A stretch of DNA of 64,000 nt. Source: Moheibacter sediminis. Lineage in GTDB: Bacteria; Bacteroidota; Bacteroidia; Flavobacteriales; Weeksellaceae. A program made the position numbers and the translations under genes. The notes below the pieces were generated by a model that saw only the letters and a program-made list of their open reading frames with translations, was not told the DNA's origin and ran no database searches. The DNA lies in assembly GCF_900176425.1 (NCBI RefSeq), contig NZ_FWXS01000006.1:62001-126000 (forward strand), in the 5' to 3' direction. Numbering within the stretch: the first letter of the stretch is position 1; each line of letters opens with the position of its first letter. Positions 1 through 64,000 of the stretch are shown here, piece by piece.

Positions 1-549
1 ATCAGTTATGGTCGCAATCGCAAAAGCACCGTCTTTGAATTCATCCAAAATTATATTTGTATCATCGGGAACGCCTCCTTCAGGAAAGATTACAATGCTG
101 TTTCCTAAATTAATTTTTTCTTTTGCCAATTTAAAAACCCGGCGTTTACTCGTATTGTCAGACCGATTGACGAGGATGCAAATTTGCTTATAAATCCTGC
201 CAAATATGGGAACTTTAGACAATTCTTCTTTGGCAACAAACACAATTGGGTGTTTGGGATGAATGATAGCCATGACCAAAATGTCGATTCCGGAAGTATG
301 ATTGGATATAAACATATAAGATTGGTTTGGATTGAGTTCTTGATTTCTTTCAAGATTTAATCGAAATCCGGAACCATAAAAAATTAAAATTGCCCACAAT
401 CGTATACCTTTGTAAGCCAATGGAAATGTTTTTTGGGAAAATGAAAGTGGATAAGTCCAGAAAATACCGATGGTAAGAATAAGAAAGACAGTCAGAAAAC
501 AAAACCAGCATTTCCAAAGTATAATAAATATTTCGCTGAGCATTTTCAT
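1..549 (-). CDS. plsC: 1-acyl-sn-glycerol-3-phosphate acyltransferase (PlsC/LPLAT family), C-terminal part missing
   Basis: Predicted membrane-associated acyltransferase that adds the second acyl chain to lysophosphatidic acid in phospholipid synthesis. The minus-strand frame is open from 549 to the window edge (183 codons) and reads as a hydrophobic N-terminal segment (about residues 3-27). Then come the catalytic HX4D motif (SNHTSGID), and further on FPEGG, the equivalent of the FPEGTRS substrate motif. A start at 543 (second ATG, MLSEIF) is equally possible. A TAnnTTTG-type element lies at 557-564. The C-terminus lies outside the window, so the exact subfamily is uncertain. FPEGG followed by VPDD rather than TRS is a slightly divergent motif. 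Confidence 0.85.
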   Translation of the reverse strand, partial: MKMLSEIFIILWKCWFCFLTVFLILTIGIFWTYPLSFSQKTFPLAYKGIRLWAILIFYGSGFRLNLERNQELNPNQSYMFISNHTSGIDILVMAIIHPKHPIVFVAKEELSKVPIFGRIYKQICILVNRSDNTSKRRVFKLAKEKINLGNSIVIFPEGGVPDDTNIILDEFKDGAFAIATITD

Positions 550-556
550 TTCGGAT

Positions 557-564
557 CAAAAATA
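557..564 (-). promoter_or_regulatory. -7 element of plsC
   Basis: On the minus strand this reads TATTTTTG, a full match to the Bacteroidota -7 consensus TAnnTTTG. It ends only 7 nt before the ATG at 549, so the mRNA leader would be extremely short. Confidence 0.4.
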
Positions 565-587
565 AGAATTCCCTCAAATTATAGGAA

Positions 588-614
588 ATAAAAAAGCCCC
601 GAATTTCGGGGCTT
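588..614 (-). terminator. Intrinsic terminator of the small lipoprotein gene
   Basis: A ten-base-pair perfect stem (AAGCCCCGAA / TTCGGGGCTT) with a 2-nt loop. It is followed on the minus strand by a run of T, directly downstream of the lipoprotein stop codon. Confidence 0.85.
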
Positions 615-636
615 GATTTTTATAAGCTTCGCTTAA

Positions 637-909
637 TTATTTTGCAGGAGCTTCTTCAGTTGCAGCTGGAGTAGTTCCGTCAGCTGGAGCAGCTTCTACT
701 GGAGCAACTTCAGTTCCGTCAGCTGGAGCAGCTTCTACTGGAGCAGTTTCTACTGGAGCAACTTCTTCAGTTGGAGCAACCTCAGCACCTTCAACACCTT
801 CTTCTGTAGTTTCTACAGTTTCTTCAGCTTTTTGCTCACAAGAGATGTTAGCGAAAGACAAAGCAACAACTGCTAATAATGCGAATCCTTTTACAAATAC
901 TTTTTTCAT
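637..909 (-). CDS. Small repeat-rich lipoprotein
   Basis: A 90-residue lipoprotein of unknown function. It begins with MKKVFVKGFALL and a hydrophobic signal ending in a lipobox-like ANISC, so the cysteine near residue 24 should be lipidated. The mature part is almost only Glu, Ala, Pro, Val and Thr, with no foldable core. It contains a duplicated 13-residue unit (EVAPVEAAPADGT), reflected in a 39-bp tandem repeat in the DNA. Monocistronic, with its own promoter element and a strong terminator. Such acidic Pro/Ala-rich lipoproteins may be flexible cell-wall spacers, but that is only a guess. No homologue recognised. Confidence 0.8.
   Translation of the reverse strand: MKKVFVKGFALLAVVALSFANISCEQKAEETVETTEEGVEGAEVAPTEEVAPVETAPVEAAPADGTEVAPVEAAPADGTTPAATEEAPAK
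674..751. repeat. 39-bp tandem repeat inside the lipoprotein gene
   Basis: Two consecutive copies of a 39-bp unit starting GTTCCGTCAGCTGGAGCAGC, at 674 and 713. The second copy diverges after about 33 bases. The unit length is a multiple of three, so copy-number change would keep the reading frame. Confidence 0.8.
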
Positions 910-941
910 AACTAAAATTTTTTAATGGTTTTTATTTGTTC

Positions 942-949
942 CAAAAGTA
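942..949 (-). promoter_or_regulatory. -7 element of the small lipoprotein gene
   Basis: Minus-strand TACTTTTG, an exact match to TAnnTTTG, about 33 nt upstream of the ATG at 909. Confidence 0.55.
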
Positions 950-1051
950 CATTAGCTTTGCATCTGAGTTGTTGAAAATGGGTTGTAAGGGTCTTGTAAA
1001 TCATTTTACAATTTACAAAAAACTGAAAATCAATAAATTAAATCTAAATAT

Positions 1052-2071
1052 TTGACTAAATTTTCTGATATAGAATTGTTTGATTTGCTTAAAAAAGACA
1101 TCACTAAACACTTTTTTGAGTCAAATTCTGCTTCGTCTTATGACATTTCGGAGTGGAAAGGACAAGACATTGTAACTTTTCAGGAAGATTTGTTTGCAAG
1201 AACAAAATCAACGGTAAGCGAAAAATGGTTTTATACCTATTTCAAATCTGATTTTAAAAAGCTTCCACGGATAGATATGTTAAATATTTTGGCGCAATAT
1301 GCCGGGCATACTAATTGGGCGGCATTTTCCAGGTCACAAAATAACAATTACGTTCCCGAGACTCCTGTTTCAGTGGAATTAGACGTAATTCCTGTTACCA
1401 CTGAAGCGGATATTTCTCAGATTGAAGATAAAATAGAAGCTAAAATCATCAATCCTCCAAAAAAGAAAGGCAAATATGCAGTAACAGCTGCAATTAGTAT
1501 TTTGATTTTAGGAATTTTTGGTGCAATTATTTATTATTCATTCTTTTATCAAAGAACTTATGAGTTTTGTTTTATAGATTCTGACAGAAATACTTCTATA
1601 AAAGACCCGATTGAAATTACAATTCTCAGGAAAGGATTTACACCGTTGCAGTTGGTTACCAATAATGGCTGCATTCAATTTAGTTCGATGGAAGACACTT
1701 TGCAGATGTATGTAAGTTCTCCTTATCATAAATTAGATACGTTTAAAATTAATTTACATCAATACCAAAACAAAGAAAATATCCGCTTGGAACCTGATGA
1801 TTATAAGGTAATGTTGCGGCATTATTCAAAATCTTCCCAAAGCGTTAAGGAAAGAATCAAAATGCTCAATGAAATGATTGCGGATGATGCGTTGATCTAT
1901 CAAGTATATGATAATGAGTTCTTTGGCGTAGAAGTTTTGAGCAAAAAACAATACATCAATTTAGTATCGCTTCCCACAAGTTCATTGAAAAATTTCACTT
2001 TGATAGAAGCTGAAAGGAAAAACGGGAAGATCGTTAAGTTAAAATTTAAAATCCATTCAGATGAAAGCTAA
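1052..2071 (+). CDS. Single-pass membrane protein of unknown function with a cytoplasmic N-terminal domain
   Basis: 339 residues. The start is TTG at 1052: an in-frame stop lies at 1034 and no ATG occurs before deep in the domain. Residues 1-105 form a soluble domain rich in aromatic residues (SEKWFYTYFKSD, then LPRIDMLNILAQYAGHTNW). I have seen this style in flavobacterial proteins but cannot name it. A Pro/Lys-rich linker follows, then one transmembrane helix near residues 145-165, and a C-terminal region that would be extracytoplasmic. It overlaps the next lipoprotein gene by 11 bp, so the two are probably co-translated. Function unknown; a sensing or anchoring role is speculation. Confidence 0.75.
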   Translation: MTKFSDIELFDLLKKDITKHFFESNSASSYDISEWKGQDIVTFQEDLFARTKSTVSEKWFYTYFKSDFKKLPRIDMLNILAQYAGHTNWAAFSRSQNNNYVPETPVSVELDVIPVTTEADISQIEDKIEAKIINPPKKKGKYAVTAAISILILGIFGAIIYYSFFYQRTYEFCFIDSDRNTSIKDPIEITILRKGFTPLQLVTNNGCIQFSSMEDTLQMYVSSPYHKLDTFKINLHQYQNKENIRLEPDDYKVMLRHYSKSSQSVKERIKMLNEMIADDALIYQVYDNEFFGVEVLSKKQYINLVSLPTSSLKNFTLIEAERKNGKIVKLKFKIHSDES

Positions 2072-2651
2072 ACGTTTTATATCGATTTTATTCTGTTTGA
2101 TTTTTGTTGCAGTTGCCTGTAAAAAAGAGCAATTCTTTGATGGAGAGCATGATCCGGAAGTAATTAAAAATTATAAAAATGAGTCTGCTCCGGTTTCCAA
2201 AATGGATTCTATCGCCTCTATCAACTTCATTACCAAACAGAAACTTTTGGAAGTTTACGAACTTTCTCTACTTTATTCGTCTAAACAAAATGACAGCATT
2301 TTAAAAGATTTACTTCATTCACAATTAGCAAGTTACTTTTTAGAATCAGATACTTTGAGTATTCTTGAAATGTTGAAAGAAATTGATTCGCTTCAGGCAA
2401 AATTTATAGAAATCAGGAATTTTAAAGATGTGGAAAGTGATTCTATTACAGATGATTCCGTAAGGAAAATTGATTATTGGGTAAAATATTATTCGGTAGA
2501 CAAAAAACTGATTGATTCTCTAAACAAAACTGCAGAATTCATTTTGAAAAAAGAACCGAAAAAATTCAAGCACGAATTTACTTTTTATTTTACAGATTTG
2601 AATTTGCCTAAAAATCAAAAGGATACAATTTCCTCTCCGGTAACGCAATAA
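2061..2651 (+). CDS. Lipoprotein of unknown function
   Basis: 196 residues with an N-terminal hydrophobic signal and a lipobox (FVAVAC, lipidated Cys near residue 20). The mature part looks alpha-helical and charged (SIASINFITKQKLLEVYELS). It starts inside the end of the preceding membrane-protein gene (11-bp overlap), suggesting a joint envelope function. Its 3' end overlaps the convergent 5-FCL gene by 37 bp, so it has no room for its own terminator. No family recognised. Confidence 0.75.
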   Translation: MKAKRFISILFCLIFVAVACKKEQFFDGEHDPEVIKNYKNESAPVSKMDSIASINFITKQKLLEVYELSLLYSSKQNDSILKDLLHSQLASYFLESDTLSILEMLKEIDSLQAKFIEIRNFKDVESDSITDDSVRKIDYWVKYYSVDKKLIDSLNKTAEFILKKEPKKFKHEFTFYFTDLNLPKNQKDTISSPVTQ

Positions 2652-3172
2652 TCCAGTGGAACATCCGATTCAAAAATATTTTCTATTTTCGGAATGGGTG
2701 CAAAAAAATTCAATCCGATTTTGATGATGTCTTTTCTGCAGTCTTTTAAAAATTGATCGTAATATCCACCTCCATAGCCAATCCTGTTTCCATTTTGGTC
2801 ACAAATCAGCATGGGCATAAAAATTACATCGATTTGTTTTGAATCAATGAGTTGAAAAGATTTAGGTTCAGGAACATTGAATTTTCCAGATTCAAATTCC
2901 GTGTTTTCATTAATCAAACAACTTAGCATTCTATCTTCTTCAACTTTTGGAACACTCACTTGTTTTTCAAGATGAAATAAATAATCAATAATCGGTAAAG
3001 TGTTGATTTCTTTTTGGTTTGAAATCGGAATGAATACATGAAAAGAAGAATTTCCCCAAATCTGCATTGATTGTAAATTCTCTAAAATTCTTAGGCTGAT
3101 TACATTTACTTCTTCTGAAGAAAGTTCTTTCCGTTTGGATTTGTAAAGCGTTCTGAGCTCGGATTTGGTCAT
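2615..3172 (-). CDS. 5-formyltetrahydrofolate cyclo-ligase
   Basis: Converts 5-formyl-THF to 5,10-methenyl-THF using ATP (folate one-carbon pool; YgfA/MTHFS family, cytoplasmic). The start MTKSELRTLYKSKRKELS at 3172 is preferred over an upstream non-ATG start because it gives a four-base ATGA overlap with the ferredoxin gene, and the family normally begins with a Lys/Arg-rich helix like this one. The diagnostic glycine-rich motif GNRIGYGGGYYDQFL lies about 60 residues from the C-terminus. Length 185 residues, as expected. Last gene of the operon with ferredoxin and the U32 protein. Confidence 0.9.
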   Translation of the reverse strand: MTKSELRTLYKSKRKELSSEEVNVISLRILENLQSMQIWGNSSFHVFIPISNQKEINTLPIIDYLFHLEKQVSVPKVEEDRMLSCLINENTEFESGKFNVPEPKSFQLIDSKQIDVIFMPMLICDQNGNRIGYGGGYYDQFLKDCRKDIIKIGLNFFAPIPKIENIFESDVPLDYCVTGEEIVSF

Positions 3173-3399
3173 GTTTCCTTTACTGAAATGATATTGACAG
3201 GACAAGCTTTTGCGGCACGTTCACATTCATCCAAAACACTATGATCAGGATCTTTCAGTGTATGAAATCCTCTTTTTTCAATGGATTTCAGCAACACAGA
3301 TTTACCATCTTTTTTAGACATCCTGAATTTTTCAGGTGCTAATTCGGCACAATAATTACACCCAATACATTTATCTCTTTGTAAGGTAATAATTACCAT
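3169..3399 (-). CDS. Single-cluster [4Fe-4S] ferredoxin
   Basis: A 76-residue electron carrier. It has a CIGCNYC motif (Cys 12, 15, 18) and a distal CPVNI cysteine-proline, giving the four ligands of one [4Fe-4S] cluster. There is no complete second CxxCxxCxxxCP set, so it is a monocluster ferredoxin. Its start abuts the stop codon of the U32 gene, and its own stop overlaps the 5-FCL start by 4 bp. The tight coupling suggests it supplies electrons to, or matures, the neighbouring iron-sulfur U32 enzyme; this is inference from context. Confidence 0.88.
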   Translation of the reverse strand: MVIITLQRDKCIGCNYCAELAPEKFRMSKKDGKSVLLKSIEKRGFHTLKDPDHSVLDECERAAKACPVNIISVKET

Positions 3400-4656
3400 T
3401 TATGCTTCGGCGTATTCTGTTTTTACCAATTTGTATAATTTATCGGAAGGACGTATTCTGAAGTCCATCGGAATAGTAATACTGTCACCTTTTTTGGCAG
3501 AATCAGAAACTACATCTTCCACCATCATAGAAGAAATAATCAATTCTTTCGCTCCGGTTGTCGGTCCTGTAACCAAAATTTTATCCCCGATTTTCACATC
3601 GTAAGCTTCAATTTCAAATTGTCCAATATTGGTTTTCGGGAAGAAATGTTTTCCTTTTCCGACGTAAACTTTTTTCTGAGTAGCCATCGAACCATTTGCA
3701 GGCGACCATTCTCCTAATTTTTGACCTAAATAATAACCACTCCAGAATCCTCTGTTGTAAACGGTTTGCAACAAAGTCATCCAATAATCTGTTTTTTCTT
3801 TGGAGAAAGTTCCATCTGCAATTGAATCAATTGCTTCGCGGTAGCAACGAATCACGGTTGCGACGTATTCAGGTGCGCGACCGCGGCCCTCAATTTTCAA
3901 AACCTTAATTCCCGCATCTTCAATTTCATTTAAGAAATCAATCGTACACAAGTCTTTTGGCGACATCATGTATTCGTTATCCAGCTCAATTTCAAAACCG
4001 GTTTCCTGATCTATAACGGTATATTTTTTACGACAATTTTGTTTGCAAGCGCCTCGATTTGCAGAAGAATTACTCGAATGTAGGCTCAAATAACATTTTC
4101 CGGAAACCGCCATACAAAGCGCGCCATGACCAAAAATTTCGATTTCAACCAAATTTCCTGAAGGCCCGCAGATGTTTTCTTTTTTGATTTGATCGGTAAT
4201 TTTTTTTACCTGACTTAAACTCAATTCACGGCTTAAAACAACTGTATCTGCAAACATTGCATAAAACCTCAAGGTTTCGATGTTTGTCACATTGATTTGC
4301 GTTGAAATGTGAATTTCCATTCCAACTTGTCTTGCATAAGCAATTACAGCTTGATCCATCGCAATTACTGCGGTAATTTTAGCGTCTTTTGCTTTGTCAA
4401 TCAATGTTTTAATAACTGATAAATCATGATCATAGATAATGGTGTTAAGGGTAAGATAGGTTCTAACACCCAATTCTGAACAGCGTTTAGAAATTTCGGG
4501 CAGATCATCCATCGTAAAATTGATAGAAGCTCTGGCACGCATATTTAACTGTTCCACACCAAAATAGACAGAATCGGCTCCATTGTCCAACGCAGCTTGT
4601 AATGATTCAAAATTTCCGGCAGGTGCCATCAATTCAATTTTTCCGTCTTTAGTCAT
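3400..4656 (-). CDS. trhP: U32 family protein, probable tRNA 5-hydroxyuridine synthesis protein TrhP (YegQ)
   Basis: 418 residues. Members of the U32 'peptidase' family, once thought to be collagenases, include TrhP and RlhA, which hydroxylate uridine or cytidine in tRNA or rRNA in E. coli using prephenate-derived chemistry and an iron-sulfur cluster. Seen here: the N-terminal ELMAPAGNFESLQAALDNGAD motif region and a TIM-barrel-like repeat pattern. Four cysteines are spaced as in the family (GALCM, SGKCYL, RGACKQNC), the proposed cluster ligands. First gene of the operon with ferredoxin and 5-FCL. TrhP versus RlhA cannot be decided by eye; TrhP fits the length better. Confidence 0.8.
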   Translation of the reverse strand: MTKDGKIELMAPAGNFESLQAALDNGADSVYFGVEQLNMRARASINFTMDDLPEISKRCSELGVRTYLTLNTIIYDHDLSVIKTLIDKAKDAKITAVIAMDQAVIAYARQVGMEIHISTQINVTNIETLRFYAMFADTVVLSRELSLSQVKKITDQIKKENICGPSGNLVEIEIFGHGALCMAVSGKCYLSLHSSNSSANRGACKQNCRKKYTVIDQETGFEIELDNEYMMSPKDLCTIDFLNEIEDAGIKVLKIEGRGRAPEYVATVIRCYREAIDSIADGTFSKEKTDYWMTLLQTVYNRGFWSGYYLGQKLGEWSPANGSMATQKKVYVGKGKHFFPKTNIGQFEIEAYDVKIGDKILVTGPTTGAKELIISSMMVEDVVSDSAKKGDSITIPMDFRIRPSDKLYKLVKTEYAEA

Positions 4657-4675
4657 AATCTGATTTTTGAATTTG

Positions 4676-4683
4676 CAAAGTTA
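4676..4683 (-). promoter_or_regulatory. -7 element of the U32-ferredoxin-5-FCL operon
   Basis: Minus-strand TAACTTTG, exact TAnnTTTG match, about 19 nt before the ATG at 4656. Confidence 0.6.
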
Positions 4684-4742
4684 CGTTTTTTTGTAATTGC
4701 CTGCAGAAGGTTAATTAGGTTAAAATATGTTAATGTGAAAAT

Positions 4743-4770
4743 AAAAAACCAGCTGAATTTCAGCTGGTTT
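4743..4770 (-). terminator. Intrinsic terminator of the pyrophosphatase gene
   Basis: A 12-bp perfect stem (AAACCAGCTGAA / TTCAGCTGGTTT). It is followed on the minus strand by six T, just downstream of the pyrophosphatase stop. Confidence 0.85.
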
Positions 4771-4794
4771 GAATATATAGTTTTTGTTAAAACA

Positions 4795-7566
4795 TTATCT
4801 GGAAGTTACAGTAATATCAACTCTTCTGTTTTTTGCTTTACAGATATCGCTATCGTTTTGTTCACAGCGAAAATGTTGTGCTCCATATCCTTCTGATTCG
4901 ATCCTGTCAGCGGAAATTCCTCCGGCAACCAATTCTGATTTTACTTTTTCAGCTCTCGCGGTAGAAACTTTTTTGTTAGCATCGTTAGTCCCAGAGTTGT
5001 CAGTATATCCTCCGATCTTTATTTTTGATGTAGGAAATTCATTTAGTAATAAAACTATGTTTTGAATCTGTACTTTTGATTTGTCAGTTAAATCAGCAGA
5101 ATTGGTTTTGAAATAAGTTCTATCTAAAGTAATCCATTTCCAGTCTTCACCACGTGCTCCTGCAGATTGGATTTCTTCATTGGTCAAAAAATGATATAAA
5201 CTTTGTTCTGTAGAATTTCTACCTGTATTGATTTTTTTTCCAGAAGGTAGATTAATAGCTATTTTATCTCCTAAATCATATACAAAATTCCCATCGGTAT
5301 CCAATGTTTCGACATAAGTGGATTGAGCAGGTGTTCCGGTCGTAACTACTTCTGATGTTGGGGAAACAACTACTTCTGAAGTATGTCCGCCTAAAATTGG
5401 TGCAATCACCAATCCAACTAAACAGGTTAATTTGATCAAAATGTTCATGGAAGGTCCTGAAGTATCTTTGAATGGATCTCCAACAGTATCTCCAGTAACA
5501 GCTGCTTTGTGTGCATCGGAACCTTTGTAGGTCATTTCTCCGTTGATTTCAACCCCTGCTTCAAAAGATTTTTTAGCATTGTCCCAAGCACCACCAGCAT
5601 TGTTTTGGAAAACAGCCCAAAGAACACCTGAAACGGTAACCCCAGCCATGTATCCTCCTAACATTTCAGCCACCAGTGCATTTGCACCGATGTCATTCAT
5701 GTAAACCAATTTTCCAAAAAGAACAATTGCAATTGGAAAACCGATAGTCAGAATTCCAGGTAACATCATTTCACGCAATGCTGCTTTGGTTGAAATTTCA
5801 ACACATTTTCCATATTCGGGTTTTGCTTTCCCTTCCATGATTCCAGGGATTTCTTTGAACTGACGACGCACTTCATAAACCATATCCATTGCAGCTTTAC
5901 CTACTGAATTCATGGCTAAAGCAGAGAAAACAACCGGAACCATTCCTCCTATAAATAACATAGCCAATACCGGCGCTTTGAAAATATTAATCCCATCAAT
6001 TCCGGTAAAAGTTACGTAAGCCGCAAACAAAGCCAATGAAGTCAATGCAGCAGAAGCGATTGCAAAACCTTTTCCTGTTGCCGCAGTTGTATTTCCAACA
6101 GAATCTAAAATATCCGTTCTTTGACGAACTTCTTTTGGTAATTCACTCATTTCGGCAATTCCTCCTGCGTTGTCTGAAATTGGTCCGAATGCGTCGATTG
6201 CCAACTGCATTGCGGTTGTAGCCATCATTGCAGAAGCTGCCAATGCTACTCCATAAAATCCTGCAAATGCATAAGATGCCCAAATTGCGGCAGCAAATAA
6301 TAGAACAGTTGGGAAAGTAGAAATCATACCTGTTGCCAAACCTGCTATCACGTTGGTTCCTGCTCCGGTTGATGATTTTTGAACGATTGCCAAAACTGGT
6401 TTTGTGCCCAATCCTGTATAATATTCAGTTACAGATGAAATTACGCCGCCTACAACCAATCCTACAATTGTTGCATAAAATACTCTCATAGAAGAAATAT
6501 CTTGCAATCCTTCTCCAAAGAATTCCATTTTCATGGTTTCAGGTAACATATATTTAACCAATGCAAAACAAGCGATTGCAGTCAAAATGATTGAAACCCA
6601 GTTCCCAAGATTTAATGCTCCTTGTACTTGTTTTTCTTTTGCATTGTTGTCTTTAATTTTAACCAACATGGTTCCGATGATAGAGAATAAAATCCCAAAC
6701 CCGGCAATTGCAATCGGCAATAAAATTGGGCCAATTCCGCTGAATCCCTCGCTAACAATATTTCCACCCATGTCTTTGATAACATAGTTACCCAAAACCA
6801 TCGCCGCCAATACAGTTGCCACATAAGAGCCAAACAAATCGGCACCCATTCCGGCAACATCACCTACATTGTCACCTACGTTATCTGCAATTGTTGCTGG
6901 ATTACGAGGGTCGTCTTCAGGAATTCCTGCTTCCACTTTACCTACCAAATCTGCACCAACATCAGCTGCTTTGGTATAAATACCTCCACCCACACGTGCA
7001 AAAAGTGCAATAGATTCTGCACCTAAAGAAAACCCAGCCAATGTTTCCAAAACAATGGTCATGTCTTCAGTCGAAGTCCAAGTTCCGTTCATGAAAACCT
7101 GATATAATATAATAAAGAACCCAGTCAGACCTAAAACTGCAAGACCAGCTACTCCCAATCCCATTACAGTACCACCTCCGAAAGAAACTTTCAATGCCTG
7201 TGGCAAACTTGTACGGGCGGCTTGCGTCGTTCTTACATTGGTTTTGGTTGCGATTTTCATGCCCATATTTCCTGCCAATGCAGAGAAGATTGCTCCGAAA
7301 ATAAATGCAATTACAATCATCCAGTGCGTAGTTGGGACTATCATTGAAATTCCTGCCAATACAATGCTGGCTCCGATTACGAAAAAAGTAAGTAATCGGT
7401 ATTCTGCCTTTAGAAATGCCAGAGCACCTTCATAGATGTAGTCTGAAATTTCTTTCATTTTACCATCGCCGGCATCCTGCTTCAGTACCCAACTTCTTTT
7501 AATTGCCATAAAAATTAATCCGACAACAGATAAGATTATCGGAATCCATAAAAATATTTCGCTCAT
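4795..7566 (-). CDS. hppA: K+-dependent membrane-bound ion-pumping pyrophosphatase fused to a C-terminal OmpA domain
   Basis: Hydrolyses pyrophosphate to pump H+ or Na+ across the inner membrane. I start it at ATG 7566; a TTG 21 nt upstream sits where transcription would begin from the TAnnTTTG box at 7592-7599. Residues 1-727 are a full membrane pyrophosphatase. They include [20 protein letters not shown] (193-212), the DNVGDNVGD acidic motif (228-236), DNAGGIAEM (465-473) and NTTAATGKG (492-500), whose Ala and Gly are typical of K+-dependent enzymes. After the last helix (about 708-726) comes an unusual extension: a linker, then an OmpA-like peptidoglycan-binding domain (about 815-923) with [18 protein letters not shown] and NRRVDI. 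The usual family length is about 670-750 residues. The pumped ion cannot be decided by eye. Confidence 0.93.
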
Positions 7567-7591
7567 AGTTCTTAAAAAATTTAACAATTAA

Positions 7592-7599
7592 CAAATATA
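7592..7599 (-). promoter_or_regulatory. -7 element of hppA
   Basis: Minus-strand TATATTTG, exact TAnnTTTG match. It places the transcript start after the upstream TTG and thus supports the ATG at 7566 as the start codon. Confidence 0.55.
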
Positions 7600-7660
7600 G
7601 TATATTCACTTAATTTGAAAAGAAAATATAGAATGAATACACTTTAATTTAAAAATAAAT

Positions 7661-7695
7661 AAAAAAGCCTTGAATTTTTTGAGGATTCAAAGCTT
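7661..7695 (-). terminator. Intrinsic terminator of the AIM24-family gene
   Basis: An 11-bp stem with one mismatch (AAGCCTTGAAT / ATTCAAAGCTT), followed on the minus strand by six T. Lies 25 nt past the stop codon at 7721. Confidence 0.8.
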
Positions 7696-7720
7696 ATTAA
7701 TATGACTAAATAGTGATTTA

Positions 7721-8413
7721 TTATTTTTGCTGAAAATAAACCTCTTCATAAGGCTGAATCAACACCCAACCATTTCCTGAAAATTTCATTTGAAATTCTT
7801 CTCCGCTTCCTCTTCCAATCAAGCTTCTGAATGAGACACTTGTTTTCAACTCCGGACTTAAATTTCCTGACCAAGCAACTGTGGCATTTGGATCTGTGAA
7901 AACCGGATTTTCCGGTGTAACCATCAATGTCAATGGATCTCCGTGAGTAGTGATGGCAACGTGTCCTGTTCCGGTCAATTTTACTTGGAATAAACCACCA
8001 GACATCATACCTGCAACGCTTTTGAGCATTGTAATTTGATTGGTTACGGTTTGATCATGGGCTAAAATATCGTTACCATTGACGCAAATGCTGTCATTTT
8101 CCAAATGTAAAACCTGTACTTTTTTGCCGCTGTCTGCAACGTACAGTCTTCCTGTGCCTTCGGCTTTCATTAATTTTGCACCTTCACCTGTTAAAGTTTT
8201 TTTCAAAAGATTTCCCAAACCGCCTGAAAGCATTCCTTCACGTTGAAAATTAATGTTTCCTACATAACCTACCATGCTTCCTGCCTTGGTCCAAACAAAT
8301 TGGTTTTTGAGATTTATCTCAAGAAGTTGAGGTTTTTCTAATTCAAAATAATCATGTTCAGCGTCATTTTGTTTTGTCTTTGCGATAAAAGACTGGATTG
8401 AATATTCGCTCAT
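7721..8413 (-). CDS. AIM24 family protein (TIGR00266-like)
   Basis: 230 residues with the all-beta, glycine-rich character of the AIM24/TIGR00266 family, whose bacterial role is not established. Seen: the N-terminal LEINLKNQFVWTKAGSMVGY segment, an internal GTGHVAITTHGDPL, and a C-terminal GSGEEFQMKFSGNGWVLIQP. This glycine-rich GEEF...F.G.G.V.vQ ending is characteristic. No signal peptide or membrane helix, so probably cytoplasmic. Monocistronic with its own terminator. Confidence 0.8.
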   Translation of the reverse strand: MSEYSIQSFIAKTKQNDAEHDYFELEKPQLLEINLKNQFVWTKAGSMVGYVGNINFQREGMLSGGLGNLLKKTLTGEGAKLMKAEGTGRLYVADSGKKVQVLHLENDSICVNGNDILAHDQTVTNQITMLKSVAGMMSGGLFQVKLTGTGHVAITTHGDPLTLMVTPENPVFTDPNATVAWSGNLSPELKTSVSFRSLIGRGSGEEFQMKFSGNGWVLIQPYEEVYFQQK

Positions 8414-8563
8414 ATTTTTTTATTTTATAAATTAAAAATAGGTAATAGTTAAGTTCTGAATTGTTAAATAAAATATAAATAAATGTAATATTAAAACTTT
8501 AACCTGTGAATAAATCATGTAAACTCTGTATAGATTTAGAGGTGATGAAGTCATGAATTCTTT

Positions 8564-8571
8564 TAACTTTG
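8564..8571 (+). promoter_or_regulatory. -7 element of the pyrE-pyrF fusion gene
   Basis: TAACTTTG, exact TAnnTTTG match, 16 nt upstream of the ATG at 8588. Confidence 0.6.
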
Positions 8572-8587
8572 CTCAAACCTTTCAGAT

Positions 8588-9937
8588 ATGCAACAACGTG
8601 AAGATTTTCTTCTAAAAGCTTACGAACTCGGAATCATTAAATTTGGGAATTTTACATTGAAAAGCGGTATCGAATCGCCTTTTTATGTGGATTTGCGTCC
8701 GTTATCGTCCAGTCCTCAACTTTTAAAAACTTTGTCCAACAATTTATTGGAATTGGTGGAAGATGCTCCTTTTGACCTCATCTGCGGGGTTCCCTATGCG
8801 GCATTGCCGATGGGGACTACGATGAGTTTGGCGAGCGGTGTTCCATTAATTATCAAAAGAAAAGAAAACAAGGGTTACGGTACAAAGCGTATGGTAGAAG
8901 GTGTTTATGAAGATGGTCAGAATTGTTTGTTGGTGGAAGATGTAATTACCAGCGGACAAAGTTTGTTGGAAACTATCGAGGAAATCGAAAGAGAAGGATT
9001 GAAAGTGACAGATTTGGTTGTGGTTCTTGACCGCGAACAAGGCGGAATCAATAAATTGAGAGACAAAGGTTACAGAGTACATACTTTGTTTACAATTAAT
9101 GAGGTGATTGACATTTTGCATCGCTACCATAGATTGAGTGACGGTGATATGGCAAGAATCAAAAACTTTTTGAACAATCCCCCGGCTCCGCCGCAGATGA
9201 AGAGAATTCCTCTGGAAGGAAAAAAAATACAACATCCGATAGGGAAGAAGCTGATTGAATTTGCTTTGAAGAAAAAGTCAAATTTAATTGCTTCGGCAGA
9301 TGTAATTACTTCTAGCGAATTGTTGAAACTAGCTGAAGAAGTAGGTGACCATGTGGTTGCGCTGAAATTACACACAGACATCATCAAGGATTTTTCATTT
9401 GATTTAATTGATAAATTGAAAGTGATTGCCAAGGAAAAAGAGTTTCTTTTATTTGAGGACAGAAAGTTTGCAGATATAGGAAACACGCAGGAATTGCAGT
9501 TCAAAGAAGGCGTTTATAAAATTGCTGATTGGGCGGACATGGTTACTGCACATCCGATTGCGGGTGAGGAAAGTTTACAGGTTTTTGAGCATGTGGGTGT
9601 GGTTGCAATTGTGGAGATGTCTTCTAAAGGGACGTTGACGGATGATTATTACATCACGAAAGCTTTGAATGTGGCTGAGAATTCTTCGAATGTTTTGGGA
9701 GTTGTGGCGCAGAGACAAGTGGCAGATGAATTGCTTTTGTTTACGCCGGGAGTAAATCTGAGTTCGAAGGGTGATACAAAAGGGCAGCAGTACAATACGC
9801 CTGAAAGGGTTTTCAAAGCGTATCATACAGATTTCATGATTGTCGGACGCGGGATATACCAATCTGTGAATGCAAAGGAATCTGCAATTGAATACCAAAC
9901 TGCTGGTTGGAATGCTTACTTGGAAAGTTTGAATTAA
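8588..9937 (+). CDS. pyrEF: Fused orotate phosphoribosyltransferase / orotidine-5'-phosphate decarboxylase (UMP synthase)
   Basis: Catalyses the last two steps of UMP synthesis in one 449-residue chain. Residues 1-195 are the PyrE half, with the PRPP-binding loop LLVEDVITSGQS (114-125). A proline-rich linker (NNPPAPPQ) follows, then the PyrF half (about 215-449). This carries KLHTD (260-264), the catalytic DRKFADIGNT (Asp291, Lys293, Asp296) and C-terminal PGVNLSSKGD and VGRGIY phosphate-binding segments. The domain order and the decarboxylase sequence style resemble eukaryotic UMPS more than the separate enterobacterial PyrF. No pyr neighbours. Both active sites look intact. Confidence 0.95.
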   Translation: MQQREDFLLKAYELGIIKFGNFTLKSGIESPFYVDLRPLSSSPQLLKTLSNNLLELVEDAPFDLICGVPYAALPMGTTMSLASGVPLIIKRKENKGYGTKRMVEGVYEDGQNCLLVEDVITSGQSLLETIEEIEREGLKVTDLVVVLDREQGGINKLRDKGYRVHTLFTINEVIDILHRYHRLSDGDMARIKNFLNNPPAPPQMKRIPLEGKKIQHPIGKKLIEFALKKKSNLIASADVITSSELLKLAEEVGDHVVALKLHTDIIKDFSFDLIDKLKVIAKEKEFLLFEDRKFADIGNTQELQFKEGVYKIADWADMVTAHPIAGEESLQVFEHVGVVAIVEMSSKGTLTDDYYITKALNVAENSSNVLGVVAQRQVADELLLFTPGVNLSSKGDTKGQQYNTPERVFKAYHTDFMIVGRGIYQSVNAKESAIEYQTAGWNAYLESLN

Positions 9938-9957
9938 TTTAATTGATGAAATATATA

Positions 9958-9992
9958 AATCCTGTCAGGTTTGCACTTGACGGGATTTTTTG
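9958..9992 (+). terminator. Intrinsic terminator of pyrEF
   Basis: A 10-bp stem with one G-U pair (AATCCTGTCA / TGACGGGATT) followed by a T run, about 20 nt after the stop codon. Confidence 0.8.
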
Positions 9993-10208
9993 TTTTAAGA
10001 AAGGAATGAGTATTTTGGACGGTGGAAAATGAGTCAAGCATTTTCATTACAGCATTTTAATAAAAAAATGCACTGGGAATTCTCCGAAGTGTTTTGTGAA
10101 TTCCGGGAATTTTAGCAGGAATTTCTGACTTGGTACTACTAGTTTTGAGTTGAAATTTTAATTTGTTTTTATTCGGATGATTAAATTTAAACATTCTTAA
10201 AAATTATC

Positions 10209-10604
10209 ATGAGCAGTTTGAAAATAAAATCGTTAATAGAATTATATGACCATATTCCAGAGAAAGAGTTTCTTTTGGTTGATGTTTTGCGCCAGATTAC
10301 CATTGATGCTTTGAATGGATATGGTAAAGAAAAGATTTCTTATAATGTTCCATTTTTCCATGGTAATAAATCTATCTGTCTTATATGGCCGGCTTCTGTA
10401 CCGCGGGGCGGTGTGAAAAGCGGGGTGATGTTTAGCTTTTGGTATGGAAATAAATTGAAGGATGAGGACAATTACCTGACGCATGGCACCAATAAGCAAA
10501 TTTTCTATAAGATTTACCAAGCGGTGGACGAGATAGATGAAGGGGCATTGGTAAAGCTATTGCAAGAGGCAATAGAACTAGATAAATGTCTTGGAAAACG
10601 TTGA
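10209..10604 (+). CDS. DUF1801 / YdhG-like domain protein
   Basis: 131 residues. The pattern of a small alpha-beta protein with KISYNVPFF and GVMFSFWYGNKL fits the DUF1801 (YdhG/YdeI, CyaY-like fold) family, whose function is unsettled. Aromatic residues are conserved at the expected places. Monocistronic. It ends 7 nt before the convergent gene's stop codon, so the two transcripts may share or lack a terminator. The 270 bases before it hold only the pyrEF terminator and a weak inverted repeat at 10053-10072. Confidence 0.65.
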   Translation: MSSLKIKSLIELYDHIPEKEFLLVDVLRQITIDALNGYGKEKISYNVPFFHGNKSICLIWPASVPRGGVKSGVMFSFWYGNKLKDEDNYLTHGTNKQIFYKIYQAVDEIDEGALVKLLQEAIELDKCLGKR

Positions 10605-10610
10605 AAATAA

Positions 10611-11087
10611 TTAATTCCCTCCTGCTTTCCAAGTATCGTATTGGGTTACAACTTCTACGATGTCGTCATGTTTGAGTTCTTTATCGTCAATTTTTTTACT
10701 TAATTGGGGATAATCTTTGAAGTATTCAGTCGCATTTTTCCGAAAAATGCTGTTCTTATTTACCTGCGTTCTGAATGTCCATGAAACTATAGTTGCCACA
10801 TCTTCGTTTGGTCTTTTGCAGTACCAGAAAGTATCACTTACGTCCACATTTCCGCGGTTACCACCACCTTGATTTACGTTAACTGAAGATGCTGAAAAAA
10901 CTCTGTATAATTTAATGTTAGGTAAATCCAAGATAACTTCTGCCTTGATGCCGTCTTTCACTTTTTTATTGTTTGCATTTTTATAGCCCTTGATGGTTAC
11001 AATTTTCCCTACTTGTGAATCCTGTGCGTGTAAGTGGTTGAATGAGAAAAGGCAGAATACGGCTAAGAAATAAATGTAGTTTTTCAT
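10611..11087 (-). CDS. Secreted protein of unknown function
   Basis: 158 residues with a clear N-terminal signal peptide (MKNYIYFLAVFCLFSF...LHAQ, cleavage near residue 21). The mature part begins QDSQVGKIVTIKGYKN and contains a short glycine/asparagine stretch (VNQGGGNRGNV). No lipobox and no T9SS C-terminal signal. I do not recognise the family. Monocistronic and convergent with the DUF1801 gene. Confidence 0.7.
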   Translation of the reverse strand: MKNYIYFLAVFCLFSFNHLHAQDSQVGKIVTIKGYKNANNKKVKDGIKAEVILDLPNIKLYRVFSASSVNVNQGGGNRGNVDVSDTFWYCKRPNEDVATIVSWTFRTQVNKNSIFRKNATEYFKDYPQLSKKIDDKELKHDDIVEVVTQYDTWKAGGN

Positions 11088-11152
11088 GTTTTAATATTTT
11101 TTAAGATAAATCTAAATTTAAACAAATAATCTATACAATCAAATGCAAAGTT

Positions 11153-11160
11153 TAAATTTG
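11153..11160 (+). promoter_or_regulatory. -7 element of ruvC, four bases before the start codon
   Basis: TAAATTTG, exact TAnnTTTG match. Only 4 nt separate it from the ATG at 11165, so the transcript would be leaderless or nearly so. Confidence 0.5.
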
Positions 11161-11164
11161 TTGA

Positions 11165-11710
11165 ATGGAGAAAATCATTTTGGGTATCGACCCAGGAACA
11201 ACAGTAATGGGTTTTGGTTTAATTAAAATTGAGAAAAAAAAGATGTATTTTCTTTTGTTGGATGAGTTGCTGCTGCATAAACTTGATTCGCATGAATTAC
11301 GGCTGAAAAAGATTTTTGAGAAAACACTTCATATCATAGATACTTATCATCCGGATGAATTGGCGATCGAAGCACCTTTCTTTGGGAAAAACGTACAGTC
11401 GATGCTGAAACTGGGTCGTGCGCAGGGTGTTGCAATGGCAGCGGGTCTTTACCGTGAGGTGCCGATTACGGAATATTCGCCCAAGAAAATCAAACAATCC
11501 ATCACGGGAAACGGAAATGCTTCTAAGGAGCAAGTTGCGGGTATGCTTCAAAACTTATTGGGTCTGAAAGAATTGCCGAAAAGACTGGACTCTACCGACG
11601 GATTGGCTGCTGCGGTTTGTCATTTTTTTAATATGGGTCAGGAAACACAGACGAAATCTTATAGCGGATGGGATGCTTTTGTGAAAGCACATCCGAGTAG
11701 GTCGAAATAA
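11165..11710 (+). CDS. ruvC: Holliday junction resolvase RuvC
   Basis: Endonuclease that cuts four-way junctions in recombination repair, working with RuvAB. All four catalytic acidic residues are visible: Asp in GIDPGTT near the N-terminus, Glu in LAIEAPFFGKN, and the two Asp of LDSTDGLAAAVCHF near the C-terminus. 181 residues, a normal length. ruvA and ruvB are not adjacent. Monocistronic. The hairpin that follows terminates mainly the opposite strand. Confidence 0.97.
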   Translation: MEKIILGIDPGTTVMGFGLIKIEKKKMYFLLLDELLLHKLDSHELRLKKIFEKTLHIIDTYHPDELAIEAPFFGKNVQSMLKLGRAQGVAMAAGLYREVPITEYSPKKIKQSITGNGNASKEQVAGMLQNLLGLKELPKRLDSTDGLAAAVCHFFNMGQETQTKSYSGWDAFVKAHPSRSK

Positions 11711-11741
11711 AAAAACGGAATCTTAATGAAAAGATCCCGTT
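11710..11741 (-). terminator. Intrinsic terminator of the three-gene surface-protein operon
   Basis: Stem AACGGAATCTT / AAGATCCCGTT with one mismatch. The T run (seven T) is on the minus strand, so it serves the operon that ends at 11804. Confidence 0.7.
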
Positions 11742-11803
11742 CGGAAAATAGTATTAATCTAAATTATTGTTAATCTAATATAAGATTCTGAAATTGGATT
11801 AAT

Positions 11804-12601
11804 TTATTGCCAAGATTCTAGAACTGAAATATTCAGAGATGATTGAGCCATTTCCTGATTTAAAAAAGTGGTATTGATTGCTTTTCCCACAGCGAATGTT
11901 GTTTGTACATTTCTTCCGAAACAAGCTACCCTAACATTATATACAGTACCTCCCGCACCTCCTGGTATTGGAAGATTCTCCAATGTTACATTCATATTAA
12001 TGATTTTGTTGCTTCCTGTAGTACCTCTTACTGCGTCAGTTCTTACTCCTTTTAATCTGTAAATAGTTTCAGCTTGCTGTTTCATGAAAATGCCACAGGC
12101 AAAACTTGCAGATGCTGAACTTCCGTTTCCGGTAATTTGCCCGGTGGTCTGAAAAATCAAGTTTGTTTTATTACTTGTTTTGTAAACGGTAAAAGAATTA
12201 TCAAGTCCACTCAATATCTTCCAATCTGTTGTTATAGGCTGATCAAAACTATAGGCGTCTTGATTTACAGTTGTCAAATCCACCCCTGTTGTATCAAAAT
12301 AACTATTCATGTATGTTAGGTTGAAACTTTCGCCAAACCCATCAGGAATGGTTTTCTTAACCCATGCTGTAGGATTTGTGGGGCCTGAGGAAACAATAAT
12401 GTCTTTGTCATCTCCCTCATCTCCGGGTTGGTTTGTATTTAGTGCGCCTCCTTTAAGAAGTATGCGGTGAGAAACATTCGTTATGCCATTTACATCTAAT
12501 CCTACTTCTGATCTTGGATTCTCGGTTCCTATCCCTACCTGTGCATTTAAACTAGCACCAATTATAAAAATTATCGATGTGACCTTTATATATAGTTTCA
12601 T
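11804..12601 (-). CDS. Secreted surface-type protein, paralogue 1 of 3
   Basis: 265 residues with a signal peptide ending LNAQ. The mature N-terminus, QVGIGTENPRSEVGLDVNG, is the short repeat-like module widespread in flavobacterial surface proteins and reminiscent of phage tail-fibre necks. It is followed by RILLKGG and a conserved G-x-x-G-x-x-x-x-V-S-S-G stretch. The C-terminal about 130 residues (from LSGLDNSFTVY; CGIF; VACFGR; VGKAINTTF; SSLNISVLE) match the two upstream paralogues. No T9SS signal and no lipobox. Last gene of the operon, 14 bp after its neighbour. Function unknown; an adhesin or surface-layer role is inferred. Confidence 0.75.
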   Translation of the reverse strand: MKLYIKVTSIIFIIGASLNAQVGIGTENPRSEVGLDVNGITNVSHRILLKGGALNTNQPGDEGDDKDIIVSSGPTNPTAWVKKTIPDGFGESFNLTYMNSYFDTTGVDLTTVNQDAYSFDQPITTDWKILSGLDNSFTVYKTSNKTNLIFQTTGQITGNGSSASASFACGIFMKQQAETIYRLKGVRTDAVRGTTGSNKIINMNVTLENLPIPGGAGGTVYNVRVACFGRNVQTTFAVGKAINTTFLNQEMAQSSLNISVLESWQ

Positions 12602-12615
12602 TTGAAAAAGATTAA

Positions 12616-13464
12616 TTATTGAACAATATCGTTAAAAACCTGAGGTGCTTCATACACTTCAACTTTCAGTGAAGATTTGGCAACAAACTCATTGATATTT
12701 GTAGAGGCACTTCTACCTATTGTTAAGGTAGGTAAAGTTCCATGGCTGGCTGTCCGTTTACAAGCAACTTCTACTTGATGTAATCCAATACCTAAATCAT
12801 CTGCAAGGGCAATCTGGGTGTAAGTTATAAAAGGGTTACTCGAAGCACCATATGATTGTTGCAATGTTAATTTTCTAAGACCCCTTAATGTACGTGTAGT
12901 TGTTGTATTTCCACCAGCAAAAATTCCACAAACAAAATCTGCTCCAATATCTGTTCCACCTCCTGTGATATGAGCTACAGCCTCGAAAGTTATATAAACC
13001 TGATTTTCATTGCTATAAACTTCAAAAGTTTTAGTGAGTCCGGTTATTGTTGTGAAATCGGTACCTAGCGATGCTCGGGTAATACCTAATTCATAGGGAC
13101 CATTATTACCAGCAGTACTATTTATGGTTATCCCTTCGTTTACAGTATTATCATTTGTAAAATCTGTGAACGCGTTATTATAAATTAAGTAAAAGAAATT
13201 TTCTTCCACAGTAGGTATGTTTAAGGTTCTCCAACGCGGTGGTAGTCCAGTGCCCTGAGAAACCAAGACCTGACCATTTTTTCCTGGGTTGCCTAACGTG
13301 AGATCTGTACCCCCTACAAAAATCCTGTCTCTTATAGTAACGTTTCCATCCACCGACAGACCCGTGCCGGCACCAGGTGTATAGTTTGTTAAAGAACTGA
13401 TTCCAACCTGTGCTGAGAGTTGAATACAACTCAGAATTATAAATAAATAAAATAAATTTTTCAT
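12616..13464 (-). CDS. Secreted surface-type protein, paralogue 2 of 3
   Basis: 282 residues, signal peptide ending LSAQ. Same layout as its neighbours: N-terminal QVGISSLTNYTPGAGTGLSVD module with RIFVGGTDL and GQVLVSQGTGLPPRW, a middle region of low similarity, and a shared C-terminal domain. The C-terminal landmarks are ITGLTKTFEVY, CGIFAGG, LRGLRKL, VEVACKR, TIGRSAST and SSLKVEVYE. Middle gene of the operon (13 bp from the gene upstream, 14 bp from the gene downstream). Function unknown. Confidence 0.75.
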   Translation of the reverse strand: MKNLFYLFIILSCIQLSAQVGISSLTNYTPGAGTGLSVDGNVTIRDRIFVGGTDLTLGNPGKNGQVLVSQGTGLPPRWRTLNIPTVEENFFYLIYNNAFTDFTNDNTVNEGITINSTAGNNGPYELGITRASLGTDFTTITGLTKTFEVYSNENQVYITFEAVAHITGGGTDIGADFVCGIFAGGNTTTTRTLRGLRKLTLQQSYGASSNPFITYTQIALADDLGIGLHQVEVACKRTASHGTLPTLTIGRSASTNINEFVAKSSLKVEVYEAPQVFNDIVQ

Positions 13465-13477
13465 CGTTAAATATTTT

Positions 13478-15877
13478 TTAGGGTGTTGATACTGTTACTA
13501 ATTCAATTATATCCATTTTGAGAACAGAGCCAAGCATAAAATCATTTGAAACATTATTTCCGGCATTAGCAGAGTTCCCTATCGATAACAATGATGTTCC
13601 CACTGTACCTCCTCCATCTGTAAGAGAAATTCTTCGACAGGCAGTACTGAATATATAATTACCTACAGGTGTATTATTAACTGTATAATTTAAAGTGAAC
13701 ACCCCCTGAGTTTTATCCATGATGGTTTTATTGATTGTATTATTTATCTGGTCACCTCTCAATGCAATCAATGTAGCTGAAGATAATGGCTGAGAAGAAG
13801 TCCTTCTAAATAGTCCACATAGAAATCTGATATTTCCAGCTATTTGAGAACCTGTAGTTGCTGCGTTCATCTTTGACTCCACACCTGTTTGAAAAATTAC
13901 AGATATTTTATTGTCCCCATTATTTATTGTAACGGGTATATCTAATCCAGGAATATTTCTCCAACTTTTTGCTCCTATTTTCTCTCCAATTGAAGAAAGG
14001 TTTAGGTCATAAGCGGGATGTACAAGAGATCCCAAATCATATACAACGATGTCATCCAGGACATTCGCACGGCCTCCATTACTCATTCCTTCAAAGGCGA
14101 TTTGGTAAGTAGCGGATGGATTTGGAAGCTCCAGTGTAACCTGCGTCCATGCAGAAACATTGGTTGTATAAGTAGCAGTAGGTATCAGCGTCCAACTTCC
14201 TCCAGATGTAGTTCTATAATAAACTCTTAATTGATTTTGATTTGTGTTGACTGCTTGTGCATAGAAAAAGGAAACAGACGGGGCTGTCATAGAAGATAAA
14301 TCAAACGTAGGGCTTATAAATCTCGTTGTCTGGCCTGTGGTTGATGTAAATCTCGCGTTTAAAGTATTACCTGTACCTGCCGTATTGTCTGCAGTAGGAT
14401 TTCCTGCACCTGCGCCTGCTCCAAACGTCCAGTCTGAGGTGCCTGAAATTCGCTGATTTGTCCAACATGACCTCGAACCGCTAGTTACCTCGAAATTTTC
14501 TGTAAAAGGAAATTTGTTGATGGTGCAAGCAGCTGTTGCATTTAAGCCATCATCAACTGTTACATCATCCACAACAACCGCTCTTCCTGCGGTTGCAGGA
14601 TTGGTAGCTAAAAATGCTATCTGGTAAGTGGAAGAAGGACTTGGTAAAGTAAGTGTTCTTTCCGTCCAAGTGTTGACAGCTGTTGTCCATTGTGCAGTAG
14701 GAATTAATAGCCATGAACCAGCTGGAGAAGTCCTGTAGTAAACCCTTAACTGGTTAATTCCGCTTCCATTATTTTCCTGCGCGTGCCAAAACCTCAATCG
14801 GGGTGTTGCAAGGGAACTCAAATCCATTACAGGACTTACATAATAGGTTGATCTAGATGCACCTGTTACAAACCTAGCGTTTAAAGTACCATTATCAGCT
14901 GTGTGGTCTGTGTTTGAAAGAGGTGCAGTACCAGCGCCAGCACCCTCACCATGAGTCCAAGTATTGGGAGTACTACCACTAACAACTTGATTTGTCCAAT
15001 TGGTTCTTGTTGTGCTATGATCTTCAAAAGTTTCTGTAAAAGGGAAAGAGGTTATAACAGTATTGTCGCTATCTACAACCACTTGGTCTATCACATTGGC
15101 ACGTCCTCCGCTGCTTACTCCTTCAAAAGCAATCTGGTAGGTGGATGATGGATTGGGTAGATTTAAATTTACCTGAGTCCATGCTGTAATGCTGGTTATG
15201 TAAGTCGGTAGAATCTGTACCCATTCACCCGCTGGAGAGGTTCTGTAATAAATCTTTAGCTGGTTTTGATTTGATCCGCTTGCACGTTGCCCGTACCAAA
15301 AGCTGATGCGAGGTGAATTTAACTGGGATATATTCATTACCGGACTTACCAATTTTGTAGTTTGACCAGCAGTACTTGTAAATCTTGCATTAAGAACGCC
15401 TGCATATGCTGTATTATTAACAGCTCCGTTTGGGGTACCCGTGCCCCCTCCGTCTCCCAAAGCATATGTCCAATTGGTGGCTCCCACTACACGTTCATTT
15501 GTCCAACAAGAACGGGTTGTACTGTTAGCCTCAAATGTTTCTGTAAAAGGAAAAGTCTCTACTACACATCCTCCAAATTCTCCAATCCAGTCAATTCCGA
15601 CTTGATCACTCTTTGCATATGTATTAACGAGTTGGTATTGGCCTTCTTCTAGAAATGTTACATTGGCAGTTTTCCATTCTGCATCTGAAATTTGTCCGCG
15701 AGAGAAATATATTTGTCCAGGAAGCCCTGGGTTTCCGTTTATTCGCAATTCATCCCTTAATTGGATGCTTCCGTTGATGTCTAATTCTGTTTGGGGGGTT
15801 TGCGTATTAATCCCCACTTGCGCATATATGCAGGTTACGCACATAGCACAGCATAAGCTGAGTAGAAGCTTTTTCAT
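13478..15877 (-). CDS. Large secreted protein with three MAM-like repeats, paralogue 3 of 3
   Basis: 799 residues, signal peptide ending IYAQ. The N-terminal QVGINTQTPQTELDINGSI module is shared with the two downstream genes. Three repeats of roughly 165-180 residues follow, each beginning FPFTE(T/N)FE, with conserved CWTN or NWTN, LNARF, SP(V/T), a NQLR/KVYYRTS core and STYQIAF. This is the pattern of the MAM-like 'choice-of-anchor J' domain of Bacteroidota surface proteins. Repeats 1 and 3 are closest. The last about 170 residues (IPGLDIPVTIN, CGLFRR, ACRRI, IGNSANA) match the paralogues' C-terminal domain, so the repeats sit as an insertion. No T9SS signal is seen. First gene of the operon. 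Confidence 0.8.
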   Translation of the reverse strand: MKKLLLSLCCAMCVTCIYAQVGINTQTPQTELDINGSIQLRDELRINGNPGLPGQIYFSRGQISDAEWKTANVTFLEEGQYQLVNTYAKSDQVGIDWIGEFGGCVVETFPFTETFEANSTTRSCWTNERVVGATNWTYALGDGGGTGTPNGAVNNTAYAGVLNARFTSTAGQTTKLVSPVMNISQLNSPRISFWYGQRASGSNQNQLKIYYRTSPAGEWVQILPTYITSITAWTQVNLNLPNPSSTYQIAFEGVSSGGRANVIDQVVVDSDNTVITSFPFTETFEDHSTTRTNWTNQVVSGSTPNTWTHGEGAGAGTAPLSNTDHTADNGTLNARFVTGASRSTYYVSPVMDLSSLATPRLRFWHAQENNGSGINQLRVYYRTSPAGSWLLIPTAQWTTAVNTWTERTLTLPSPSSTYQIAFLATNPATAGRAVVVDDVTVDDGLNATAACTINKFPFTENFEVTSGSRSCWTNQRISGTSDWTFGAGAGAGNPTADNTAGTGNTLNARFTSTTGQTTRFISPTFDLSSMTAPSVSFFYAQAVNTNQNQLRVYYRTTSGGSWTLIPTATYTTNVSAWTQVTLELPNPSATYQIAFEGMSNGGRANVLDDIVVYDLGSLVHPAYDLNLSSIGEKIGAKSWRNIPGLDIPVTINNGDNKISVIFQTGVESKMNAATTGSQIAGNIRFLCGLFRRTSSQPLSSATLIALRGDQINNTINKTIMDKTQGVFTLNYTVNNTPVGNYIFSTACRRISLTDGGGTVGTSLLSIGNSANAGNNVSNDFMLGSVLKMDIIELVTVSTP
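13970..15590. repeat. Three tandem protein-domain repeats
   Basis: About 540 bp per unit, minus-strand coding. Landmark FPFTE begins units near 15570, 15035 and 14510. The units are divergent enough to be maintained as protein repeats rather than recent DNA duplications. Confidence 0.7.
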
Positions 15878-15933
15878 TTTTGTTAGTTTAGTTAATAGTT
15901 CATTTAAAAGGAACTAAGTTGTTTAGTTATGTA

Positions 15934-15960
15934 AAAATCATGAGCAAAACTCATAATTTT
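15934..15960 (-). other. Leader hairpin of the surface-protein operon
   Basis: Inverted repeat AAAATCATGAG / CTCATAATTTT (one mismatch, 5-nt loop). It lies between the promoter element at 15964 and the first gene at 15877, inside the roughly 85-nt 5' leader. No T run on the minus strand, so it is an RNA structure or operator rather than a terminator. Confidence 0.4.
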
Positions 15961-15963
15961 CGG

Positions 15964-15971
15964 CAAATATA
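15964..15971 (-). promoter_or_regulatory. -7 element of the surface-protein operon
   Basis: Minus-strand TATATTTG, exact TAnnTTTG match. Confidence 0.5.
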
Positions 15972-16027
15972 GAAACTTAAATTTGTTTTTCAGTTAACTG
16001 ACAAACAATGTTTTAAAAAATAATAAT

Positions 16028-16330
16028 TTATATAGATAAGATGTTTTCATTTCCTAACTGATATACAGTATAAAGTCTATGTCCTTCTACATTTTCCCCT
16101 TTAAAATTTAACAATAAATAAGTTTCACCTCCCAGAAAATTCTTTTTTACAGGGTAAGACCATTCATCTAAATCGTAATGATTATCTTCCTTGCCAAAAA
16201 GTTCCTGAATTTCTTTTTTGGTTCTTCCCGTAAATAGTTTGTTTTTGATGATTGAACGAACGATTTTTACTCTATAACTAGTCAATGTTTTCCATAAATC
16301 ACTCCTAAATTCTGTTTCTTTTTTTATCAT
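16028..16330 (-). CDS. Small protein of unknown function with a BamE/SmpA-like motif
   Basis: 100 residues, no signal peptide. The sequence LFTGRTKKEIQELFGKED, followed by EWSYPVK and LLLNFKGENVEG, follows the pattern 'G-T-K-x-E-V-x-x-L-L-G-x-P ... W-x-Y' seen in BamE/SmpA-like and related small domains. This is a resemblance only. Isolated between the surface-protein operon and a 337-bp gap. Function unknown. Confidence 0.6.
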   Translation of the reverse strand: MIKKETEFRSDLWKTLTSYRVKIVRSIIKNKLFTGRTKKEIQELFGKEDNHYDLDEWSYPVKKNFLGGETYLLLNFKGENVEGHRLYTVYQLGNENILSI

Positions 16331-16667
16331 AATTACAATTCAGTTTAGATTAGAATAGTTGGTCAGGGGCTCTCTAAATTAAAAGAGAGTATGTAAGCGT
16401 ATTAATCTCGAAAAATAATTGTAGTAGAGAAGAAAAACCCCTTTTTGATTATTTCAAAACTAGGGGTCTCTGACATTTGTTTTGGTTTATTTAAGGTTTA
16501 ACAAAAATAAGTAATCAATCTATAAAATTCAAACGCTTGGCTTTCCGTTTTCAGGAATATGAGAAAAAATAGAATTATAAATATATACAATTCTTTAAAA
16601 ATTAAAGAGTTGTAAATTTAAAATTTAACATTTAAAACAACCTACATTGTAATAAATTTCGTCATAA
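16331..16667. other. 337-bp intergenic stretch with three inverted repeats
   Basis: No coding signal seen. It holds three dyads. One is CTCTCT / AGAGAG at 16370-16389. A longer one is at 16437-16467 (ACCCC and TTTTTGA pairing with TCAAAA and GGGGT). The third is an AT-rich one at 16587-16613 (ACAATTCTTTAA / TTAAAGAGTTGT). The last could end transcription of the AraC-type gene, though it has no clear T run. Confidence 0.5.
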
Positions 16668-18212
16668 TTAGTTTTTTGAGCTCTTATTTTCTGCCAAATG
16701 AGAAAGAAATGTTGTAGGAGATACGCCAGTTACATTTTTGAAAATCGTAGTGAACTTGCTGTGTGATGAGAAGCCGCATTCGTCAGCCAAATAACTGATT
16801 TTATAGTTGGAATAAATCGGTTCATCATGCAATTTTCCAACGATGTAATTTATTTTGAGTCTGTTGATATAGTTATTGAAATCGGTCTGTTTGTTTTTAT
16901 TGATGACATGCGAAAGATATTTTGTATTGGTTTCCAGTTCAACAGCAAGCATGGAAAGTGAATATCCTTTTTCGAGATATTTAACAGAATCCTCGAAACC
17001 ATTAAGTTTATCCATTATTTTTTGTTCAGTCTCTATCGGAACAAATTCTCTTTCGAAGCTTTTTTGTTCTGATTTTGAAACAGTTTGTTCTTTTGTTTTT
17101 TTATGTCTTTGCTTTAATTCCTGTATGGTTTGGTTGAAATGAAGGATGTCTTTTCTTCTCTTCTTTCTGATATAAAGATATGAGCCGAAAGCGAAAACAA
17201 TAAGCAATACACTGATTCCAATAATTGTATAAAAATTGAAAGCCGCAGATTTTTCACGAGAATGAAGTTCCTTTACAACATAATTTGCTGACAATGTTTT
17301 TGCTTGTTCAAACTCATCTCTCAGTTTCAGATATTTTTCATTGAACCGGACATAATTTTCCTGATCTTTTGTGATTTTATAGTAATTAATAAGAGCCTGA
17401 TAAACCTCCTCTTTCAATGCCAGGAATTGAGAAGCTTCTGCAATTTCAAGAGCCAGATTGTAATATTTAATTGCACTTTCGTTGTCATTTCGAGCCAAAT
17501 GAATATTTCCCATCCCATTGTAAATAAACCCTTCCAAGGCGCTTTCGTTGCCAGATTTATCTAAAAAAGAAATTGATTTTTCATAGGCAGCCAATGCCTG
17601 TTCATATTCTCTCAACGACACATAGTTTTTGGCAATTAATTCCTCATTGGTTGCAAGCAGAAAATTTCTTTCTTTGGTAATTTTAACTTTTTCAAAAGAT
17701 GATTTTCCTTTTTTTAAAATAGAGATGGCTTCCCTATATTTTAAATCATCCATTGCATAATAAGCCATTTCCTGATGCAGATTTCCCTGGAATTTGGAAG
17801 AATTATTAATATCGACTATTTTCTGGCTCGCCTTCATAGCTTTTTCCAGATAAACTTTACCCTGAATGGGTAATTTAGCAACCCTGTAAATGGTAGAAAT
17901 CAATCCGCAAACCCTTGCCTGTAAATCATGAAGTTGAGATTTTTCCGCAATACTGTCTGCTCTTTTTGCATAGACAAGCGCTTCATTTATCATCCCCGTT
18001 TTCTGAAGCAAATTTGCCGATAACATAGAAGCCCGGACTTTCTGCTCTTCTGTAGCAGATATTTTGTAAAGTGAATCTGCAACGTTTACCGCCCATTTCA
18101 TTTTGATAGTTTCAGAAGATACTAGATTGTAAACACTGTCAAATTTACTTTGTTGAGCGTAAATCGATTGTGAGCACAGAAACAAAATGGAAATGCATAA
18201 AAACTTGGTCAT
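16668..18212 (-). CDS. Membrane-anchored TPR sensor with C-terminal AraC-type DNA-binding domain
   Basis: 514 residues, an architecture typical of Bacteroidota. There is a signal peptide (ends IYAQ), then TPR-like helical repeats in the periplasm (about 30-320; ALVYAKRADSIAEKSQ, YEQALAAYEKSI, AIKYYNLALEIAE). One transmembrane helix (about 328-347, TIIGISVLLIVFAFGSYLYI), a coiled-coil linker and a cytoplasmic AraC/XylS helix-turn-helix domain (about 410-510; ISYLADECGFSSHSKFTTIF) complete it. It presumably converts a periplasmic signal into transcription control in one chain. The target is unknown; the neighbours are the surface-protein operon and the M1 peptidase (divergent). No kinase domain. 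Confidence 0.85.
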   Translation of the reverse strand: MTKFLCISILFLCSQSIYAQQSKFDSVYNLVSSETIKMKWAVNVADSLYKISATEEQKVRASMLSANLLQKTGMINEALVYAKRADSIAEKSQLHDLQARVCGLISTIYRVAKLPIQGKVYLEKAMKASQKIVDINNSSKFQGNLHQEMAYYAMDDLKYREAISILKKGKSSFEKVKITKERNFLLATNEELIAKNYVSLREYEQALAAYEKSISFLDKSGNESALEGFIYNGMGNIHLARNDNESAIKYYNLALEIAEASQFLALKEEVYQALINYYKITKDQENYVRFNEKYLKLRDEFEQAKTLSANYVVKELHSREKSAAFNFYTIIGISVLLIVFAFGSYLYIRKKRRKDILHFNQTIQELKQRHKKTKEQTVSKSEQKSFEREFVPIETEQKIMDKLNGFEDSVKYLEKGYSLSMLAVELETNTKYLSHVINKNKQTDFNNYINRLKINYIVGKLHDEPIYSNYKISYLADECGFSSHSKFTTIFKNVTGVSPTTFLSHLAENKSSKN

Positions 18213-18367
18213 TCTTTAATTTTTTTCATTAAAAATGAAATTCATTCTCAATGATAATGGCAAAATATTTATGTAGGGCTTTGGTTTAGTCTTGTCAAAA
18301 GTAAAAAAAATACTTGGTCGAGCGCCTAATTTTCAAGTTTTTTGTATGTTTACCCAAAATGAAATAA

Positions 18368-20221
18368 ATGCGGAATTTAGTATTGGTATGTTTTTTTCAA
18401 TTGGTTTCAATTGGTTTATTTGCGCAAAGACAAGGCTACTGGCAGCAAAGGGTTGATTATAAAATGGATATCAATGTTGATGAACAGAAATTTCAATATG
18501 ACGGAAAGATGAGTTTGAAATATGCAAACAATTCTCCAGAAACATTAAAAAAAGTTTACTTTCATCTTTATTACAATGCATTTCAGCCGGGAAGCGCGAT
18601 GGATTATCGATTGGTAAATATTGCCGATCCCGATGCGCGAATGGTCACCAACAAAGGTACGAAAGAAAATCCGCAATTTGAAAGCAGAATCGCACAGTTG
18701 AAGCCTGAAGATCAGGGATTTCAAAAAATAAAATCCATCAAACAAAACGGAAAAGAATTAAAATTCAAAATTTCAGGAACAATCCTCGAAGTGGATTTGA
18801 CACAGCCTATGACTTCCAATTCTACCACCAATTTTGAAATGGAATGGCAGGCACAAGTACCTTCCATCATTCGCCGCGGAGGAAAGAATACCAAAGAAGG
18901 TGTTGATTTTTCGATGACACAATGGTATCCGAAAATGGCGCATTATGATGAATTTGGCTGGCATTTGGATGAATATATCGGTCGTGAATTCATAGCTCCG
19001 TTTGGAAATTTTGATGTGAAAATTAAAATTCAGCAAGATTATGTTATCGGAGCTTCAGGTACTTTGCAAAATCAAAATGAAGTAAAAGGCTATACTCAAA
19101 ATGCAAAACCCAAAACCCAAAACGGTAAAACAACTTGGCATTTCGTGGCTGAAAACATCCACGATTTTGCGTGGGGCGCAGATAAAGATTTCGTAGTGGA
19201 AAAACAAACGGTTCCGAACGGACCTGAATTATTTTTCGTTTACCAACCCGGAGAAAAAACAACTCCCAATTGGCAGAAAACACAAGAACCTTCTGTGAAA
19301 TTCTTTGAATACATGAGCAAACATTTCGGGAAATATCCTTGGAAAACTTACACTATTGTGCAAGGCGGCGACGGCGGTATGGAATACGGAACCGTGACTT
19401 TGATTACCGGAGAAAGAAATTTTGAAAGCCTTTTGGGTGTTATTTACCACGAGGCTGCACATTCTTGGTTCCAGCATCTTTTTGGGTTAAATGAAACGGT
19501 GGACGAATGGATGGATGAAGGATTTACTTCCTATGCTGAAAACTTAGCTTACCTCGAAATTTTCAATAAAAAATTAGATGGAAACCCAAATTTAGATGCG
19601 AATGCAGGTTATATCGATTTGGCAAAATCAGGTGTGGAAGAGCCTATGAGTTTGTTGGCAGATTATTACAATTACAATTATGCTTACGGCGTTCAGGCTT
19701 ATAACAAAGGGCAGGTTTATTTGATTCAATTGGGTTATATCATCGGTGAAGAAAATTTGAAAAAAGTATTTTTGGAATTTTACAACCAATGGAAATTCAA
19801 ACATCCAACACCCAATGATTTCAAAAGAGTTGCAGAAAATGTTTCAGGAATTAATTTGAAATGGTTTCAGAATTTGTTTGTGAATACAACTCGTGTGATT
19901 GATTATTCTGTCAGAAATGTTTCGGATTCAGATATCGAATTGCAAAATCTGAGTAATTTTCCGATGCCTATTGATTTGTATGTGGAATATGCCGATGGTT
20001 CAAAAGAGTTATTTTACATCCCGGCTATGGAAATGAGGGCAGAAAAACCTGCGGAAAATTTTGAAATTTACAAAAACGTAAAACGTACCGTTTTGGAACC
20101 TTGGAAATGGACGAATCCAAATTACAATGTGAAAGTTTCTAAAAAGGTAAATAAAGTAATCATCGATCCAACGCAGCGATTGGCTGATGTAGAATTTTCA
20201 AACAATGTTTATCCAAAATAA
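18368..20221 (+). CDS. M1 family metallopeptidase (aminopeptidase)
   Basis: 617 residues, signal peptide ending LFAQ, so periplasmic or exported. M1 hallmarks: the exopeptidase motif GGMEYGT, the zinc site HEAAHSWFQHLFG (about residue 361) and the third ligand Glu in MDEGFTSYAE, 18 residues later. It removes N-terminal amino acids from peptides. The C-terminal M1 helical domain is short. There is no T9SS signal. coaX follows after 3 bp, so the two are co-transcribed although their functions look unrelated. Confidence 0.92.
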   Translation: MRNLVLVCFFQLVSIGLFAQRQGYWQQRVDYKMDINVDEQKFQYDGKMSLKYANNSPETLKKVYFHLYYNAFQPGSAMDYRLVNIADPDARMVTNKGTKENPQFESRIAQLKPEDQGFQKIKSIKQNGKELKFKISGTILEVDLTQPMTSNSTTNFEMEWQAQVPSIIRRGGKNTKEGVDFSMTQWYPKMAHYDEFGWHLDEYIGREFIAPFGNFDVKIKIQQDYVIGASGTLQNQNEVKGYTQNAKPKTQNGKTTWHFVAENIHDFAWGADKDFVVEKQTVPNGPELFFVYQPGEKTTPNWQKTQEPSVKFFEYMSKHFGKYPWKTYTIVQGGDGGMEYGTVTLITGERNFESLLGVIYHEAAHSWFQHLFGLNETVDEWMDEGFTSYAENLAYLEIFNKKLDGNPNLDANAGYIDLAKSGVEEPMSLLADYYNYNYAYGVQAYNKGQVYLIQLGYIIGEENLKKVFLEFYNQWKFKHPTPNDFKRVAENVSGINLKWFQNLFVNTTRVIDYSVRNVSDSDIELQNLSNFPMPIDLYVEYADGSKELFYIPAMEMRAEKPAENFEIYKNVKRTVLEPWKWTNPNYNVKVSKKVNKVIIDPTQRLADVEFSNNVYPK

Positions 20222-20224
20222 ATC

Positions 20225-20980
20225 ATGTTATTAGCTGTAAACATAGGAAATTCGAACATCCGTTTTGGAGTATTTCAATCGGATGGAGAAATTATTTCGT
20301 GGTTTATTAATACCAGACCTTATCCTACAGAAGATGAATTTTTTGCGAAATTCAGCTCGATGTATTCACCTTTCGGATTGAAAAAAGAGTCAATTACAGG
20401 CATCGTAATTGGCTCGGTTGTTCCTGCTTTGACGAATTCCGTTTTTAATTCTTTAGAAAAAATTCATCAGATAAAACCTATCATCGTTGATCGAACTTCC
20501 AATTCCAAAATCGAGCATACTTCAAAACAAATGGGAACGGATTTATTTGCCAATGCAGTTGCTGCAAATGAATTTTATCCGGGAAAAAAAATCGTAGTCG
20601 ATTTCGGAACAGCATTGACTTTCACGGGAATCGACGAAGCCGGAAAAACGATGGGTGTTGCCATCGCGCCTGGTATCATTACCGCACTCAAATCATTGGT
20701 TGGCGCAACTGCCCAACTTCCGGAAATCGAAATCAAAGCACCCGCAAAAGTTCTGGGATTTGATACAGTAAGCTGTATGCAGAGTGGAATGGTGTTTGGT
20801 TTTTTGGGAATGGTAGAAGGGATGATTGATAGAATTAACCAAGAAGCAGGCGAAGAATGTTTCGTAATAGCAACCGGAGGAATGAGCTATGCGTATGCTC
20901 CACTTTCAAGTAAAATCAATATACAGGATGCTCTTCATACGATAAAAGGTTTGGCGGTTTTGTATGAATTAAACCAATAA
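20225..20980 (+). CDS. coaX: Type III pantothenate kinase
   Basis: First step of coenzyme A synthesis (pantothenate to 4'-phosphopantothenate), cytoplasmic. 251 residues, the usual CoaX length, with the ASKHA-fold motifs: N-terminal phosphate loop NIGNSN, GTDLFANAVAANEFYPG, VVDFGTALTFTGI and the C-terminal IATGGMSYAYAP. In the first motif the usual Asp of D-(I/V)-G-N-T is Asn (VNIGNS). Three base pairs after the M1 peptidase gene, probably one transcript. Confidence 0.92.
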   Translation: MLLAVNIGNSNIRFGVFQSDGEIISWFINTRPYPTEDEFFAKFSSMYSPFGLKKESITGIVIGSVVPALTNSVFNSLEKIHQIKPIIVDRTSNSKIEHTSKQMGTDLFANAVAANEFYPGKKIVVDFGTALTFTGIDEAGKTMGVAIAPGIITALKSLVGATAQLPEIEIKAPAKVLGFDTVSCMQSGMVFGFLGMVEGMIDRINQEAGEECFVIATGGMSYAYAPLSSKINIQDALHTIKGLAVLYELNQ

Positions 20981-20981
20981 A

Positions 20982-21007
20982 AATTCCCCTGATATTTCAG
21001 AGGAATT
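20982..21007 (-). terminator. Terminator of the 21031 lipoprotein gene, between convergent genes
   Basis: Stem AATTCCCCTGA / TCAGAGGAATT with one mismatch. The T run is on the minus strand (TTTTT); the plus side is weaker. Confidence 0.7.
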
Positions 21008-21030
21008 CTTAGAAAATAAAATTTTAGAAT

Positions 21031-21486
21031 TTAAATCTTTTCAAAGGTCAAAAGATCTACGCTGCCATCACCGCCGCTCACGTGTCTCAATTCTATCTTT
21101 GAAGGGGTTTTCGAAATGATTTGCCAGTCTTCTGTTATTTCTTCAAAAGGGCTGTCGTCGGGAGCCGCCGGGAAAGTAATCCACAGTTTGTTTAGGCTGT
21201 CATCATTTCCAGTTGACCAGGTTCCCGTTTGAGTAGTGCCTCCATTTACTGCAACCAAAGTACCGTTGGTGTTAAATGTAAATGCGTAACCTGAAAAATG
21301 ATTTGTCTGATTTGAATTGTCTTCCTGAAAAAGTGTAACTCTCCAAGAACCTTCTACAACAATGCCAGAGGTTCCACCATTGTTGTTATTATTGCTGTTG
21401 TCATCATCATCGCTGCCAAAGCAGGAAACAAGGGAAAAGCTAAGCATCAGGCCCAGCAAAACCATGAGGTAAGAATTTTTTTTCAT
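21031..21486 (-). CDS. Lipocalin-like lipoprotein
   Basis: 151 residues with a lipobox (SLVSC, lipidated Cys near residue 22). A low-complexity linker rich in Asp, Asn and Gly (DDDDNSNNNNNGG) follows, then a beta-rich domain starting VVEGSWRVTLFQED. Repeated GTW and LWITFP strands fit the lipocalin-like family of Bacteroidota. Ligand unknown. Monocistronic. Confidence 0.7.
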   Translation of the reverse strand: MKKNSYLMVLLGLMLSFSLVSCFGSDDDDNSNNNNNGGTSGIVVEGSWRVTLFQEDNSNQTNHFSGYAFTFNTNGTLVAVNGGTTQTGTWSTGNDDSLNKLWITFPAAPDDSPFEEITEDWQIISKTPSKIELRHVSGGDGSVDLLTFEKI

Positions 21487-21590
21487 AAAATGATTAGTGA
21501 TTTTCTAGGATAACGAATAACTGATTTATTTATTATGTAAGTCAAATTGGTATAAATATTGAGCACGTCGATGTTAAAAAACTAAGAAAT

Positions 21591-22025
21591 ATGAAAAATC
21601 AAATCTTAATGCTTGCTGTTGCTGGTTTTGTCTTATTCAGCTGCGAAACAAAGAAAGAAGAATCTGTAATTAATCCAGATGAAAAACAAGTAGTAGACGA
21701 GCACAATGCTAAAAATTCATTGGATATTTTAGGGACTTATAAAGGAATCTTACCTTGTGCAGATTGTGAAGGAATCGAAACTGAAATTACTTTATCTAAA
21801 GATGAGACTTACACCAAGAAAATGAAATATCTAGGCAAAGATGAAAAAGTATTTGAAGAAATGGGAGATTATACCTGGAAAGAAGATGGGAATACTTTGG
21901 TCTTGGAGAATATCAATTCAGATATAGTAGAGTATTTTGTTTCTGAGAATTCGCTTACGCAATTGGACATGGAAGGGAATAAAATAACAGGAGATTTATC
22001 AGGAAAATATATCCTTAACAAGTGA
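21591..22025 (+). CDS. NlpE-family lipoprotein (copper resistance NlpE N-terminal domain)
   Basis: 144 residues. Lipobox LFSC near residue 18, then the NlpE N-terminal barrel: GTYKGILPCADCEGIETEITL carries the family's CxxC motif, followed by TYTKKMKYLG and YTWKEDGNTLVLEN. In E. coli NlpE senses surface contact and copper stress for the Cpx system. Here no Cpx genes are nearby, so the role is open. Confidence 0.85.
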   Translation: MKNQILMLAVAGFVLFSCETKKEESVINPDEKQVVDEHNAKNSLDILGTYKGILPCADCEGIETEITLSKDETYTKKMKYLGKDEKVFEEMGDYTWKEDGNTLVLENINSDIVEYFVSENSLTQLDMEGNKITGDLSGKYILNK

Positions 22026-22103
22026 AAATAATTTTTGGCATGAAGTTTGTTACTGAATAAATAGATTTAGTAAAATAAATTGTCCTCATGTGTTAATTAA
22101 GAT

Positions 22104-22135
22104 AAAAAGCCTGGTTTCTCGACTAGGCTTTTTTT
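22104..22135. terminator. Bidirectional terminator between the NlpE-like gene and fbp
   Basis: Stem AAGCCTGGT / ACTAGGCTT with one mismatch. It has T runs on both strands and lies between convergent genes. Confidence 0.8.
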
Positions 22136-22158
22136 CGTTTATCTTAATTCCTAGTCAA

Positions 22159-23160
22159 TTATTTCATAAAAGACTCTGCTTTTTCTACCATATTTTTGGA
22201 GCCGCAGAAAAATGGAACACGTTGGTGAAGTTCTGTCGGTTGGATGTCCATGATTCTTTCAAAACCATTAGTAGCTTTTCCGCCGGCTTGTTCTGCCAAA
22301 AATGCCATTGGATTACATTCATACAGCAAACGCAGTTTCCCGTTCGGATTTTTGGTTCCTGATGGATAAATATAAATTCCACCTTTCAGCATATTTCTAT
22401 GAAAATCAGCGCACAACGAACCAATGTATCTCGAAGTGTAAGGTCTGTCACCTTCTTCTTCCTGACAATATTTTATATAATCTTTTACACCTTTTGGGAA
22501 AAGTGCGTAATTTCCTTCATTAACAGAATAAATTTTTCCGTCTTCAGGAATCTTCACATTCGGATGAGAAAGATAAAAAGTTCCAATCGAAGGATTGAGT
22601 GTGAATCCATTTACACCATTTCCAGTGGTATAAATCAACATGGTTGAGCTTCCGTAAATCACATATCCGGCAGCTATCTGCTGATTTCCGGGCTGAAGAA
22701 AATCTTCCAACTGTACAGGTGTTCCTTCCGGTGTAACCCTTCTGTAAATAGAAAAAATTGTTCCTACAGAAACATTTACATCAATATTTGAAGAACCATC
22801 TAAAGGGTCAATCAAAACCACATATTTACTTTTTTCAGAATTCTGATGATTTTCAATTCGTATGAAATCATCGTTTTCTTCAGAAGCGATTCCACAAACC
22901 ACCTCGCGTTGTGAAAGGGTTTTGATGAATGCTTCATTAGCAAACACATCTAATTTCTGCTGTTCCTCACCCTGAATGTTTTCACTCCCAAATGCACCCA
23001 ATATTTCGGTAAGCCCCGCTTGGTTTACTTTATGGTTCACGATTTTGGTTGCGAGTTTGATTGAGCTTAGCAATCGGGTTAATTCACCAGATGAATACTT
23101 GAAATCTTTTTGGTTTTCGATGATAAATTCACCTAATGTTTGTCCGGATTCTGCTTTCAT
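22159..23160 (-). CDS. fbp: Fructose-1,6-bisphosphatase, class I
   Basis: Gluconeogenic phosphatase converting fructose 1,6-bisphosphate to fructose 6-phosphate in the cytoplasm. 333 residues, typical of class I. The metal-binding motif [20 protein letters not shown] sits at about residue 115-135. The substrate-site region [22 protein letters not shown] and the C-terminal [15 protein letters not shown] are also present. Bacteroidota more often carry class III Fbp, but both occur. Monocistronic. Confidence 0.95.
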
Positions 23161-23305
23161 GTTGTTTTGGTTTTACGTGCGGCAAATATCGTTAAATTTA
23201 TAGTACAATCACATTTTTACGAAATCGTTTTCGTAATGAATTTGGAATTAAAATCAATTAAACAATTAAAAATGTATTTCTAAATTGCGCACACAATTTT
23301 AAAAT

Positions 23306-24199
23306 TTGAAAAAAATAATTTTTATATCCTGTTTTGTCATATCATTTTTAAGCAAAGCGCAGGAAGATAGCTTGTCTGTAAAATTGGATAGTATCATAGT
23401 AGATTCATCACAAATTCAACAAGTTCAAACGAAGAAAAATCCTATTTGGAAAAACCTGAAGTATGATGCTTCCAATATGGCGGGTGGTTTTTTGAATGCT
23501 TATACTCAGCCTACACGATGGCAAAAAGATGATTACATAAAACTCGGCGCAACCGCCGCGGGAATTACCTTATTGTATTTTGTAGATGAGGAAATCAACA
23601 ATTATTTCCATAAACAAGAGCCCGATGTACCTGGTGTCATCAAAGATTTCGGGTGGTATTTCGGAAGTCCGCAAAATAATTATGGAATTACAGGAGCCGT
23701 TTATCTTTTTGGGCTTTTTACAAATAACGAAAATATACGGCAAACGGGTGTTTTGATGATTACTTCTGCAAGCGCTGCAGGTCTCATTCAACAGGTTTCA
23801 AAATCTTTGGCTGGAAGAGCAAGGCCTAATTCTGGATTGGGGCATGACCATTTCAAACCATTGGGTGGTTCGGCGGAATATCGTTCGTTTCCTTCGGGAC
23901 ATACAGTACTTTCTGTGACGACGATGTATGCTTTGTCTAAACAATTTGAAAATCCTTGGGTAAAGGCAGGTTTCTGGACAGTAGGGATGATTGCTCCCGT
24001 TTCCCGATTGTGGGAAGGAGCGCATTGGTTTACGGATATCGCGTTGAGTACAGCCTTAAGTGTGGCAATCGTAGAGGGGGTAGATAATTACCTGAAAAGA
24101 AATCAGAAATATAACTATTCAGAATTTAAATCCAAAAAACAAATCAATTGGAAATTGGTTGCCGGCCCTTCGCAGTTTGGTATTATCGGTGTTTTTTGA
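23306..24199 (+). CDS. PAP2 superfamily phosphatase
   Basis: 297 residues starting at TTG 23306, with a signal-like N-terminus ending SKAQ. The three acid-phosphatase motifs are complete: KSLAGRARP (KX6RP, about residue 167), SFPSGHT (PSGH, about 196) and SRLWEGAHWFTDI (SRX5HX3D). Membrane-associated members dephosphorylate phosphatidic acid or undecaprenyl pyrophosphate. Here the hydrophobic helices in the middle support an integral or membrane-bound enzyme. The substrate is not predictable. Monocistronic. Confidence 0.85.
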   Translation: MKKIIFISCFVISFLSKAQEDSLSVKLDSIIVDSSQIQQVQTKKNPIWKNLKYDASNMAGGFLNAYTQPTRWQKDDYIKLGATAAGITLLYFVDEEINNYFHKQEPDVPGVIKDFGWYFGSPQNNYGITGAVYLFGLFTNNENIRQTGVLMITSASAAGLIQQVSKSLAGRARPNSGLGHDHFKPLGGSAEYRSFPSGHTVLSVTTMYALSKQFENPWVKAGFWTVGMIAPVSRLWEGAHWFTDIALSTALSVAIVEGVDNYLKRNQKYNYSEFKSKKQINWKLVAGPSQFGIIGVF

Positions 24200-24413
24200 A
24201 TGAAATAAAAAATTAATGACAGATTTTCAAATTCAAAAAACTCTTAACATGGTTCTGATTTTAAACTTTGTTTCCTGGGAAAGATTATTTTGTGTTTTTA
24301 AATTTTTATTTTTTTAAACTCCTTTCAATCATTCATCTCTTTACTGATTAGTAGAGAGGTTTTTACTTTACAATTATTTAACTAAAATAGTCTATAAATT
24401 TGGTAGAAAGTAC

Positions 24414-24421
24414 TAACTTTG
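24414..24421 (+). promoter_or_regulatory. -7 element of the T9SS substrate gene
   Basis: TAACTTTG, exact TAnnTTTG match, 25 nt upstream of the ATG at 24447. Confidence 0.6.
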
Positions 24422-24446
24422 CAGACTCATTTAAAAATTGAACAAA

Positions 24447-25217
24447 ATGAAAAAATTATTTACAACTTTAACTGTTCTTGCAGCTCTTTCTTTGTCTGCA
24501 CAGAATTTATTGACAAACCCAAGCTTTGAAAGCGATTTCACAGGTTGGGCTTCAGGTCCTGCCGCATCTTATACTGCTCCTACAGTAGTTACAGGTGGTG
24601 CTCAAGACGGAAACAAAAGTGTTGCTTACAATTCTCCAAGTGCTACTACAGGATTTTTCCAAAATGTACCTGTAACTTCGGGAGAATCTTACACTATTTC
24701 TTTCTGGTACAAAGCTTCAGGTGACGATTCTGATGCAAGATTGTGGAGTATCTTCAAAGATGCTGCTGGAACACCGGTTTACACTACTGAGGCTACAACA
24801 GAAGACCCATTCAGAACAAATGACGGATACCTTCCAACTACATCAGCTTGGACATTCCACACAGCTACTATGCCTGCAGGTCCTGGCGCTACTAATTTAG
24901 ATGTAGCTTTCAGAGCTTATACTGGTGGTACTGCTTCATTTGATAACGTTTTGGCTTATACAGGAACGATGTCTGTAGGTGATGTAAATAACTTCGCAAA
25001 CGGAGTTAAAATGAACACAGTAGTTACAAACAAATTGACTCTTCAATTGCCTGAGCGTGCAACTGTAGATATCTACACAATCGAAGGAAAATTGGTTTCT
25101 TCTAACCGTGTTGATAACAACGGAAGCGTTGATACAAACTCTTTAGCTAAAGGAGTTTATGTAGTAAAAGTTTCTAACGGATACGCTACAACGACTCAAA
25201 AAATCGTTAAAAAATAA
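24447..25217 (+). CDS. Secreted protein with carbohydrate-binding-like domain and type A T9SS sorting signal
   Basis: 256 residues from ATG 24447 (a TTG 9 nt earlier is not needed). The signal peptide ends LSAQ. Residues about 20-175 form a jelly-roll CBM-like domain starting NLLTNPSFESDFTGW, with YTISFWYKASGDD, the pattern of carbohydrate-binding modules of Bacteroidota. The C-terminal about 75 residues are a type A T9SS signal (LPERATVDIYTIEGKLV, GVYVVKVS, ending KIVKK). It would be secreted by the type IX system and anchored on the surface. Strongly codon-biased and with a consensus promoter, suggesting high expression. Confidence 0.85.
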   Translation: MKKLFTTLTVLAALSLSAQNLLTNPSFESDFTGWASGPAASYTAPTVVTGGAQDGNKSVAYNSPSATTGFFQNVPVTSGESYTISFWYKASGDDSDARLWSIFKDAAGTPVYTTEATTEDPFRTNDGYLPTTSAWTFHTATMPAGPGATNLDVAFRAYTGGTASFDNVLAYTGTMSVGDVNNFANGVKMNTVVTNKLTLQLPERATVDIYTIEGKLVSSNRVDNNGSVDTNSLAKGVYVVKVSNGYATTTQKIVKK

Positions 25218-25240
25218 TTCTTTTTAGAATTTAAAATTAT

Positions 25241-25270
25241 AAATCCCGTTCTAACTGAACGGGATTTTTT
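25241..25270 (+). terminator. Intrinsic terminator of the T9SS substrate gene
   Basis: Perfect 11-bp stem AAATCCCGTTC / GAACGGGATTT with a T run, 24 nt after the stop. Confidence 0.85.
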
Positions 25271-25364
25271 ATGGAATTAATTTTAATTTGGATTAATTTA
25301 AATTCTAAACTTTCTTAAATCAATTTTGATTCATTGACCAGAGTTAAGATTAAATTATTTCAAG

Positions 25365-25805
25365 CTAGTGTGAAATCGTAGAACGTCTTTTCTTGATTAA
25401 TCTATCCAAAGAATACCTTCCCGGACCTATTAACAACAAAGCAAAATAAATAGCAAGATACATCAATGCTAATTCCTTGTCACCAAAAGCATCATTGAGA
25501 TGTACAACAAACCCTGCATAAACCATCGTGAAAATCAAAGGAATCAAAGCATAACGTGTCATCAGCCCTAAAATAATCAAAATCGAACATATCGCTTCTG
25601 CAAAAACAACCAATGCCAAAGTAGCTGTAGAACCTATCCCAAAAGGATCGGCGAATTCTATTTTTTCATCAGAAAAGAATTTGAGAAACTTTCCTCCGCC
25701 GTGCTGGTAAAGCATAAAACCTCCGCCCACCAAGCGTAAAATCAGGCTTGCAAGGTTCAAATTGGTTATAGATGTTCCGGACGAAAAGAAATTTCCTTTT
25801 TTCAT
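25365..25805 (-). CDS. DoxX family membrane protein
   Basis: 146 residues with four predicted membrane helices (ASLILRLVGGGFMLYQHGG, TLALVVFAEAICSILIILGL, LIPLIFTMVYAGFVVHL, LALMYLAIYFALLLIG). The GPGRYSLDRL ending is typical of DoxX/YphA-type proteins. Members are linked to redox or thiol stress, but the biochemical role here is unknown. It lies 60 bp downstream of the hydrolase gene on the same strand and could be its operon partner. Confidence 0.85.
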   Translation of the reverse strand: MKKGNFFSSGTSITNLNLASLILRLVGGGFMLYQHGGGKFLKFFSDEKIEFADPFGIGSTATLALVVFAEAICSILIILGLMTRYALIPLIFTMVYAGFVVHLNDAFGDKELALMYLAIYFALLLIGPGRYSLDRLIKKRRSTISH

Positions 25806-25865
25806 ATTTTACCCTTTAGGCAGGATAAAGGTATAAATTTATTCGGAATCAATCTAAATCACATT

Positions 25866-26639
25866 CTAGTTTTCGAGGAAAGCAATGGTTTTTTGGAAGA
25901 ATTCTTGCGGATTTTCAGCGTGAACCCAATGTCCTGAATTCGATACAGTTTGGATTTCCGCTTGCGGAAAATGCTTACGAATCAAATCAAAATCTGCATC
26001 CAAAACATAATCTGATTTTGAACCACGCAAAAACAAAGTCGGCTTGTCAAAAATACCATTGGATAAATTTCCTCCAACCATTCCATCATAAGAATCGGTC
26101 AGTGTCTTAAGATTGAAACGGAAAGCATATTTCCCATTTTCAGCATGGTAAACATTTTTCAAAAGAAACTGACGCGTACCTATATCTGGGATATATTGTT
26201 TCAAAATTTCTTCCACGTCAGAACGTTTTTCAATTTTATCAAAATCAATTGAATTCAAAGCTTTGATGATTCCCTGATGATGTGGCGGATAAGCCTTTGG
26301 AGCCATGTCTGCAACGATCAATTTGTCGATGTTTTTAGGATGTTTGTAAGAAAATTCAATTACGGAGCGCCCACCTAAAGAGTGTCCGAGCAAATAACAG
26401 GATTCAATTTGATGATGATTTAAATAATTCAAAATATCATCGGACATCGCATCAAAACTCATGTCATCCGAATGAAAACTTCTCCCATGATTTCTCAAAT
26501 CTATGGCATGAACGGTATAAAATTCCGCAAACTGTTTTGAAAGCGTTGCGAAATTGTCCGATTGACCAAACAATCCATGAAGTATCAATAAATGTTTCGG
26601 TTTGTCACCCGTTATTTTGCTGTGGAGAATTTCAGTCAT
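25866..26639 (-). CDS. Alpha/beta hydrolase (YbfF-like esterase)
   Basis: 257 residues, alpha/beta hydrolase fold. The oxyanion-hole region LLILHGLFGQSDNF, nucleophile elbow GHSLGG and catalytic His in SGHWVHAENP are in order; an Asp (LRGSKSDYV) may complete the triad. Similar to YbfF esterases acting on short acyl or thioester substrates. Its start overlaps the stop of pdxJ by 4 bp (ATGA), so it belongs to the MscS-pdxJ-hydrolase operon. Confidence 0.88.
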   Translation of the reverse strand: MTEILHSKITGDKPKHLLILHGLFGQSDNFATLSKQFAEFYTVHAIDLRNHGRSFHSDDMSFDAMSDDILNYLNHHQIESCYLLGHSLGGRSVIEFSYKHPKNIDKLIVADMAPKAYPPHHQGIIKALNSIDFDKIEKRSDVEEILKQYIPDIGTRQFLLKNVYHAENGKYAFRFNLKTLTDSYDGMVGGNLSNGIFDKPTLFLRGSKSDYVLDADFDLIRKHFPQAEIQTVSNSGHWVHAENPQEFFQKTIAFLEN

Positions 26640-27370
26640 CTATTAAATTTATTAGCCATCTCAATCCTCTTTAAATAAGCCTGAATCGTATTTTCAAATC
26701 CCATGTAAATCGATTCCGAAATCAAAGCATGACCGATGGAGACTTCATCAATTTCTGGAATTTGTTCGATGAAATATTGCAGATTATCCAGACTCAAATC
26801 ATGTCCGGCATTCAATTTCAATCCGTTTTTCAGAGCTTCATCCGTCGTTTCGCGGTAAGGATAGATTCCGTTTAAATTTCCTTTTGCATACTCAACCGCA
26901 AAACTTTCCGTGTACAGTTCAATTCGGTCAGTACCTGTTTTCGCAGCGGCTTCCACCAATTTTGGATTTGGATCTAAAAAAATAGAAGTTCTGATGCCAT
27001 TTCGTTTGAATTCGGAAATAATTTCAGTCAAATAATCCAGATGTTTAATCGTATCCCAACCCGCATTGGAAGTAATCGCATCGTCCGAATCAGGAACCAA
27101 AGTCACTTGCTCAGGTTTCACTTCCAAAACCATTTTCATGAAACTTTCCACCGGTTTTCCTTCGATGTTAAATTCAGTTTTTACGACTTTTTTTAAATCA
27201 TAAACATCCTGGTAACGAATGTGTCTTTCGTCCGGTCTTGGATGCACGGTAATTCCCTGCGCACCAAATTCTTCCGCTTTTATAGCGGCTTCTGCGACAT
27301 TCGGAGTATTCCCGCCACGCGCATTTCTGAGCGTTGCAATTTTATTGATGTTTACACTAAGTTTAGTCAT
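26636..27370 (-). CDS. pdxJ: Pyridoxine 5'-phosphate synthase
   Basis: Condenses 3-amino-1-hydroxyacetone 1-phosphate with deoxyxylulose 5-phosphate to make pyridoxine phosphate (vitamin B6). 244 residues. Motifs: LSVNINKIATLRNARGG at the N-terminus, ITVHPRPDERHIR, FLDPNP, ELYTES, LNAGHDLSLDNL and the C-terminal EVSIGHALISESIYMG. All are typical of PdxJ. Overlaps the MscS gene by 8 bp upstream and the hydrolase by 4 bp downstream. Confidence 0.96.
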   Translation of the reverse strand: MTKLSVNINKIATLRNARGGNTPNVAEAAIKAEEFGAQGITVHPRPDERHIRYQDVYDLKKVVKTEFNIEGKPVESFMKMVLEVKPEQVTLVPDSDDAITSNAGWDTIKHLDYLTEIISEFKRNGIRTSIFLDPNPKLVEAAAKTGTDRIELYTESFAVEYAKGNLNGIYPYRETTDEALKNGLKLNAGHDLSLDNLQYFIEQIPEIDEVSIGHALISESIYMGFENTIQAYLKRIEMANKFNR

Positions 27371-28655
27371 GATGTTGAATTACAAATGGTTGTGATATTT
27401 CTAAATCAAATTCTTTGGAAGCACTTATCAAATGGTCAAATATATCAGATTGAATTCGTTCAAACTCAATCATATCCGATGAACTTGCAAAACAGCTGAT
27501 TTCCAAAGGCAAACCTTGTGAAGTTAATTCCAATTGGCGGACAACGATTTTATCACTTTTTGAAATATCGTTTCGGTTCGAAAGATAATTTTCTGCATAT
27601 TTCCTGAAAACACCGATGTTCGTCAGTTGTCTTCCGTTGATTACATAATCTTTGTTGGTAATATTTTTATTGCTTTCCTTTAATTCTTCTTCTTTCAATT
27701 GAATATAAGCGCTGATTAAGTCAATTTTTTTGAAACGGCTCAACATTTCTTCATCACAAAAAGAAAAAGAATTTACATTAAATACAATCGGACGTTTTAT
27801 TCTACGTGTATTGGTCGCGGTCATCCATGAGTGATTTGTAACTTCTGAAGCAATCAAATCGTAAGTAGGAACCGTAGAAACTGTTTTGTCAAAATTCTCA
27901 ATTTTAGTTACAGCAAGGTTAATTTCCTTTACAATTCCCTGAATACTGTATTTGGAAACTGAAATCCAATCGCCTACTTTTATACTTTTTGAAGAAGCAA
28001 TCTGCAATCCTGAAACAAACCCTAAAATCGAATCCCGGAATATCAATAAAACCACCGCAGTCAAAGCTCCTAATACAGTAAGTATCTGTCCGATTTTTAC
28101 GTCTATCAATGTTGCGATAAACGTCAATATCCCAAAGAAAGCAACAAATATTTTGATCATCTGACCAAAAGTCCTTACCCCAACCGTTGTGTGACTGGCT
28201 TCTGCATCATTGATATCGATAATGGCATCAATAACTCTGAAAAGGAATCGAAGAATTAAAACAATAATAATTAAGTTGATAAACTTGTCTGCAAATTCGT
28301 CAAAGCCATGGTAACGCTGAAAAACATACGGATTGATGCTGATCAAGATGTTCAATGGAATGAAATGAATGAGTGACCGAAATACTTTATGGGTATAAAA
28401 CTTTTTAATCCAAGTAAATTTCGAATGCTTTGCAATCAATCCGAAAATTCCACCAAAAATCTTTTGCAGAAGAAAATCCAGTAGCAGCAAAGCAGCTATC
28501 CAAACAAATACTTCAATAAAAGGCAAAAATGCTTTGTTTAAAGTATCGCCAAAAATTTCCCTGATCTGCCTTCTGACAACTTTTGCCATTTCAGTGAGAA
28601 ATTTGTTGGAATATAAATTGGGCGCTTTATCAAACACAGATTTTATTTTTTGCAA
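27363..28655 (-). CDS. MscS-family mechanosensitive ion channel
   Basis: 430 residues. Several N-terminal membrane helices precede the pore and beta domain region (FRDSILGFVSGLQIASSKSI, then VGDWISVSKYSIQGIVKEI), the hallmark of MscS, followed by a C-terminal cytoplasmic domain. It protects against hypo-osmotic shock. The start at TTG 28655 overlaps a TAnnTTTG box, so the first ATG at 28589 (MAKVVRRQ) is a real alternative. First gene of the operon with pdxJ and the hydrolase. Confidence 0.88.
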   Translation of the reverse strand: MQKIKSVFDKAPNLYSNKFLTEMAKVVRRQIREIFGDTLNKAFLPFIEVFVWIAALLLLDFLLQKIFGGIFGLIAKHSKFTWIKKFYTHKVFRSLIHFIPLNILISINPYVFQRYHGFDEFADKFINLIIIVLILRFLFRVIDAIIDINDAEASHTTVGVRTFGQMIKIFVAFFGILTFIATLIDVKIGQILTVLGALTAVVLLIFRDSILGFVSGLQIASSKSIKVGDWISVSKYSIQGIVKEINLAVTKIENFDKTVSTVPTYDLIASEVTNHSWMTATNTRRIKRPIVFNVNSFSFCDEEMLSRFKKIDLISAYIQLKEEELKESNKNITNKDYVINGRQLTNIGVFRKYAENYLSNRNDISKSDKIVVRQLELTSQGLPLEISCFASSSDMIEFERIQSDIFDHLISASKEFDLEISQPFVIQHHD

Positions 28656-28671
28656 ATTTAAATCAAACCTA
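28653..28671 (-). promoter_or_regulatory. Two candidate -7 elements of the MscS-pdxJ operon
   Basis: Minus-strand TAAATTTG at 28653-28660 and TAGGTTTG at 28664-28671, both exact TAnnTTTG matches. The first overlaps the TTG start codon, favouring a downstream ATG. Confidence 0.4.
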
Positions 28672-28679
28672 ATAATTAT

Positions 28680-29231
28680 ATGTTTAAAAATTCCCTAAAA
28701 AGCATTTACATTTACGTTGTGGAAGAAATTATCATCAAATCTTTATTTGCATTGGCGATGTTAGTAGGTATAGTCGGTGCAGTTTTGCCGGTTTTACCTG
28801 GGTCAACATTGGCATTCGGATCACTTTTACTGGCTAAAATTCTCAATTATTCAGAAATGAGCTGGTGGATTGTAGGTATTTTCGGTTTTTTTACAATTTT
28901 AGGAGTTGTGCTCGACTACATCATTCCGATTGCCACCACCAAAAAAATGGGCGGCAGCAAATACGGGATATGGGGTTTGATTATCGGGTTAATTGTCGGA
29001 ATTGTATTTTCACCGTTCGGGCTTGTAAGCATCATTATTGCACCATTTTTAGGAGCATTCATTGGAGAATTAATCTATGACAGAGATAACTACAAACGAG
29101 CACTGAAAGCGGCATTGGGATCTGTTTTAGGTTATGGTTTAACCACAGTTTACAGTCTGGTACTTGCGATTGCAATTTTCGGGACTTTTTTCTTTACTGA
29201 TCTGTTTGGATTAATTAAAGCCTCAATTTAA
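28680..29231 (+). CDS. DUF456 membrane protein
   Basis: 183 residues. The family hallmark is visible: hydrophobic helices beginning MLVGIVGAVLPVLPGSTLAFGSLL, then LDYIIPIATTKKMGGSKYGIWGL, and IIAPFLGAFIGELIYD. Role unknown. Transcribed divergently from the MscS operon with only about 25 bp between the annotated starts. Confidence 0.85.
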   Translation: MFKNSLKSIYIYVVEEIIIKSLFALAMLVGIVGAVLPVLPGSTLAFGSLLLAKILNYSEMSWWIVGIFGFFTILGVVLDYIIPIATTKKMGGSKYGIWGLIIGLIVGIVFSPFGLVSIIIAPFLGAFIGELIYDRDNYKRALKAALGSVLGYGLTTVYSLVLAIAIFGTFFFTDLFGLIKASI

Positions 29232-29281
29232 ACATAAATATCATTTTGACCTTTCTGCAGTCGGACAGTCAAAGGAGAATT

Positions 29282-29758
29282 TCAAAACAACTCCATCGTT
29301 TTGATTCCTTTTTCCAATTCGAGTAAATATTTTTTTCGGTGCAGTCCTCCCGCATATCCCGTCAGGCTTCCGTCTTTTCCGATGACGCGATGGCATGGGA
29401 TAATAATCGAAATTGGATTTTTTCCATTGGCACTTGCTGCGGCACGAATTGTTTTTTCATCTCCTAAATCTTGTGCCAATTTCAGATAAGAAATTGTTTT
29501 ACCATATGGAATTTTCTGTAATTCGTTCCAAACTCTTGTTTGAAAATCAGTTCCTTTTGGTTTCAGCGGAACATCGAAAGTCCATTTTTTATGGTTGAAA
29601 TAAGCATCAAACTGCTCATTTAATTGAATGAAATGTTGCGGTAATTCTTCCGAAACCTCAGGTTCATCTTCTTTGAAATAAATCGAATGAATAAAATCTT
29701 CATCTCCTTTGATTTCGAGCCAGCCAATTTCTGTGTAATATTTTCCGGTAAAATTCAT
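29282..29758 (-). CDS. ogt: Methylated-DNA-protein-cysteine S-methyltransferase (Ogt/MGMT)
   Basis: Removes methyl groups from O6-methylguanine onto its own cysteine (suicide DNA repair). I start it at ATG 29758 (MNFTGKYYTEIGW), which gives the normal length of 158 residues. An upstream ATG at 29842 would run through the rimP leader region. Motifs: the helix-turn-helix region GTDFQTRVWNELQKIPYGKTISY, then ASANGKNP and the active site IIPCHRVIG, with Cys about 45 residues from the C-terminus. Convergent with DUF456. Confidence 0.93.
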   Translation of the reverse strand: MNFTGKYYTEIGWLEIKGDEDFIHSIYFKEDEPEVSEELPQHFIQLNEQFDAYFNHKKWTFDVPLKPKGTDFQTRVWNELQKIPYGKTISYLKLAQDLGDEKTIRAAASANGKNPISIIIPCHRVIGKDGSLTGYAGGLHRKKYLLELEKGIKTMELF

Positions 29759-29776
29759 CAATTCAAAAAGTTGTCG

Positions 29777-29784
29777 TATATTTG
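29777..29784 (+). promoter_or_regulatory. -7 element of the rimP-nusA-infB operon
   Basis: TATATTTG, exact TAnnTTTG match, about 60 nt upstream of rimP. Transcription would start near 29790, giving a roughly 50-nt leader that contains the short ORF and hairpin described next. Confidence 0.6.
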
Positions 29785-29808
29785 CAACGAATTTAAGGAG
29801 AAAAACCA

Positions 29809-29847
29809 ATGAAGAGAGCCCATAGCTCTCTTTTTTATTCATTATGA
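29809..29847 (+). CDS. Possible 12-codon leader peptide of rimP-nusA-infB
   Basis: ATG at 29809 opens the frame MKRAHSSLFYSL and ends in TGA at 29845-29847, which overlaps the rimP ATG (ATGA). A GGAG-like sequence (29797-29800) precedes it. The terminator-like hairpin lies inside this frame, so a translating ribosome would cover it. It may be spurious; the arrangement, not similarity, is the evidence. Confidence 0.35.
   Translation: MKRAHSSLFYSL
29813..29836 (+). terminator. Terminator-like hairpin (possible attenuator) directly before rimP
   Basis: Perfect 7-bp stem AGAGAGC / GCTCTCT with a 5-nt loop, followed by a run of T, ending 8 nt before the rimP start. No plus-strand gene upstream needs this terminator, and its promoter is only about 30 nt upstream. 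It thus looks like a regulatory attenuator of the operon. Confidence 0.6.
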
Positions 29848-30311
29848 ATCAACAATTAGTAAAACAGTTAATAGACGAAGCAGTTGCCGAGAATCCTGAA
29901 CTTTTTTTAGTAGAATGGAAAATCTCCGGCGACAATGCGATTGAGGTTCTGGTTGATGGAGACAAAGGTTTGTCAATCGATGAAATCGTTAGAATCAGTC
30001 GCCATGTAGAGCATAATCTGGACCGTGAAGAAGCAGATTTTTCACTGAATGTTTCATCTGCCGGAATAGGAAACCCACTGGCTTTACCGCGTCAATACCA
30101 GAAAAATATTGGCAGGATTTTGAAAGTTACTAAAACAGATGGCAGGAAAGAGATAGAAGGCGAATTAGTTTCAGCAGACGAGGAAAGCATCGTTTTGAAA
30201 TGGACTGCACGTGAACCCAAACCGGTAGGGAAAGGGAAACACGATGTGGAAAAACAAGAGAAAATAAATTATACAGAAATAAAAAAAGCAATTGTAAAAA
30301 TCACTTTTTAA
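29844..30311 (+). CDS. rimP: Ribosome maturation factor RimP
   Basis: Assists 30S subunit maturation. 155 residues with the family pattern: LFLVEWKISGDNAIEVLVDGDKG, then EIVRISRHVEHNLDREE and the conserved FSLNVSSAGIGNPL (PxSPG-like turn replaced by SSAGIG). First gene of the classic rimP-nusA-infB operon, 11 bp from nusA. Probably controlled by the leader hairpin. Confidence 0.93.
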   Translation: MNQQLVKQLIDEAVAENPELFLVEWKISGDNAIEVLVDGDKGLSIDEIVRISRHVEHNLDREEADFSLNVSSAGIGNPLALPRQYQKNIGRILKVTKTDGRKEIEGELVSADEESIVLKWTAREPKPVGKGKHDVEKQEKINYTEIKKAIVKITF

Positions 30312-30322
30312 ACTATACGAAA

Positions 30323-31558
30323 ATGGACAATATTGCATTGATCGAATCATTTGGTGATTTCAAAGATGAAAAAAACATAGACCGCATCACGCTCATGGCG
30401 ATTTTAGAAGAATCTCTTCAAAGCGTTTTGAGAAAAAAATACGGCTCAGACGATAATTTCGATATTATCGTAAATCCTGACAAAGGAGATTTAGAAATTT
30501 GGCACAACCGAATTGTGGTTGAAGATGGAATGTCTGAAGACGACAGCGCGGAAATTGAATTATCAGAAGCCCGTAAAATCGAGCCGGATTTTGAAATAGG
30601 CGAACAGGTTTCTGAGTCAATAGCTTTGATGGATTTAGGTCGTAGAGCGGTTTTGGCGTTGCGACAGAATTTGGTAGCCAAAGTAATGGAACATGACAAC
30701 GCGAATCTTTACGAAAGATTCAAAGACATGGAAGGGGAAATCGTTTCGGGTGAAATTCACCACATCCGTCACAAACACATTATTGTGATGGACGACGAAC
30801 AAAACGAAATGATTTTGCCAAAAGAAAACCAGATTCCTTCTGATTATTTCAGAAAAGGAGAATCGGTTCGTGCAGTTGTTGACGAAGTAAAATTGAAAGG
30901 AATTAAACCTCAAATTATTTTATCAAGAACTTCACCTAAATTTTTGGAAAAATTATTTGAACAAGAAATCCCTGAAATCTTTGACGGAATCATTACTATT
31001 AAAGGTTCAGTTCGAATTCCAGGTGAAAAAGCAAAAGTTGCAGTTGAATCTTATGATGACAGAATCGATCCGGTTGGAGCCTGTGTCGGAATGAAAGGTT
31101 CAAGAATTCACTCCATCGTGCGTGAATTGAAAAACGAAAACATAGACGTAATTAATTATACAAGCAATCTTCAGTTGTACGTAACACGTGCTTTGAGTCC
31201 TGCAAAAATCTCACGAATTGAAATCGACGAGAAAAACAGTAAAGTAACCGTGTATGTAAAACCGGAAGAAGTTTCCAAAGCAATCGGAAAGGGCGGGCAC
31301 AATGTGCGCTTGGCTGGAAAATTGTTAGGAATGGAAATTGACGTATTCCGTGATATACCACAAGACGAAGATGTTGAACTGGCAGAATTCTCTGATGAAA
31401 TCGATGCGTGGGTAATCGAAGCCTTCCAAAAAATTGGATTGGATACAGCCCGAAGCATTTTGGAACAAGATGTAAATGACCTGATTTCACGTACCGATTT
31501 AGAAGAAGAAACCATCCAGGATGTCATCAGAATATTGAGAGAAGAATTTGAGGAATAA
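30323..31558 (+). CDS. nusA: Transcription termination/antitermination factor NusA
   Basis: 411 residues: N-terminal RNA-polymerase-binding domain (1-125), S1 domain (GEIVSGEIHHIRHKHIIV, from about 135), then two KH domains. The GxxG loops are at CVGMKGSRIHSIV and AIGKGGHNVRLAGKLLG. It lacks the C-terminal AR1/AR2 repeats of E. coli, as usual outside Proteobacteria. Binds RNA polymerase and nascent RNA, and in other bacteria is linked to autoregulation of its own operon leader. Confidence 0.96.
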   Translation: MDNIALIESFGDFKDEKNIDRITLMAILEESLQSVLRKKYGSDDNFDIIVNPDKGDLEIWHNRIVVEDGMSEDDSAEIELSEARKIEPDFEIGEQVSESIALMDLGRRAVLALRQNLVAKVMEHDNANLYERFKDMEGEIVSGEIHHIRHKHIIVMDDEQNEMILPKENQIPSDYFRKGESVRAVVDEVKLKGIKPQIILSRTSPKFLEKLFEQEIPEIFDGIITIKGSVRIPGEKAKVAVESYDDRIDPVGACVGMKGSRIHSIVRELKNENIDVINYTSNLQLYVTRALSPAKISRIEIDEKNSKVTVYVKPEEVSKAIGKGGHNVRLAGKLLGMEIDVFRDIPQDEDVELAEFSDEIDAWVIEAFQKIGLDTARSILEQDVNDLISRTDLEEETIQDVIRILREEFEE

Positions 31559-31571
31559 TATAATACCTGTC

Positions 31572-31589
31572 ACTAATTTTAGAATTAGT
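31572..31589. other. Palindrome within the infB promoter region
   Basis: Perfect 7-bp inverted repeat ACTAATT-TTAG-AATTAGT directly abutting the -7 element at 31589. It could be an operator or a hairpin between nusA and infB. Confidence 0.45.
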
Positions 31590-31596
31590 ACATTTG
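31589..31596 (+). promoter_or_regulatory. -7 element of an internal infB promoter
   Basis: TACATTTG, exact TAnnTTTG match, in the 63-bp gap between nusA and infB. It allows infB to be expressed separately from rimP-nusA. Confidence 0.55.
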
Positions 31597-31621
31597 CAAA
31601 CTGAAAAATCCAAATCATTGT

Positions 31622-34528
31622 ATGTCGGAAACGATAAGATTAAATAAAGTACTTAAAGAATTAAACATCTCCATCGATCGCGCAGTTGACTTTTTGAGCG
31701 AGAAAGGGGTTCAGGTTGAGCGTACGCCAAATACGAAAATCGACCAGGAAACCTATTCTGTTTTGATCAAAGAATTTCAATCCGATGCTAAGCAAAAAGC
31801 AGCATCAGAAGAAGTTGTCATCAATAAAATGCCAGATAGAAAACCTGAGCCGGTGAAAGAAGAGCCTGCTCCAAAACCAGTTGAGCCGGAAAAAATTACC
31901 GTGCCCAAAGTGGAATTGGAAGGTCCTAAAACCATTGGTAAAATTGATTTGGATCAATTCAATAAAAAACCGAAGCCTGCTGAGGCGGAAGTGAAAAAAG
32001 AAGTGGAAGCTCCAAAAGCTGAAGAGCCGAAAGCCGAAACGCCAAAAATTGAGACACCTAAAGTTGAAGTTCCGAAAGAAGAGCCAAAGCCTGAACCTAT
32101 ACCAGAGGTAAAGCCTGAACCAAAAGAAGAGCCAAAACCTGTGGTAGAAGTAGCGCCAACGCCAAAAATTGTTGAGCCTCCGAAGCAAGAAGAAACCAAA
32201 AAAGAGGAGCCGAAAAAGGAAGAACCTAAAAAGGAAGAGGTAAAACCTGCTGCTCAAACTCCTGAAGCTTCACAATCTACAGAGCCTGAAAAAATCAAAA
32301 CCCAATACCAAAAATTGGATGGGCCTAATTTTACAGGGAAAAAATTAGATTTGTCTGAATTTGAAAAAGACAAAAAACTTGCTGAAGAACGCAAAGAAAA
32401 ACAAAAGAAGGAAAACGAAAATAAAAAGAAACGCAAGAGAATCCGCAAGGATGTGAAGTTAGACGACAAACCTTCTGGCAACAATACAAATAATAACAAT
32501 AATCAGAATTCCGGAAACAGACCTCCTTACAATCCAAACAGACCAAATCAAAACAGACCGGGTCAAGGTGGTGGTGGAAATAACAACAATCGCCCTCCGG
32601 TAAGAAGACAACCTGCGGAATTAACAGATGAACAAGTTTCAAAACAAATCAAAGAAACTTTAGAAAAACTTACCAATAAAGGAGTTAAATCCAAAGCCTC
32701 TAAACACAGACGTGACAAAAGAAAAGAACGTCGTGAATATGAAGCCTTGGAACAAGAAGCCATGGACATGGACAAAACTTTACACGTAACAGAATTTGTT
32801 ACGGTAAATGAATTGGCCAGTTTGATGGATGTTGCGGTGACGGAAGTTATTTCTGCATGTATGTCATTGGGTATCATGGTGACCATGAATCAAAGATTAG
32901 AAGCAGATACCATTTTATTGGTAGCAGATGATTTTGGATTTGATGTTAAATTCAGCAATGTTGAGGAAGAAATTACCACAGAAGATGTAGTAGTAGATGC
33001 GCCGGAAGATTTGGTTCCGCGTGCACCGATCGTTACAGTAATGGGTCACGTTGACCATGGTAAAACTTCATTGTTGGACTACATCAGAAAGGCTAATGTA
33101 ATTGCGGGTGAATCCGGAGGGATTACTCAGCACATCGGTGCCTACAATGTAGAATTACCGAACGGACAGAGAATTGCATTTTTAGATACACCGGGACACG
33201 AGGCATTTACCGCGATGCGTGCGAGAGGTGCGCAGGTTACCGACATGGCGATAATCGTAATTGCCGCAGACGACCAGGTGATGCCGCAAACACGCGAGGC
33301 AATCAGCCATGCGCAGGCAGCTGAAGTTCCGCTGATATTTGCAATTAATAAAATTGACAAACCGGGAGCAAATCCTGAAAAAGTAAAAGAACAATTAGCC
33401 CAAATGAATTTGTTGGTTGAAGATTGGGGAGGAACCATTCAGTCTCAAGACATTTCAGCCAAACAAGGTCTTCATGTAGAAGAACTTTTGGAGAAAATAT
33501 TATTGGAAGCCGAAGTATTGGAACTGAAAGCCAATCCAAAAAGATTAGCAATCGGAACAGTTGTCGAAGCTGCTTTGGATAAAGGGAGAGGATACGTTTC
33601 AACCATCATTGTACAAAACGGAACGCTTAGAGTAGGAGACTATGTAGTAGCCGGAAGCAATCATGGAAAAGTACGTGCGATGTTGGACGAAAGAGGAAAT
33701 CAGGTGAAAGAAGCAGGTCCTTCTACACCGGTTACAATCTTAGGTTTGGACGGCGCACCGACTGCAGGTGATAAGTTCAGAGTATTTGAAGACGAAAGGG
33801 AAGCAAAACAAATTGCAACCAAACGTGAGCAATTACAAAGAGAGCAGACAATCCGTACGCAGAAGCACATTACGTTGGATGAAATCGGAAGACGTATTGC
33901 TTTAGGAGATTTCCAGGAATTGAACATTATATTGAAAGGAGACGTGGATGGTTCGGTAGAAGCATTGACAGATTCATTACAAAAATTATCGACGGAAGAA
34001 ATTCACATCAACATTTTACATAAAGGAGTAGGTCCGATTACGGAATCCGATGTTTTGTTGGCGAGCGCTTCCGATGCGATTGTGATTGGATTCAACGTAC
34101 GTCCGGGAACATCTGCCAAAGAAATCGCAGACCGCGAAGAAATCGAAATTAGAAACTACTCCATTATCTATGATGCCATCAATGATGTGAAAGAAGCAAT
34201 GGAGGGAATGTTGTCACCTGAATTGAAAGAACAAATTACAGGAAACATCGAAATCCGAGAAACTTTCAAAGTTTCAAAAGTGGGAACGATTGCAGGTTGT
34301 ATGGTTTTAGACGGAAAAGTAAGCCGAAATTCAAAAATCAGACTGATCAGAGATGGAGTTGTAATTCTAGATGGAGAATTGGCGAGTTTGAAACGATTCA
34401 AAGACGATGTGAAAGAAGTTTCAAAAGGATACGAATGTGGATTGAACATCAAAAACTATAATGACATTCAAGTAGGAGATATAATCGAAGCTTACGAAAC
34501 AGTAGAAGTCAAAAAGAAATTAAAGTAA
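31622..34528 (+). CDS. infB: Translation initiation factor IF-2
   Basis: 968 residues. The N-terminal helical domain ([20 protein letters not shown]) is followed by a long low-complexity region rich in Pro, Lys and Glu (about 60-230) and an Asn/Gly/Arg-rich stretch (about 285-320). Then come the GTPase domain, with P-loop GHVDHGKTS (about 476), DTPGHEAF and NKIDKP, and the C-terminal beta barrel and fMet-tRNA-binding domains. It delivers initiator tRNA to the 30S subunit. It may be expressed both with nusA and from its own promoter. A strong terminator follows. Confidence 0.97.
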
Positions 34529-34549
34529 AGTACAATTCTATATTAAATA

Positions 34550-34587
34550 AAAAAAGTGATAGGTTTTTAAAATCTATCACTTTTTTT
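34550..34587 (+). terminator. Terminator of the rimP-nusA-infB operon
   Basis: Stem AAAAAGTGATAG / CTATCACTTTTT with an AT-rich loop and seven T, 22 nt past the infB stop. Confidence 0.85.
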
Positions 34588-34624
34588 GCAAAATAAATAA
34601 ATGGATATAAAGACAAATTCTATT

Positions 34625-34632
34625 TATATTTG
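34625..34632 (+). promoter_or_regulatory. -7 element of the 34660 gene
   Basis: TATATTTG, exact TAnnTTTG match, 27 nt before the ATG. Confidence 0.55.
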
Positions 34633-34659
34633 AATTACTTAAAATTTAAATAAAAACTC

Positions 34660-35337
34660 ATGAAAACAATATTTGCTTTTTTAAGCTTAGTGACTTTACA
34701 ATTTGTATATTCTCAAAGGATACATAGCGAACGCATTAATACTGGTTTTAATAAAAATGGTTCAATTGAATTAAAGGCACCGACCAAAGGAGAGTTAGAA
34801 GGATCAATGTATATTTATGAGGAATTTTCAGCAATAAAAGCAGGAGGAGAACTTCAGGTTTTCTTAGGGAGATACAATGCTTTTAAAGATAAGATGGAAT
34901 TTAAAGATAAAGATAAAATTTATGAATACTACCCAAGTGTAGGTGATAAAGATATTCTTATTATAAATTTAAACAAAACTTACGTTTACGTTAATTATTA
35001 TATAGATGACAAAAAGGATGAAAATGGTTATTTAGTAAAGTTACAGTCCGGAGATAATGTTGTTTTATATAAAAAAGAAAAAATAAAATTCAAGGAAGGG
35101 CGGGTTTCACAAACAGGATATGACAAGACAGTGCCAGATAAGTATATTAAGGCAAATGATGTTTTTTATATAAAAGTAAATGATGGCAATATTGTGAAAT
35201 TGCCAAATTCAAAAAAAGAATTTGCTAAAATGTTTGGAGAAAAGGAAAAAGATATTCTAAAATTCATAAAAGATAATTCATATTCATTAAATGAAGAGGC
35301 ACATATAAATCAAATACTTTTTTTTATAAATAAATAA
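34660..35337 (+). CDS. Secreted protein of unknown function
   Basis: 225 residues with a signal peptide (MKTIFAFLSLVTLQFVYSQ). The mature part is Lys-rich with repeated charged turns (KDKMEFKDKDKIYEYYPS, KKEKIKFKEGR). No domain recognised, no lipobox and no T9SS signal. Monocistronic between infB and the SusCD cluster. The base composition is more AT-rich than its neighbours, which can hint at a recently acquired gene but is not proof. Confidence 0.65.
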   Translation: MKTIFAFLSLVTLQFVYSQRIHSERINTGFNKNGSIELKAPTKGELEGSMYIYEEFSAIKAGGELQVFLGRYNAFKDKMEFKDKDKIYEYYPSVGDKDILIINLNKTYVYVNYYIDDKKDENGYLVKLQSGDNVVLYKKEKIKFKEGRVSQTGYDKTVPDKYIKANDVFYIKVNDGNIVKLPNSKKEFAKMFGEKEKDILKFIKDNSYSLNEEAHINQILFFINK

Positions 35338-35423
35338 TTTTACAAAACACTAAATTATCTATAACCTCCATATATTTTAATGCTCAATTTTTAAGAAATA
35401 AATTAGGTTTTCTTAATAAAATG

Positions 35424-35434
35424 TTACAATTTTG
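35424..35434 (+). promoter_or_regulatory. Promoter element of SusCD pair 1
   Basis: TTACAATTTTG, a near match to the Bacteroidota -7 element. It lies in a block of about 90 bp that is almost identical upstream of both SusC genes. Confidence 0.4.
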
Positions 35435-35461
35435 TGATGATAATGTTATAAAAATTTAAGT

Positions 35462-38400
35462 ATGAGGACAAAAAATGCATTTTTAAGTGCACTATTCCTG
35501 CTCATAGGGCAGGTCTTATTTGCCCAAGTCACTGGTGTTGTGAAGGATGGGGATGATTTTCCTGTTTCTGGAGCAGAAGTAACCGTGATGGGTAGTAATG
35601 CTTCAACCGTAACTTCAGAAAACGGTAGTTTTTCTATTGATGCGAAAGTTGGAGATGTTTTAGTTATTGTTGATGACATGGGTACATCGCAAGATTTTAA
35701 AGTTTCTAAAAATAATTTAGGCACATTAAAATTGGGATCAGCGGTTGAATTAACTACTGTAACCTTACTTGGAGGTATTAAAATGGATGCAGCTCAAAAA
35801 GTAGGAGCCTATGATGTAGTTTCAAGAGAACATTTTGAGTCTACACCTTATTCATCTGTTGATGATGTGTTAAATGGACGCGTTGCCGGTCTTACATTCT
35901 CTTCTGCGAGTGGAGATCCAGGTTCGTCTAACATGGTAATTATTCGTGGAGTAAGTTCATTAGTAGGATCTCCCAATCCACTTTATGTGATTGATGGAGT
36001 CGTTGTAGGTAAGGGAGCGGATAATGCTGCTATGATGGAATCATGGAATCCTTTGTCGGCATTAGATCCTAATGCGATAGAGTCTGTTCATGTGTTGAAA
36101 GATGCTTCTGCCACTGCCTTGTATGGTTCAAGAGGGGCTAACGGAGTTATTATTGTTAAGACAAAACAAGGAAAGTTTAACCAAAAAACAAGATTCAATT
36201 TTTCTTCGGAAATGGCAATTCAGGACAGAGCCTTTGAGAAAATGACGTTGATGAATGGTGATGAATACATAAAATACGGAGGTATGTTAATGTGGAACTC
36301 ACAGGGAGGTAACGGCTTACCTGGAAGCACTACTTTCTCTACACTTGAGGATGCTACAAATTATTTTTTAAATACATATGAGCCTCAATATACAGCTGGA
36401 GACCCTTTCACAGATTGGACAGATGCTGTAACGCGTAATCTTGCAATAGTAAAAACCTATAGTTTTTCTGCAGCGGGAGGAGGTGAAAATACATCATATA
36501 GATTAGGAGGATCTTATTATGAAAATAAGCCGTGGGTTAGAGATGCAGGATTTAACAGAATAAGCTTAAATTCAGCAATTGAGCACAAAGCCTCAGATAA
36601 ATTAAGATTTAGTGCCAATGTCAATTATAGTAATATTGACAGAGATACCTATGCTGGAGGAAGAGCATCTGCAAATCCAGTTAACTCCGCCATCATGTTG
36701 TCGCCATTAAGACAGATTTATAATGCGGATGGAACTTATAATCAAGATCTAGGTAACTTAGGTACAAATGATTATACTCCTGGATTTAATCCTGTAGGTG
36801 TTCAAGACGGTACTATAGAAAAAGCTAGAATAAATACAGTTATCGGATCCATAACTGCTGATTGGGAGTTTGCTAAAAATTTGAATTTTAATTCACTTTA
36901 TGGTGCACAATATCAGTGGATGAAAGAATCACAATTAGTTGCTAGCTACATTCCATATTTTGTTTTATCAATTGATGATAAAGGATTCTACCAGGATAAC
37001 AGAACCCAAATGTTGGATTGGAACTGGTCAAATACGGTTAGCTATACAAATAAATTTGCAGACAAACATGACTTACAAGTTTATTTAGGAATGGAATACC
37101 AAGATCATATGTATGATCAACTTAGTGCTTTTACATATGGGATGAACGAATTTAAACCTTATTTTCGTTTTACGGATGAAGAAATCTTCGTAGGTAATAC
37201 TGACTTTCGTTGGACTCAGATTTCATATTTCTCACGTTTGAATTATAGCTTTGAAAATAAATATACATTTTCAGGACAATTCAGAAGAGATGGTAACTCT
37301 ACTTTAGGTTCAAGAGAAAAATTTGGAAATTTTTGGTCTTTAGGTGCTGCCTGGAATTTGCATAATGAAGAGTTTATGTCTGATGCTATTTCTACATTAA
37401 CTCTTAGAGGAAGTTATGGGGTATTAGGAAATATACCATATGCTGACCAATGGGGTGGGCAATGGGATGCTTTAGCATTATTAGGATACAATAATACAAA
37501 TACTTGGGGTGGTAATACCGGTATTGGAGCTATCAATAATCCCGGCAACTCTTCTTTGGTTTGGGAAGAATCTAAACACTTGGATATTGGTCTTGACTTA
37601 GGTTTTTTCAATAATCGTTTAAAATTAACCCTTGATTATTATGACAAAATGACTGACTTGGCAATTTTTGGTGTTACACCTGCTGTAGAGTCCGGTTTCT
37701 TAGGCGATTATAACGGAAATGCAGCTACATTGAGTAACAAAGGATTTGAACTATCTTTAGATGCTTCTATTATCAATAATGAAAATTTCAAATGGTTTTT
37801 GAACTTAAACGGATCATTTCAAGAAACTTTTGTTGATAAGCTTTATCAAGACTTAGTAACTTTTGGTTCTGACGATCCGGGAGCTGGGGATAACGAATTG
37901 GTAGCGTTGGCTCCTGGACATTTACTAGGAGAATATTATACTATATTGTATGGTGGTGTAGATGAAAATGGTGCTGCATGGTATTGGACAGATGGTACTA
38001 AAACAGAAACAACAACAGACAAAACTTTAGCAGAAAAAGCTTGGTTTGGCAAAAATGCTTTTCCAAGATATATGGCTGCAATTAGTTCAGATTTTTCTTA
38101 CAAAAATGTATCTTTAAGCTTTATGTTCTCAGGTCAGTTTGATTTTTATGTACAGAATGCAGTTCATTCTTATACAATTCATGATGGTAGATTCCCAACA
38201 CGTAATCAGATTACTGATGCGTTGTATGATAGCTGGACAACTGCTCCGGGGATGGAAAATACTGACGCATCAAATCCAATGGCTACTTTGGGGAATCTTA
38301 GTGAATCGCGTTTAGAATCATCAAGATTTTTGAAAAAAGGAGACCATATTAGATTGAAGGATTTAAAAATAGCATATTCTTTTGGAGACTTATTCAAAAG

Positions 38401-38590
38401 TAGTACTGGTTTAAATAATTTGTCAATCTATTTCAGAGGTACAAACTTATGGACATATGCATTTGACAAAGATCTGAATTTTGATCCTGAATCAAACTCA
38501 AACTCATGGTCTTGGATTGGTAAAGGAAGATACTGGTATTCTGCACCTGTTTTAAGAACCTATTCATTAGGTGTACAAATTGATTTTTAA
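35462..38590 (+). CDS. SusC/RagA-type TonB-dependent outer-membrane transporter, pair 1
   Basis: 1042 residues. Signal peptide (ends LFAQ), an N-terminal carboxypeptidase-regulatory-like beta domain (about 22-90, VTGVVKDGDDFPVSGAEVTV), a plug domain with the SusC signatures NPLYVIDGVVVG and HVLKDASATALYGSRGANGV, and a C-terminal beta barrel ending in aromatic VQIDF. With its SusD partner it should import a glycan or peptide using TonB energy. No STN (signalling) domain is present. The substrate is not predictable, as no degradative enzyme is nearby. Confidence 0.95.
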   Translation: MRTKNAFLSALFLLIGQVLFAQVTGVVKDGDDFPVSGAEVTVMGSNASTVTSENGSFSIDAKVGDVLVIVDDMGTSQDFKVSKNNLGTLKLGSAVELTTVTLLGGIKMDAAQKVGAYDVVSREHFESTPYSSVDDVLNGRVAGLTFSSASGDPGSSNMVIIRGVSSLVGSPNPLYVIDGVVVGKGADNAAMMESWNPLSALDPNAIESVHVLKDASATALYGSRGANGVIIVKTKQGKFNQKTRFNFSSEMAIQDRAFEKMTLMNGDEYIKYGGMLMWNSQGGNGLPGSTTFSTLEDATNYFLNTYEPQYTAGDPFTDWTDAVTRNLAIVKTYSFSAAGGGENTSYRLGGSYYENKPWVRDAGFNRISLNSAIEHKASDKLRFSANVNYSNIDRDTYAGGRASANPVNSAIMLSPLRQIYNADGTYNQDLGNLGTNDYTPGFNPVGVQDGTIEKARINTVIGSITADWEFAKNLNFNSLYGAQYQWMKESQLVASYIPYFVLSIDDKGFYQDNRTQMLDWNWSNTVSYTNKFADKHDLQVYLGMEYQDHMYDQLSAFTYGMNEFKPYFRFTDEEIFVGNTDFRWTQISYFSRLNYSFENKYTFSGQFRRDGNSTLGSREKFGNFWSLGAAWNLHNEEFMSDAISTLTLRGSYGVLGNIPYADQWGGQWDALALLGYNNTNTWGGNTGIGAINNPGNSSLVWEESKHLDIGLDLGFFNNRLKLTLDYYDKMTDLAIFGVTPAVESGFLGDYNGNAATLSNKGFELSLDASIINNENFKWFLNLNGSFQETFVDKLYQDLVTFGSDDPGAGDNELVALAPGHLLGEYYTILYGGVDENGAAWYWTDGTKTETTTDKTLAEKAWFGKNAFPRYMAAISSDFSYKNVSLSFMFSGQFDFYVQNAVHSYTIHDGRFPTRNQITDALYDSWTTAPGMENTDASNPMATLGNLSESRLESSRFLKKGDHIRLKDLKIAYSFGDLFKSSTGLNNLSIYFRGTNLWTYAFDKDLNFDPESNSNSWSWIGKGRYWYSAPVLRTYSLGVQIDF

Positions 38591-38599
38591 TTTTTTATT

Positions 38600-40048
38600 A
38601 TGAAAAAGTTTTTAATAATATTACTTGCTCTATTTGCAACTCAGATTATGACATCATGCTCTGAAGACGAATTAGACATTAAGCCTGAGTATCTAGATAA
38701 TCTAGATACGATTGATACCGAGGAAAAATTGCAAATGTTTTTAAACGGTGCATATTTAAGTATAACAAACGTTCAAGCTTACGGAGCAGAAGCACTGATG
38801 TTTGGTGATTTGTTGTCAGACCAAATGTTTTCAAGTTCATATCTGAATACAGCCAATTTTTCTTATAATGAATTAGTAAATGACTTTAGTACTTATGGTC
38901 ATATGTATGCTGCAATACTGAGATGTAATTTAGTGATAAATAATGATTTAGTAGATGATTCTGAGAATGTTAGTAGAATAAAAGCTGAAGCTAAAATTCT
39001 AAGAGCATTTGCTTATTTTCATTTAATTAGCACATATTCTGCTACTCCAACTTCAGGACTAAATCAGGAATACGGTGTGCCGATAGTTTTAGGAGATTTT
39101 GATATTACAATTCAGCCGGCCAGATCAACAGTAGCTGAGGTTTATGATCAAATTATTTCAGATTTACAAGCTGGTATTCAAGGTGCACACAGCGCGCCGG
39201 AGTATAAAAATTACTTGAGCCAAACTGCTGCTAAATTGATTTTATCTCGTGTTTATTTGACAAGAAGAGCCGCAGGTGATGCAGAACTTGCTTTGCAATA
39301 CGCTACAGAAGTTGTAAATAGTTCACCATCAGTTTTTGCACCTATTTCTACTGTAAACGCTCCAATTTCTGGAGCAGATTATGTTGCGTATTTTAATGCT
39401 AACCTTAATGCTGTAACTGAAAATCGTCCAGAAACTATTTGGGAACTTGACTTAAATTTTAATAACAGCGCTTCTGCTGGGATTGGAGGTAATTTATCTT
39501 TGTCAAGTTATTATGAAAGAACAGGAACAAGAAGATCATTCTTATTTACACAAAGTTTTTTTGCTAGTTTTGGCGACAATGTTGGTGATGTAAGAAAAGG
39601 TCTTTTTACAGCTCAGGGGGTACCACCTACAGATAGCCCAACAGGGCTTTGGACGACTAAATGGACCCGGAATTCAGAATCAGGAAATTTTGTTAGAGAT
39701 ATTAAAATTTTAAGATTCGCTGAAGCTCAGTTAAATCGTATAGAAGCTCTTTATTTAACAGGTCAGACTGGTGTTGCCCTAACAGAATTGAATGATTTTG
39801 CAACATCTAGAGGAGGCTTAACTTACACAGGAAGTAATCTATTAAATGACATCCTTACTGAAAGATATAAGGAGTTTTTTGCAGAAGGACATAGATTCTA
39901 TGATTTAAAGAGGTATAATTTACCAATAGTTAGAACTACTAACTGTAATACTTGTGAGTTACCTGCAAATGATTTAAGATTTGTTTTCCCTATGGATGAA
40001 GGAGTTTTAAATCAAAATAGTGCTTTGACTCAATATCCTGGATATTAA
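38600..40048 (+). CDS. SusD/RagB-type surface lipoprotein, pair 1
   Basis: 482 residues. Lipobox MTSC (Cys near residue 20) marks an outer-surface lipoprotein. The SusD pattern follows: N-terminal NLDTIDTEEKLQMFLNGAY, the RAFAYFHLISTYS helix, and a C-terminal ILTERYKEFFAEGHRFYDLKR motif typical of RagB/SusD. It binds the substrate and closes over the SusC partner, 9 bp upstream in the same operon. Confidence 0.95.
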   Translation: MKKFLIILLALFATQIMTSCSEDELDIKPEYLDNLDTIDTEEKLQMFLNGAYLSITNVQAYGAEALMFGDLLSDQMFSSSYLNTANFSYNELVNDFSTYGHMYAAILRCNLVINNDLVDDSENVSRIKAEAKILRAFAYFHLISTYSATPTSGLNQEYGVPIVLGDFDITIQPARSTVAEVYDQIISDLQAGIQGAHSAPEYKNYLSQTAAKLILSRVYLTRRAAGDAELALQYATEVVNSSPSVFAPISTVNAPISGADYVAYFNANLNAVTENRPETIWELDLNFNNSASAGIGGNLSLSSYYERTGTRRSFLFTQSFFASFGDNVGDVRKGLFTAQGVPPTDSPTGLWTTKWTRNSESGNFVRDIKILRFAEAQLNRIEALYLTGQTGVALTELNDFATSRGGLTYTGSNLLNDILTERYKEFFAEGHRFYDLKRYNLPIVRTTNCNTCELPANDLRFVFPMDEGVLNQNSALTQYPGY

Positions 40049-40067
40049 TCATTTTTTAAATTTATTT

Positions 40068-40101
40068 AACCGTTTCATAATCTTTATGAAACGGTTTTTT
40101 T
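40068..40101 (+). terminator. Terminator of SusCD pair 1
   Basis: Perfect 13-bp stem AACCGTTTCATAA / TTATGAAACGGTT followed by a T run. Confidence 0.9.
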
Positions 40102-40175
40102 ATTTAACATAGTTAAAAATTAACTTTTAAATTCTGGACGAAATTCTAAATAAACTTGGAATTCTTAATAAAATG

Positions 40176-40186
40176 TTACAATTTTG
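40176..40186 (+). promoter_or_regulatory. Promoter element of SusCD pair 2
   Basis: TTACAATTTTG, identical to the element of pair 1 and in the same near-identical context, 28 nt upstream of the ATG at 40214. Confidence 0.4.
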
Positions 40187-40213
40187 CGACGATAATGTTA
40201 TAAAAAATAAAGT

Positions 40214-43200
40214 ATGAGGACAAAATTTGCATTTTTAAGTGCACTTTTCCTGCTCTTAGTTGGGCAGGTAGTATTTGCCCAAGTTACGGGAATTGTACAG
40301 GATGGGGATGGATTTCCACTATCTGACGCAGAAGTAACTGTAAGAGGGGGAGATGCTTCGGCGATAACAAATGAAAAAGGAGCTTTTTCGATTGACGCCA
40401 AAGTGGGAGACGTTTTGGTTGTGGCAGATTTATTTGGAACAACTAAAGAGTTCAATGTTAGTAAAAATAATTTAGGAGTTCTTAAATTAGGCGAAGCTTT
40501 AGTATTAACTGAAGTTACTCTAGTTGGTGGTGTTAAACTAGATGCTGCGCAACGAATAGGAGCTAATACAGTTGTAGGAAGACAAGATTTTGAACTAGCA
40601 CCAGTTTCTTCAGTAGATGAGGTATTAAACGGACGGGTAGCAGGTTTGTCATTCTCTACAAATAGTGGTCACCCAGGAGGTACTAACCTAATTACAATTC
40701 GAGGTGTGGGTTCCTTTGTGGGGACACCAAATCCATTATATGTAATTGATGGAGTAGTAGTGGGTAAAGGACAAGATGCTGCATCTATTATGGAATCCTT
40801 TAATCCGCTTTCAAGTATTGATCCTAATAGTATTGAAAATATCGCAGTATTAAAAGATGCTTCTGCGACTGCTTTGTATGGAGCAAGAGGAGCTAATGGG
40901 GTAATTGTAGTTACTACAAAAAGAGGTAAATACAATCAGAAAACAAGATTTAATTTATCATCAGACTTTGGTATTCAGAATATTGCCTTTGATGACCAAA
41001 AATGGATGACCTCTGAAGAATTTATTAAATGGGGTGGATTGACTTTATTCAATGCAAATCCAGGAAATTTTGAATCAATGCAAGCTGCAGTGGATCAATT
41101 TTCTTCAGACAGAGGATGGGATGGTACTACAAATACAGATTGGTTAGATGCCGTTACCAGAAATAATGCTTCAGTTAAAACATATAACTTTTCAGCAACA
41201 GGTGGATCTGAAAACACTTCTTTTAGAATTGGAGGTGCTTATACTGAAAACAGACCATTGTTAGTAAACAGTAAATTTGATAGATTTAGTTCAAATTTAG
41301 CAGTTGATCATAAAGTAAGTGATAAATTTAAATTAGGTGGTAACGTTAACTTTACTCACATTTCAACAACTGGTATTGACGATGGTGGAGCATTCAGAAA
41401 CCCATTCTTAACAGTTTGGACTATTGCCCCGATATATCCAGTTTATAATGAATCTGGAGATTATAATCAAGACTTAGGTGCTCAAAGTGATTACAATCCG
41501 GTAGGACTTCAAAATGTGGATGAAATGAGCGCAAATATTAAAACATTTGTTTCTTCTATCAATGCTGAATTTCAATTTGCTAAAAATTTCTATGCTTATT
41601 CTATGTTTGGAACACAGTACCAAATCATTGACGAACTTCAGTTTTGGAGTAAACAGATGGGCGACGGTTTGAACTATGGTGGTAATGTCGTAAAGTCGAA
41701 TACCCAAACTTTTGATTGGAACTGGAACAACTCCATTAGCTATAGAAATGTAATCAACGAAAAACATGATGTACAAGCCTTTGTAGGCGTTGAGTATCAG
41801 GAACATAAATATTTTAACTTAGGTGCGCAGGCATGGCAATTAGTTAGAGATATACCTTGGATAACTTTTGGTTCTCAGGATCAAGATCAGATTTTACCTG
41901 GTTTTGATGATTTCTTGGAATGGAAGCAGTATTCTTACTTTGCTAGAGGAAATTATATTTACGATAGCAAATATACATTGTCTGCAACAGTTAGAAATGA
42001 TAATAACTCAACTTTAGGTAATGATAAGTCAGGATGGTTCTGGTCGGTAGGTGCCGGATGGGATGTGGCTAAAGAGAAATTTATGCCTTCATTCTTAGGT
42101 GAATTGACATTGAGAGCAAGTTATGGTGAAATTGGAAATGTTCCTTATGCTGATGGATGGGGGTCAATTTACAATCAATATACTTTAGTAGGAGCTGCTG
42201 GATATGGTGGTCAGCCTAGCTTAGATCTTATAAGAATAGGTGATCCTACTTTAATATGGGAAACCGCAGAACAGTTAAACCTTGGTTTAGATTTCAGATT
42301 AGCGAGCAATGTTTTTGGAGCTTCAGTAGATGTCTATAATAAAACTACATCTTCTGCAATCTACAATGCAAGTATTGCAAATACTACATATCCAGGTACT
42401 TCACAAAGAAATATTGGTGAAATTATTAATAAAGGAGTTGAGGTTGCATTTGATGCAAGACCAATCAACAAAGAATTCAAATGGATTTTAAATGGTAACT
42501 TTTCATATAACAAAGGTACAGTAGGTAATATGTTGAATCCTGATGAAATTCAAGTAAGTTCATTGCGAGGAATTCAAGAAGGAAGACTTTTTGCAGAGTA
42601 TTATATGAGAGGTTGGGCAGGAGTTGATCCATTAACCGGAGCAGGTTTATACTTTACAGATGAAACTGAAACAGAAACAACAACAGATAGGGCATCAGCT
42701 TCACCTTATTTTCAAGGCACAACACCATTTCCGATGTATATGGCAGGTTTAAAAACAGAATTCATCTACAAAGGTTTTAGCTTGAGTGCATTTTTTACAG
42801 GTCAGTTTGAATTTTCTGTAATGAACAGATGGCAAAATTATGTAACCAATGATGGTGAGTACAATACATACAACCAAACTACAGACGTATTGTATGATAG
42901 CTGGACTCCTGAAAATCCAAATGCTTCAAATCCAATTCAGATTGCTGGAAACAGTTCACAGTCAAACTTATTCTCTACGAGACATTTGAGAGATGGTGAC
43001 CATATCCGTTTGAAAGAGGCAAAAGTAGCTTATAGCTTTGGAGAGTTGTTCAAAAGATCTACCGGTGTAGATAACCTTACAGTTTATGTAAAAGGAACCA
43101 ATCTTTGGTTATGGGTTTTTGATGAGGATTTAAATTTTGATCCCGAATCTAACACCAATGCTTTTGGGGGAGGATGGCAAGGTAAAGGTCAGTTTGATTA

Positions 43201-43252
43201 TACAGCGCCAATTATGAGAACCATTTCATTAGGTGTATCTATTGATTTCTAA
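40214..43252 (+). CDS. SusC/RagA-type TonB-dependent outer-membrane transporter, pair 2
   Basis: 1012 residues, same layout as pair 1: signal peptide, regulatory-like beta domain, plug (NPLYVIDGVVVGKGQ; AVLKDASATALYGARGANGV) and barrel ending VSIDF. Very similar to pair 1 in the first 80 residues and through the plug, more different in the barrel loops, which should face the substrate. Probably a duplicated transporter with an altered ligand. Confidence 0.95.
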   Translation: MRTKFAFLSALFLLLVGQVVFAQVTGIVQDGDGFPLSDAEVTVRGGDASAITNEKGAFSIDAKVGDVLVVADLFGTTKEFNVSKNNLGVLKLGEALVLTEVTLVGGVKLDAAQRIGANTVVGRQDFELAPVSSVDEVLNGRVAGLSFSTNSGHPGGTNLITIRGVGSFVGTPNPLYVIDGVVVGKGQDAASIMESFNPLSSIDPNSIENIAVLKDASATALYGARGANGVIVVTTKRGKYNQKTRFNLSSDFGIQNIAFDDQKWMTSEEFIKWGGLTLFNANPGNFESMQAAVDQFSSDRGWDGTTNTDWLDAVTRNNASVKTYNFSATGGSENTSFRIGGAYTENRPLLVNSKFDRFSSNLAVDHKVSDKFKLGGNVNFTHISTTGIDDGGAFRNPFLTVWTIAPIYPVYNESGDYNQDLGAQSDYNPVGLQNVDEMSANIKTFVSSINAEFQFAKNFYAYSMFGTQYQIIDELQFWSKQMGDGLNYGGNVVKSNTQTFDWNWNNSISYRNVINEKHDVQAFVGVEYQEHKYFNLGAQAWQLVRDIPWITFGSQDQDQILPGFDDFLEWKQYSYFARGNYIYDSKYTLSATVRNDNNSTLGNDKSGWFWSVGAGWDVAKEKFMPSFLGELTLRASYGEIGNVPYADGWGSIYNQYTLVGAAGYGGQPSLDLIRIGDPTLIWETAEQLNLGLDFRLASNVFGASVDVYNKTTSSAIYNASIANTTYPGTSQRNIGEIINKGVEVAFDARPINKEFKWILNGNFSYNKGTVGNMLNPDEIQVSSLRGIQEGRLFAEYYMRGWAGVDPLTGAGLYFTDETETETTTDRASASPYFQGTTPFPMYMAGLKTEFIYKGFSLSAFFTGQFEFSVMNRWQNYVTNDGEYNTYNQTTDVLYDSWTPENPNASNPIQIAGNSSQSNLFSTRHLRDGDHIRLKEAKVAYSFGELFKRSTGVDNLTVYVKGTNLWLWVFDEDLNFDPESNTNAFGGGWQGKGQFDYTAPIMRTISLGVSIDF

Positions 43253-43263
43253 ATTAAAAAAAA

Positions 43264-44700
43264 ATGAAATTTTCAAGATTTATATTAAGTTTATTAGTAT
43301 CTTCTGTTTTACTGAATTCATGTAAAGAAGACGAATTAGATATTTTACCAGTTTTACAAGATCCTTTGGAGACTGCGATAACGGATGAAACAAGTCTTCA
43401 GGCCATGTTGGTTGGAGGTTATGATCAAGCGAGTACTGCAAATATGTTCGGCGCAAACATTTTGATAAATGGAGATTTAATCTCTGATAATGTTTTTGTG
43501 AGTACTACCAATGATGGTTATTTTACGGGAGTAAATAACTTAGGTTTTTCACCTCAAACAGATTTAGGGCAATTGGGTGGTTTGTATAAAATGATTGTTT
43601 ATGCCAACATTGTATTGAATCATCAATTGGAGGTAACTCCTGTTGTTGAAAACATTGAAGGGCAGGCTCATATGATGAGAGCGCTAGGACTATTTTATGC
43701 TTTGAACCTTTTTGCTTCTAATCCAACTTCTGGTCAGTACCAAGAATATGGAGTTCCTGTATATACGGGTCCATTTAATCCGTCTGAAACATATCCAAGA
43801 GCTACTGTAGCGGGAACTTATGATCAGATTATCTTAGATTTAGAGAAGGCGATTGCTAAAATGAACCAGAACATTAATTTGAATAAAGGTTATTTCAGTC
43901 CAACTGCAGCTAAATTTTTATTGTCAAAAGTTTATTTGACAAGAGGACAAGCTGGAGATTATCAATTGGCTTTGAATTATGCTGATCAAGTGATTAACAG
44001 TTCTCCAGGTGAATTTGGATTTGTTTCATCTGCAAATTATGTGACTTATTTCAATGGAGAGGTTGCTTTGAGTGAAAATCAACCTGAAACTATTTGGGAA
44101 ATTAACTTTACAACAGGTGACAACTTACAGTTAAACTCTGCTATTTCTTCTTTTTACCACAGAACAGGTGCTCATGGAAGTTTGTTGTTCAGACAGGATT
44201 TTTATAATATGTTTGAGGCAGGGGATGTACGTAGAGGTTTATTCTCAACTGCTGGAGCTCCAGCATCTGATACACCATTAGGTGTTTGGACGACTAAATG
44301 GCCAAGAACTGTAGCACCAGAAGGGAACTATGCAATCAATGTTAAGGTTTTCAGAATGTCAGAGGCTGTATTGAACCGTATCGAGGCACTTTATCATTTA
44401 GGGCAAACAGGAACTGCATTGACTGAATTAAATGCTTTTGCTGCTACAAGAGGTGCAAGTCCTTATTCCGGAACAGATTTATTAGGCGATATTTTGACTG
44501 AAAGAAGAAAAGAATTCTTCGGAGAAGGTCAACGTTTTTATGATTTGAAAAGAAATAACTTAGGATTTGTAAAATCAACTAACTGTGGAGGAACTATATG
44601 TGATGTTCAAGCAAACAGTAGATACATGGTATTTCCTATGCCAGAAGTAGGGGAGATGTTATTAAATCCATTAATGACTCAACACCCATTGTGGCAATAA
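43264..44700 (+). CDS. SusD/RagB-type surface lipoprotein, pair 2
   Basis: 478 residues. Lipobox LLNSC (Cys near residue 20) and the SusD core (HMMRALGLFYALNLFAS; C-terminal ILTERRKEFFGEGQRFYDLKR). 11 bp after its SusC partner. Paralogue of the pair 1 SusD but clearly diverged, and carries a cysteine-containing CGGTICDV segment near the end, matching CNTCELPAN in pair 1. Confidence 0.95.
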   Translation: MKFSRFILSLLVSSVLLNSCKEDELDILPVLQDPLETAITDETSLQAMLVGGYDQASTANMFGANILINGDLISDNVFVSTTNDGYFTGVNNLGFSPQTDLGQLGGLYKMIVYANIVLNHQLEVTPVVENIEGQAHMMRALGLFYALNLFASNPTSGQYQEYGVPVYTGPFNPSETYPRATVAGTYDQIILDLEKAIAKMNQNINLNKGYFSPTAAKFLLSKVYLTRGQAGDYQLALNYADQVINSSPGEFGFVSSANYVTYFNGEVALSENQPETIWEINFTTGDNLQLNSAISSFYHRTGAHGSLLFRQDFYNMFEAGDVRRGLFSTAGAPASDTPLGVWTTKWPRTVAPEGNYAINVKVFRMSEAVLNRIEALYHLGQTGTALTELNAFAATRGASPYSGTDLLGDILTERRKEFFGEGQRFYDLKRNNLGFVKSTNCGGTICDVQANSRYMVFPMPEVGEMLLNPLMTQHPLWQ

Positions 44701-44723
44701 TATTTATTAATATTAGTAATACT

Positions 44724-44751
44724 AAACCCACTCAATCGAGTGGGTTTTTTT
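44724..44751 (+). terminator. Terminator of SusCD pair 2
   Basis: Stem AAACCCACTC / GAGTGGGTTT with loop AATC and a T run. Confidence 0.9.
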
Positions 44752-44769
44752 ATTCAATTAAAATTCAGT

Positions 44770-44777
44770 TAACTTTG
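44770..44777 (+). promoter_or_regulatory. -7 element of the putative porin gene
   Basis: TAACTTTG, exact TAnnTTTG match, 21 nt before the ATG at 44799. It supports that start over upstream alternatives inside the terminator. Confidence 0.6.
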
Positions 44778-44798
44778 TGGCAAATCAATTGTCGTTAT

Positions 44799-46772
44799 AT
44801 GAAGCAGCTGTTTGGGCTATTGTTTCTTTTAATATGCTTTTTCAATTTGGATGCACAAATCATTCAAAATAACCAAGACCAGAAAGCAGTTCAGGATTCC
44901 TTAAATGAATTCAGCAAACGTGAAGTTGCCAACGACAGCTTGGCGGTTCACAATCCTACTATTTTAGATTATAAATATTGGACGGAAAGAAATACCAAAC
45001 CAGAGGTCATCGACACGGCTTTGACAATCGAAAGTTTGTACAATCAGAATTTCACCCAAAAAGACGTTTTTGGAAAGATGTTCTTTCCCAATTTCGGGCA
45101 GACATTTAATCCGTTAGAATACGAAGAATCCAACCCAAGGATTCAATTATTGCCAACCGGAAAATCGTTCAACTATATTTATGCAGAAGACGTGAAATAC
45201 TACGATGTAAAAACACCGTCTACAGAATTCATTTATGAGAACGGATTGCGCGAAGGGCAATACCTTTCCACCACGTTTACGCACAACCTGACGCCTCAGT
45301 GGAATTATTCCGCACGTTACCGAGGACTTCGTTCAGTGGGTCGGTATGCGAACAGCTTGGCAGCAAATAATGCCTTTATTGCAACTCTTAGCCATCAATC
45401 TAAGAATGAAAGACTGAAAATCTGGACGCATTTCATGTCGCAAAATATAGACAACGAAGAAAACGGAGGGATTCAAAATCTCGACGAATTTGTGAAAGAC
45501 GACAGTTTAGGAACCACGAACCGCCAGAATATATTAGTCAATTTAGACTATACTGACACCGAATTTGATTCAAGAAGATTTCATGTGGGTTCGAGTTATG
45601 GTTTCTTTGGGAAGGCAAAATCAGATTCGTTGTCCACAGGTTCGCCCTTGCGGATTAAAAATGTTTTTACCTACGAAAAACAAAAATATTTACACAAGGA
45701 AAATACAGCCGAAGATTATTACCAAAGCGCAGTATTTATAGGATTGGGAAGGAGAAATCTCAGAAGTTTTGAGACTTTACAAAATACTTCCACATTGGAA
45801 TTTACCTGGGGCGAACGATTGCTTATCGAAGCCGGTTTCCGGTATGAAAATGTGAAACTATATTCACCCGATCCACTCACACAAGGGTTGGTCAATATTC
45901 CGCAACAAATGGAAGACCAGTTGATCGGTGGTATTGCGAAACTATATTTTGACTGGAATGAAAAAATTAAATTAAATGCCGATGCAGAATTCAAATCGGG
46001 AGAAATTTTTAAAAGCCAATACAACGTCAATGCAGTACTAGATATTCAGCCTATTGACGGTTACCATATCATCGGAGGTGCCTTGTTACAATCCGCTTAT
46101 CCGTCTCTAAATGTGATTTACAATCAAAGTTTCTACAAAGATTTTAATTATTACAACATCGGATTTGACAATACCAATACGCAAAAACTATTCGGGAAAA
46201 TTGATTTGGAGAAATTAAACACAGACGTCGAAGCCAGTTTGTATAATGTAGAAAAGTATGTGTATGTAGGCTCAGATTTCAGACCGCGACAATTGGACGG
46301 GAGCATTTCTCTTTTCCAGATCAAAGCCAATAATTTACTTACATACAAGAAATTCAATTTGAGAACCACCGTTCAATACCAAAAGGTAACCCAAAACGCA
46401 GCCTTCATGCCGTTGCCGGACTTGATTGCGAGAGCTTCTATTTACTGGCAGAGCAAAGTGTTTGACAATGCAGCAGAAGTCCAGATTGGTTTCAATGCCA
46501 ATTATTTTACAGAATTTGAATCGAGAGAATTCTTCCCGGTCATCAACGAATTCATGCTGCAAAGAACCAACACAGAAACGGGCATTCAGAAAATCGGAGG
46601 ATTCCCCATGTTAGACTTCTTCCTCAACATCAAAGTCGACCGTATGCGCATCTATCTGCGTGCCGACCATTTCAATACATTCTGGGGAGAAAACAATTAT
46701 TACAGCGCACCCAATACACCTTTCCGCGATTTCAAAATCCAGATGGGAGTGAAGTGGTATTTGTTTACTTAA
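44799..46772 (+). CDS. Putative outer-membrane porin
   Basis: 657 residues from ATG 44799 (MKQLFGLLFLLICFFNLDAQ), a clean signal peptide. An earlier in-frame start would read through the SusCD terminator and promoter. The mature protein has alternating aromatic/polar strands throughout (e.g. FNYIYAEDVKYYDV, RFHVGSSYGFFGK, LNADAEFKSGEIFKSQYN) and ends FQIQ/KIQMGVKWYLFT. A terminal aromatic beta strand is typical of outer-membrane barrels. Matches the flavobacterial 'putative porin' family in style; substrate unknown. Followed after 10 bp by the CDP-alcohol phosphatidyltransferase gene. Confidence 0.8.
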   Translation: MKQLFGLLFLLICFFNLDAQIIQNNQDQKAVQDSLNEFSKREVANDSLAVHNPTILDYKYWTERNTKPEVIDTALTIESLYNQNFTQKDVFGKMFFPNFGQTFNPLEYEESNPRIQLLPTGKSFNYIYAEDVKYYDVKTPSTEFIYENGLREGQYLSTTFTHNLTPQWNYSARYRGLRSVGRYANSLAANNAFIATLSHQSKNERLKIWTHFMSQNIDNEENGGIQNLDEFVKDDSLGTTNRQNILVNLDYTDTEFDSRRFHVGSSYGFFGKAKSDSLSTGSPLRIKNVFTYEKQKYLHKENTAEDYYQSAVFIGLGRRNLRSFETLQNTSTLEFTWGERLLIEAGFRYENVKLYSPDPLTQGLVNIPQQMEDQLIGGIAKLYFDWNEKIKLNADAEFKSGEIFKSQYNVNAVLDIQPIDGYHIIGGALLQSAYPSLNVIYNQSFYKDFNYYNIGFDNTNTQKLFGKIDLEKLNTDVEASLYNVEKYVYVGSDFRPRQLDGSISLFQIKANNLLTYKKFNLRTTVQYQKVTQNAAFMPLPDLIARASIYWQSKVFDNAAEVQIGFNANYFTEFESREFFPVINEFMLQRTNTETGIQKIGGFPMLDFFLNIKVDRMRIYLRADHFNTFWGENNYYSAPNTPFRDFKIQMGVKWYLFT

Positions 46773-46782
46773 TATTTGTCAA

Positions 46783-47385
46783 TTGAAATCTATTCCATGG
46801 TTATTGATTATATTCCGGTTGCTTTGCACACCTATTATACTTTTAATAGCTTATAAATTTAAGGAAGAAAGCACTATCTGGGTTTTATTATTAATGTATC
46901 TTGGTTTTATTTCTGATATCTTTGATGGAATTATAGCCAGAAGATTAAACGTTTCAACAAAATTATTACGACGAGCCGACAGCCAGGTAGATCTATTATT
47001 TTGGATATCCATTGGTTTTTCTATTTGGATGATTTATCCTGAATTCATTAATGAAAATAAATGGTTTATTTTACCTTTATTTATATTAGAAGGAACAATT
47101 TATCTCATTAGTTTTCTGAAATTTAAAAAGGAAATTTCAACACATTCTTATCTGTCTAAACTTTGGGGAATTACACTTTTACTTGTTTTTACATCTATTT
47201 TAGGATTTCAGGAAATGGGATTCTTCTTTTATCTGTGTGTCATAGTTGGGATGATTTCACAAATAGATGTTATATTGATTGTATTAATTTTACCTCAATG
47301 GAATCACGATATACCAAGCTCATATCATGCTTACTTAATTCGAAAAAGTAAACCATTCAAAAAATGGAAGCTATTTAATAGCTAA
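46783..47385 (+). CDS. CDP-alcohol phosphatidyltransferase family protein
   Basis: 200 residues starting at TTG 46783. Integral membrane protein with the family motif D-x2-D-G-x2-A-R-x8-G-x3-D-x3-D, seen here as DIFDGIIAR, then eight residues, then LRRADSQVD. The conserved Gly before RRAD is Leu, while all four metal-binding Asp are kept. Members make phospholipid head groups from CDP-diacylglycerol. The altered motif leaves the substrate open. Probably co-transcribed with the porin. Confidence 0.8.
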   Translation: MKSIPWLLIIFRLLCTPIILLIAYKFKEESTIWVLLLMYLGFISDIFDGIIARRLNVSTKLLRRADSQVDLLFWISIGFSIWMIYPEFINENKWFILPLFILEGTIYLISFLKFKKEISTHSYLSKLWGITLLLVFTSILGFQEMGFFFYLCVIVGMISQIDVILIVLILPQWNHDIPSSYHAYLIRKSKPFKKWKLFNS

Positions 47386-47390
47386 CTATT

Positions 47391-48059
47391 TTAGAACTCC
47401 TCAAACCCATAATGGCCGATGATTTCATAATGAAACAAAACATCTTCGAGCACTTGTCCGCCGCCGATGTTGTGGACGATTTTGAAACGTTTCCCGTCTT
47501 TGGATTTTTTATCAACGACCATGCCGATGTGTGTCATTCCGTTGATGAGTCTCCAGCAGACGATGTCGCCCGGTAGGTAATCATCTGCATAATCCGTCAT
47601 CGGTTTTTCCTGTCCAAATCTGGAAAAATAAACCATCAGATTAGGTACACGGCGGTGGTCGATGTTGGTATCGGGCTTGGAAAGTCCCCAAGTTTTGGGA
47701 TAAAGATTGAAATTAGCTTTCATATCTTCGTGCACCAATTGCTGCAAATCCACACCCAATTTTCTGTAAGTGCGAATTACCACATCGGTACAAACTCCTT
47801 TGTCGGCAGGCACATCACCGTTCGGATAATCAATACTGAAATAAGCCGGATCGTAATCGATGCTCGGATCCACGATAGATAAAGCTGCGTCCGAAATTTT
47901 CTTTTGCTTCGGGGTTAAATTTGTTTCTTGTTGAGGGATTTCAGCAGATTTAGCAAGCGTTTTAATTTCTGCTTCATTATAAGAATCATGGGATGTAACT
48001 TCCAGCTTGCAACTTATCAACCCAACTGCAATTACTCCTAAAACAAAAACCTTTTTCAT
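47391..48059 (-). CDS. DUF1287 lipoprotein
   Basis: 222 residues. Lipobox VGLISC (Cys near residue 17). The DUF1287 (YijF-like) core follows: YDPAYFSIDYPNGDVPADKG with VCTDVVIRTYRKLGVDLQQLVHEDM, and the C-terminal DIVCWRLINGMTHIGMVVD and HNIGGG. The Cys/Asp/His arrangement resembles NlpC/P60-type peptidases, but activity is unproven. Monocistronic, ending 6 bp from the convergent phosphatidyltransferase gene. Confidence 0.85.
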   Translation of the reverse strand: MKKVFVLGVIAVGLISCKLEVTSHDSYNEAEIKTLAKSAEIPQQETNLTPKQKKISDAALSIVDPSIDYDPAYFSIDYPNGDVPADKGVCTDVVIRTYRKLGVDLQQLVHEDMKANFNLYPKTWGLSKPDTNIDHRRVPNLMVYFSRFGQEKPMTDYADDYLPGDIVCWRLINGMTHIGMVVDKKSKDGKRFKIVHNIGGGQVLEDVLFHYEIIGHYGFEEF

Positions 48060-48118
48060 TTAATCAAAATTTATGAATTCTAAAATTACATCCGGTATAC
48101 ATCTTCCGAGCTACGTCA

Positions 48119-48688
48119 TCATTTCTTATCCAACCTTTCCCAATACCCTTCAAACTCTTTAAAAACAGCAGCGGGCAAATCCTCCGGATTGAAATCATAC
48201 ATATCGTACATCGGATCATAATTCGTTTCCGCTGTATTTTCGATTCGGTAAAATTTATTTTTGTAGATCAAAAGCAAAACCACACTGAGTTGTGTGTCTA
48301 TATCACCTTTCGGATGTTTCGAATATACAAACAGCACATCTGCCTGCCCGTCCTTATCCGCATCGAAAAACGATTTCCTCGCATCCCATACCGAAGTCAT
48401 GATTCCTTTTTCAGCAACTGTCTGCTCGGAAGTCACTTTCCACTCGCCATTCACTTTTTTGAACTGCTGTATGTACAGCTCATCTTGTCCTGAATTGTGT
48501 TCATTCTTAGAAAATACAAAATAGTTTTCCTCTTGGGGTGTCAAAATGTTCTCCACCTGCAAAACGCGTTTTCCTTTGTATGGAAATCCGGAGTTTTCGA
48601 AATTTTCTTTGTTGACAGAGGTATTGGTGATTTGTGCAAAGACAAAACTGAATAGGAATAAAGCGGGCATTAGAAATGTTTGTTTCAT
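48119..48688 (-). CDS. Secreted protein, possibly M949_RS01915-type
   Basis: 189 residues with a signal peptide (ends VFAQ). A calcium-loop-like FFDADKDGQADVLFVYSKH in the middle and a conserved C-terminal region (DFNPEDLPAAVFKEFEGYWERL) resemble the flavobacterial M949_RS01915 family associated with surface polysaccharide. This is recognition by style and not certain. Monocistronic. Confidence 0.6.
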   Translation of the reverse strand: MKQTFLMPALFLFSFVFAQITNTSVNKENFENSGFPYKGKRVLQVENILTPQEENYFVFSKNEHNSGQDELYIQQFKKVNGEWKVTSEQTVAEKGIMTSVWDARKSFFDADKDGQADVLFVYSKHPKGDIDTQLSVVLLLIYKNKFYRIENTAETNYDPMYDMYDFNPEDLPAAVFKEFEGYWERLDKK

Positions 48689-48744
48689 CTGAAAAAATTA
48701 ATTCAGATAAAAGTAAAGATTTTTTTGTTTCAGAATATTTGATG

Positions 48745-49239
48745 TTAATTCTTTTTAGCTTGACCTACCCAATTGGGAGCGTTGTTAATTGTCTGTCGTA
48801 ATAACAAGTTTAACTGAGCGGAATGGTGTTGAATGTGTCTGATGTTATAAATCAAAATTTCAAATTGAGAATAATTTTTGTATTCATTGATCCATCTTTG
48901 GTTTAATTTCTCGCTTGTCAGCTCTGATATTATCAGGTTTGCCTTTTTTCGACAATGCTCTAAGTAAGAAAGCACTTCAGTTTTGGTGTAAGTTCTATCT
49001 GGCAACTTTCCTGTTGGGTCAAATTCTGAAAATGTAAAAGGTGGGGGTGGAGTAAATTTGCTTGGTTCGGTCGTTAAGTAATAATCTGTCCAAAAAATAC
49101 AATGGTAGCAATCATACCAAAATCGTATTTCCGTGTCCCAATTTTCGTCCGGACACATCGTAATTGCATTTTCAAGCATGTCAAGACTGGCGCCAAATTG
49201 ACTCCAAATGGATTCTTTTATTGATTTGGAATTGTCCAT
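48745..49239 (-). CDS. DinB-like protein
   Basis: 164 residues, cytoplasmic. Four-helix-bundle DinB/YfiT-type pattern. An N-terminal SIWSQFGASLDMLENAI helix, WYDCYHCIFWTDYYL supplying a histidine, and ILIYNIRHIQHHSAQLNLLLRQ supplying two or three further histidines for the metal site. Members are thiol-dependent transferases; the substrate is unknown. Confidence 0.85.
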   Translation of the reverse strand: MDNSKSIKESIWSQFGASLDMLENAITMCPDENWDTEIRFWYDCYHCIFWTDYYLTTEPSKFTPPPPFTFSEFDPTGKLPDRTYTKTEVLSYLEHCRKKANLIISELTSEKLNQRWINEYKNYSQFEILIYNIRHIQHHSAQLNLLLRQTINNAPNWVGQAKKN

Positions 49240-49272
49240 ATTTTAAATAATATTTATCTGGGTGTTATACAA

Positions 49273-49662
49273 TCATCCCTCTTTCAAAGCATCGAGCCAA
49301 TCTTGTTCTATGCGTACGATCTTTTTATTTTCGGGATTCATCATGATCCATTTTGTTCTTGAATCTACGACCAGTTCGCCGTTTTTATAGAATTCAACTT
49401 TACGCGGCTGACGGATTCCTTCAGGGTTTTCAGGGTAAGTTCTCAGGATTAATTCGTCACCTAAATAAATCTGTTTTTTGTATTGTATATGATGATCCAC
49501 CAAAAACCAGATGTTTGCGGAATGTTTGGTTTTATGTTTTTCCAGATCCCAATGTTCAGCCGCAATCATTTCTACCCAAGCAACAAACTGCACGTTATTT
49601 ACATGGTTGTTTTTGTCTAAATGTTCAGCGGTGATTTTGATTTCTTTTTCGTGGATAAGCAT
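49273..49662 (-). CDS. Acyl-CoA thioesterase, hotdog fold
   Basis: 129 residues of the 4HBT family. The catalytic-region pattern AEHLDKNNHVNNVQFVAWVEM near the N-terminus and a central HIQYKKQIYLGDELILRTYP strand-helix follow the FcbC/YbgC type. It hydrolyses small acyl-CoA thioesters, and the preferred acyl chain cannot be told. Monocistronic, upstream of the DinB gene. Confidence 0.85.
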   Translation of the reverse strand: MLIHEKEIKITAEHLDKNNHVNNVQFVAWVEMIAAEHWDLEKHKTKHSANIWFLVDHHIQYKKQIYLGDELILRTYPENPEGIRQPRKVEFYKNGELVVDSRTKWIMMNPENKKIVRIEQDWLDALKEG

Positions 49663-49719
49663 AATAAATTTTTAAATAAGGAAACGAATGATTTCGGTCT
49701 GGAATAGATTTTAAAATCT

Positions 49720-50733
49720 TCAAATTTCCAAATTTTCAAATTGAGAAACATCATCCAAAATATCGATCAATTCACTCAAATTATCAGAAGTAACCAGTTT
49801 TTGTCGGTAAGGCTTGAAATGCGAAACCCCTTTGAAATAATTGGTGTAGTGCATGCGTGTTTCGAGAATTCCGGTGCGTTCGCCTTTCCATTCACAAGCC
49901 CAAGTCAGGTGGTTTTTGGCTGCTTCGGCACGTTCTGCTAAAGTCGGATCGGGTAAATGTTCGCCCGTTTTTAAGAAATGTTTGATTTGGTTAAAAATCC
50001 AAGGGTTTCCGATGGCAGCGCGACCAATCATGATGCCGTCAACGCCGTATTTTTTTTTGTATTCCAAAGCTTTTTCAGGCGAATCGATATCGCCATTTCC
50101 GAAAATAGGAATTTCAATGTTTGGGTTGGCCTTCACTTTGGCGATTTCTGTCCAGTCAGCTTCACCTTTGTACATCTGCGCACGTGTTCGTCCGTGGATG
50201 GAAAGTGCTTTGATGCCCGTTTCCTGCAAACGTTCCGCAACTTCCTGAATGTTGATAGAATCATTGTCCCAACCCAAACGGGTTTTCACGGTAACCGGAA
50301 GATGTGTGCTTTCAATCACAGCTTTGGTCAAGCGAACCATCAAATCAATGTCTTTCAAAACACCGGCTCCGGCTCCTTTACAAACGACTTTTTTTACCGG
50401 ACAACCGAAATTGATGTCCACCAAATCAGGCTGTACAGTCTCCACAATTTTTGCAGAAAGAGCCATAGCTTCTTCATCTCCGCCAAAAATCTGAATACCA
50501 ACGGGTCTTTCATAATCGAAGATGTCCAGTTTTTTGCGGCTTTTGATGGCGTCGCGAATCAATCCTTCCGAAGAAATAAATTCAGAATACATCAAATCCG
50601 CACCGTGAATTTTACACAAACGGCGAAACGGCGGATCGCTCACGTCTTCCATGGGCGCAAGCAACAAAGGAAATTTCGGTAATTCTATGTTTCCGATTTT
50701 TGGCAAAATGAAATTTTTTGCAAAGATAAGCAT
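49720..50733 (-). CDS. dusB: tRNA-dihydrouridine synthase (DusB-like)
   Basis: 337 residues. FMN enzyme reducing uridine to dihydrouridine in tRNA. FMN-binding PLLLAPMEDVSDPPFRRLC at the N-terminus, the catalytic-cysteine motif NFGCPVKKVVCKGAGAGVL, SIHGRTRAQMYKG, and the FMN-phosphate region FGNGDIDSPEKA with GIMIGRAAIGNPWIF are in place. Monocistronic; the degraded toxin-antitoxin remnant lies behind its promoter region. Confidence 0.94.
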   Translation of the reverse strand: MLIFAKNFILPKIGNIELPKFPLLLAPMEDVSDPPFRRLCKIHGADLMYSEFISSEGLIRDAIKSRKKLDIFDYERPVGIQIFGGDEEAMALSAKIVETVQPDLVDINFGCPVKKVVCKGAGAGVLKDIDLMVRLTKAVIESTHLPVTVKTRLGWDNDSINIQEVAERLQETGIKALSIHGRTRAQMYKGEADWTEIAKVKANPNIEIPIFGNGDIDSPEKALEYKKKYGVDGIMIGRAAIGNPWIFNQIKHFLKTGEHLPDPTLAERAEAAKNHLTWACEWKGERTGILETRMHYTNYFKGVSHFKPYRQKLVTSDNLSELIDILDDVSQFENLEI

Positions 50734-50814
50734 TCAAAAATTTAAAAATAATTGATGTCAATTGTATTATATATTTATTACAAATTAAATAAAAATCTAT
50801 ACAAACATCTTTAG

Positions 50815-50979
50815 GGAAATGCAAAAGCGGAAAACAGAAGCGTCAACAATTATATAGAAACTTTGCTTTGGTATAGCTTTGGTTTTAGAGCGCCAAATGC
50901 TGTGGCATTGGCTGCGATTTAGCAAGTTCAGGATCATATGGAGGGAAAAATAAGATTAGACAGGGGAGTCTCTTTGTGA
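50815..50979 (+). pseudogene. Remnant of an antitoxin gene (RelB-like, upstream of a YafQ-type toxin)
   Basis: The frame starting in the stretch GNAKAENRSVNNYIETLL has the look of the helix common in Bacteroidota type II antitoxins. It is followed by FRAPNAVALAAI, then an in-frame TAG, then QVQDHMEGKI matching the usual 'IEE(V/A)xxGK' tail. There is no start codon and one internal stop, so it is not functional. Identification is by pattern only, made more likely by the toxin fragment immediately downstream. Confidence 0.5.
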
Positions 50980-50987
50980 ATATTTGA

Positions 50988-51170
50988 ATAGGATTGTTGA
51001 AAAGGGGTGGCGTTTCCGCAATTCCTCCCGAAATGAATCCTCACAAATTAAAAGGGAATTACAAAAGTATGTTAGAATGCCAGATACAGCCTGATTTGTT
51101 AATCATCTGGTTACAGATTGACGAACCGACGCAAGAAATTCGTTTAGGCTCTCATTCAGAATTGTTTTGA
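50988..51170 (+). pseudogene. Remnant of a YafQ/RelE-type mRNA interferase toxin
   Basis: A 60-codon open frame without a plausible start: TGA stops lie just upstream. It ends in the family's C-terminal half: HKLKGNYKSMLECQIQPD, LLIIWLQID, then RLGSHSELF and TGA. These match the YafQ pattern (H-x-L-x-G-x-(Y/W)-x-x-x-x-E-C-H-I-x-P-D-W and the terminal GTHSDLF). The catalytic His of ECH and the Trp of PDW are altered (ECQ, PDL). The N-terminal half is missing or frame-broken, so the locus is decayed. Confidence 0.72.
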
Positions 51171-51181
51171 TTTAAATCAAT

Positions 51182-51189
51182 TACTTTTG
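51182..51189 (+). promoter_or_regulatory. -7 element of the ATP synthase accessory genes
   Basis: TACTTTTG, exact TAnnTTTG match. It places the transcript start downstream of the TTG at 51187, so the ATG at 51214 is the likely start. Confidence 0.6.
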
Positions 51190-51213
51190 CAGAATTATTT
51201 CATTAAGAAAAAC

Positions 51214-51435
51214 ATGTCAGAAGAACGCAAAAACAAACCGGTCAATAAATACCTGCAGCTGACAAGCATAGCTTTTCAGATGATGGCGATTATGTTGGTC
51301 TTCATCTGGCTTGGTAGAAAGGCAGATGAAAATTGGAATTCGTCAGCAACAAATTATTACACTTTGTTAGGCACTTTGGTTGGATTGGGCATTTCTCTTT
51401 ATTTAATTTTGAAGCAATTAAAAAATATCAAATGA
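51214..51435 (+). CDS. AtpZ/AtpI-family ATP synthase accessory membrane protein
   Basis: 73 residues from ATG 51214 (MSEERKNKPVNKYLQLT). Two helices: IAFQMMAIMLVFIWLGRKADE and YYTLLGTLVGLGISLYLILKQL, with the short charged loop typical of AtpZ/AtpI. Such proteins help assemble the c-ring or carry Mg2+. First gene of the ATP synthase cluster. Confidence 0.85.
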   Translation: MSEERKNKPVNKYLQLTSIAFQMMAIMLVFIWLGRKADENWNSSATNYYTLLGTLVGLGISLYLILKQLKNIK

Positions 51436-51466
51436 CATTCATTTGATTTAAAATTATGATTTATAG

Positions 51467-51865
51467 ATGAAAGATTTCATTACCGCATTTTATTACGTAT
51501 TGTATTTTATGGGAATCGAAGCACTGCATTTTGCATTTATGCGTTTCGTATTAGAATCTGAAACGGACTTCATGCCGATTTATAAATTTACCACTTTCAT
51601 CCTCGCGCTTGTACTTGCAATCGTGGTTCAATTGAATATGATTGCCAAAAACTATATCGGGTTTTTATTTCTGTTCGTAATGGGTTTGAAACTATTTGTT
51701 GCAAAGATTTTCATGGACAGACAAGAGCAGTTGGGCGATTCTGAATTTAAATTTAGTTTCGTAGTTTTGTATCTTATTAGTTTAGTTTTGATTACAGTTT
51801 TTCTGGTTAAACTTTTAAAACAAGCGGAAAATGATAAAAAGCAGAAAAATACGTTTCCGAATTAA
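51467..51865 (+). CDS. Four-helix membrane protein between atpZ/I and atpB (DUF6168-like)
   Basis: 132 residues, four predicted membrane helices. It sits where AtpI sits in many ATP synthase operons, and in this order it corresponds to the flavobacterial DUF6168 proteins. A role in ATP synthase assembly is inferred only from position. Confidence 0.65.
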   Translation: MKDFITAFYYVLYFMGIEALHFAFMRFVLESETDFMPIYKFTTFILALVLAIVVQLNMIAKNYIGFLFLFVMGLKLFVAKIFMDRQEQLGDSEFKFSFVVLYLISLVLITVFLVKLLKQAENDKKQKNTFPN

Positions 51866-51877
51866 TAAAATTAGGTT

Positions 51878-51885
51878 TACTTTTG
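51878..51885 (+). promoter_or_regulatory. -7 element of atpB and the downstream atp genes
   Basis: TACTTTTG, exact TAnnTTTG match, 18 nt before the ATG at 51904. Confidence 0.6.
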
Positions 51886-51903
51886 CACCCAAAATTGAGT
51901 TAA

Positions 51904-53022
51904 ATGAAAACCCCGATAGGTAAATTCTTTACTTTCATTCTTTTAATATTCGCTTTTTCGTTTTCTATGGCGGAAAATCCTCATGCACCAGAAGCAGCAA
52001 CTCATGTTGATGAGAAGGCGCAGCGTAGAACTGAAATTCAGGCTGATATAGAGCATCACTTACAAGATTCTCATTTCTATGGGATTTTCGGTGACAAAGA
52101 AAAAGGAGTTTATTATGGCTTTCCGCTTCCGGTTATCCTAATTGATAATGGATTGAAGGTTTTCAGTTCATCTGAATTTGATCATGGTAAGAAATTGGTT
52201 GAAAAAGACGGAATTTTCTACAAATTGTATCACAACAAAATTTATAAAACTGATGCGCAAGGAACCATCAATTATGATGAGCACCACCACGCTATGAATG
52301 AAAAACCTTTGGATTTTTCAATTACTAAAAACGTATTCAACATCATTTTGACAGGAGTTATTTTGTTATTGCTTTTCGGAGCAATGGCAAAAGGATATAG
52401 AAAATCAATGGTTCCTAAAGGAGTTTCAAGCTTCTTAGAGCCGATTGTATTATATGTAAAAGATGAAATCGCAATTCCAAACATCGGAGAAAAACATTAC
52501 AAAAAATTCATGGGCTTTTTGCTTACGGTATTTTTCTTCGTTTGGTTTTTGAATATGTTGGGTATATCTCCATTAGCAGCAAATGTCACAGGAAGTGTTG
52601 CGGTTACTTTTGCATTGGCTTTGATCGTTTTGATCATTACTTTGGCAAAAGGAGGGAAAACTTATTGGTTGCATATTTTTGATCCATTGGGAAATACTAT
52701 GCCTTGGATTGCAAAAATTCCTTTGTACATTTTGTTGATTCCAATTGAGATCTTAGGGATTTTTATCAAACCATTTTCATTGATGATTCGTTTGTATGCA
52801 AACATTACAGCAGGTCACTATGTTATGATGGGATTGTTGGGGATTATTTTCATTGAGAGAAGTATAGGAATGAGTTCATTCTCTTTCGTACTTGCTTTTG
52901 TGATTTTTATAATAGAATTCTTTGTGGCATTATTGCAAGCTTACATCTTTACAATGTTAGCATCATTGTATTTCGGATTTGCAGTACAGGAACATCATCA
53001 CGACCACGAAGAAGCGCATTAA
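51904..53022 (+). CDS. atpB: ATP synthase subunit a
   Basis: 372 residues, longer than the E. coli subunit (271), owing to a long N-terminal extension with a signal-like segment followed by a His/Glu-rich soluble region (VDEKAQRRTEIQADIEHHL). The last part has five helices and the essential stator arginine in SLMIRLYANITAGHYVMM. It forms the proton channel with the c-ring. Next gene is atpE, 33 bp on. Confidence 0.95.
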   Translation: MKTPIGKFFTFILLIFAFSFSMAENPHAPEAATHVDEKAQRRTEIQADIEHHLQDSHFYGIFGDKEKGVYYGFPLPVILIDNGLKVFSSSEFDHGKKLVEKDGIFYKLYHNKIYKTDAQGTINYDEHHHAMNEKPLDFSITKNVFNIILTGVILLLLFGAMAKGYRKSMVPKGVSSFLEPIVLYVKDEIAIPNIGEKHYKKFMGFLLTVFFFVWFLNMLGISPLAANVTGSVAVTFALALIVLIITLAKGGKTYWLHIFDPLGNTMPWIAKIPLYILLIPIEILGIFIKPFSLMIRLYANITAGHYVMMGLLGIIFIERSIGMSSFSFVLAFVIFIIEFFVALLQAYIFTMLASLYFGFAVQEHHHDHEEAH

Positions 53023-53037
53023 TTAGAAATTGTTTAA

Positions 53038-53256
<219 letters not shown>

Positions 53257-53337
53257 AAATTTAGAATCCACTGTCAACGGTTGGTTGCAGTGGGTTTTAT
53301 TCTTAAAAAGTATTAAATAAGATAAATTAAAAATATA

Positions 53338-53838
53338 ATGGAGAAATTAATAAATGATTTTTCATTTGGATTGTTTTTTTGGCAAGTAATCTTGTTCTTG
53401 TTGTTTCTTTTCTTATTGAGAAAATTTGCATGGAAACCAATTTTAGGTGCAGTTAACGAAAGAGAAAAATCAATCGAAACGGCTTTGAACGAAGCAAAAA
53501 AAGCACGAGAAGAAATGGCTTTCTTGAAATCTGAAAATGACAAGATTTTAAAAGAGGCAAAAATCGAGCGTGATGCCATTTTGAAAGAAGCAAGAGAAAT
53601 GCGTGACGGAATCGTTGGAAAAGCAAAAGAAACTGCGCAAATTGAAGCAGATCGTTTAGTGGAAAATGCAAAAGCAGCTATCCAAAACGAAAAAGCAGCA
53701 GCGATGACTGAATTGAAAAATCAGATTGCACAGCTTTCTATCGAAGTTGCTGAAAAAGTGCTTAAGAAAGAATTGAGCGACAAATCAGCACAAGAAGCAT
53801 TGGCAAAAGAAATGATTAACGAAGCTAAATTAAACTAA
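53338..53838 (+). CDS. atpF: ATP synthase subunit b
   Basis: 166 residues: one N-terminal helix (LFFWQVILFLLFLFLLRKFAW), then a long charged coiled coil (EREKSIETALNEAKKAREEM to the end). Peripheral stalk linking the membrane sector to F1. Confidence 0.95.
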   Translation: MEKLINDFSFGLFFWQVILFLLFLFLLRKFAWKPILGAVNEREKSIETALNEAKKAREEMAFLKSENDKILKEAKIERDAILKEAREMRDGIVGKAKETAQIEADRLVENAKAAIQNEKAAAMTELKNQIAQLSIEVAEKVLKKELSDKSAQEALAKEMINEAKLN

Positions 53839-53841
53839 ATC

Positions 53842-54402
53842 ATGGCAGGATTTCGTGCAGCAAAACGATACGCCAAAGGATTGATGCAGTTCGCAGTAGA
53901 AATCAATCAGGCACAGCAAATCAACCAGGAAATGGTCGATTTGAAAAATGCCTTGACTGATAACCGTGAATTGGTACAATTCCTAAACTCTCCGGTTTTG
54001 GATGCCAAAAGAAAAAATGTGATCGCAAAAGAAATTTTCAAAGATTTTTCTCAGCCTACACAAAATTTCATCCAATTGGTAATCAATCAGGGAAGAGGAA
54101 GCGGTATGAAAGAAATTGCCGTGGAGTACAATGATTTATACAATAAATTAAATAACATCCGCATCGCAGAAGTGGTGTCAGCCGTTAAATTGGACGATGC
54201 GATGGTACAGGAGATTGTGGATCAGGCAAAACAAACAATGGGTGCCGAATATTCTTATGAAATTGAGAATAGAGTTGACCCGAATTTGATTGGAGGATTT
54301 ATTTTGCGTGTTGGTGACAAACAAGTTGACAGCAGCGTAAGAAGTAAATTGACCCGATTGAAGAAGCAATTTGACAAAAACGAATACATTCCTAAAATCT
54401 GA
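53842..54402 (+). CDS. atpH: ATP synthase subunit delta
   Basis: 186 residues, 3 bp after atpF. Typical OSCP layout: N-terminal helices (AAKRYAKGLMQFAVE...) and the C-terminal conserved IGGFILRVGDKQVDSSVRSKL, just before the stop. Joins the b stalk to F1. Confidence 0.94.
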   Translation: MAGFRAAKRYAKGLMQFAVEINQAQQINQEMVDLKNALTDNRELVQFLNSPVLDAKRKNVIAKEIFKDFSQPTQNFIQLVINQGRGSGMKEIAVEYNDLYNKLNNIRIAEVVSAVKLDDAMVQEIVDQAKQTMGAEYSYEIENRVDPNLIGGFILRVGDKQVDSSVRSKLTRLKKQFDKNEYIPKI

Positions 54403-54486
54403 AGTTAGATTTCAGAAGTTAGATTAATTAATAAAAAGTTGCAAGTAACATTAAACTTGAAACATTAAACTTTAAACAAAAGTAAA

Positions 54487-56067
54487 ATGGCAGAAATTAA
54501 ACCGGCTGAAGTATCAGCGATATTAAAACAACAACTTTCCAACTTCGACGTAAATGTTGAATTGTCTGAAGTAGGAACAGTACTAAGTGTTGGAGACGGT
54601 ATTGCCCGTGTTTACGGATTAGACAATGCTCAAATGGGTGAGTTGGTAGAGTTTTCTAACGGATTGGAAGGAATGGTATTGAACCTTGAAGAAGACAACG
54701 TAGGTGTTGTATTGTTGGGTCAATCCAAAGAAATCAAAGAAGGAGACACCGTAAAGAGAACAAACCGCATCACATCTATCCGCGTAGGTGAAGGGATGTT
54801 AGGTCGCGTTGTGGATATGTTGGGTAACCCTATCGATGGAAAAGGTCCGTTGGAAGGTGAATTATTCGAAATGCCAATTGAACGCAAAGCTCCAGGGGTT
54901 ATCTACAGACAACCGGTAAGTGAGCCTTTGCAGACAGGTATCATTTCTATCGACTCGATGATTCCGGTAGGTAGAGGACAACGTGAGTTGATAATCGGTG
55001 ACCGTCAGACTGGAAAAACTTCAGTGGCGATTGATGCTATTTTGAACCAGAAAGAATTTTATGACAGAGGTGAACCTGTTTTCTGTATTTATGTTGCAGT
55101 TGGACAAAAAGGTTCTACCGTTGCCCAAATCATGAATACATTAGCAGCTCACGGAGCTGATAAATATACAGTAATCGTTGCAGCGAATGCATCTGACCCT
55201 GCACCAATGCAGGTTTATGCACCAATGGCTGGAGCGGCAATCGGAGAATATTTCCGTGATACAGGTCGTCCTGCACTGATTGTTTATGATGATTTGTCTA
55301 AACAAGCAGTTGCATACCGTGAGGTATCTTTGTTGCTTCGTCGCCCACCGGGACGTGAAGCTTATCCTGGAGACGTTTTCTACCTTCACTCTCGTTTGTT
55401 GGAGCGTGCTGCAAAAATCATCGGTGATGATAAAGTAGCTGCTGAAATGAATGACTTGCCTGCATCTTTGCAAGGTAAAGTAAAAGGAGGTGGGTCTTTG
55501 ACGGCATTGCCTATCATCGAAACACAAGCAGGTGACGTTTCTGCATACATCCCGACGAACGTGATTTCCATCACTGACGGTCAGATTTTCTTGGAATCAG
55601 ACTTGTTCAACTCTGGTATCCGTCCGGCAATCAACGTAGGTATTTCGGTATCGCGTGTGGGTGGTAATGCACAGACAAAACCAATGAAAAAAGTTTCTGG
55701 TACGCTTAAATTAGACCAGGCACAGTACCGCGAATTAGAAGCTTTTGCTAAATTCGGTTCTGACTTAGACGCAGCAACTATGTCTGTAATCGGGAAAGGA
55801 GAAAGAAACGTGGAGATTTTGAAACAAAATGTAAACTCACCGATTCCGGTTGAAGAACAAGTAGCAATTATTTATGCAGGTACACACGGTTTGTTGAGAA
55901 CGATTCCGGTAGCGAAAGTGAAAGAATGGCAAGAAAATTTCTTATCATTATTAAGAAACAAACATGCTGATTTATTGAGTTCACTTCGTCAAGGAAAATA
56001 CGATGATACAATTGTTGACCAATTGAAAACTATCATCACGGACAGTGTAGCACAATACGCAAATTAA
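54487..56067 (+). CDS. atpA: ATP synthase subunit alpha
   Basis: 526 residues. P-loop GDRQTGKTS, the QKGSTVAQI region, [27 protein letters not shown] and [14 protein letters not shown] are all present. Regulatory nucleotide-binding subunit of F1. It is preceded by an 84-bp AT-rich gap and followed by a 113-bp gap before atpG. Confidence 0.97.
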
Positions 56068-56180
56068 TTTGAAAGTTAGATAATTTGAAGATTTGAAAAT
56101 GGATTTTAGAATCAATTTCAAGAATTCATTTAAAATTCAAAATTTATAATTTAAACCAATAAAGTCTTTACTTTAAAAGT

Positions 56181-57047
56181 ATGGCAAATTTAAAAGAAAT
56201 ACGAAGCAGGATTTCATCGGTAGGTTCAACGATGCAGATTACAAGTGCCATGAAAATGGTATCTGCCGCAAAGTTGAAACGTGCCCAAGATGCTATCGTG
56301 CAGCTTCGTCCTTACGCAGACAAATTAAGAGACATACTTCAAAACATCAGTTCAACACTTGATGCAGATGCAGGTGGGAAGTTGACTGAGCAAAGAGAAG
56401 TTAAAAAATTATTGCTCATAGTAGTGACTTCCAACAGAGGTTTGGCAGGCGCATTTAATTCAAATGTGATTAAAAAGGCAAGTTTGCTTTTAACCGATGC
56501 CAAAACTTCAGGTGCAGAAGTTGAACTATTGACAGTAGGGAAAAAAGGTTTTGATTTGTTGCGCAAGCAATCAACGATTTACAAAAACAGTTCTTCTCTT
56601 TGGGACAATTTGAATTTTGATGACGTAGCCACAATTTCTGAAGAAATAACGGAAAAATTCATCGCTGGTGAATTTGATCAAGTAAGAATCGTTTACAATC
56701 AATTCAAAAACGCAGCTACTCAAGTCATCGTTGACGAACAGTATTTGCCGGTACAGATTGAATCGGGCGAACAAACAGCTCCTTCAATTGACTACATTTT
56801 TGAACCTTCAAAAGAAGAAATCGTAAAAGATTTGATTCCTCAGACTTTGAAAACCCAATTGTACAAAGCCATTTTGGATTCCAATGCATCTGAGCATGGA
56901 GCACGTATGACGGCGATGCACAAAGCGACTGACAATGCCGACTCTATGAGAAGAGCGTTGGTGTTGCAATACAACAAAGAACGTCAAGCTGCAATTACTA
57001 ACGAAATCCTAGAAATCGTAGGTGGAGCAGAAGCTTTGAATAATTAA
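56181..57047 (+). CDS. atpG: ATP synthase subunit gamma
   Basis: 288 residues. N-terminal helix with ANLKEIRSRISSVGSTMQIT and SAMKMVSAAKLKRAQ, a central VTSNRGLAGAFN, and a C-terminal helix (SEHGARMTAMHKATDNAD). Rotary shaft of the enzyme. Last gene of this cluster: atpD (beta) and atpC (epsilon) are not in the window. Confidence 0.96.
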   Translation: MANLKEIRSRISSVGSTMQITSAMKMVSAAKLKRAQDAIVQLRPYADKLRDILQNISSTLDADAGGKLTEQREVKKLLLIVVTSNRGLAGAFNSNVIKKASLLLTDAKTSGAEVELLTVGKKGFDLLRKQSTIYKNSSSLWDNLNFDDVATISEEITEKFIAGEFDQVRIVYNQFKNAATQVIVDEQYLPVQIESGEQTAPSIDYIFEPSKEEIVKDLIPQTLKTQLYKAILDSNASEHGARMTAMHKATDNADSMRRALVLQYNKERQAAITNEILEIVGGAEALNN

Positions 57048-57071
57048 TATTCAATAAATAAAATAATTTTG

Positions 57072-57106
57072 AAAGAGACTGGCATTTTTGTCCGTCTCTT
57101 TTTTTA
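57072..57106 (+). terminator. Terminator of the ATP synthase cluster
   Basis: Stem AAAGAGAC with an inner GG / CC pair closing GTCTCTTT, with one bulge, and a T run; 25 nt after the atpG stop. The rest of the 270-bp gap to the next gene is AT-rich, without clear features. Confidence 0.75.
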
Positions 57107-57318
57107 TTTGCGAAATATATTTTAAATCCATTCCAAATTGAGCATAATTATAGCTTAATTGAGGGCTATACATGAATTTCACTATGTAAAAGCAAACCAA
57201 ATTAGTAATAAGAAAATTAATTTTATGAAAAAGAATTGCATAAATGCTAATAAATCGTTAAAATTGAATTAAATTTAAATTTACATAAATTAGATTTTAA
57301 ATAAAACGATAAGTATAT

Positions 57319-60318
57319 ATGGAAAGAACTTTACGGATTATTAAATTTATTCCACTTTTAGTTTTCGGAACTTTGCTGATTATCAATCAGGCAAGTCTAT
57401 CTAAAAATGAAAAATTAAACAATAATGCAGGGTTAGGATTTAACTCGACTGCATTAGACTTCAAAAACACTACGGATTTTAAATTTCCTAAAGAATTATT
57501 TAAAGATAGTTTTGACGGATTCATGAAACCTTCAAGTGTTGTAAACGCACCTGATCAGATTCCATGTGATTTCACGCCTGTGTGTTCAAACGAAACTTTC
57601 TCGGGTGATGCTCCTGTTGGTAATCCAATGGGCACGATTGAATCTAGCTGTCAAATTCTCGAAAGTGATGACGTGACCTGGTATTATGTACAAATCCAAT
57701 CGGGAACTACTTTTACTTTTGTTATATCACCGGAGGGAGATGACGATTATGACTTTGCTGCATGGTTAAACCCTGCGGATTGTAATAATTTAGGGATAGC
57801 CGATCGGGCTTCTTATGCTGCGCCAGGGGGAGATTATGATACAGGTTTGGCATTAAGTGCGTCTGATACTTGTGAGACAGCCTTTGGTGATGGATTTGTA
57901 AGTCATTTTGATGTTCAGCCAGGAGATATAATCGTTATCGCAGTTGATAAATATTCAGATAATGCTCCAGGTTTTGAACTTTCTTTTGGTGGAGATTCTG
58001 TTTTGGATTGTTCAATCTTGGGAGAAGCTTTTTATGAAGAATGTGACAATGATAATAATGGAGAGGTACAATTTGATTTGAATTCGATAGCTGTTGATTT
58101 AGCAGAAGGAGATGCTACTTTGCAATTTAAATTTTATTCAACAGAAGAAGATGCTACAGATGACACAGCAAATAATTTGCTAAGTTCTCCTTATACTCTA
58201 GCAGTTTCAAATTCTCCAACACTGATTTATGCTCAGGTTAAAAATCAAGGCGGAGTAATCGTTGAAATTATCGCTGTTAGTTTAACCTTGAACCCAGGGA
58301 TTCAGTTAGAAAATGGACCTTTTGTGATACAAGTAGAAGGAAGCGGTACGGGAACTTTTGATTTAACTTCGATTCAATCAAGTTTAGTAGCGGATCCAAC
58401 CGGACTTACTTTCTTATATTATGAACAAGAATCCGATGCAAATGCTGGAAATAATAATTTTATAGCAAGTCCTACAACTTATCAAGCGGCAAACGGAACT
58501 ACAGTTTATGTAAGAGTGATTAGCGCTTCTGGTTGTTCAGCGGTTGCATCAGTTAATTTGAGATTAAACCAAGTGAATAACCCTTGTAATTTTATACCTA
58601 TTTGTTCAAACGATGATATTAATGAAGATGTAGTACCTCTTCCTGAAGCGATTCAATTAAATGCAAGTTGTGTCAGTTTTACCAATACAGACATAGCTTT
58701 CTATTATTTGAGAATTGAAGAAGGAACAACTTTTACTTTTACAATTGCTCCAGATACCAACAATGACTATGATTTCATGCTTTGGCAGAATGCTCCGGAT
58801 TGTAATGACCTGACAAACACACAAGCAACCAGAGCATCTTACGATGCGCCCTTCGGAAGTTATGAAACAGGTTTGATGTTGGATGAAACCGATTTATGTG
58901 AAGGTGCAGCTGGTGGAGGATTAGTAGAAGGTTTTGTAAGGCATTTGGATGTACAGCCGGGTGATGAAATCATCATTGCCATCTATAAGTTTAATTCAGG
59001 AGGTGGTTTTAACTTATCATTTGGAGGTGATGCTATCCTTGATTGTACAATCTTAGGGGAATTAGATTACGCTCAATGTGATGATGATCAAGATGGAGAA
59101 GTGATTTTTGATTTAAATCCGATTGCGGAAGACATAGTTAATGGTGATGATTTCTTAAACGTTACTTTCTATTCAACAGAAGCTGACGCTACAAATGATA
59201 CTGGAAATAATATTGTCAACACACCTTATACAGTAACGAACACAAGTTCTCCCGATGTTATTTATGCACAAGTAAAAGATGACCTAGGAGAAGTAGTGGA
59301 AATATATACAATTACTCTAAGTATAAGTGAAGGTGTTACAGGTGCACAAAGTGTAAGCGATTCTTATTGTGATGCAGGATTAGATGGAACCGAAACTGTA
59401 AACTTAACTTCGTATAATTTAATTCCAAATCAGAATACATATACACTTACTTATTACGAAACAGAACAGGATGCAATCGACGGAAACGCAAGTTTCATCC
59501 CTACACCTGCAAATTATGTTACAGGAACGACTACAGTTTATGTAAGAATTGAAAATGCTGGAGGATGTTTTGATGTTGTTGAGATTAACATTGAGGTAAG
59601 CGGATTGGAAGTAGACTTAGGTGAAAACTTTACTATGTGTGAAGGTGAATTTACAGTAACCGCTGCAGGTGACTTCTCAAACTTTACGGGAGTTACATTT
59701 ACATGGCAATTCAATGGAGATGTAATTCAGGGAGCTACAACAGATACATTGACCATTACTCAGCCAGGCGAATATACAGTAACTGTAAATACAGCTGAAG
59801 GTTGTTCAGGAACTGACACAATCAATGTGTTACCAGGTGAAGCTCCAGTAATTACAGCAGTAAATGTAGGTCCTGATTATGTAATCGTAGAAGCTACCGG
59901 TGGTGTGCAGCCTTATCAGTACTCAATTACAGGAGTGGTTTGGCAAAACAGCAATCAGTTCAATTATTTACAGCCGGGAACTCATACAGTGTATGTTAGA
60001 ACAGCGGAAGGTTGTATAGTATCTCAGGAATTTGTGATTTTCCAGATTCCAACCATGTTTACACCAAACGGTGATGGTATAAACGATACTTGGAACATTC
60101 CTGGATTTGATATCTATCCGCAATCCAACATCGTGATTTATGACAGACAAGGAAGGTTGGTTTATCAGTCTGAAATTACATCAAATCAGATTTGGAACGG
60201 ATTCTTTATGAATGGGCAAAAAGCACCGACTCAGGATTATTGGTACATTATCAATGTATCTGACGGACGTAAATTTACAGGTCACGTAACTGTAAAAAGC
60301 CGTGGAGAAAAAAATTAA
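57319..60318 (+). CDS. Large T9SS-secreted surface protein with gliding-motility C-terminal (CHU_C) domain
   Basis: 999 residues. The N-terminus is a hydrophobic signal (RIIKFIPLLVFGTLLIINQ). Two long homologous segments follow, about residues 84-330 and 425-680, each starting C-(D/N)-F-x-P-(V/I)-C-S-N. They share TFTF, DYDF, RASY, DVQPGD, LSFGGD, DCxILGE and IYAQVK landmarks: an internal duplication. A third, Ig-like region follows. The end is a type B T9SS signal: PTMFTPNGDGINDTW, YDRQGRLVYQS, APTQDYWYII. It is probably a long fibrous adhesin on the cell surface. It sits directly before a PorP/SprF gene. Confidence 0.9.
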   Translation: MERTLRIIKFIPLLVFGTLLIINQASLSKNEKLNNNAGLGFNSTALDFKNTTDFKFPKELFKDSFDGFMKPSSVVNAPDQIPCDFTPVCSNETFSGDAPVGNPMGTIESSCQILESDDVTWYYVQIQSGTTFTFVISPEGDDDYDFAAWLNPADCNNLGIADRASYAAPGGDYDTGLALSASDTCETAFGDGFVSHFDVQPGDIIVIAVDKYSDNAPGFELSFGGDSVLDCSILGEAFYEECDNDNNGEVQFDLNSIAVDLAEGDATLQFKFYSTEEDATDDTANNLLSSPYTLAVSNSPTLIYAQVKNQGGVIVEIIAVSLTLNPGIQLENGPFVIQVEGSGTGTFDLTSIQSSLVADPTGLTFLYYEQESDANAGNNNFIASPTTYQAANGTTVYVRVISASGCSAVASVNLRLNQVNNPCNFIPICSNDDINEDVVPLPEAIQLNASCVSFTNTDIAFYYLRIEEGTTFTFTIAPDTNNDYDFMLWQNAPDCNDLTNTQATRASYDAPFGSYETGLMLDETDLCEGAAGGGLVEGFVRHLDVQPGDEIIIAIYKFNSGGGFNLSFGGDAILDCTILGELDYAQCDDDQDGEVIFDLNPIAEDIVNGDDFLNVTFYSTEADATNDTGNNIVNTPYTVTNTSSPDVIYAQVKDDLGEVVEIYTITLSISEGVTGAQSVSDSYCDAGLDGTETVNLTSYNLIPNQNTYTLTYYETEQDAIDGNASFIPTPANYVTGTTTVYVRIENAGGCFDVVEINIEVSGLEVDLGENFTMCEGEFTVTAAGDFSNFTGVTFTWQFNGDVIQGATTDTLTITQPGEYTVTVNTAEGCSGTDTINVLPGEAPVITAVNVGPDYVIVEATGGVQPYQYSITGVVWQNSNQFNYLQPGTHTVYVRTAEGCIVSQEFVIFQIPTMFTPNGDGINDTWNIPGFDIYPQSNIVIYDRQGRLVYQSEITSNQIWNGFFMNGQKAPTQDYWYIINVSDGRKFTGHVTVKSRGEKN

Positions 60319-60323
60319 TCAAT

Positions 60324-60356
60324 AAAACTTCGGGGAAGTTCATTCCCTGAAGTTTT
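60324..60356 (+). terminator. Hairpin between the T9SS substrate gene and sprF-like gene
   Basis: Stem AAAACTTCGGGGAA / TTCCCTGAAGTTTT with two mismatches, directly downstream of the substrate gene's stop. No strong T run on either side, so termination may be partial. Confidence 0.55.
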
Positions 60357-60401
60357 CACAATAATTAAAATATTTTTTAGCAGATATAAATTACTACTAA
60401 A

Positions 60402-61346
60402 ATGAAAAAACAAAACATATTTCTTACTTTGACACTGAGTTTAATCTCATTTTGCGCTGTTGCACAATCAAGCCTACCGTTTGATGAACAGTATTTCATC
60501 ATGGATAAATTCCTCGTCAACCCATCATTTACCGGTGCTTCAGATGACATCGTTTTCAGAGCATCACACAGAAGGCAATGGGACAATATGCCAAACAGTC
60601 CGGTAACTACTCTTGTGAGCGCACACGCAAACATAGTAGACCGTGTAGGTTTGGGTATGTATTTTATGAATGATGTAAATGGAAATACCAAAACCAATAG
60701 CTTCAACCTTTCAGCCGCTTACCACATTCCGATTGGTGACCAAAAAAACAGACAAGCAGGTCAGTTTTCTTTCGGTACATCATTGAGCTTTGCAGGTATG
60801 CGTTTCGGTGGGGTGACTGAACAGCCGAACGACCCGATTTACAACGACATGGAAAACAGAGTTTACGTTCCTTACATCAACTTTGGCGCATCGGCTACTT
60901 ACAAAGGCTGGATGATCGGAGTTTCTGTGTTGGACATCGCTTTGAGCTACAACTCGCCAATTGTAAATCAATACGAACCTTCGCCGACTTTCTATTATGG
61001 AATGTTAGGGAAAACCATCAACGTTTCGGAGCAATTTGAACTAGAACCTATGGTTGCTTACCGTTCAAATTTCGACAAAGACAGCCGTTTGGATGCCAAT
61101 TTGAGAGCCAAAGCAAAATTTGATAACAATGCTGTTTGGTTGGGAGCAAATTACAGAATGGATTTCTTCAATGATGGAAACGAATCATTAAGCGTTTCTC
61201 CGGCAATCGGTGCCGAAATTGGAAGAATGCATTTGGCATTTTCTTACAACATTGGTTTGAGCGATATGAACAACGAAGGAAACAACGGATTTACGGGAGT
61301 TTTAGGATTTGATATAGAAAACTTTTTTAACCCTCAGTTTAAATAG
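60402..61346 (+). CDS. PorP/SprF family type IX secretion outer-membrane protein
   Basis: 314 residues with a signal peptide (ends AVAQ). Family features: SSLPFDEQYFIMDKFLVNPSFTGAS at the start, RRQWDNMPNSPVTTLVSAHA, VGLGMYFMNDVNG and repeated amphipathic strands of a barrel. In Flavobacterium johnsoniae, SprF is needed for secretion of the adhesin SprB, which has a type B C-terminal signal. The substrates on both sides here carry the same signal type, so this protein is probably their dedicated partner. Confidence 0.9.
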   Translation: MKKQNIFLTLTLSLISFCAVAQSSLPFDEQYFIMDKFLVNPSFTGASDDIVFRASHRRQWDNMPNSPVTTLVSAHANIVDRVGLGMYFMNDVNGNTKTNSFNLSAAYHIPIGDQKNRQAGQFSFGTSLSFAGMRFGGVTEQPNDPIYNDMENRVYVPYINFGASATYKGWMIGVSVLDIALSYNSPIVNQYEPSPTFYYGMLGKTINVSEQFELEPMVAYRSNFDKDSRLDANLRAKAKFDNNAVWLGANYRMDFFNDGNESLSVSPAIGAEIGRMHLAFSYNIGLSDMNNEGNNGFTGVLGFDIENFFNPQFK

Positions 61347-61360
61347 GAAGTCCTATTTTT
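61341..61360 (+). terminator. Small hairpin spanning the sprF-like stop codon
   Basis: AAATAGG-AAGT-CCTATTT, with the TAG stop inside the stem, followed by two T. It could reduce expression of the next gene. Confidence 0.4.
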
Positions 61361-61378
61361 AAGGGCTAAATTCATTCA

Positions 61379-63166
61379 ATGTTAAGTTTCCTAAAAAGGT
61401 ATAATTTCTATTTAATTTTAATCTTAACATTAATTTCGAAATGTTCGTTTGCACAAACGATTTTTGTCAATCCACCTGCAAACTCCAACTCAAATCTTTT
61501 GCCCTCACAATTGGTCAAGGAAATTTTGTTAGAGGGCGGAGAATGTTCGGGCATCTCAAATTTTCAGCTTAAAGACAATACTTCAGCGCCATTCCCAAAT
61601 CCTACAAGAAGCTGGGGATATTTTGAAAGAGGAAATTCTGATTTTCCATTTGAAAAAGGAATAGTCCTGACTTCAGGATTCGCTATAGATGCCATTGGTC
61701 CGAGCGAACAAGAAACTCTTTCAAAAGGAAACAGGACATGGCTCGGCGATGCAGATGCAGAGGCTTTAGCTGGAGTGATTACGTACAATTCAACTGTCTT
61801 TGAATTTGACTTCGTTCCGCAGGGAAATACCATTTCATTCAATTACATCTTTGCTTCGGAAGAATATCCCGAATGGGCATGCAGCCAGTACAACGATGTC
61901 TTCGGATTCATCATCAGCGGTCCCGGAATTGTAAACGACCCCGGATTGTCGGGTAAAAATATAGCTTTGTTACCCAATGGAAATCCTGTTACTATTAACA
62001 ATGTAAACGATCAGGAATGTGGTGACGATACCTACTATGTGGGGGGAGATTTTCAGGACATCGGCTACGACGGCAGGACGACGCCACTGACTGCATTTGC
62101 AGAAGTAATTCCCGGACAAACTTACCACATCCGTTTATTAGTCTCAGATTCTGGAGATGAACGCTATGATTCAGCTGTTTTTCTAGAAGCAGGTTCATTT
62201 AATTTAGGATTAAATATAGTTGATGAACAAGGCATTGATGTCGGAGAAAACAAGTACATCTGCGGTGTAGATTCATATACTTTGTATATAGATTCGGACA
62301 ATCCCAGTCTGCAGTTACAGTGGTACAAAGATGGAAACTCAATTCCCGGCGCAAATTCAAACCTGCTCACTGTCAGCGAATCAGGATTTTATTCTATAAA
62401 TGCAATCAGCGAAACCTGCTCTCAAGAGGATGGCGTTACCGTTTTATTTGATGCTTTTGAAATAAATGCAGGCGAAGATTTCAGTCTTTGCAGCGGCGAA
62501 GCATGGATCAATTTAGAATATGACATATTGGGAGAAATGACTTTCCAGTGGCAATTAAATGGAGAAATCATTACCGAAGCAACCTCAGATTCACTTCTTA
62601 TTTCACAGCACGGTACTTATGTTGTGACTGCATACTCTTCATTGGGATGTATCGGAACAGATTCCGTTATGGTTTCCGAAGGAAACGGATTTGTTATTTC
62701 AAACATTGAGGTAGGCGTAGATTATATCATGATTCGGGCATCGGGTGGCGAAGAGCCTTATCAATATTCCATAGACGGTAGCACTTGGCAGTCAGATAAC
62801 TATTTTTATGATTTGCCATCAGGCGATTATACGGCTTATGCCCGTTCAGCAGATGGTTGCATCGCATCCAAATCATTTTCGGTATTCAATATTCCTACTT
62901 TATTTACCCCAAATGGTGACGGCATCAACGATACTTGGCGTATCAAAGGAGTCGAAAATTATCCCAATTCCCAAATATCAATTTTTGACCGTCACGGCAG
63001 AAATGTCTATGAAAGTCATTTGAATTCAAATGAAATCTGGAATGGATTCTTCAAAAACGGAAAAAAAGCTCCCACACAAGATTATTGGTATATCCTCAAA
63101 ATAGCAAACGATAGGACTTATTCAGGTACCATTACTGTGAAATCGCGTTCTGAAAAAGGAATGTAA
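61379..63166 (+). CDS. T9SS-secreted surface protein with choice-of-anchor L and CHU_C domains
   Basis: 595 residues, signal peptide ending SFAQ. Residues about 25-285 form the choice-of-anchor L domain (GIVLTSGFAIDAIGPSEQE, FNYIFASEEYPEWACSQYND, FGFIISGPG). Two Ig-like modules follow. The type B T9SS signal is at the C-terminus (PTLFTPNGDGINDTW, FDRHGRNVYES, APTQDYWYILK). The C-terminal 200 residues are very similar to the protein encoded at 57319. Third gene of the T9SS cassette. Confidence 0.9.
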   Translation: MLSFLKRYNFYLILILTLISKCSFAQTIFVNPPANSNSNLLPSQLVKEILLEGGECSGISNFQLKDNTSAPFPNPTRSWGYFERGNSDFPFEKGIVLTSGFAIDAIGPSEQETLSKGNRTWLGDADAEALAGVITYNSTVFEFDFVPQGNTISFNYIFASEEYPEWACSQYNDVFGFIISGPGIVNDPGLSGKNIALLPNGNPVTINNVNDQECGDDTYYVGGDFQDIGYDGRTTPLTAFAEVIPGQTYHIRLLVSDSGDERYDSAVFLEAGSFNLGLNIVDEQGIDVGENKYICGVDSYTLYIDSDNPSLQLQWYKDGNSIPGANSNLLTVSESGFYSINAISETCSQEDGVTVLFDAFEINAGEDFSLCSGEAWINLEYDILGEMTFQWQLNGEIITEATSDSLLISQHGTYVVTAYSSLGCIGTDSVMVSEGNGFVISNIEVGVDYIMIRASGGEEPYQYSIDGSTWQSDNYFYDLPSGDYTAYARSADGCIASKSFSVFNIPTLFTPNGDGINDTWRIKGVENYPNSQISIFDRHGRNVYESHLNSNEIWNGFFKNGKKAPTQDYWYILKIANDRTYSGTITVKSRSEKGM

Positions 63167-63211
63167 ATTTAATTAACCTCAATACTTATACTTGCACTTT
63201 GCTGAATTAAT

Positions 63212-63330
63212 TTGGTATCTCATCGCGCTGCTGCGGGGTACGCTTCACTTCCGTCCCGAGGTTCCTCTCTGGACCGGCTCGTTCCTCGCCGCCCTCCACA
63301 TCACGGACGCGGGAGAAATCCTAAAACTGC
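63212..63330. other. GC-rich stretch of unknown origin between the T9SS cassette and recF
   Basis: About 105 bases (63216-63320) that are visibly GC-rich in an otherwise AT-rich region. The composition includes GCGCTGCTGCGGGG and GTTCCTCGCCGCCC. The frames are open only by virtue of composition and I do not take them as a gene. It resembles short GC-rich interspersed repeats of flavobacterial genomes, or a remnant of foreign DNA. Nothing else notable between 63167 and 63425. Confidence 0.55.
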
Positions 63331-63413
63331 TGAAACTTCAAGTCTTCTTTATGATGTGGTAAATATTAGTTTTATAATTCATAAAAAGAATCACAAACCC
63401 AACATATATTCCT

Positions 63414-63421
63414 TAATTTTG
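63414..63421 (+). promoter_or_regulatory. -7 element of recF, four bases before the start codon
   Basis: TAATTTTG, exact TAnnTTTG match. It is followed by only 4 nt and then the ATG at 63426, the same spacing as ruvC. Confidence 0.5.
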
Positions 63422-63425
63422 CTTC

Positions 63426-64000
63426 ATGCACCTCGAATGGTTAAAGCTCCGCAATTTTAAAAATTTCACAGAATCCGATTGGGAATTTTCTCCCAAAATC
63501 AATGCTTTTGTGGGAAGTAATGGCGTTGGTAAAACCAATGTTTTAGATGCTATTCATTACATGGCACTCACAAAAAGCTATCTCAATTATTCAGATGCTC
63601 AGAACATCAATTTCGATTCAGATTTCTTTTCGCTCGAAGGAAATTTCCAGAAAAATGAAAACGAAGATGTCATTTTTTGTGCAGTCCAAAATGCAAAAAG
63701 TAAGGTTCTGAAAAAAAACTCCAAGACTTACGACCGCATTTCGGAACACATTGGCCAGTATCCGCTGGTCATGATTTCTCCTTACGACAGCGATTTGATC
63801 AAAGATGGAAGCGATACCAGAAGACGTTTTATAGACAATATTATTTCGCAGTCCAATAAAGAATACCTCAATAATCTCATGCGTTACAACCGCGTAGTCG
63901 TTCAGCGAAATTCTCTCTTGAAATATTTTGTGCAAAACAATACTTTCGATGTGGTTTCACTTGAAATTTATGACGACGGACTCATTTCACTCGGAAATGA
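63426..64000 (+). CDS. recF: DNA replication/repair protein RecF (3' end beyond the window)
   Basis: The first 191 codons are visible. LRNFKNFTESDWEFSPKINA is the RecF/SMC start, followed by the Walker A VGSNGVGKTNVLDAIHYMA (about 31-38), a region with FDVVSLEIYDDGL, and RRFIDNIISQSNKEYL typical of the RecF arm. RecF loads RecA at gaps with RecO and RecR. No ribosome-binding site is apparent. Confidence 0.92.
   Translation, partial: MHLEWLKLRNFKNFTESDWEFSPKINAFVGSNGVGKTNVLDAIHYMALTKSYLNYSDAQNINFDSDFFSLEGNFQKNENEDVIFCAVQNAKSKVLKKNSKTYDRISEHIGQYPLVMISPYDSDLIKDGSDTRRRFIDNIISQSNKEYLNNLMRYNRVVVQRNSLLKYFVQNNTFDVVSLEIYDDGLISLGN

Follow-up and report, generated by a model that had tools for sequence, protein, structure and literature searches.

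The window, by which we mean the whole stretch of 64,000 nucleotides of Moheibacter sediminis DNA that was analyzed, contains the genes rimP (29844-30311; Pfam RimP_N and DUF150_C), nusA (30323-31558; Pfam NusA_N, KH_5 and KH_2) and infB, encoding IF2 (31622-34528; Pfam IF-2, GTP_EFTU and IF2_N), all on the plus strand. The closest named relative of this member of the Weeksellaceae is Moheibacter lacus, whose RimP is 81% identical. Eighty-five bases separate this operon from its divergent left neighbor, an ogt/MGMT gene on the minus strand (29282-29758; Pfam Methyltransf_1N and DNA_binding_1). The longest open reading frame of the latter extends from 29282 to 29842, and its start would fall within the rimP leader; Pfam coverage suggests that the real start is located at 29758. 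Since ogt/MGMT is encoded on the other strand, a terminator in the rimP leader is not needed by the left neighbor, in agreement with an earlier annotation of this DNA made without database searches (termed the sequence-only reading here), which had stated that no other gene requires it.

The leader contains the promoter box TATATTTG (29777-29784, plus strand). The sequence-only reading had noticed it as a consensus promoter element, and it matches the flavobacterial -7 box of the TAnnTTTG type published for Flavobacterium (PMC9723704). Using the spacing given in that work, with the box at -12 to -5, transcription would start at 29789. A -33 TTG element at the usual spacing of 19-21 nt from the box was not seen in the window.

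Downstream of the box lies a terminator-type hairpin that we regard as a putative attenuator (29812-29836, plus strand), identified by its fold, its conservation and compensatory changes. It consists of the arms AAGAGAGC (29812-29819) and GCTCTCTT (29825-29832), the loop CCATA and a run of six T residues (29831-29836). Here, the sequence-only reading had described a perfect 7-bp hairpin located 8 nt before rimP; hairpin and T run are indeed present, but the stem comprises eight perfect pairs (nine counting a G-U), and 7 nt separate the T run from rimP; in everything of consequence that description is correct. The hairpin is located ~10-11 nt before the rimP ATG (29844). The distance from the presumed transcription start to the stem is ~23 nt, which places the hairpin at +24 to +44.

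A lenient terminator scan of the leader region detected two candidates versus 2.2 expected, that is, no excess over chance. With strict criteria, six terminators were found in the whole 64-kb window on both strands; in the control, simulated Markov sequence yielded zero to two per strand. Four of the other strict terminators are located 19-24 nt past gene ends and one lies close to the window edge, so that the hairpin in the rimP leader is the only one just 5' of a gene start. The exact arm pattern occurs a single time in the 64 kb (0 expected), and the leader RNA has a folding z-score of -2.8 relative to shuffles. Rfam searches revealed no family in the window at the gathering threshold, and with E-values of up to 10 only implausible families were reported at the leaders. 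The decisive evidence for the hairpin is comparative.

Conservation and operon specificity of the leader hairpin

All 86 related rimP loci that were fetched first carry an upstream hairpin with a T run (85 counted by script, one by eye only), and the script detected a TAnnTTTG box 5' of the hairpin in 85 of them; the loci are phylogenetically related, so these counts are not independent. Of 39 additional genomes from across Bacteroidota, nearly all likewise have a hairpin 5' of rimP. Most Flavobacteriaceae have the form GAGGGGAC-N3..7-GTCCCCTC-TTTTT, with nearly invariant stems and with loops that are free to vary in letters and length. In the clade of the window the 5' arm is GAGAGC or GAGGGC and the 3' arm GCTCTC. 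Moheibacter lacus and Empedobacter combine GAGGGC with GCTCTC and thus retain GGGC in the 5' arm alone, compared to GGGGAC/GTCCCC in Flavobacteriaceae. The sequence-only reading had proposed to check both stem and short reading frame for conservation in relatives: the stem is conserved, but the reading frame is not (see below).

Chryseobacterium-type Weeksellaceae, a type that was assigned by reading, have a different hairpin at the same place, AAGGC-N-TTC-GCAA-GAA-N-GCCTTTTTT. An outer pairing UUUAC(G)/(C)GUAAA that would enclose the terminator is possible in 13 loci and looks conserved in this lineage. An outer stem around the T run was considered as a general feature and rejected; it is clear in the Chryseobacterium type, partly present in some others (by eye) and not general. 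One genome was observed to contain two rimP-nusA-infB operons, each with its own leader hairpin, which may be due to contamination (2%).

Covariation was analyzed in an alignment of 48 sequences, in which 97.9% of the pair cells are standard pairs, a value somewhat biased in favor of the structure since the alignment was fitted to it. In the same alignment two-sided changes are present at five of the eight stem pairs, and every slid control was far lower. The distance between box and hairpin is nearly constant across the loci (26.5 ± 2.4 nt), while the distance between hairpin and ATG is 23 ± 30 nt, with a range of 9-198. This combination of a fixed spacing to the box and a variable spacing to the start codon shows that the element is tied to the promoter and not to the ribosome binding site.

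For the analysis of operon specificity a covariance model of box and hairpin, blind to gene content, was generated from 44 Flavobacteriaceae leaders. Training was restricted to this family because a first all-family alignment had set the 5' arm wrongly in Weeksellaceae. The model was used to search 246 Flavobacteriales genomes, and reverse-strand palindrome copies were excluded from the matches. Among the matches listed, 119 of 137 share the strand of rimP and lie directly 5' of it; they come from 118 genomes. The genome of the window itself yielded exactly one match, at 29777-29840. Leaders of Chryseobacterium-type Weeksellaceae escape the model, and matches in reduced endosymbiont-like genomes are weak; the one inspected lies far from nusA. 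Genomes in which rimP is encoded apart from nusA were not noticed among the matches listed (by eye).

Proposed attenuation and its effector

Conservation and covariation of the stem, its link to the promoter, its specificity for this operon and its retention with nusA in genomes without rimP together lend strong support to attenuation, which the sequence-only reading had considered attractive for an operon encoding NusA. We think it probable that the hairpin is a minimal promoter-proximal transcription attenuator through which NusA limits the expression of its own operon. RNA polymerase would start at ~29789 and, after ~23 nt, transcribe the intrinsic terminator hairpin with its U run. A fraction of the transcripts would end near 29836-29838, and the remainder would continue into rimP-nusA-infB. 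NusA stimulates intrinsic termination. Since it is encoded in the operon, its level would set the extent of termination in the leader: high NusA would result in more termination and low NusA in relief, allowing autoregulation without an RNA switch. Both the termination itself and its partial extent, as well as the role of NusA as effector, are inferred from the sequences.

The short distance between start and stem narrows down where control can act. Approximately 14 nt of RNA remain inside the polymerase, and with a stem beginning ~23 nt past the start little but the 5' arm would be exposed before the hairpin forms. Neither the alignments nor the single-sequence folds revealed a conserved antiterminator or a general alternative structure, and a mutually exclusive antiterminator of the leader-peptide type (trp/his) was not found in the leaders or in the fold of the window. 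With neither space for an aptamer or an antiterminator nor any conserved one, regulation has to target the terminating complex directly; NusA, as a product of the operon, would be the obvious candidate. If NusA reads the GGG...CCC core directly, the species of the window, which lacks this core, would be an exception.

The hairpin might instead stabilize the mRNA as a constitutive 5' stem, or mark where a leader RNA of ~48 nt with a function of its own ends, in both cases without regulated termination. Such a role would fit the Chryseobacterium type, in which the mRNA 5' end UUUACG pairs with CGUAAA past the T run and would thereby be sealed. This outer pairing is missing from the fold of the window, and the part that is kept universally is the stem with its T run at a fixed distance from the promoter, which is the signature of termination; we therefore regard a purely structural role as unlikely.

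The same attenuator could respond to RimP, or to the state of 30S assembly, and not to NusA. The rimP gene is the first of the operon, and feedback by RimP was considered by Naville and Gautheret (PMC2965389). Genomes without rimP speak against it. In four genomes from four families (G010, G014, G016 and G044) rimP was found neither with PF02576 nor with a nine-sequence profile at E-values of up to 1, the sole trace in the four being one broken stretch at chance level in G016. All four have a hairpin with a T run directly 5' of nusA: GGAGGGGAC...GTCCCC in G044, GGGGAC...GTCCC in G016, GGAGC...GCTCC in G014 and GGGCC...GGCCC in G010. A tRNA gene is located upstream in G044 and in G010, and the case of G010 is ambiguous, since its hairpin could be the terminator of that tRNA. 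The absence of rimP could partly be caused by assembly gaps in G010, G014 and G044, which are drafts at 92-95%; it is firmest in G016, which is a single contig and 99% complete. Retention of the hairpin with nusA in genomes without rimP favors NusA over RimP and points to NusA as the probable partner of the element, so that we consider an effector role of RimP or of 30S assembly very unlikely. The reduced endosymbiont-like genomes also have no rimP, and in the five of them with visible upstream sequence the hairpin was not seen 5' of nusA (by eye).

Relation to described leaders of nusA operons

In 2010 Naville and Gautheret introduced the rimP-leader, which they called the most ubiquitous attenuator; its stem is of the form GGGc...gCCC, and NusA was suspected to be the effector (PMC2965389). 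The rimP-leader resembles the element of the window in its operon, its place in the 5' UTR and its short terminator hairpin with a U run; the G-rich 5' arm is also present in most relatives of the window, and both are devoid of an antiterminator or a larger conserved element (PMC2965389). In contrast, the GGGc...gCCC core is absent from the stem of the window (GAGAGC/GCTCTC), and the leader of the window, with the hairpin ~26 nt past the TAnnTTTG box, is far shorter than that of B. subtilis (~180 nt). Since the stem of the window lacks the core although its relatives have it, we classify it as a variant of the rimP-leader and not as a plain member. The best reading is that the element represents the flavobacterial form of the rimP-leader, with a stem that would have diverged in the genus. 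Bacteroidetes are not mentioned in the main text of the 2010 description (PMC2965389).

A structured element 5' of rimP, conserved in Flavobacteriaceae, is listed for Flavobacterium psychrophilum by Guerin et al. (2021; PMC9723704). As listed there, it shares with the hairpin of the window the position upstream of rimP and the lack of an Rfam hit, and judging from this position it is presumably the same element as the hairpin of the window. According to a review that cites Mondal et al. (2016), NusA of B. subtilis is reported to limit its own expression by termination in the leader (PMC12288461). As in the window, the operon encoding NusA has an intrinsic terminator in its 5' leader; NusA dependence is shown for B. 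subtilis, whereas for the window we infer it. For E. coli, repression of the operon by NusA is cited in PMC2965389. The E. coli metY-rimP-nusA-infB operon is similar to that of the window in having terminators (t1, t2) 5' of rimP and a regulation linked to NusA, but several promoters are present there, together with RNase III sites and the metY tRNA gene (PMC6511841), compared to just one box and one hairpin in the leader of the window.

A demonstration of NusA autoregulation beyond E. coli and B. subtilis was not found in the literature searched, and as far as we found, this kind of switch has barely been described before in Bacteroidota. New here, as far as our searches show, are the phylum-wide extent of the element, its fixed distance to the promoter and its retention with nusA without rimP. 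The comparison opens NusA autoregulation to tests throughout a phylum, in a leader that, at ~48 nt, is too short for an RNA switch. Where rimP seems to have been lost, the hairpin is kept with nusA, which distinguishes between NusA and RimP as effectors, a point left undecided in the description of the rimP-leader. In addition, the leader would provide flavobacterial genetics with a compact natural reporter of NusA activity.

The short reading frame and remaining alternatives

As the sequence-only reading had described, an ATG at 29809 opens a frame of 12 codons, MKRAHSSLFYSL (29809-29847, plus strand), whose TGA (29845-29847) overlaps the ATG of rimP. Comparison of the frames shows that this open reading frame is not conserved, and it is probably not functional. 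An ATG near the stem is lacking in 36 of 94 distinct leaders. In the others the frame stops before rimP (30), overlaps rimP out of frame (13), continues in the rimP frame with no stop (9) or ends in an ATGA overlap as in the window (6). Even in Moheibacter and its nearest relatives the length is 5, 6, 12, 22 or 41 codons. A conserved mini-ORF was ruled out by this analysis, and a conserved short ORF with regulatory codons, as in a leader-peptide attenuator of the trp/his type, was not found.

The sequence-only reading had also raised translation-coupled control, in which ribosomes on the 12-codon frame decide whether the hairpin forms. The ATG lies directly 5' of the stem. In 33 of 65 cases an ATG is found no more than 9 nt away from the stem, versus 11.3 expected from shuffled spacers, an excess that is inflated by shared ancestry. 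Four Moheibacter genomes have AAGGAG (29795-29800 in the window) 8 nt before the ATG (29795-29811 for both), while GGAG is found at this place in 0 of 47 genes of the window; we give this observation little weight, and Shine-Dalgarno sites are normally not used by Bacteroidia ribosomes. Frame, length, stop and peptide vary even within the genus, and the base differences inspected in Chryseobacterium-type leaders all alter the amino acid. Taken together with the leaders that lack an ATG, this leaves translational coupling with very little probability. That the hairpin, which resembles an ordinary terminator in form, insulates the operon against readthrough from upstream genes is hardly credible, since the promoter box of the operon lies 5' of it and in 61 of 75 loci the neighbor upstream is encoded on the other strand.

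For Moheibacter, a special form of coupling can be envisaged in which the AAGGAG before the ATG at 29809 would link the state of the 30S subunit to the supply of NusA and IF2. Only ribosomes that read Shine-Dalgarno sequences, for instance those lacking bS21, would initiate there, and by occupying the 5' arm they would block termination; rpsU of F. johnsoniae is reportedly a published case of such reading by ribosomes lacking bS21. We consider this scenario extremely improbable. In one Flavobacterium-like genus, an ATG that is in frame with rimP is present at the stem of many leaders, so that gene callers may extend RimP by ~12 residues.
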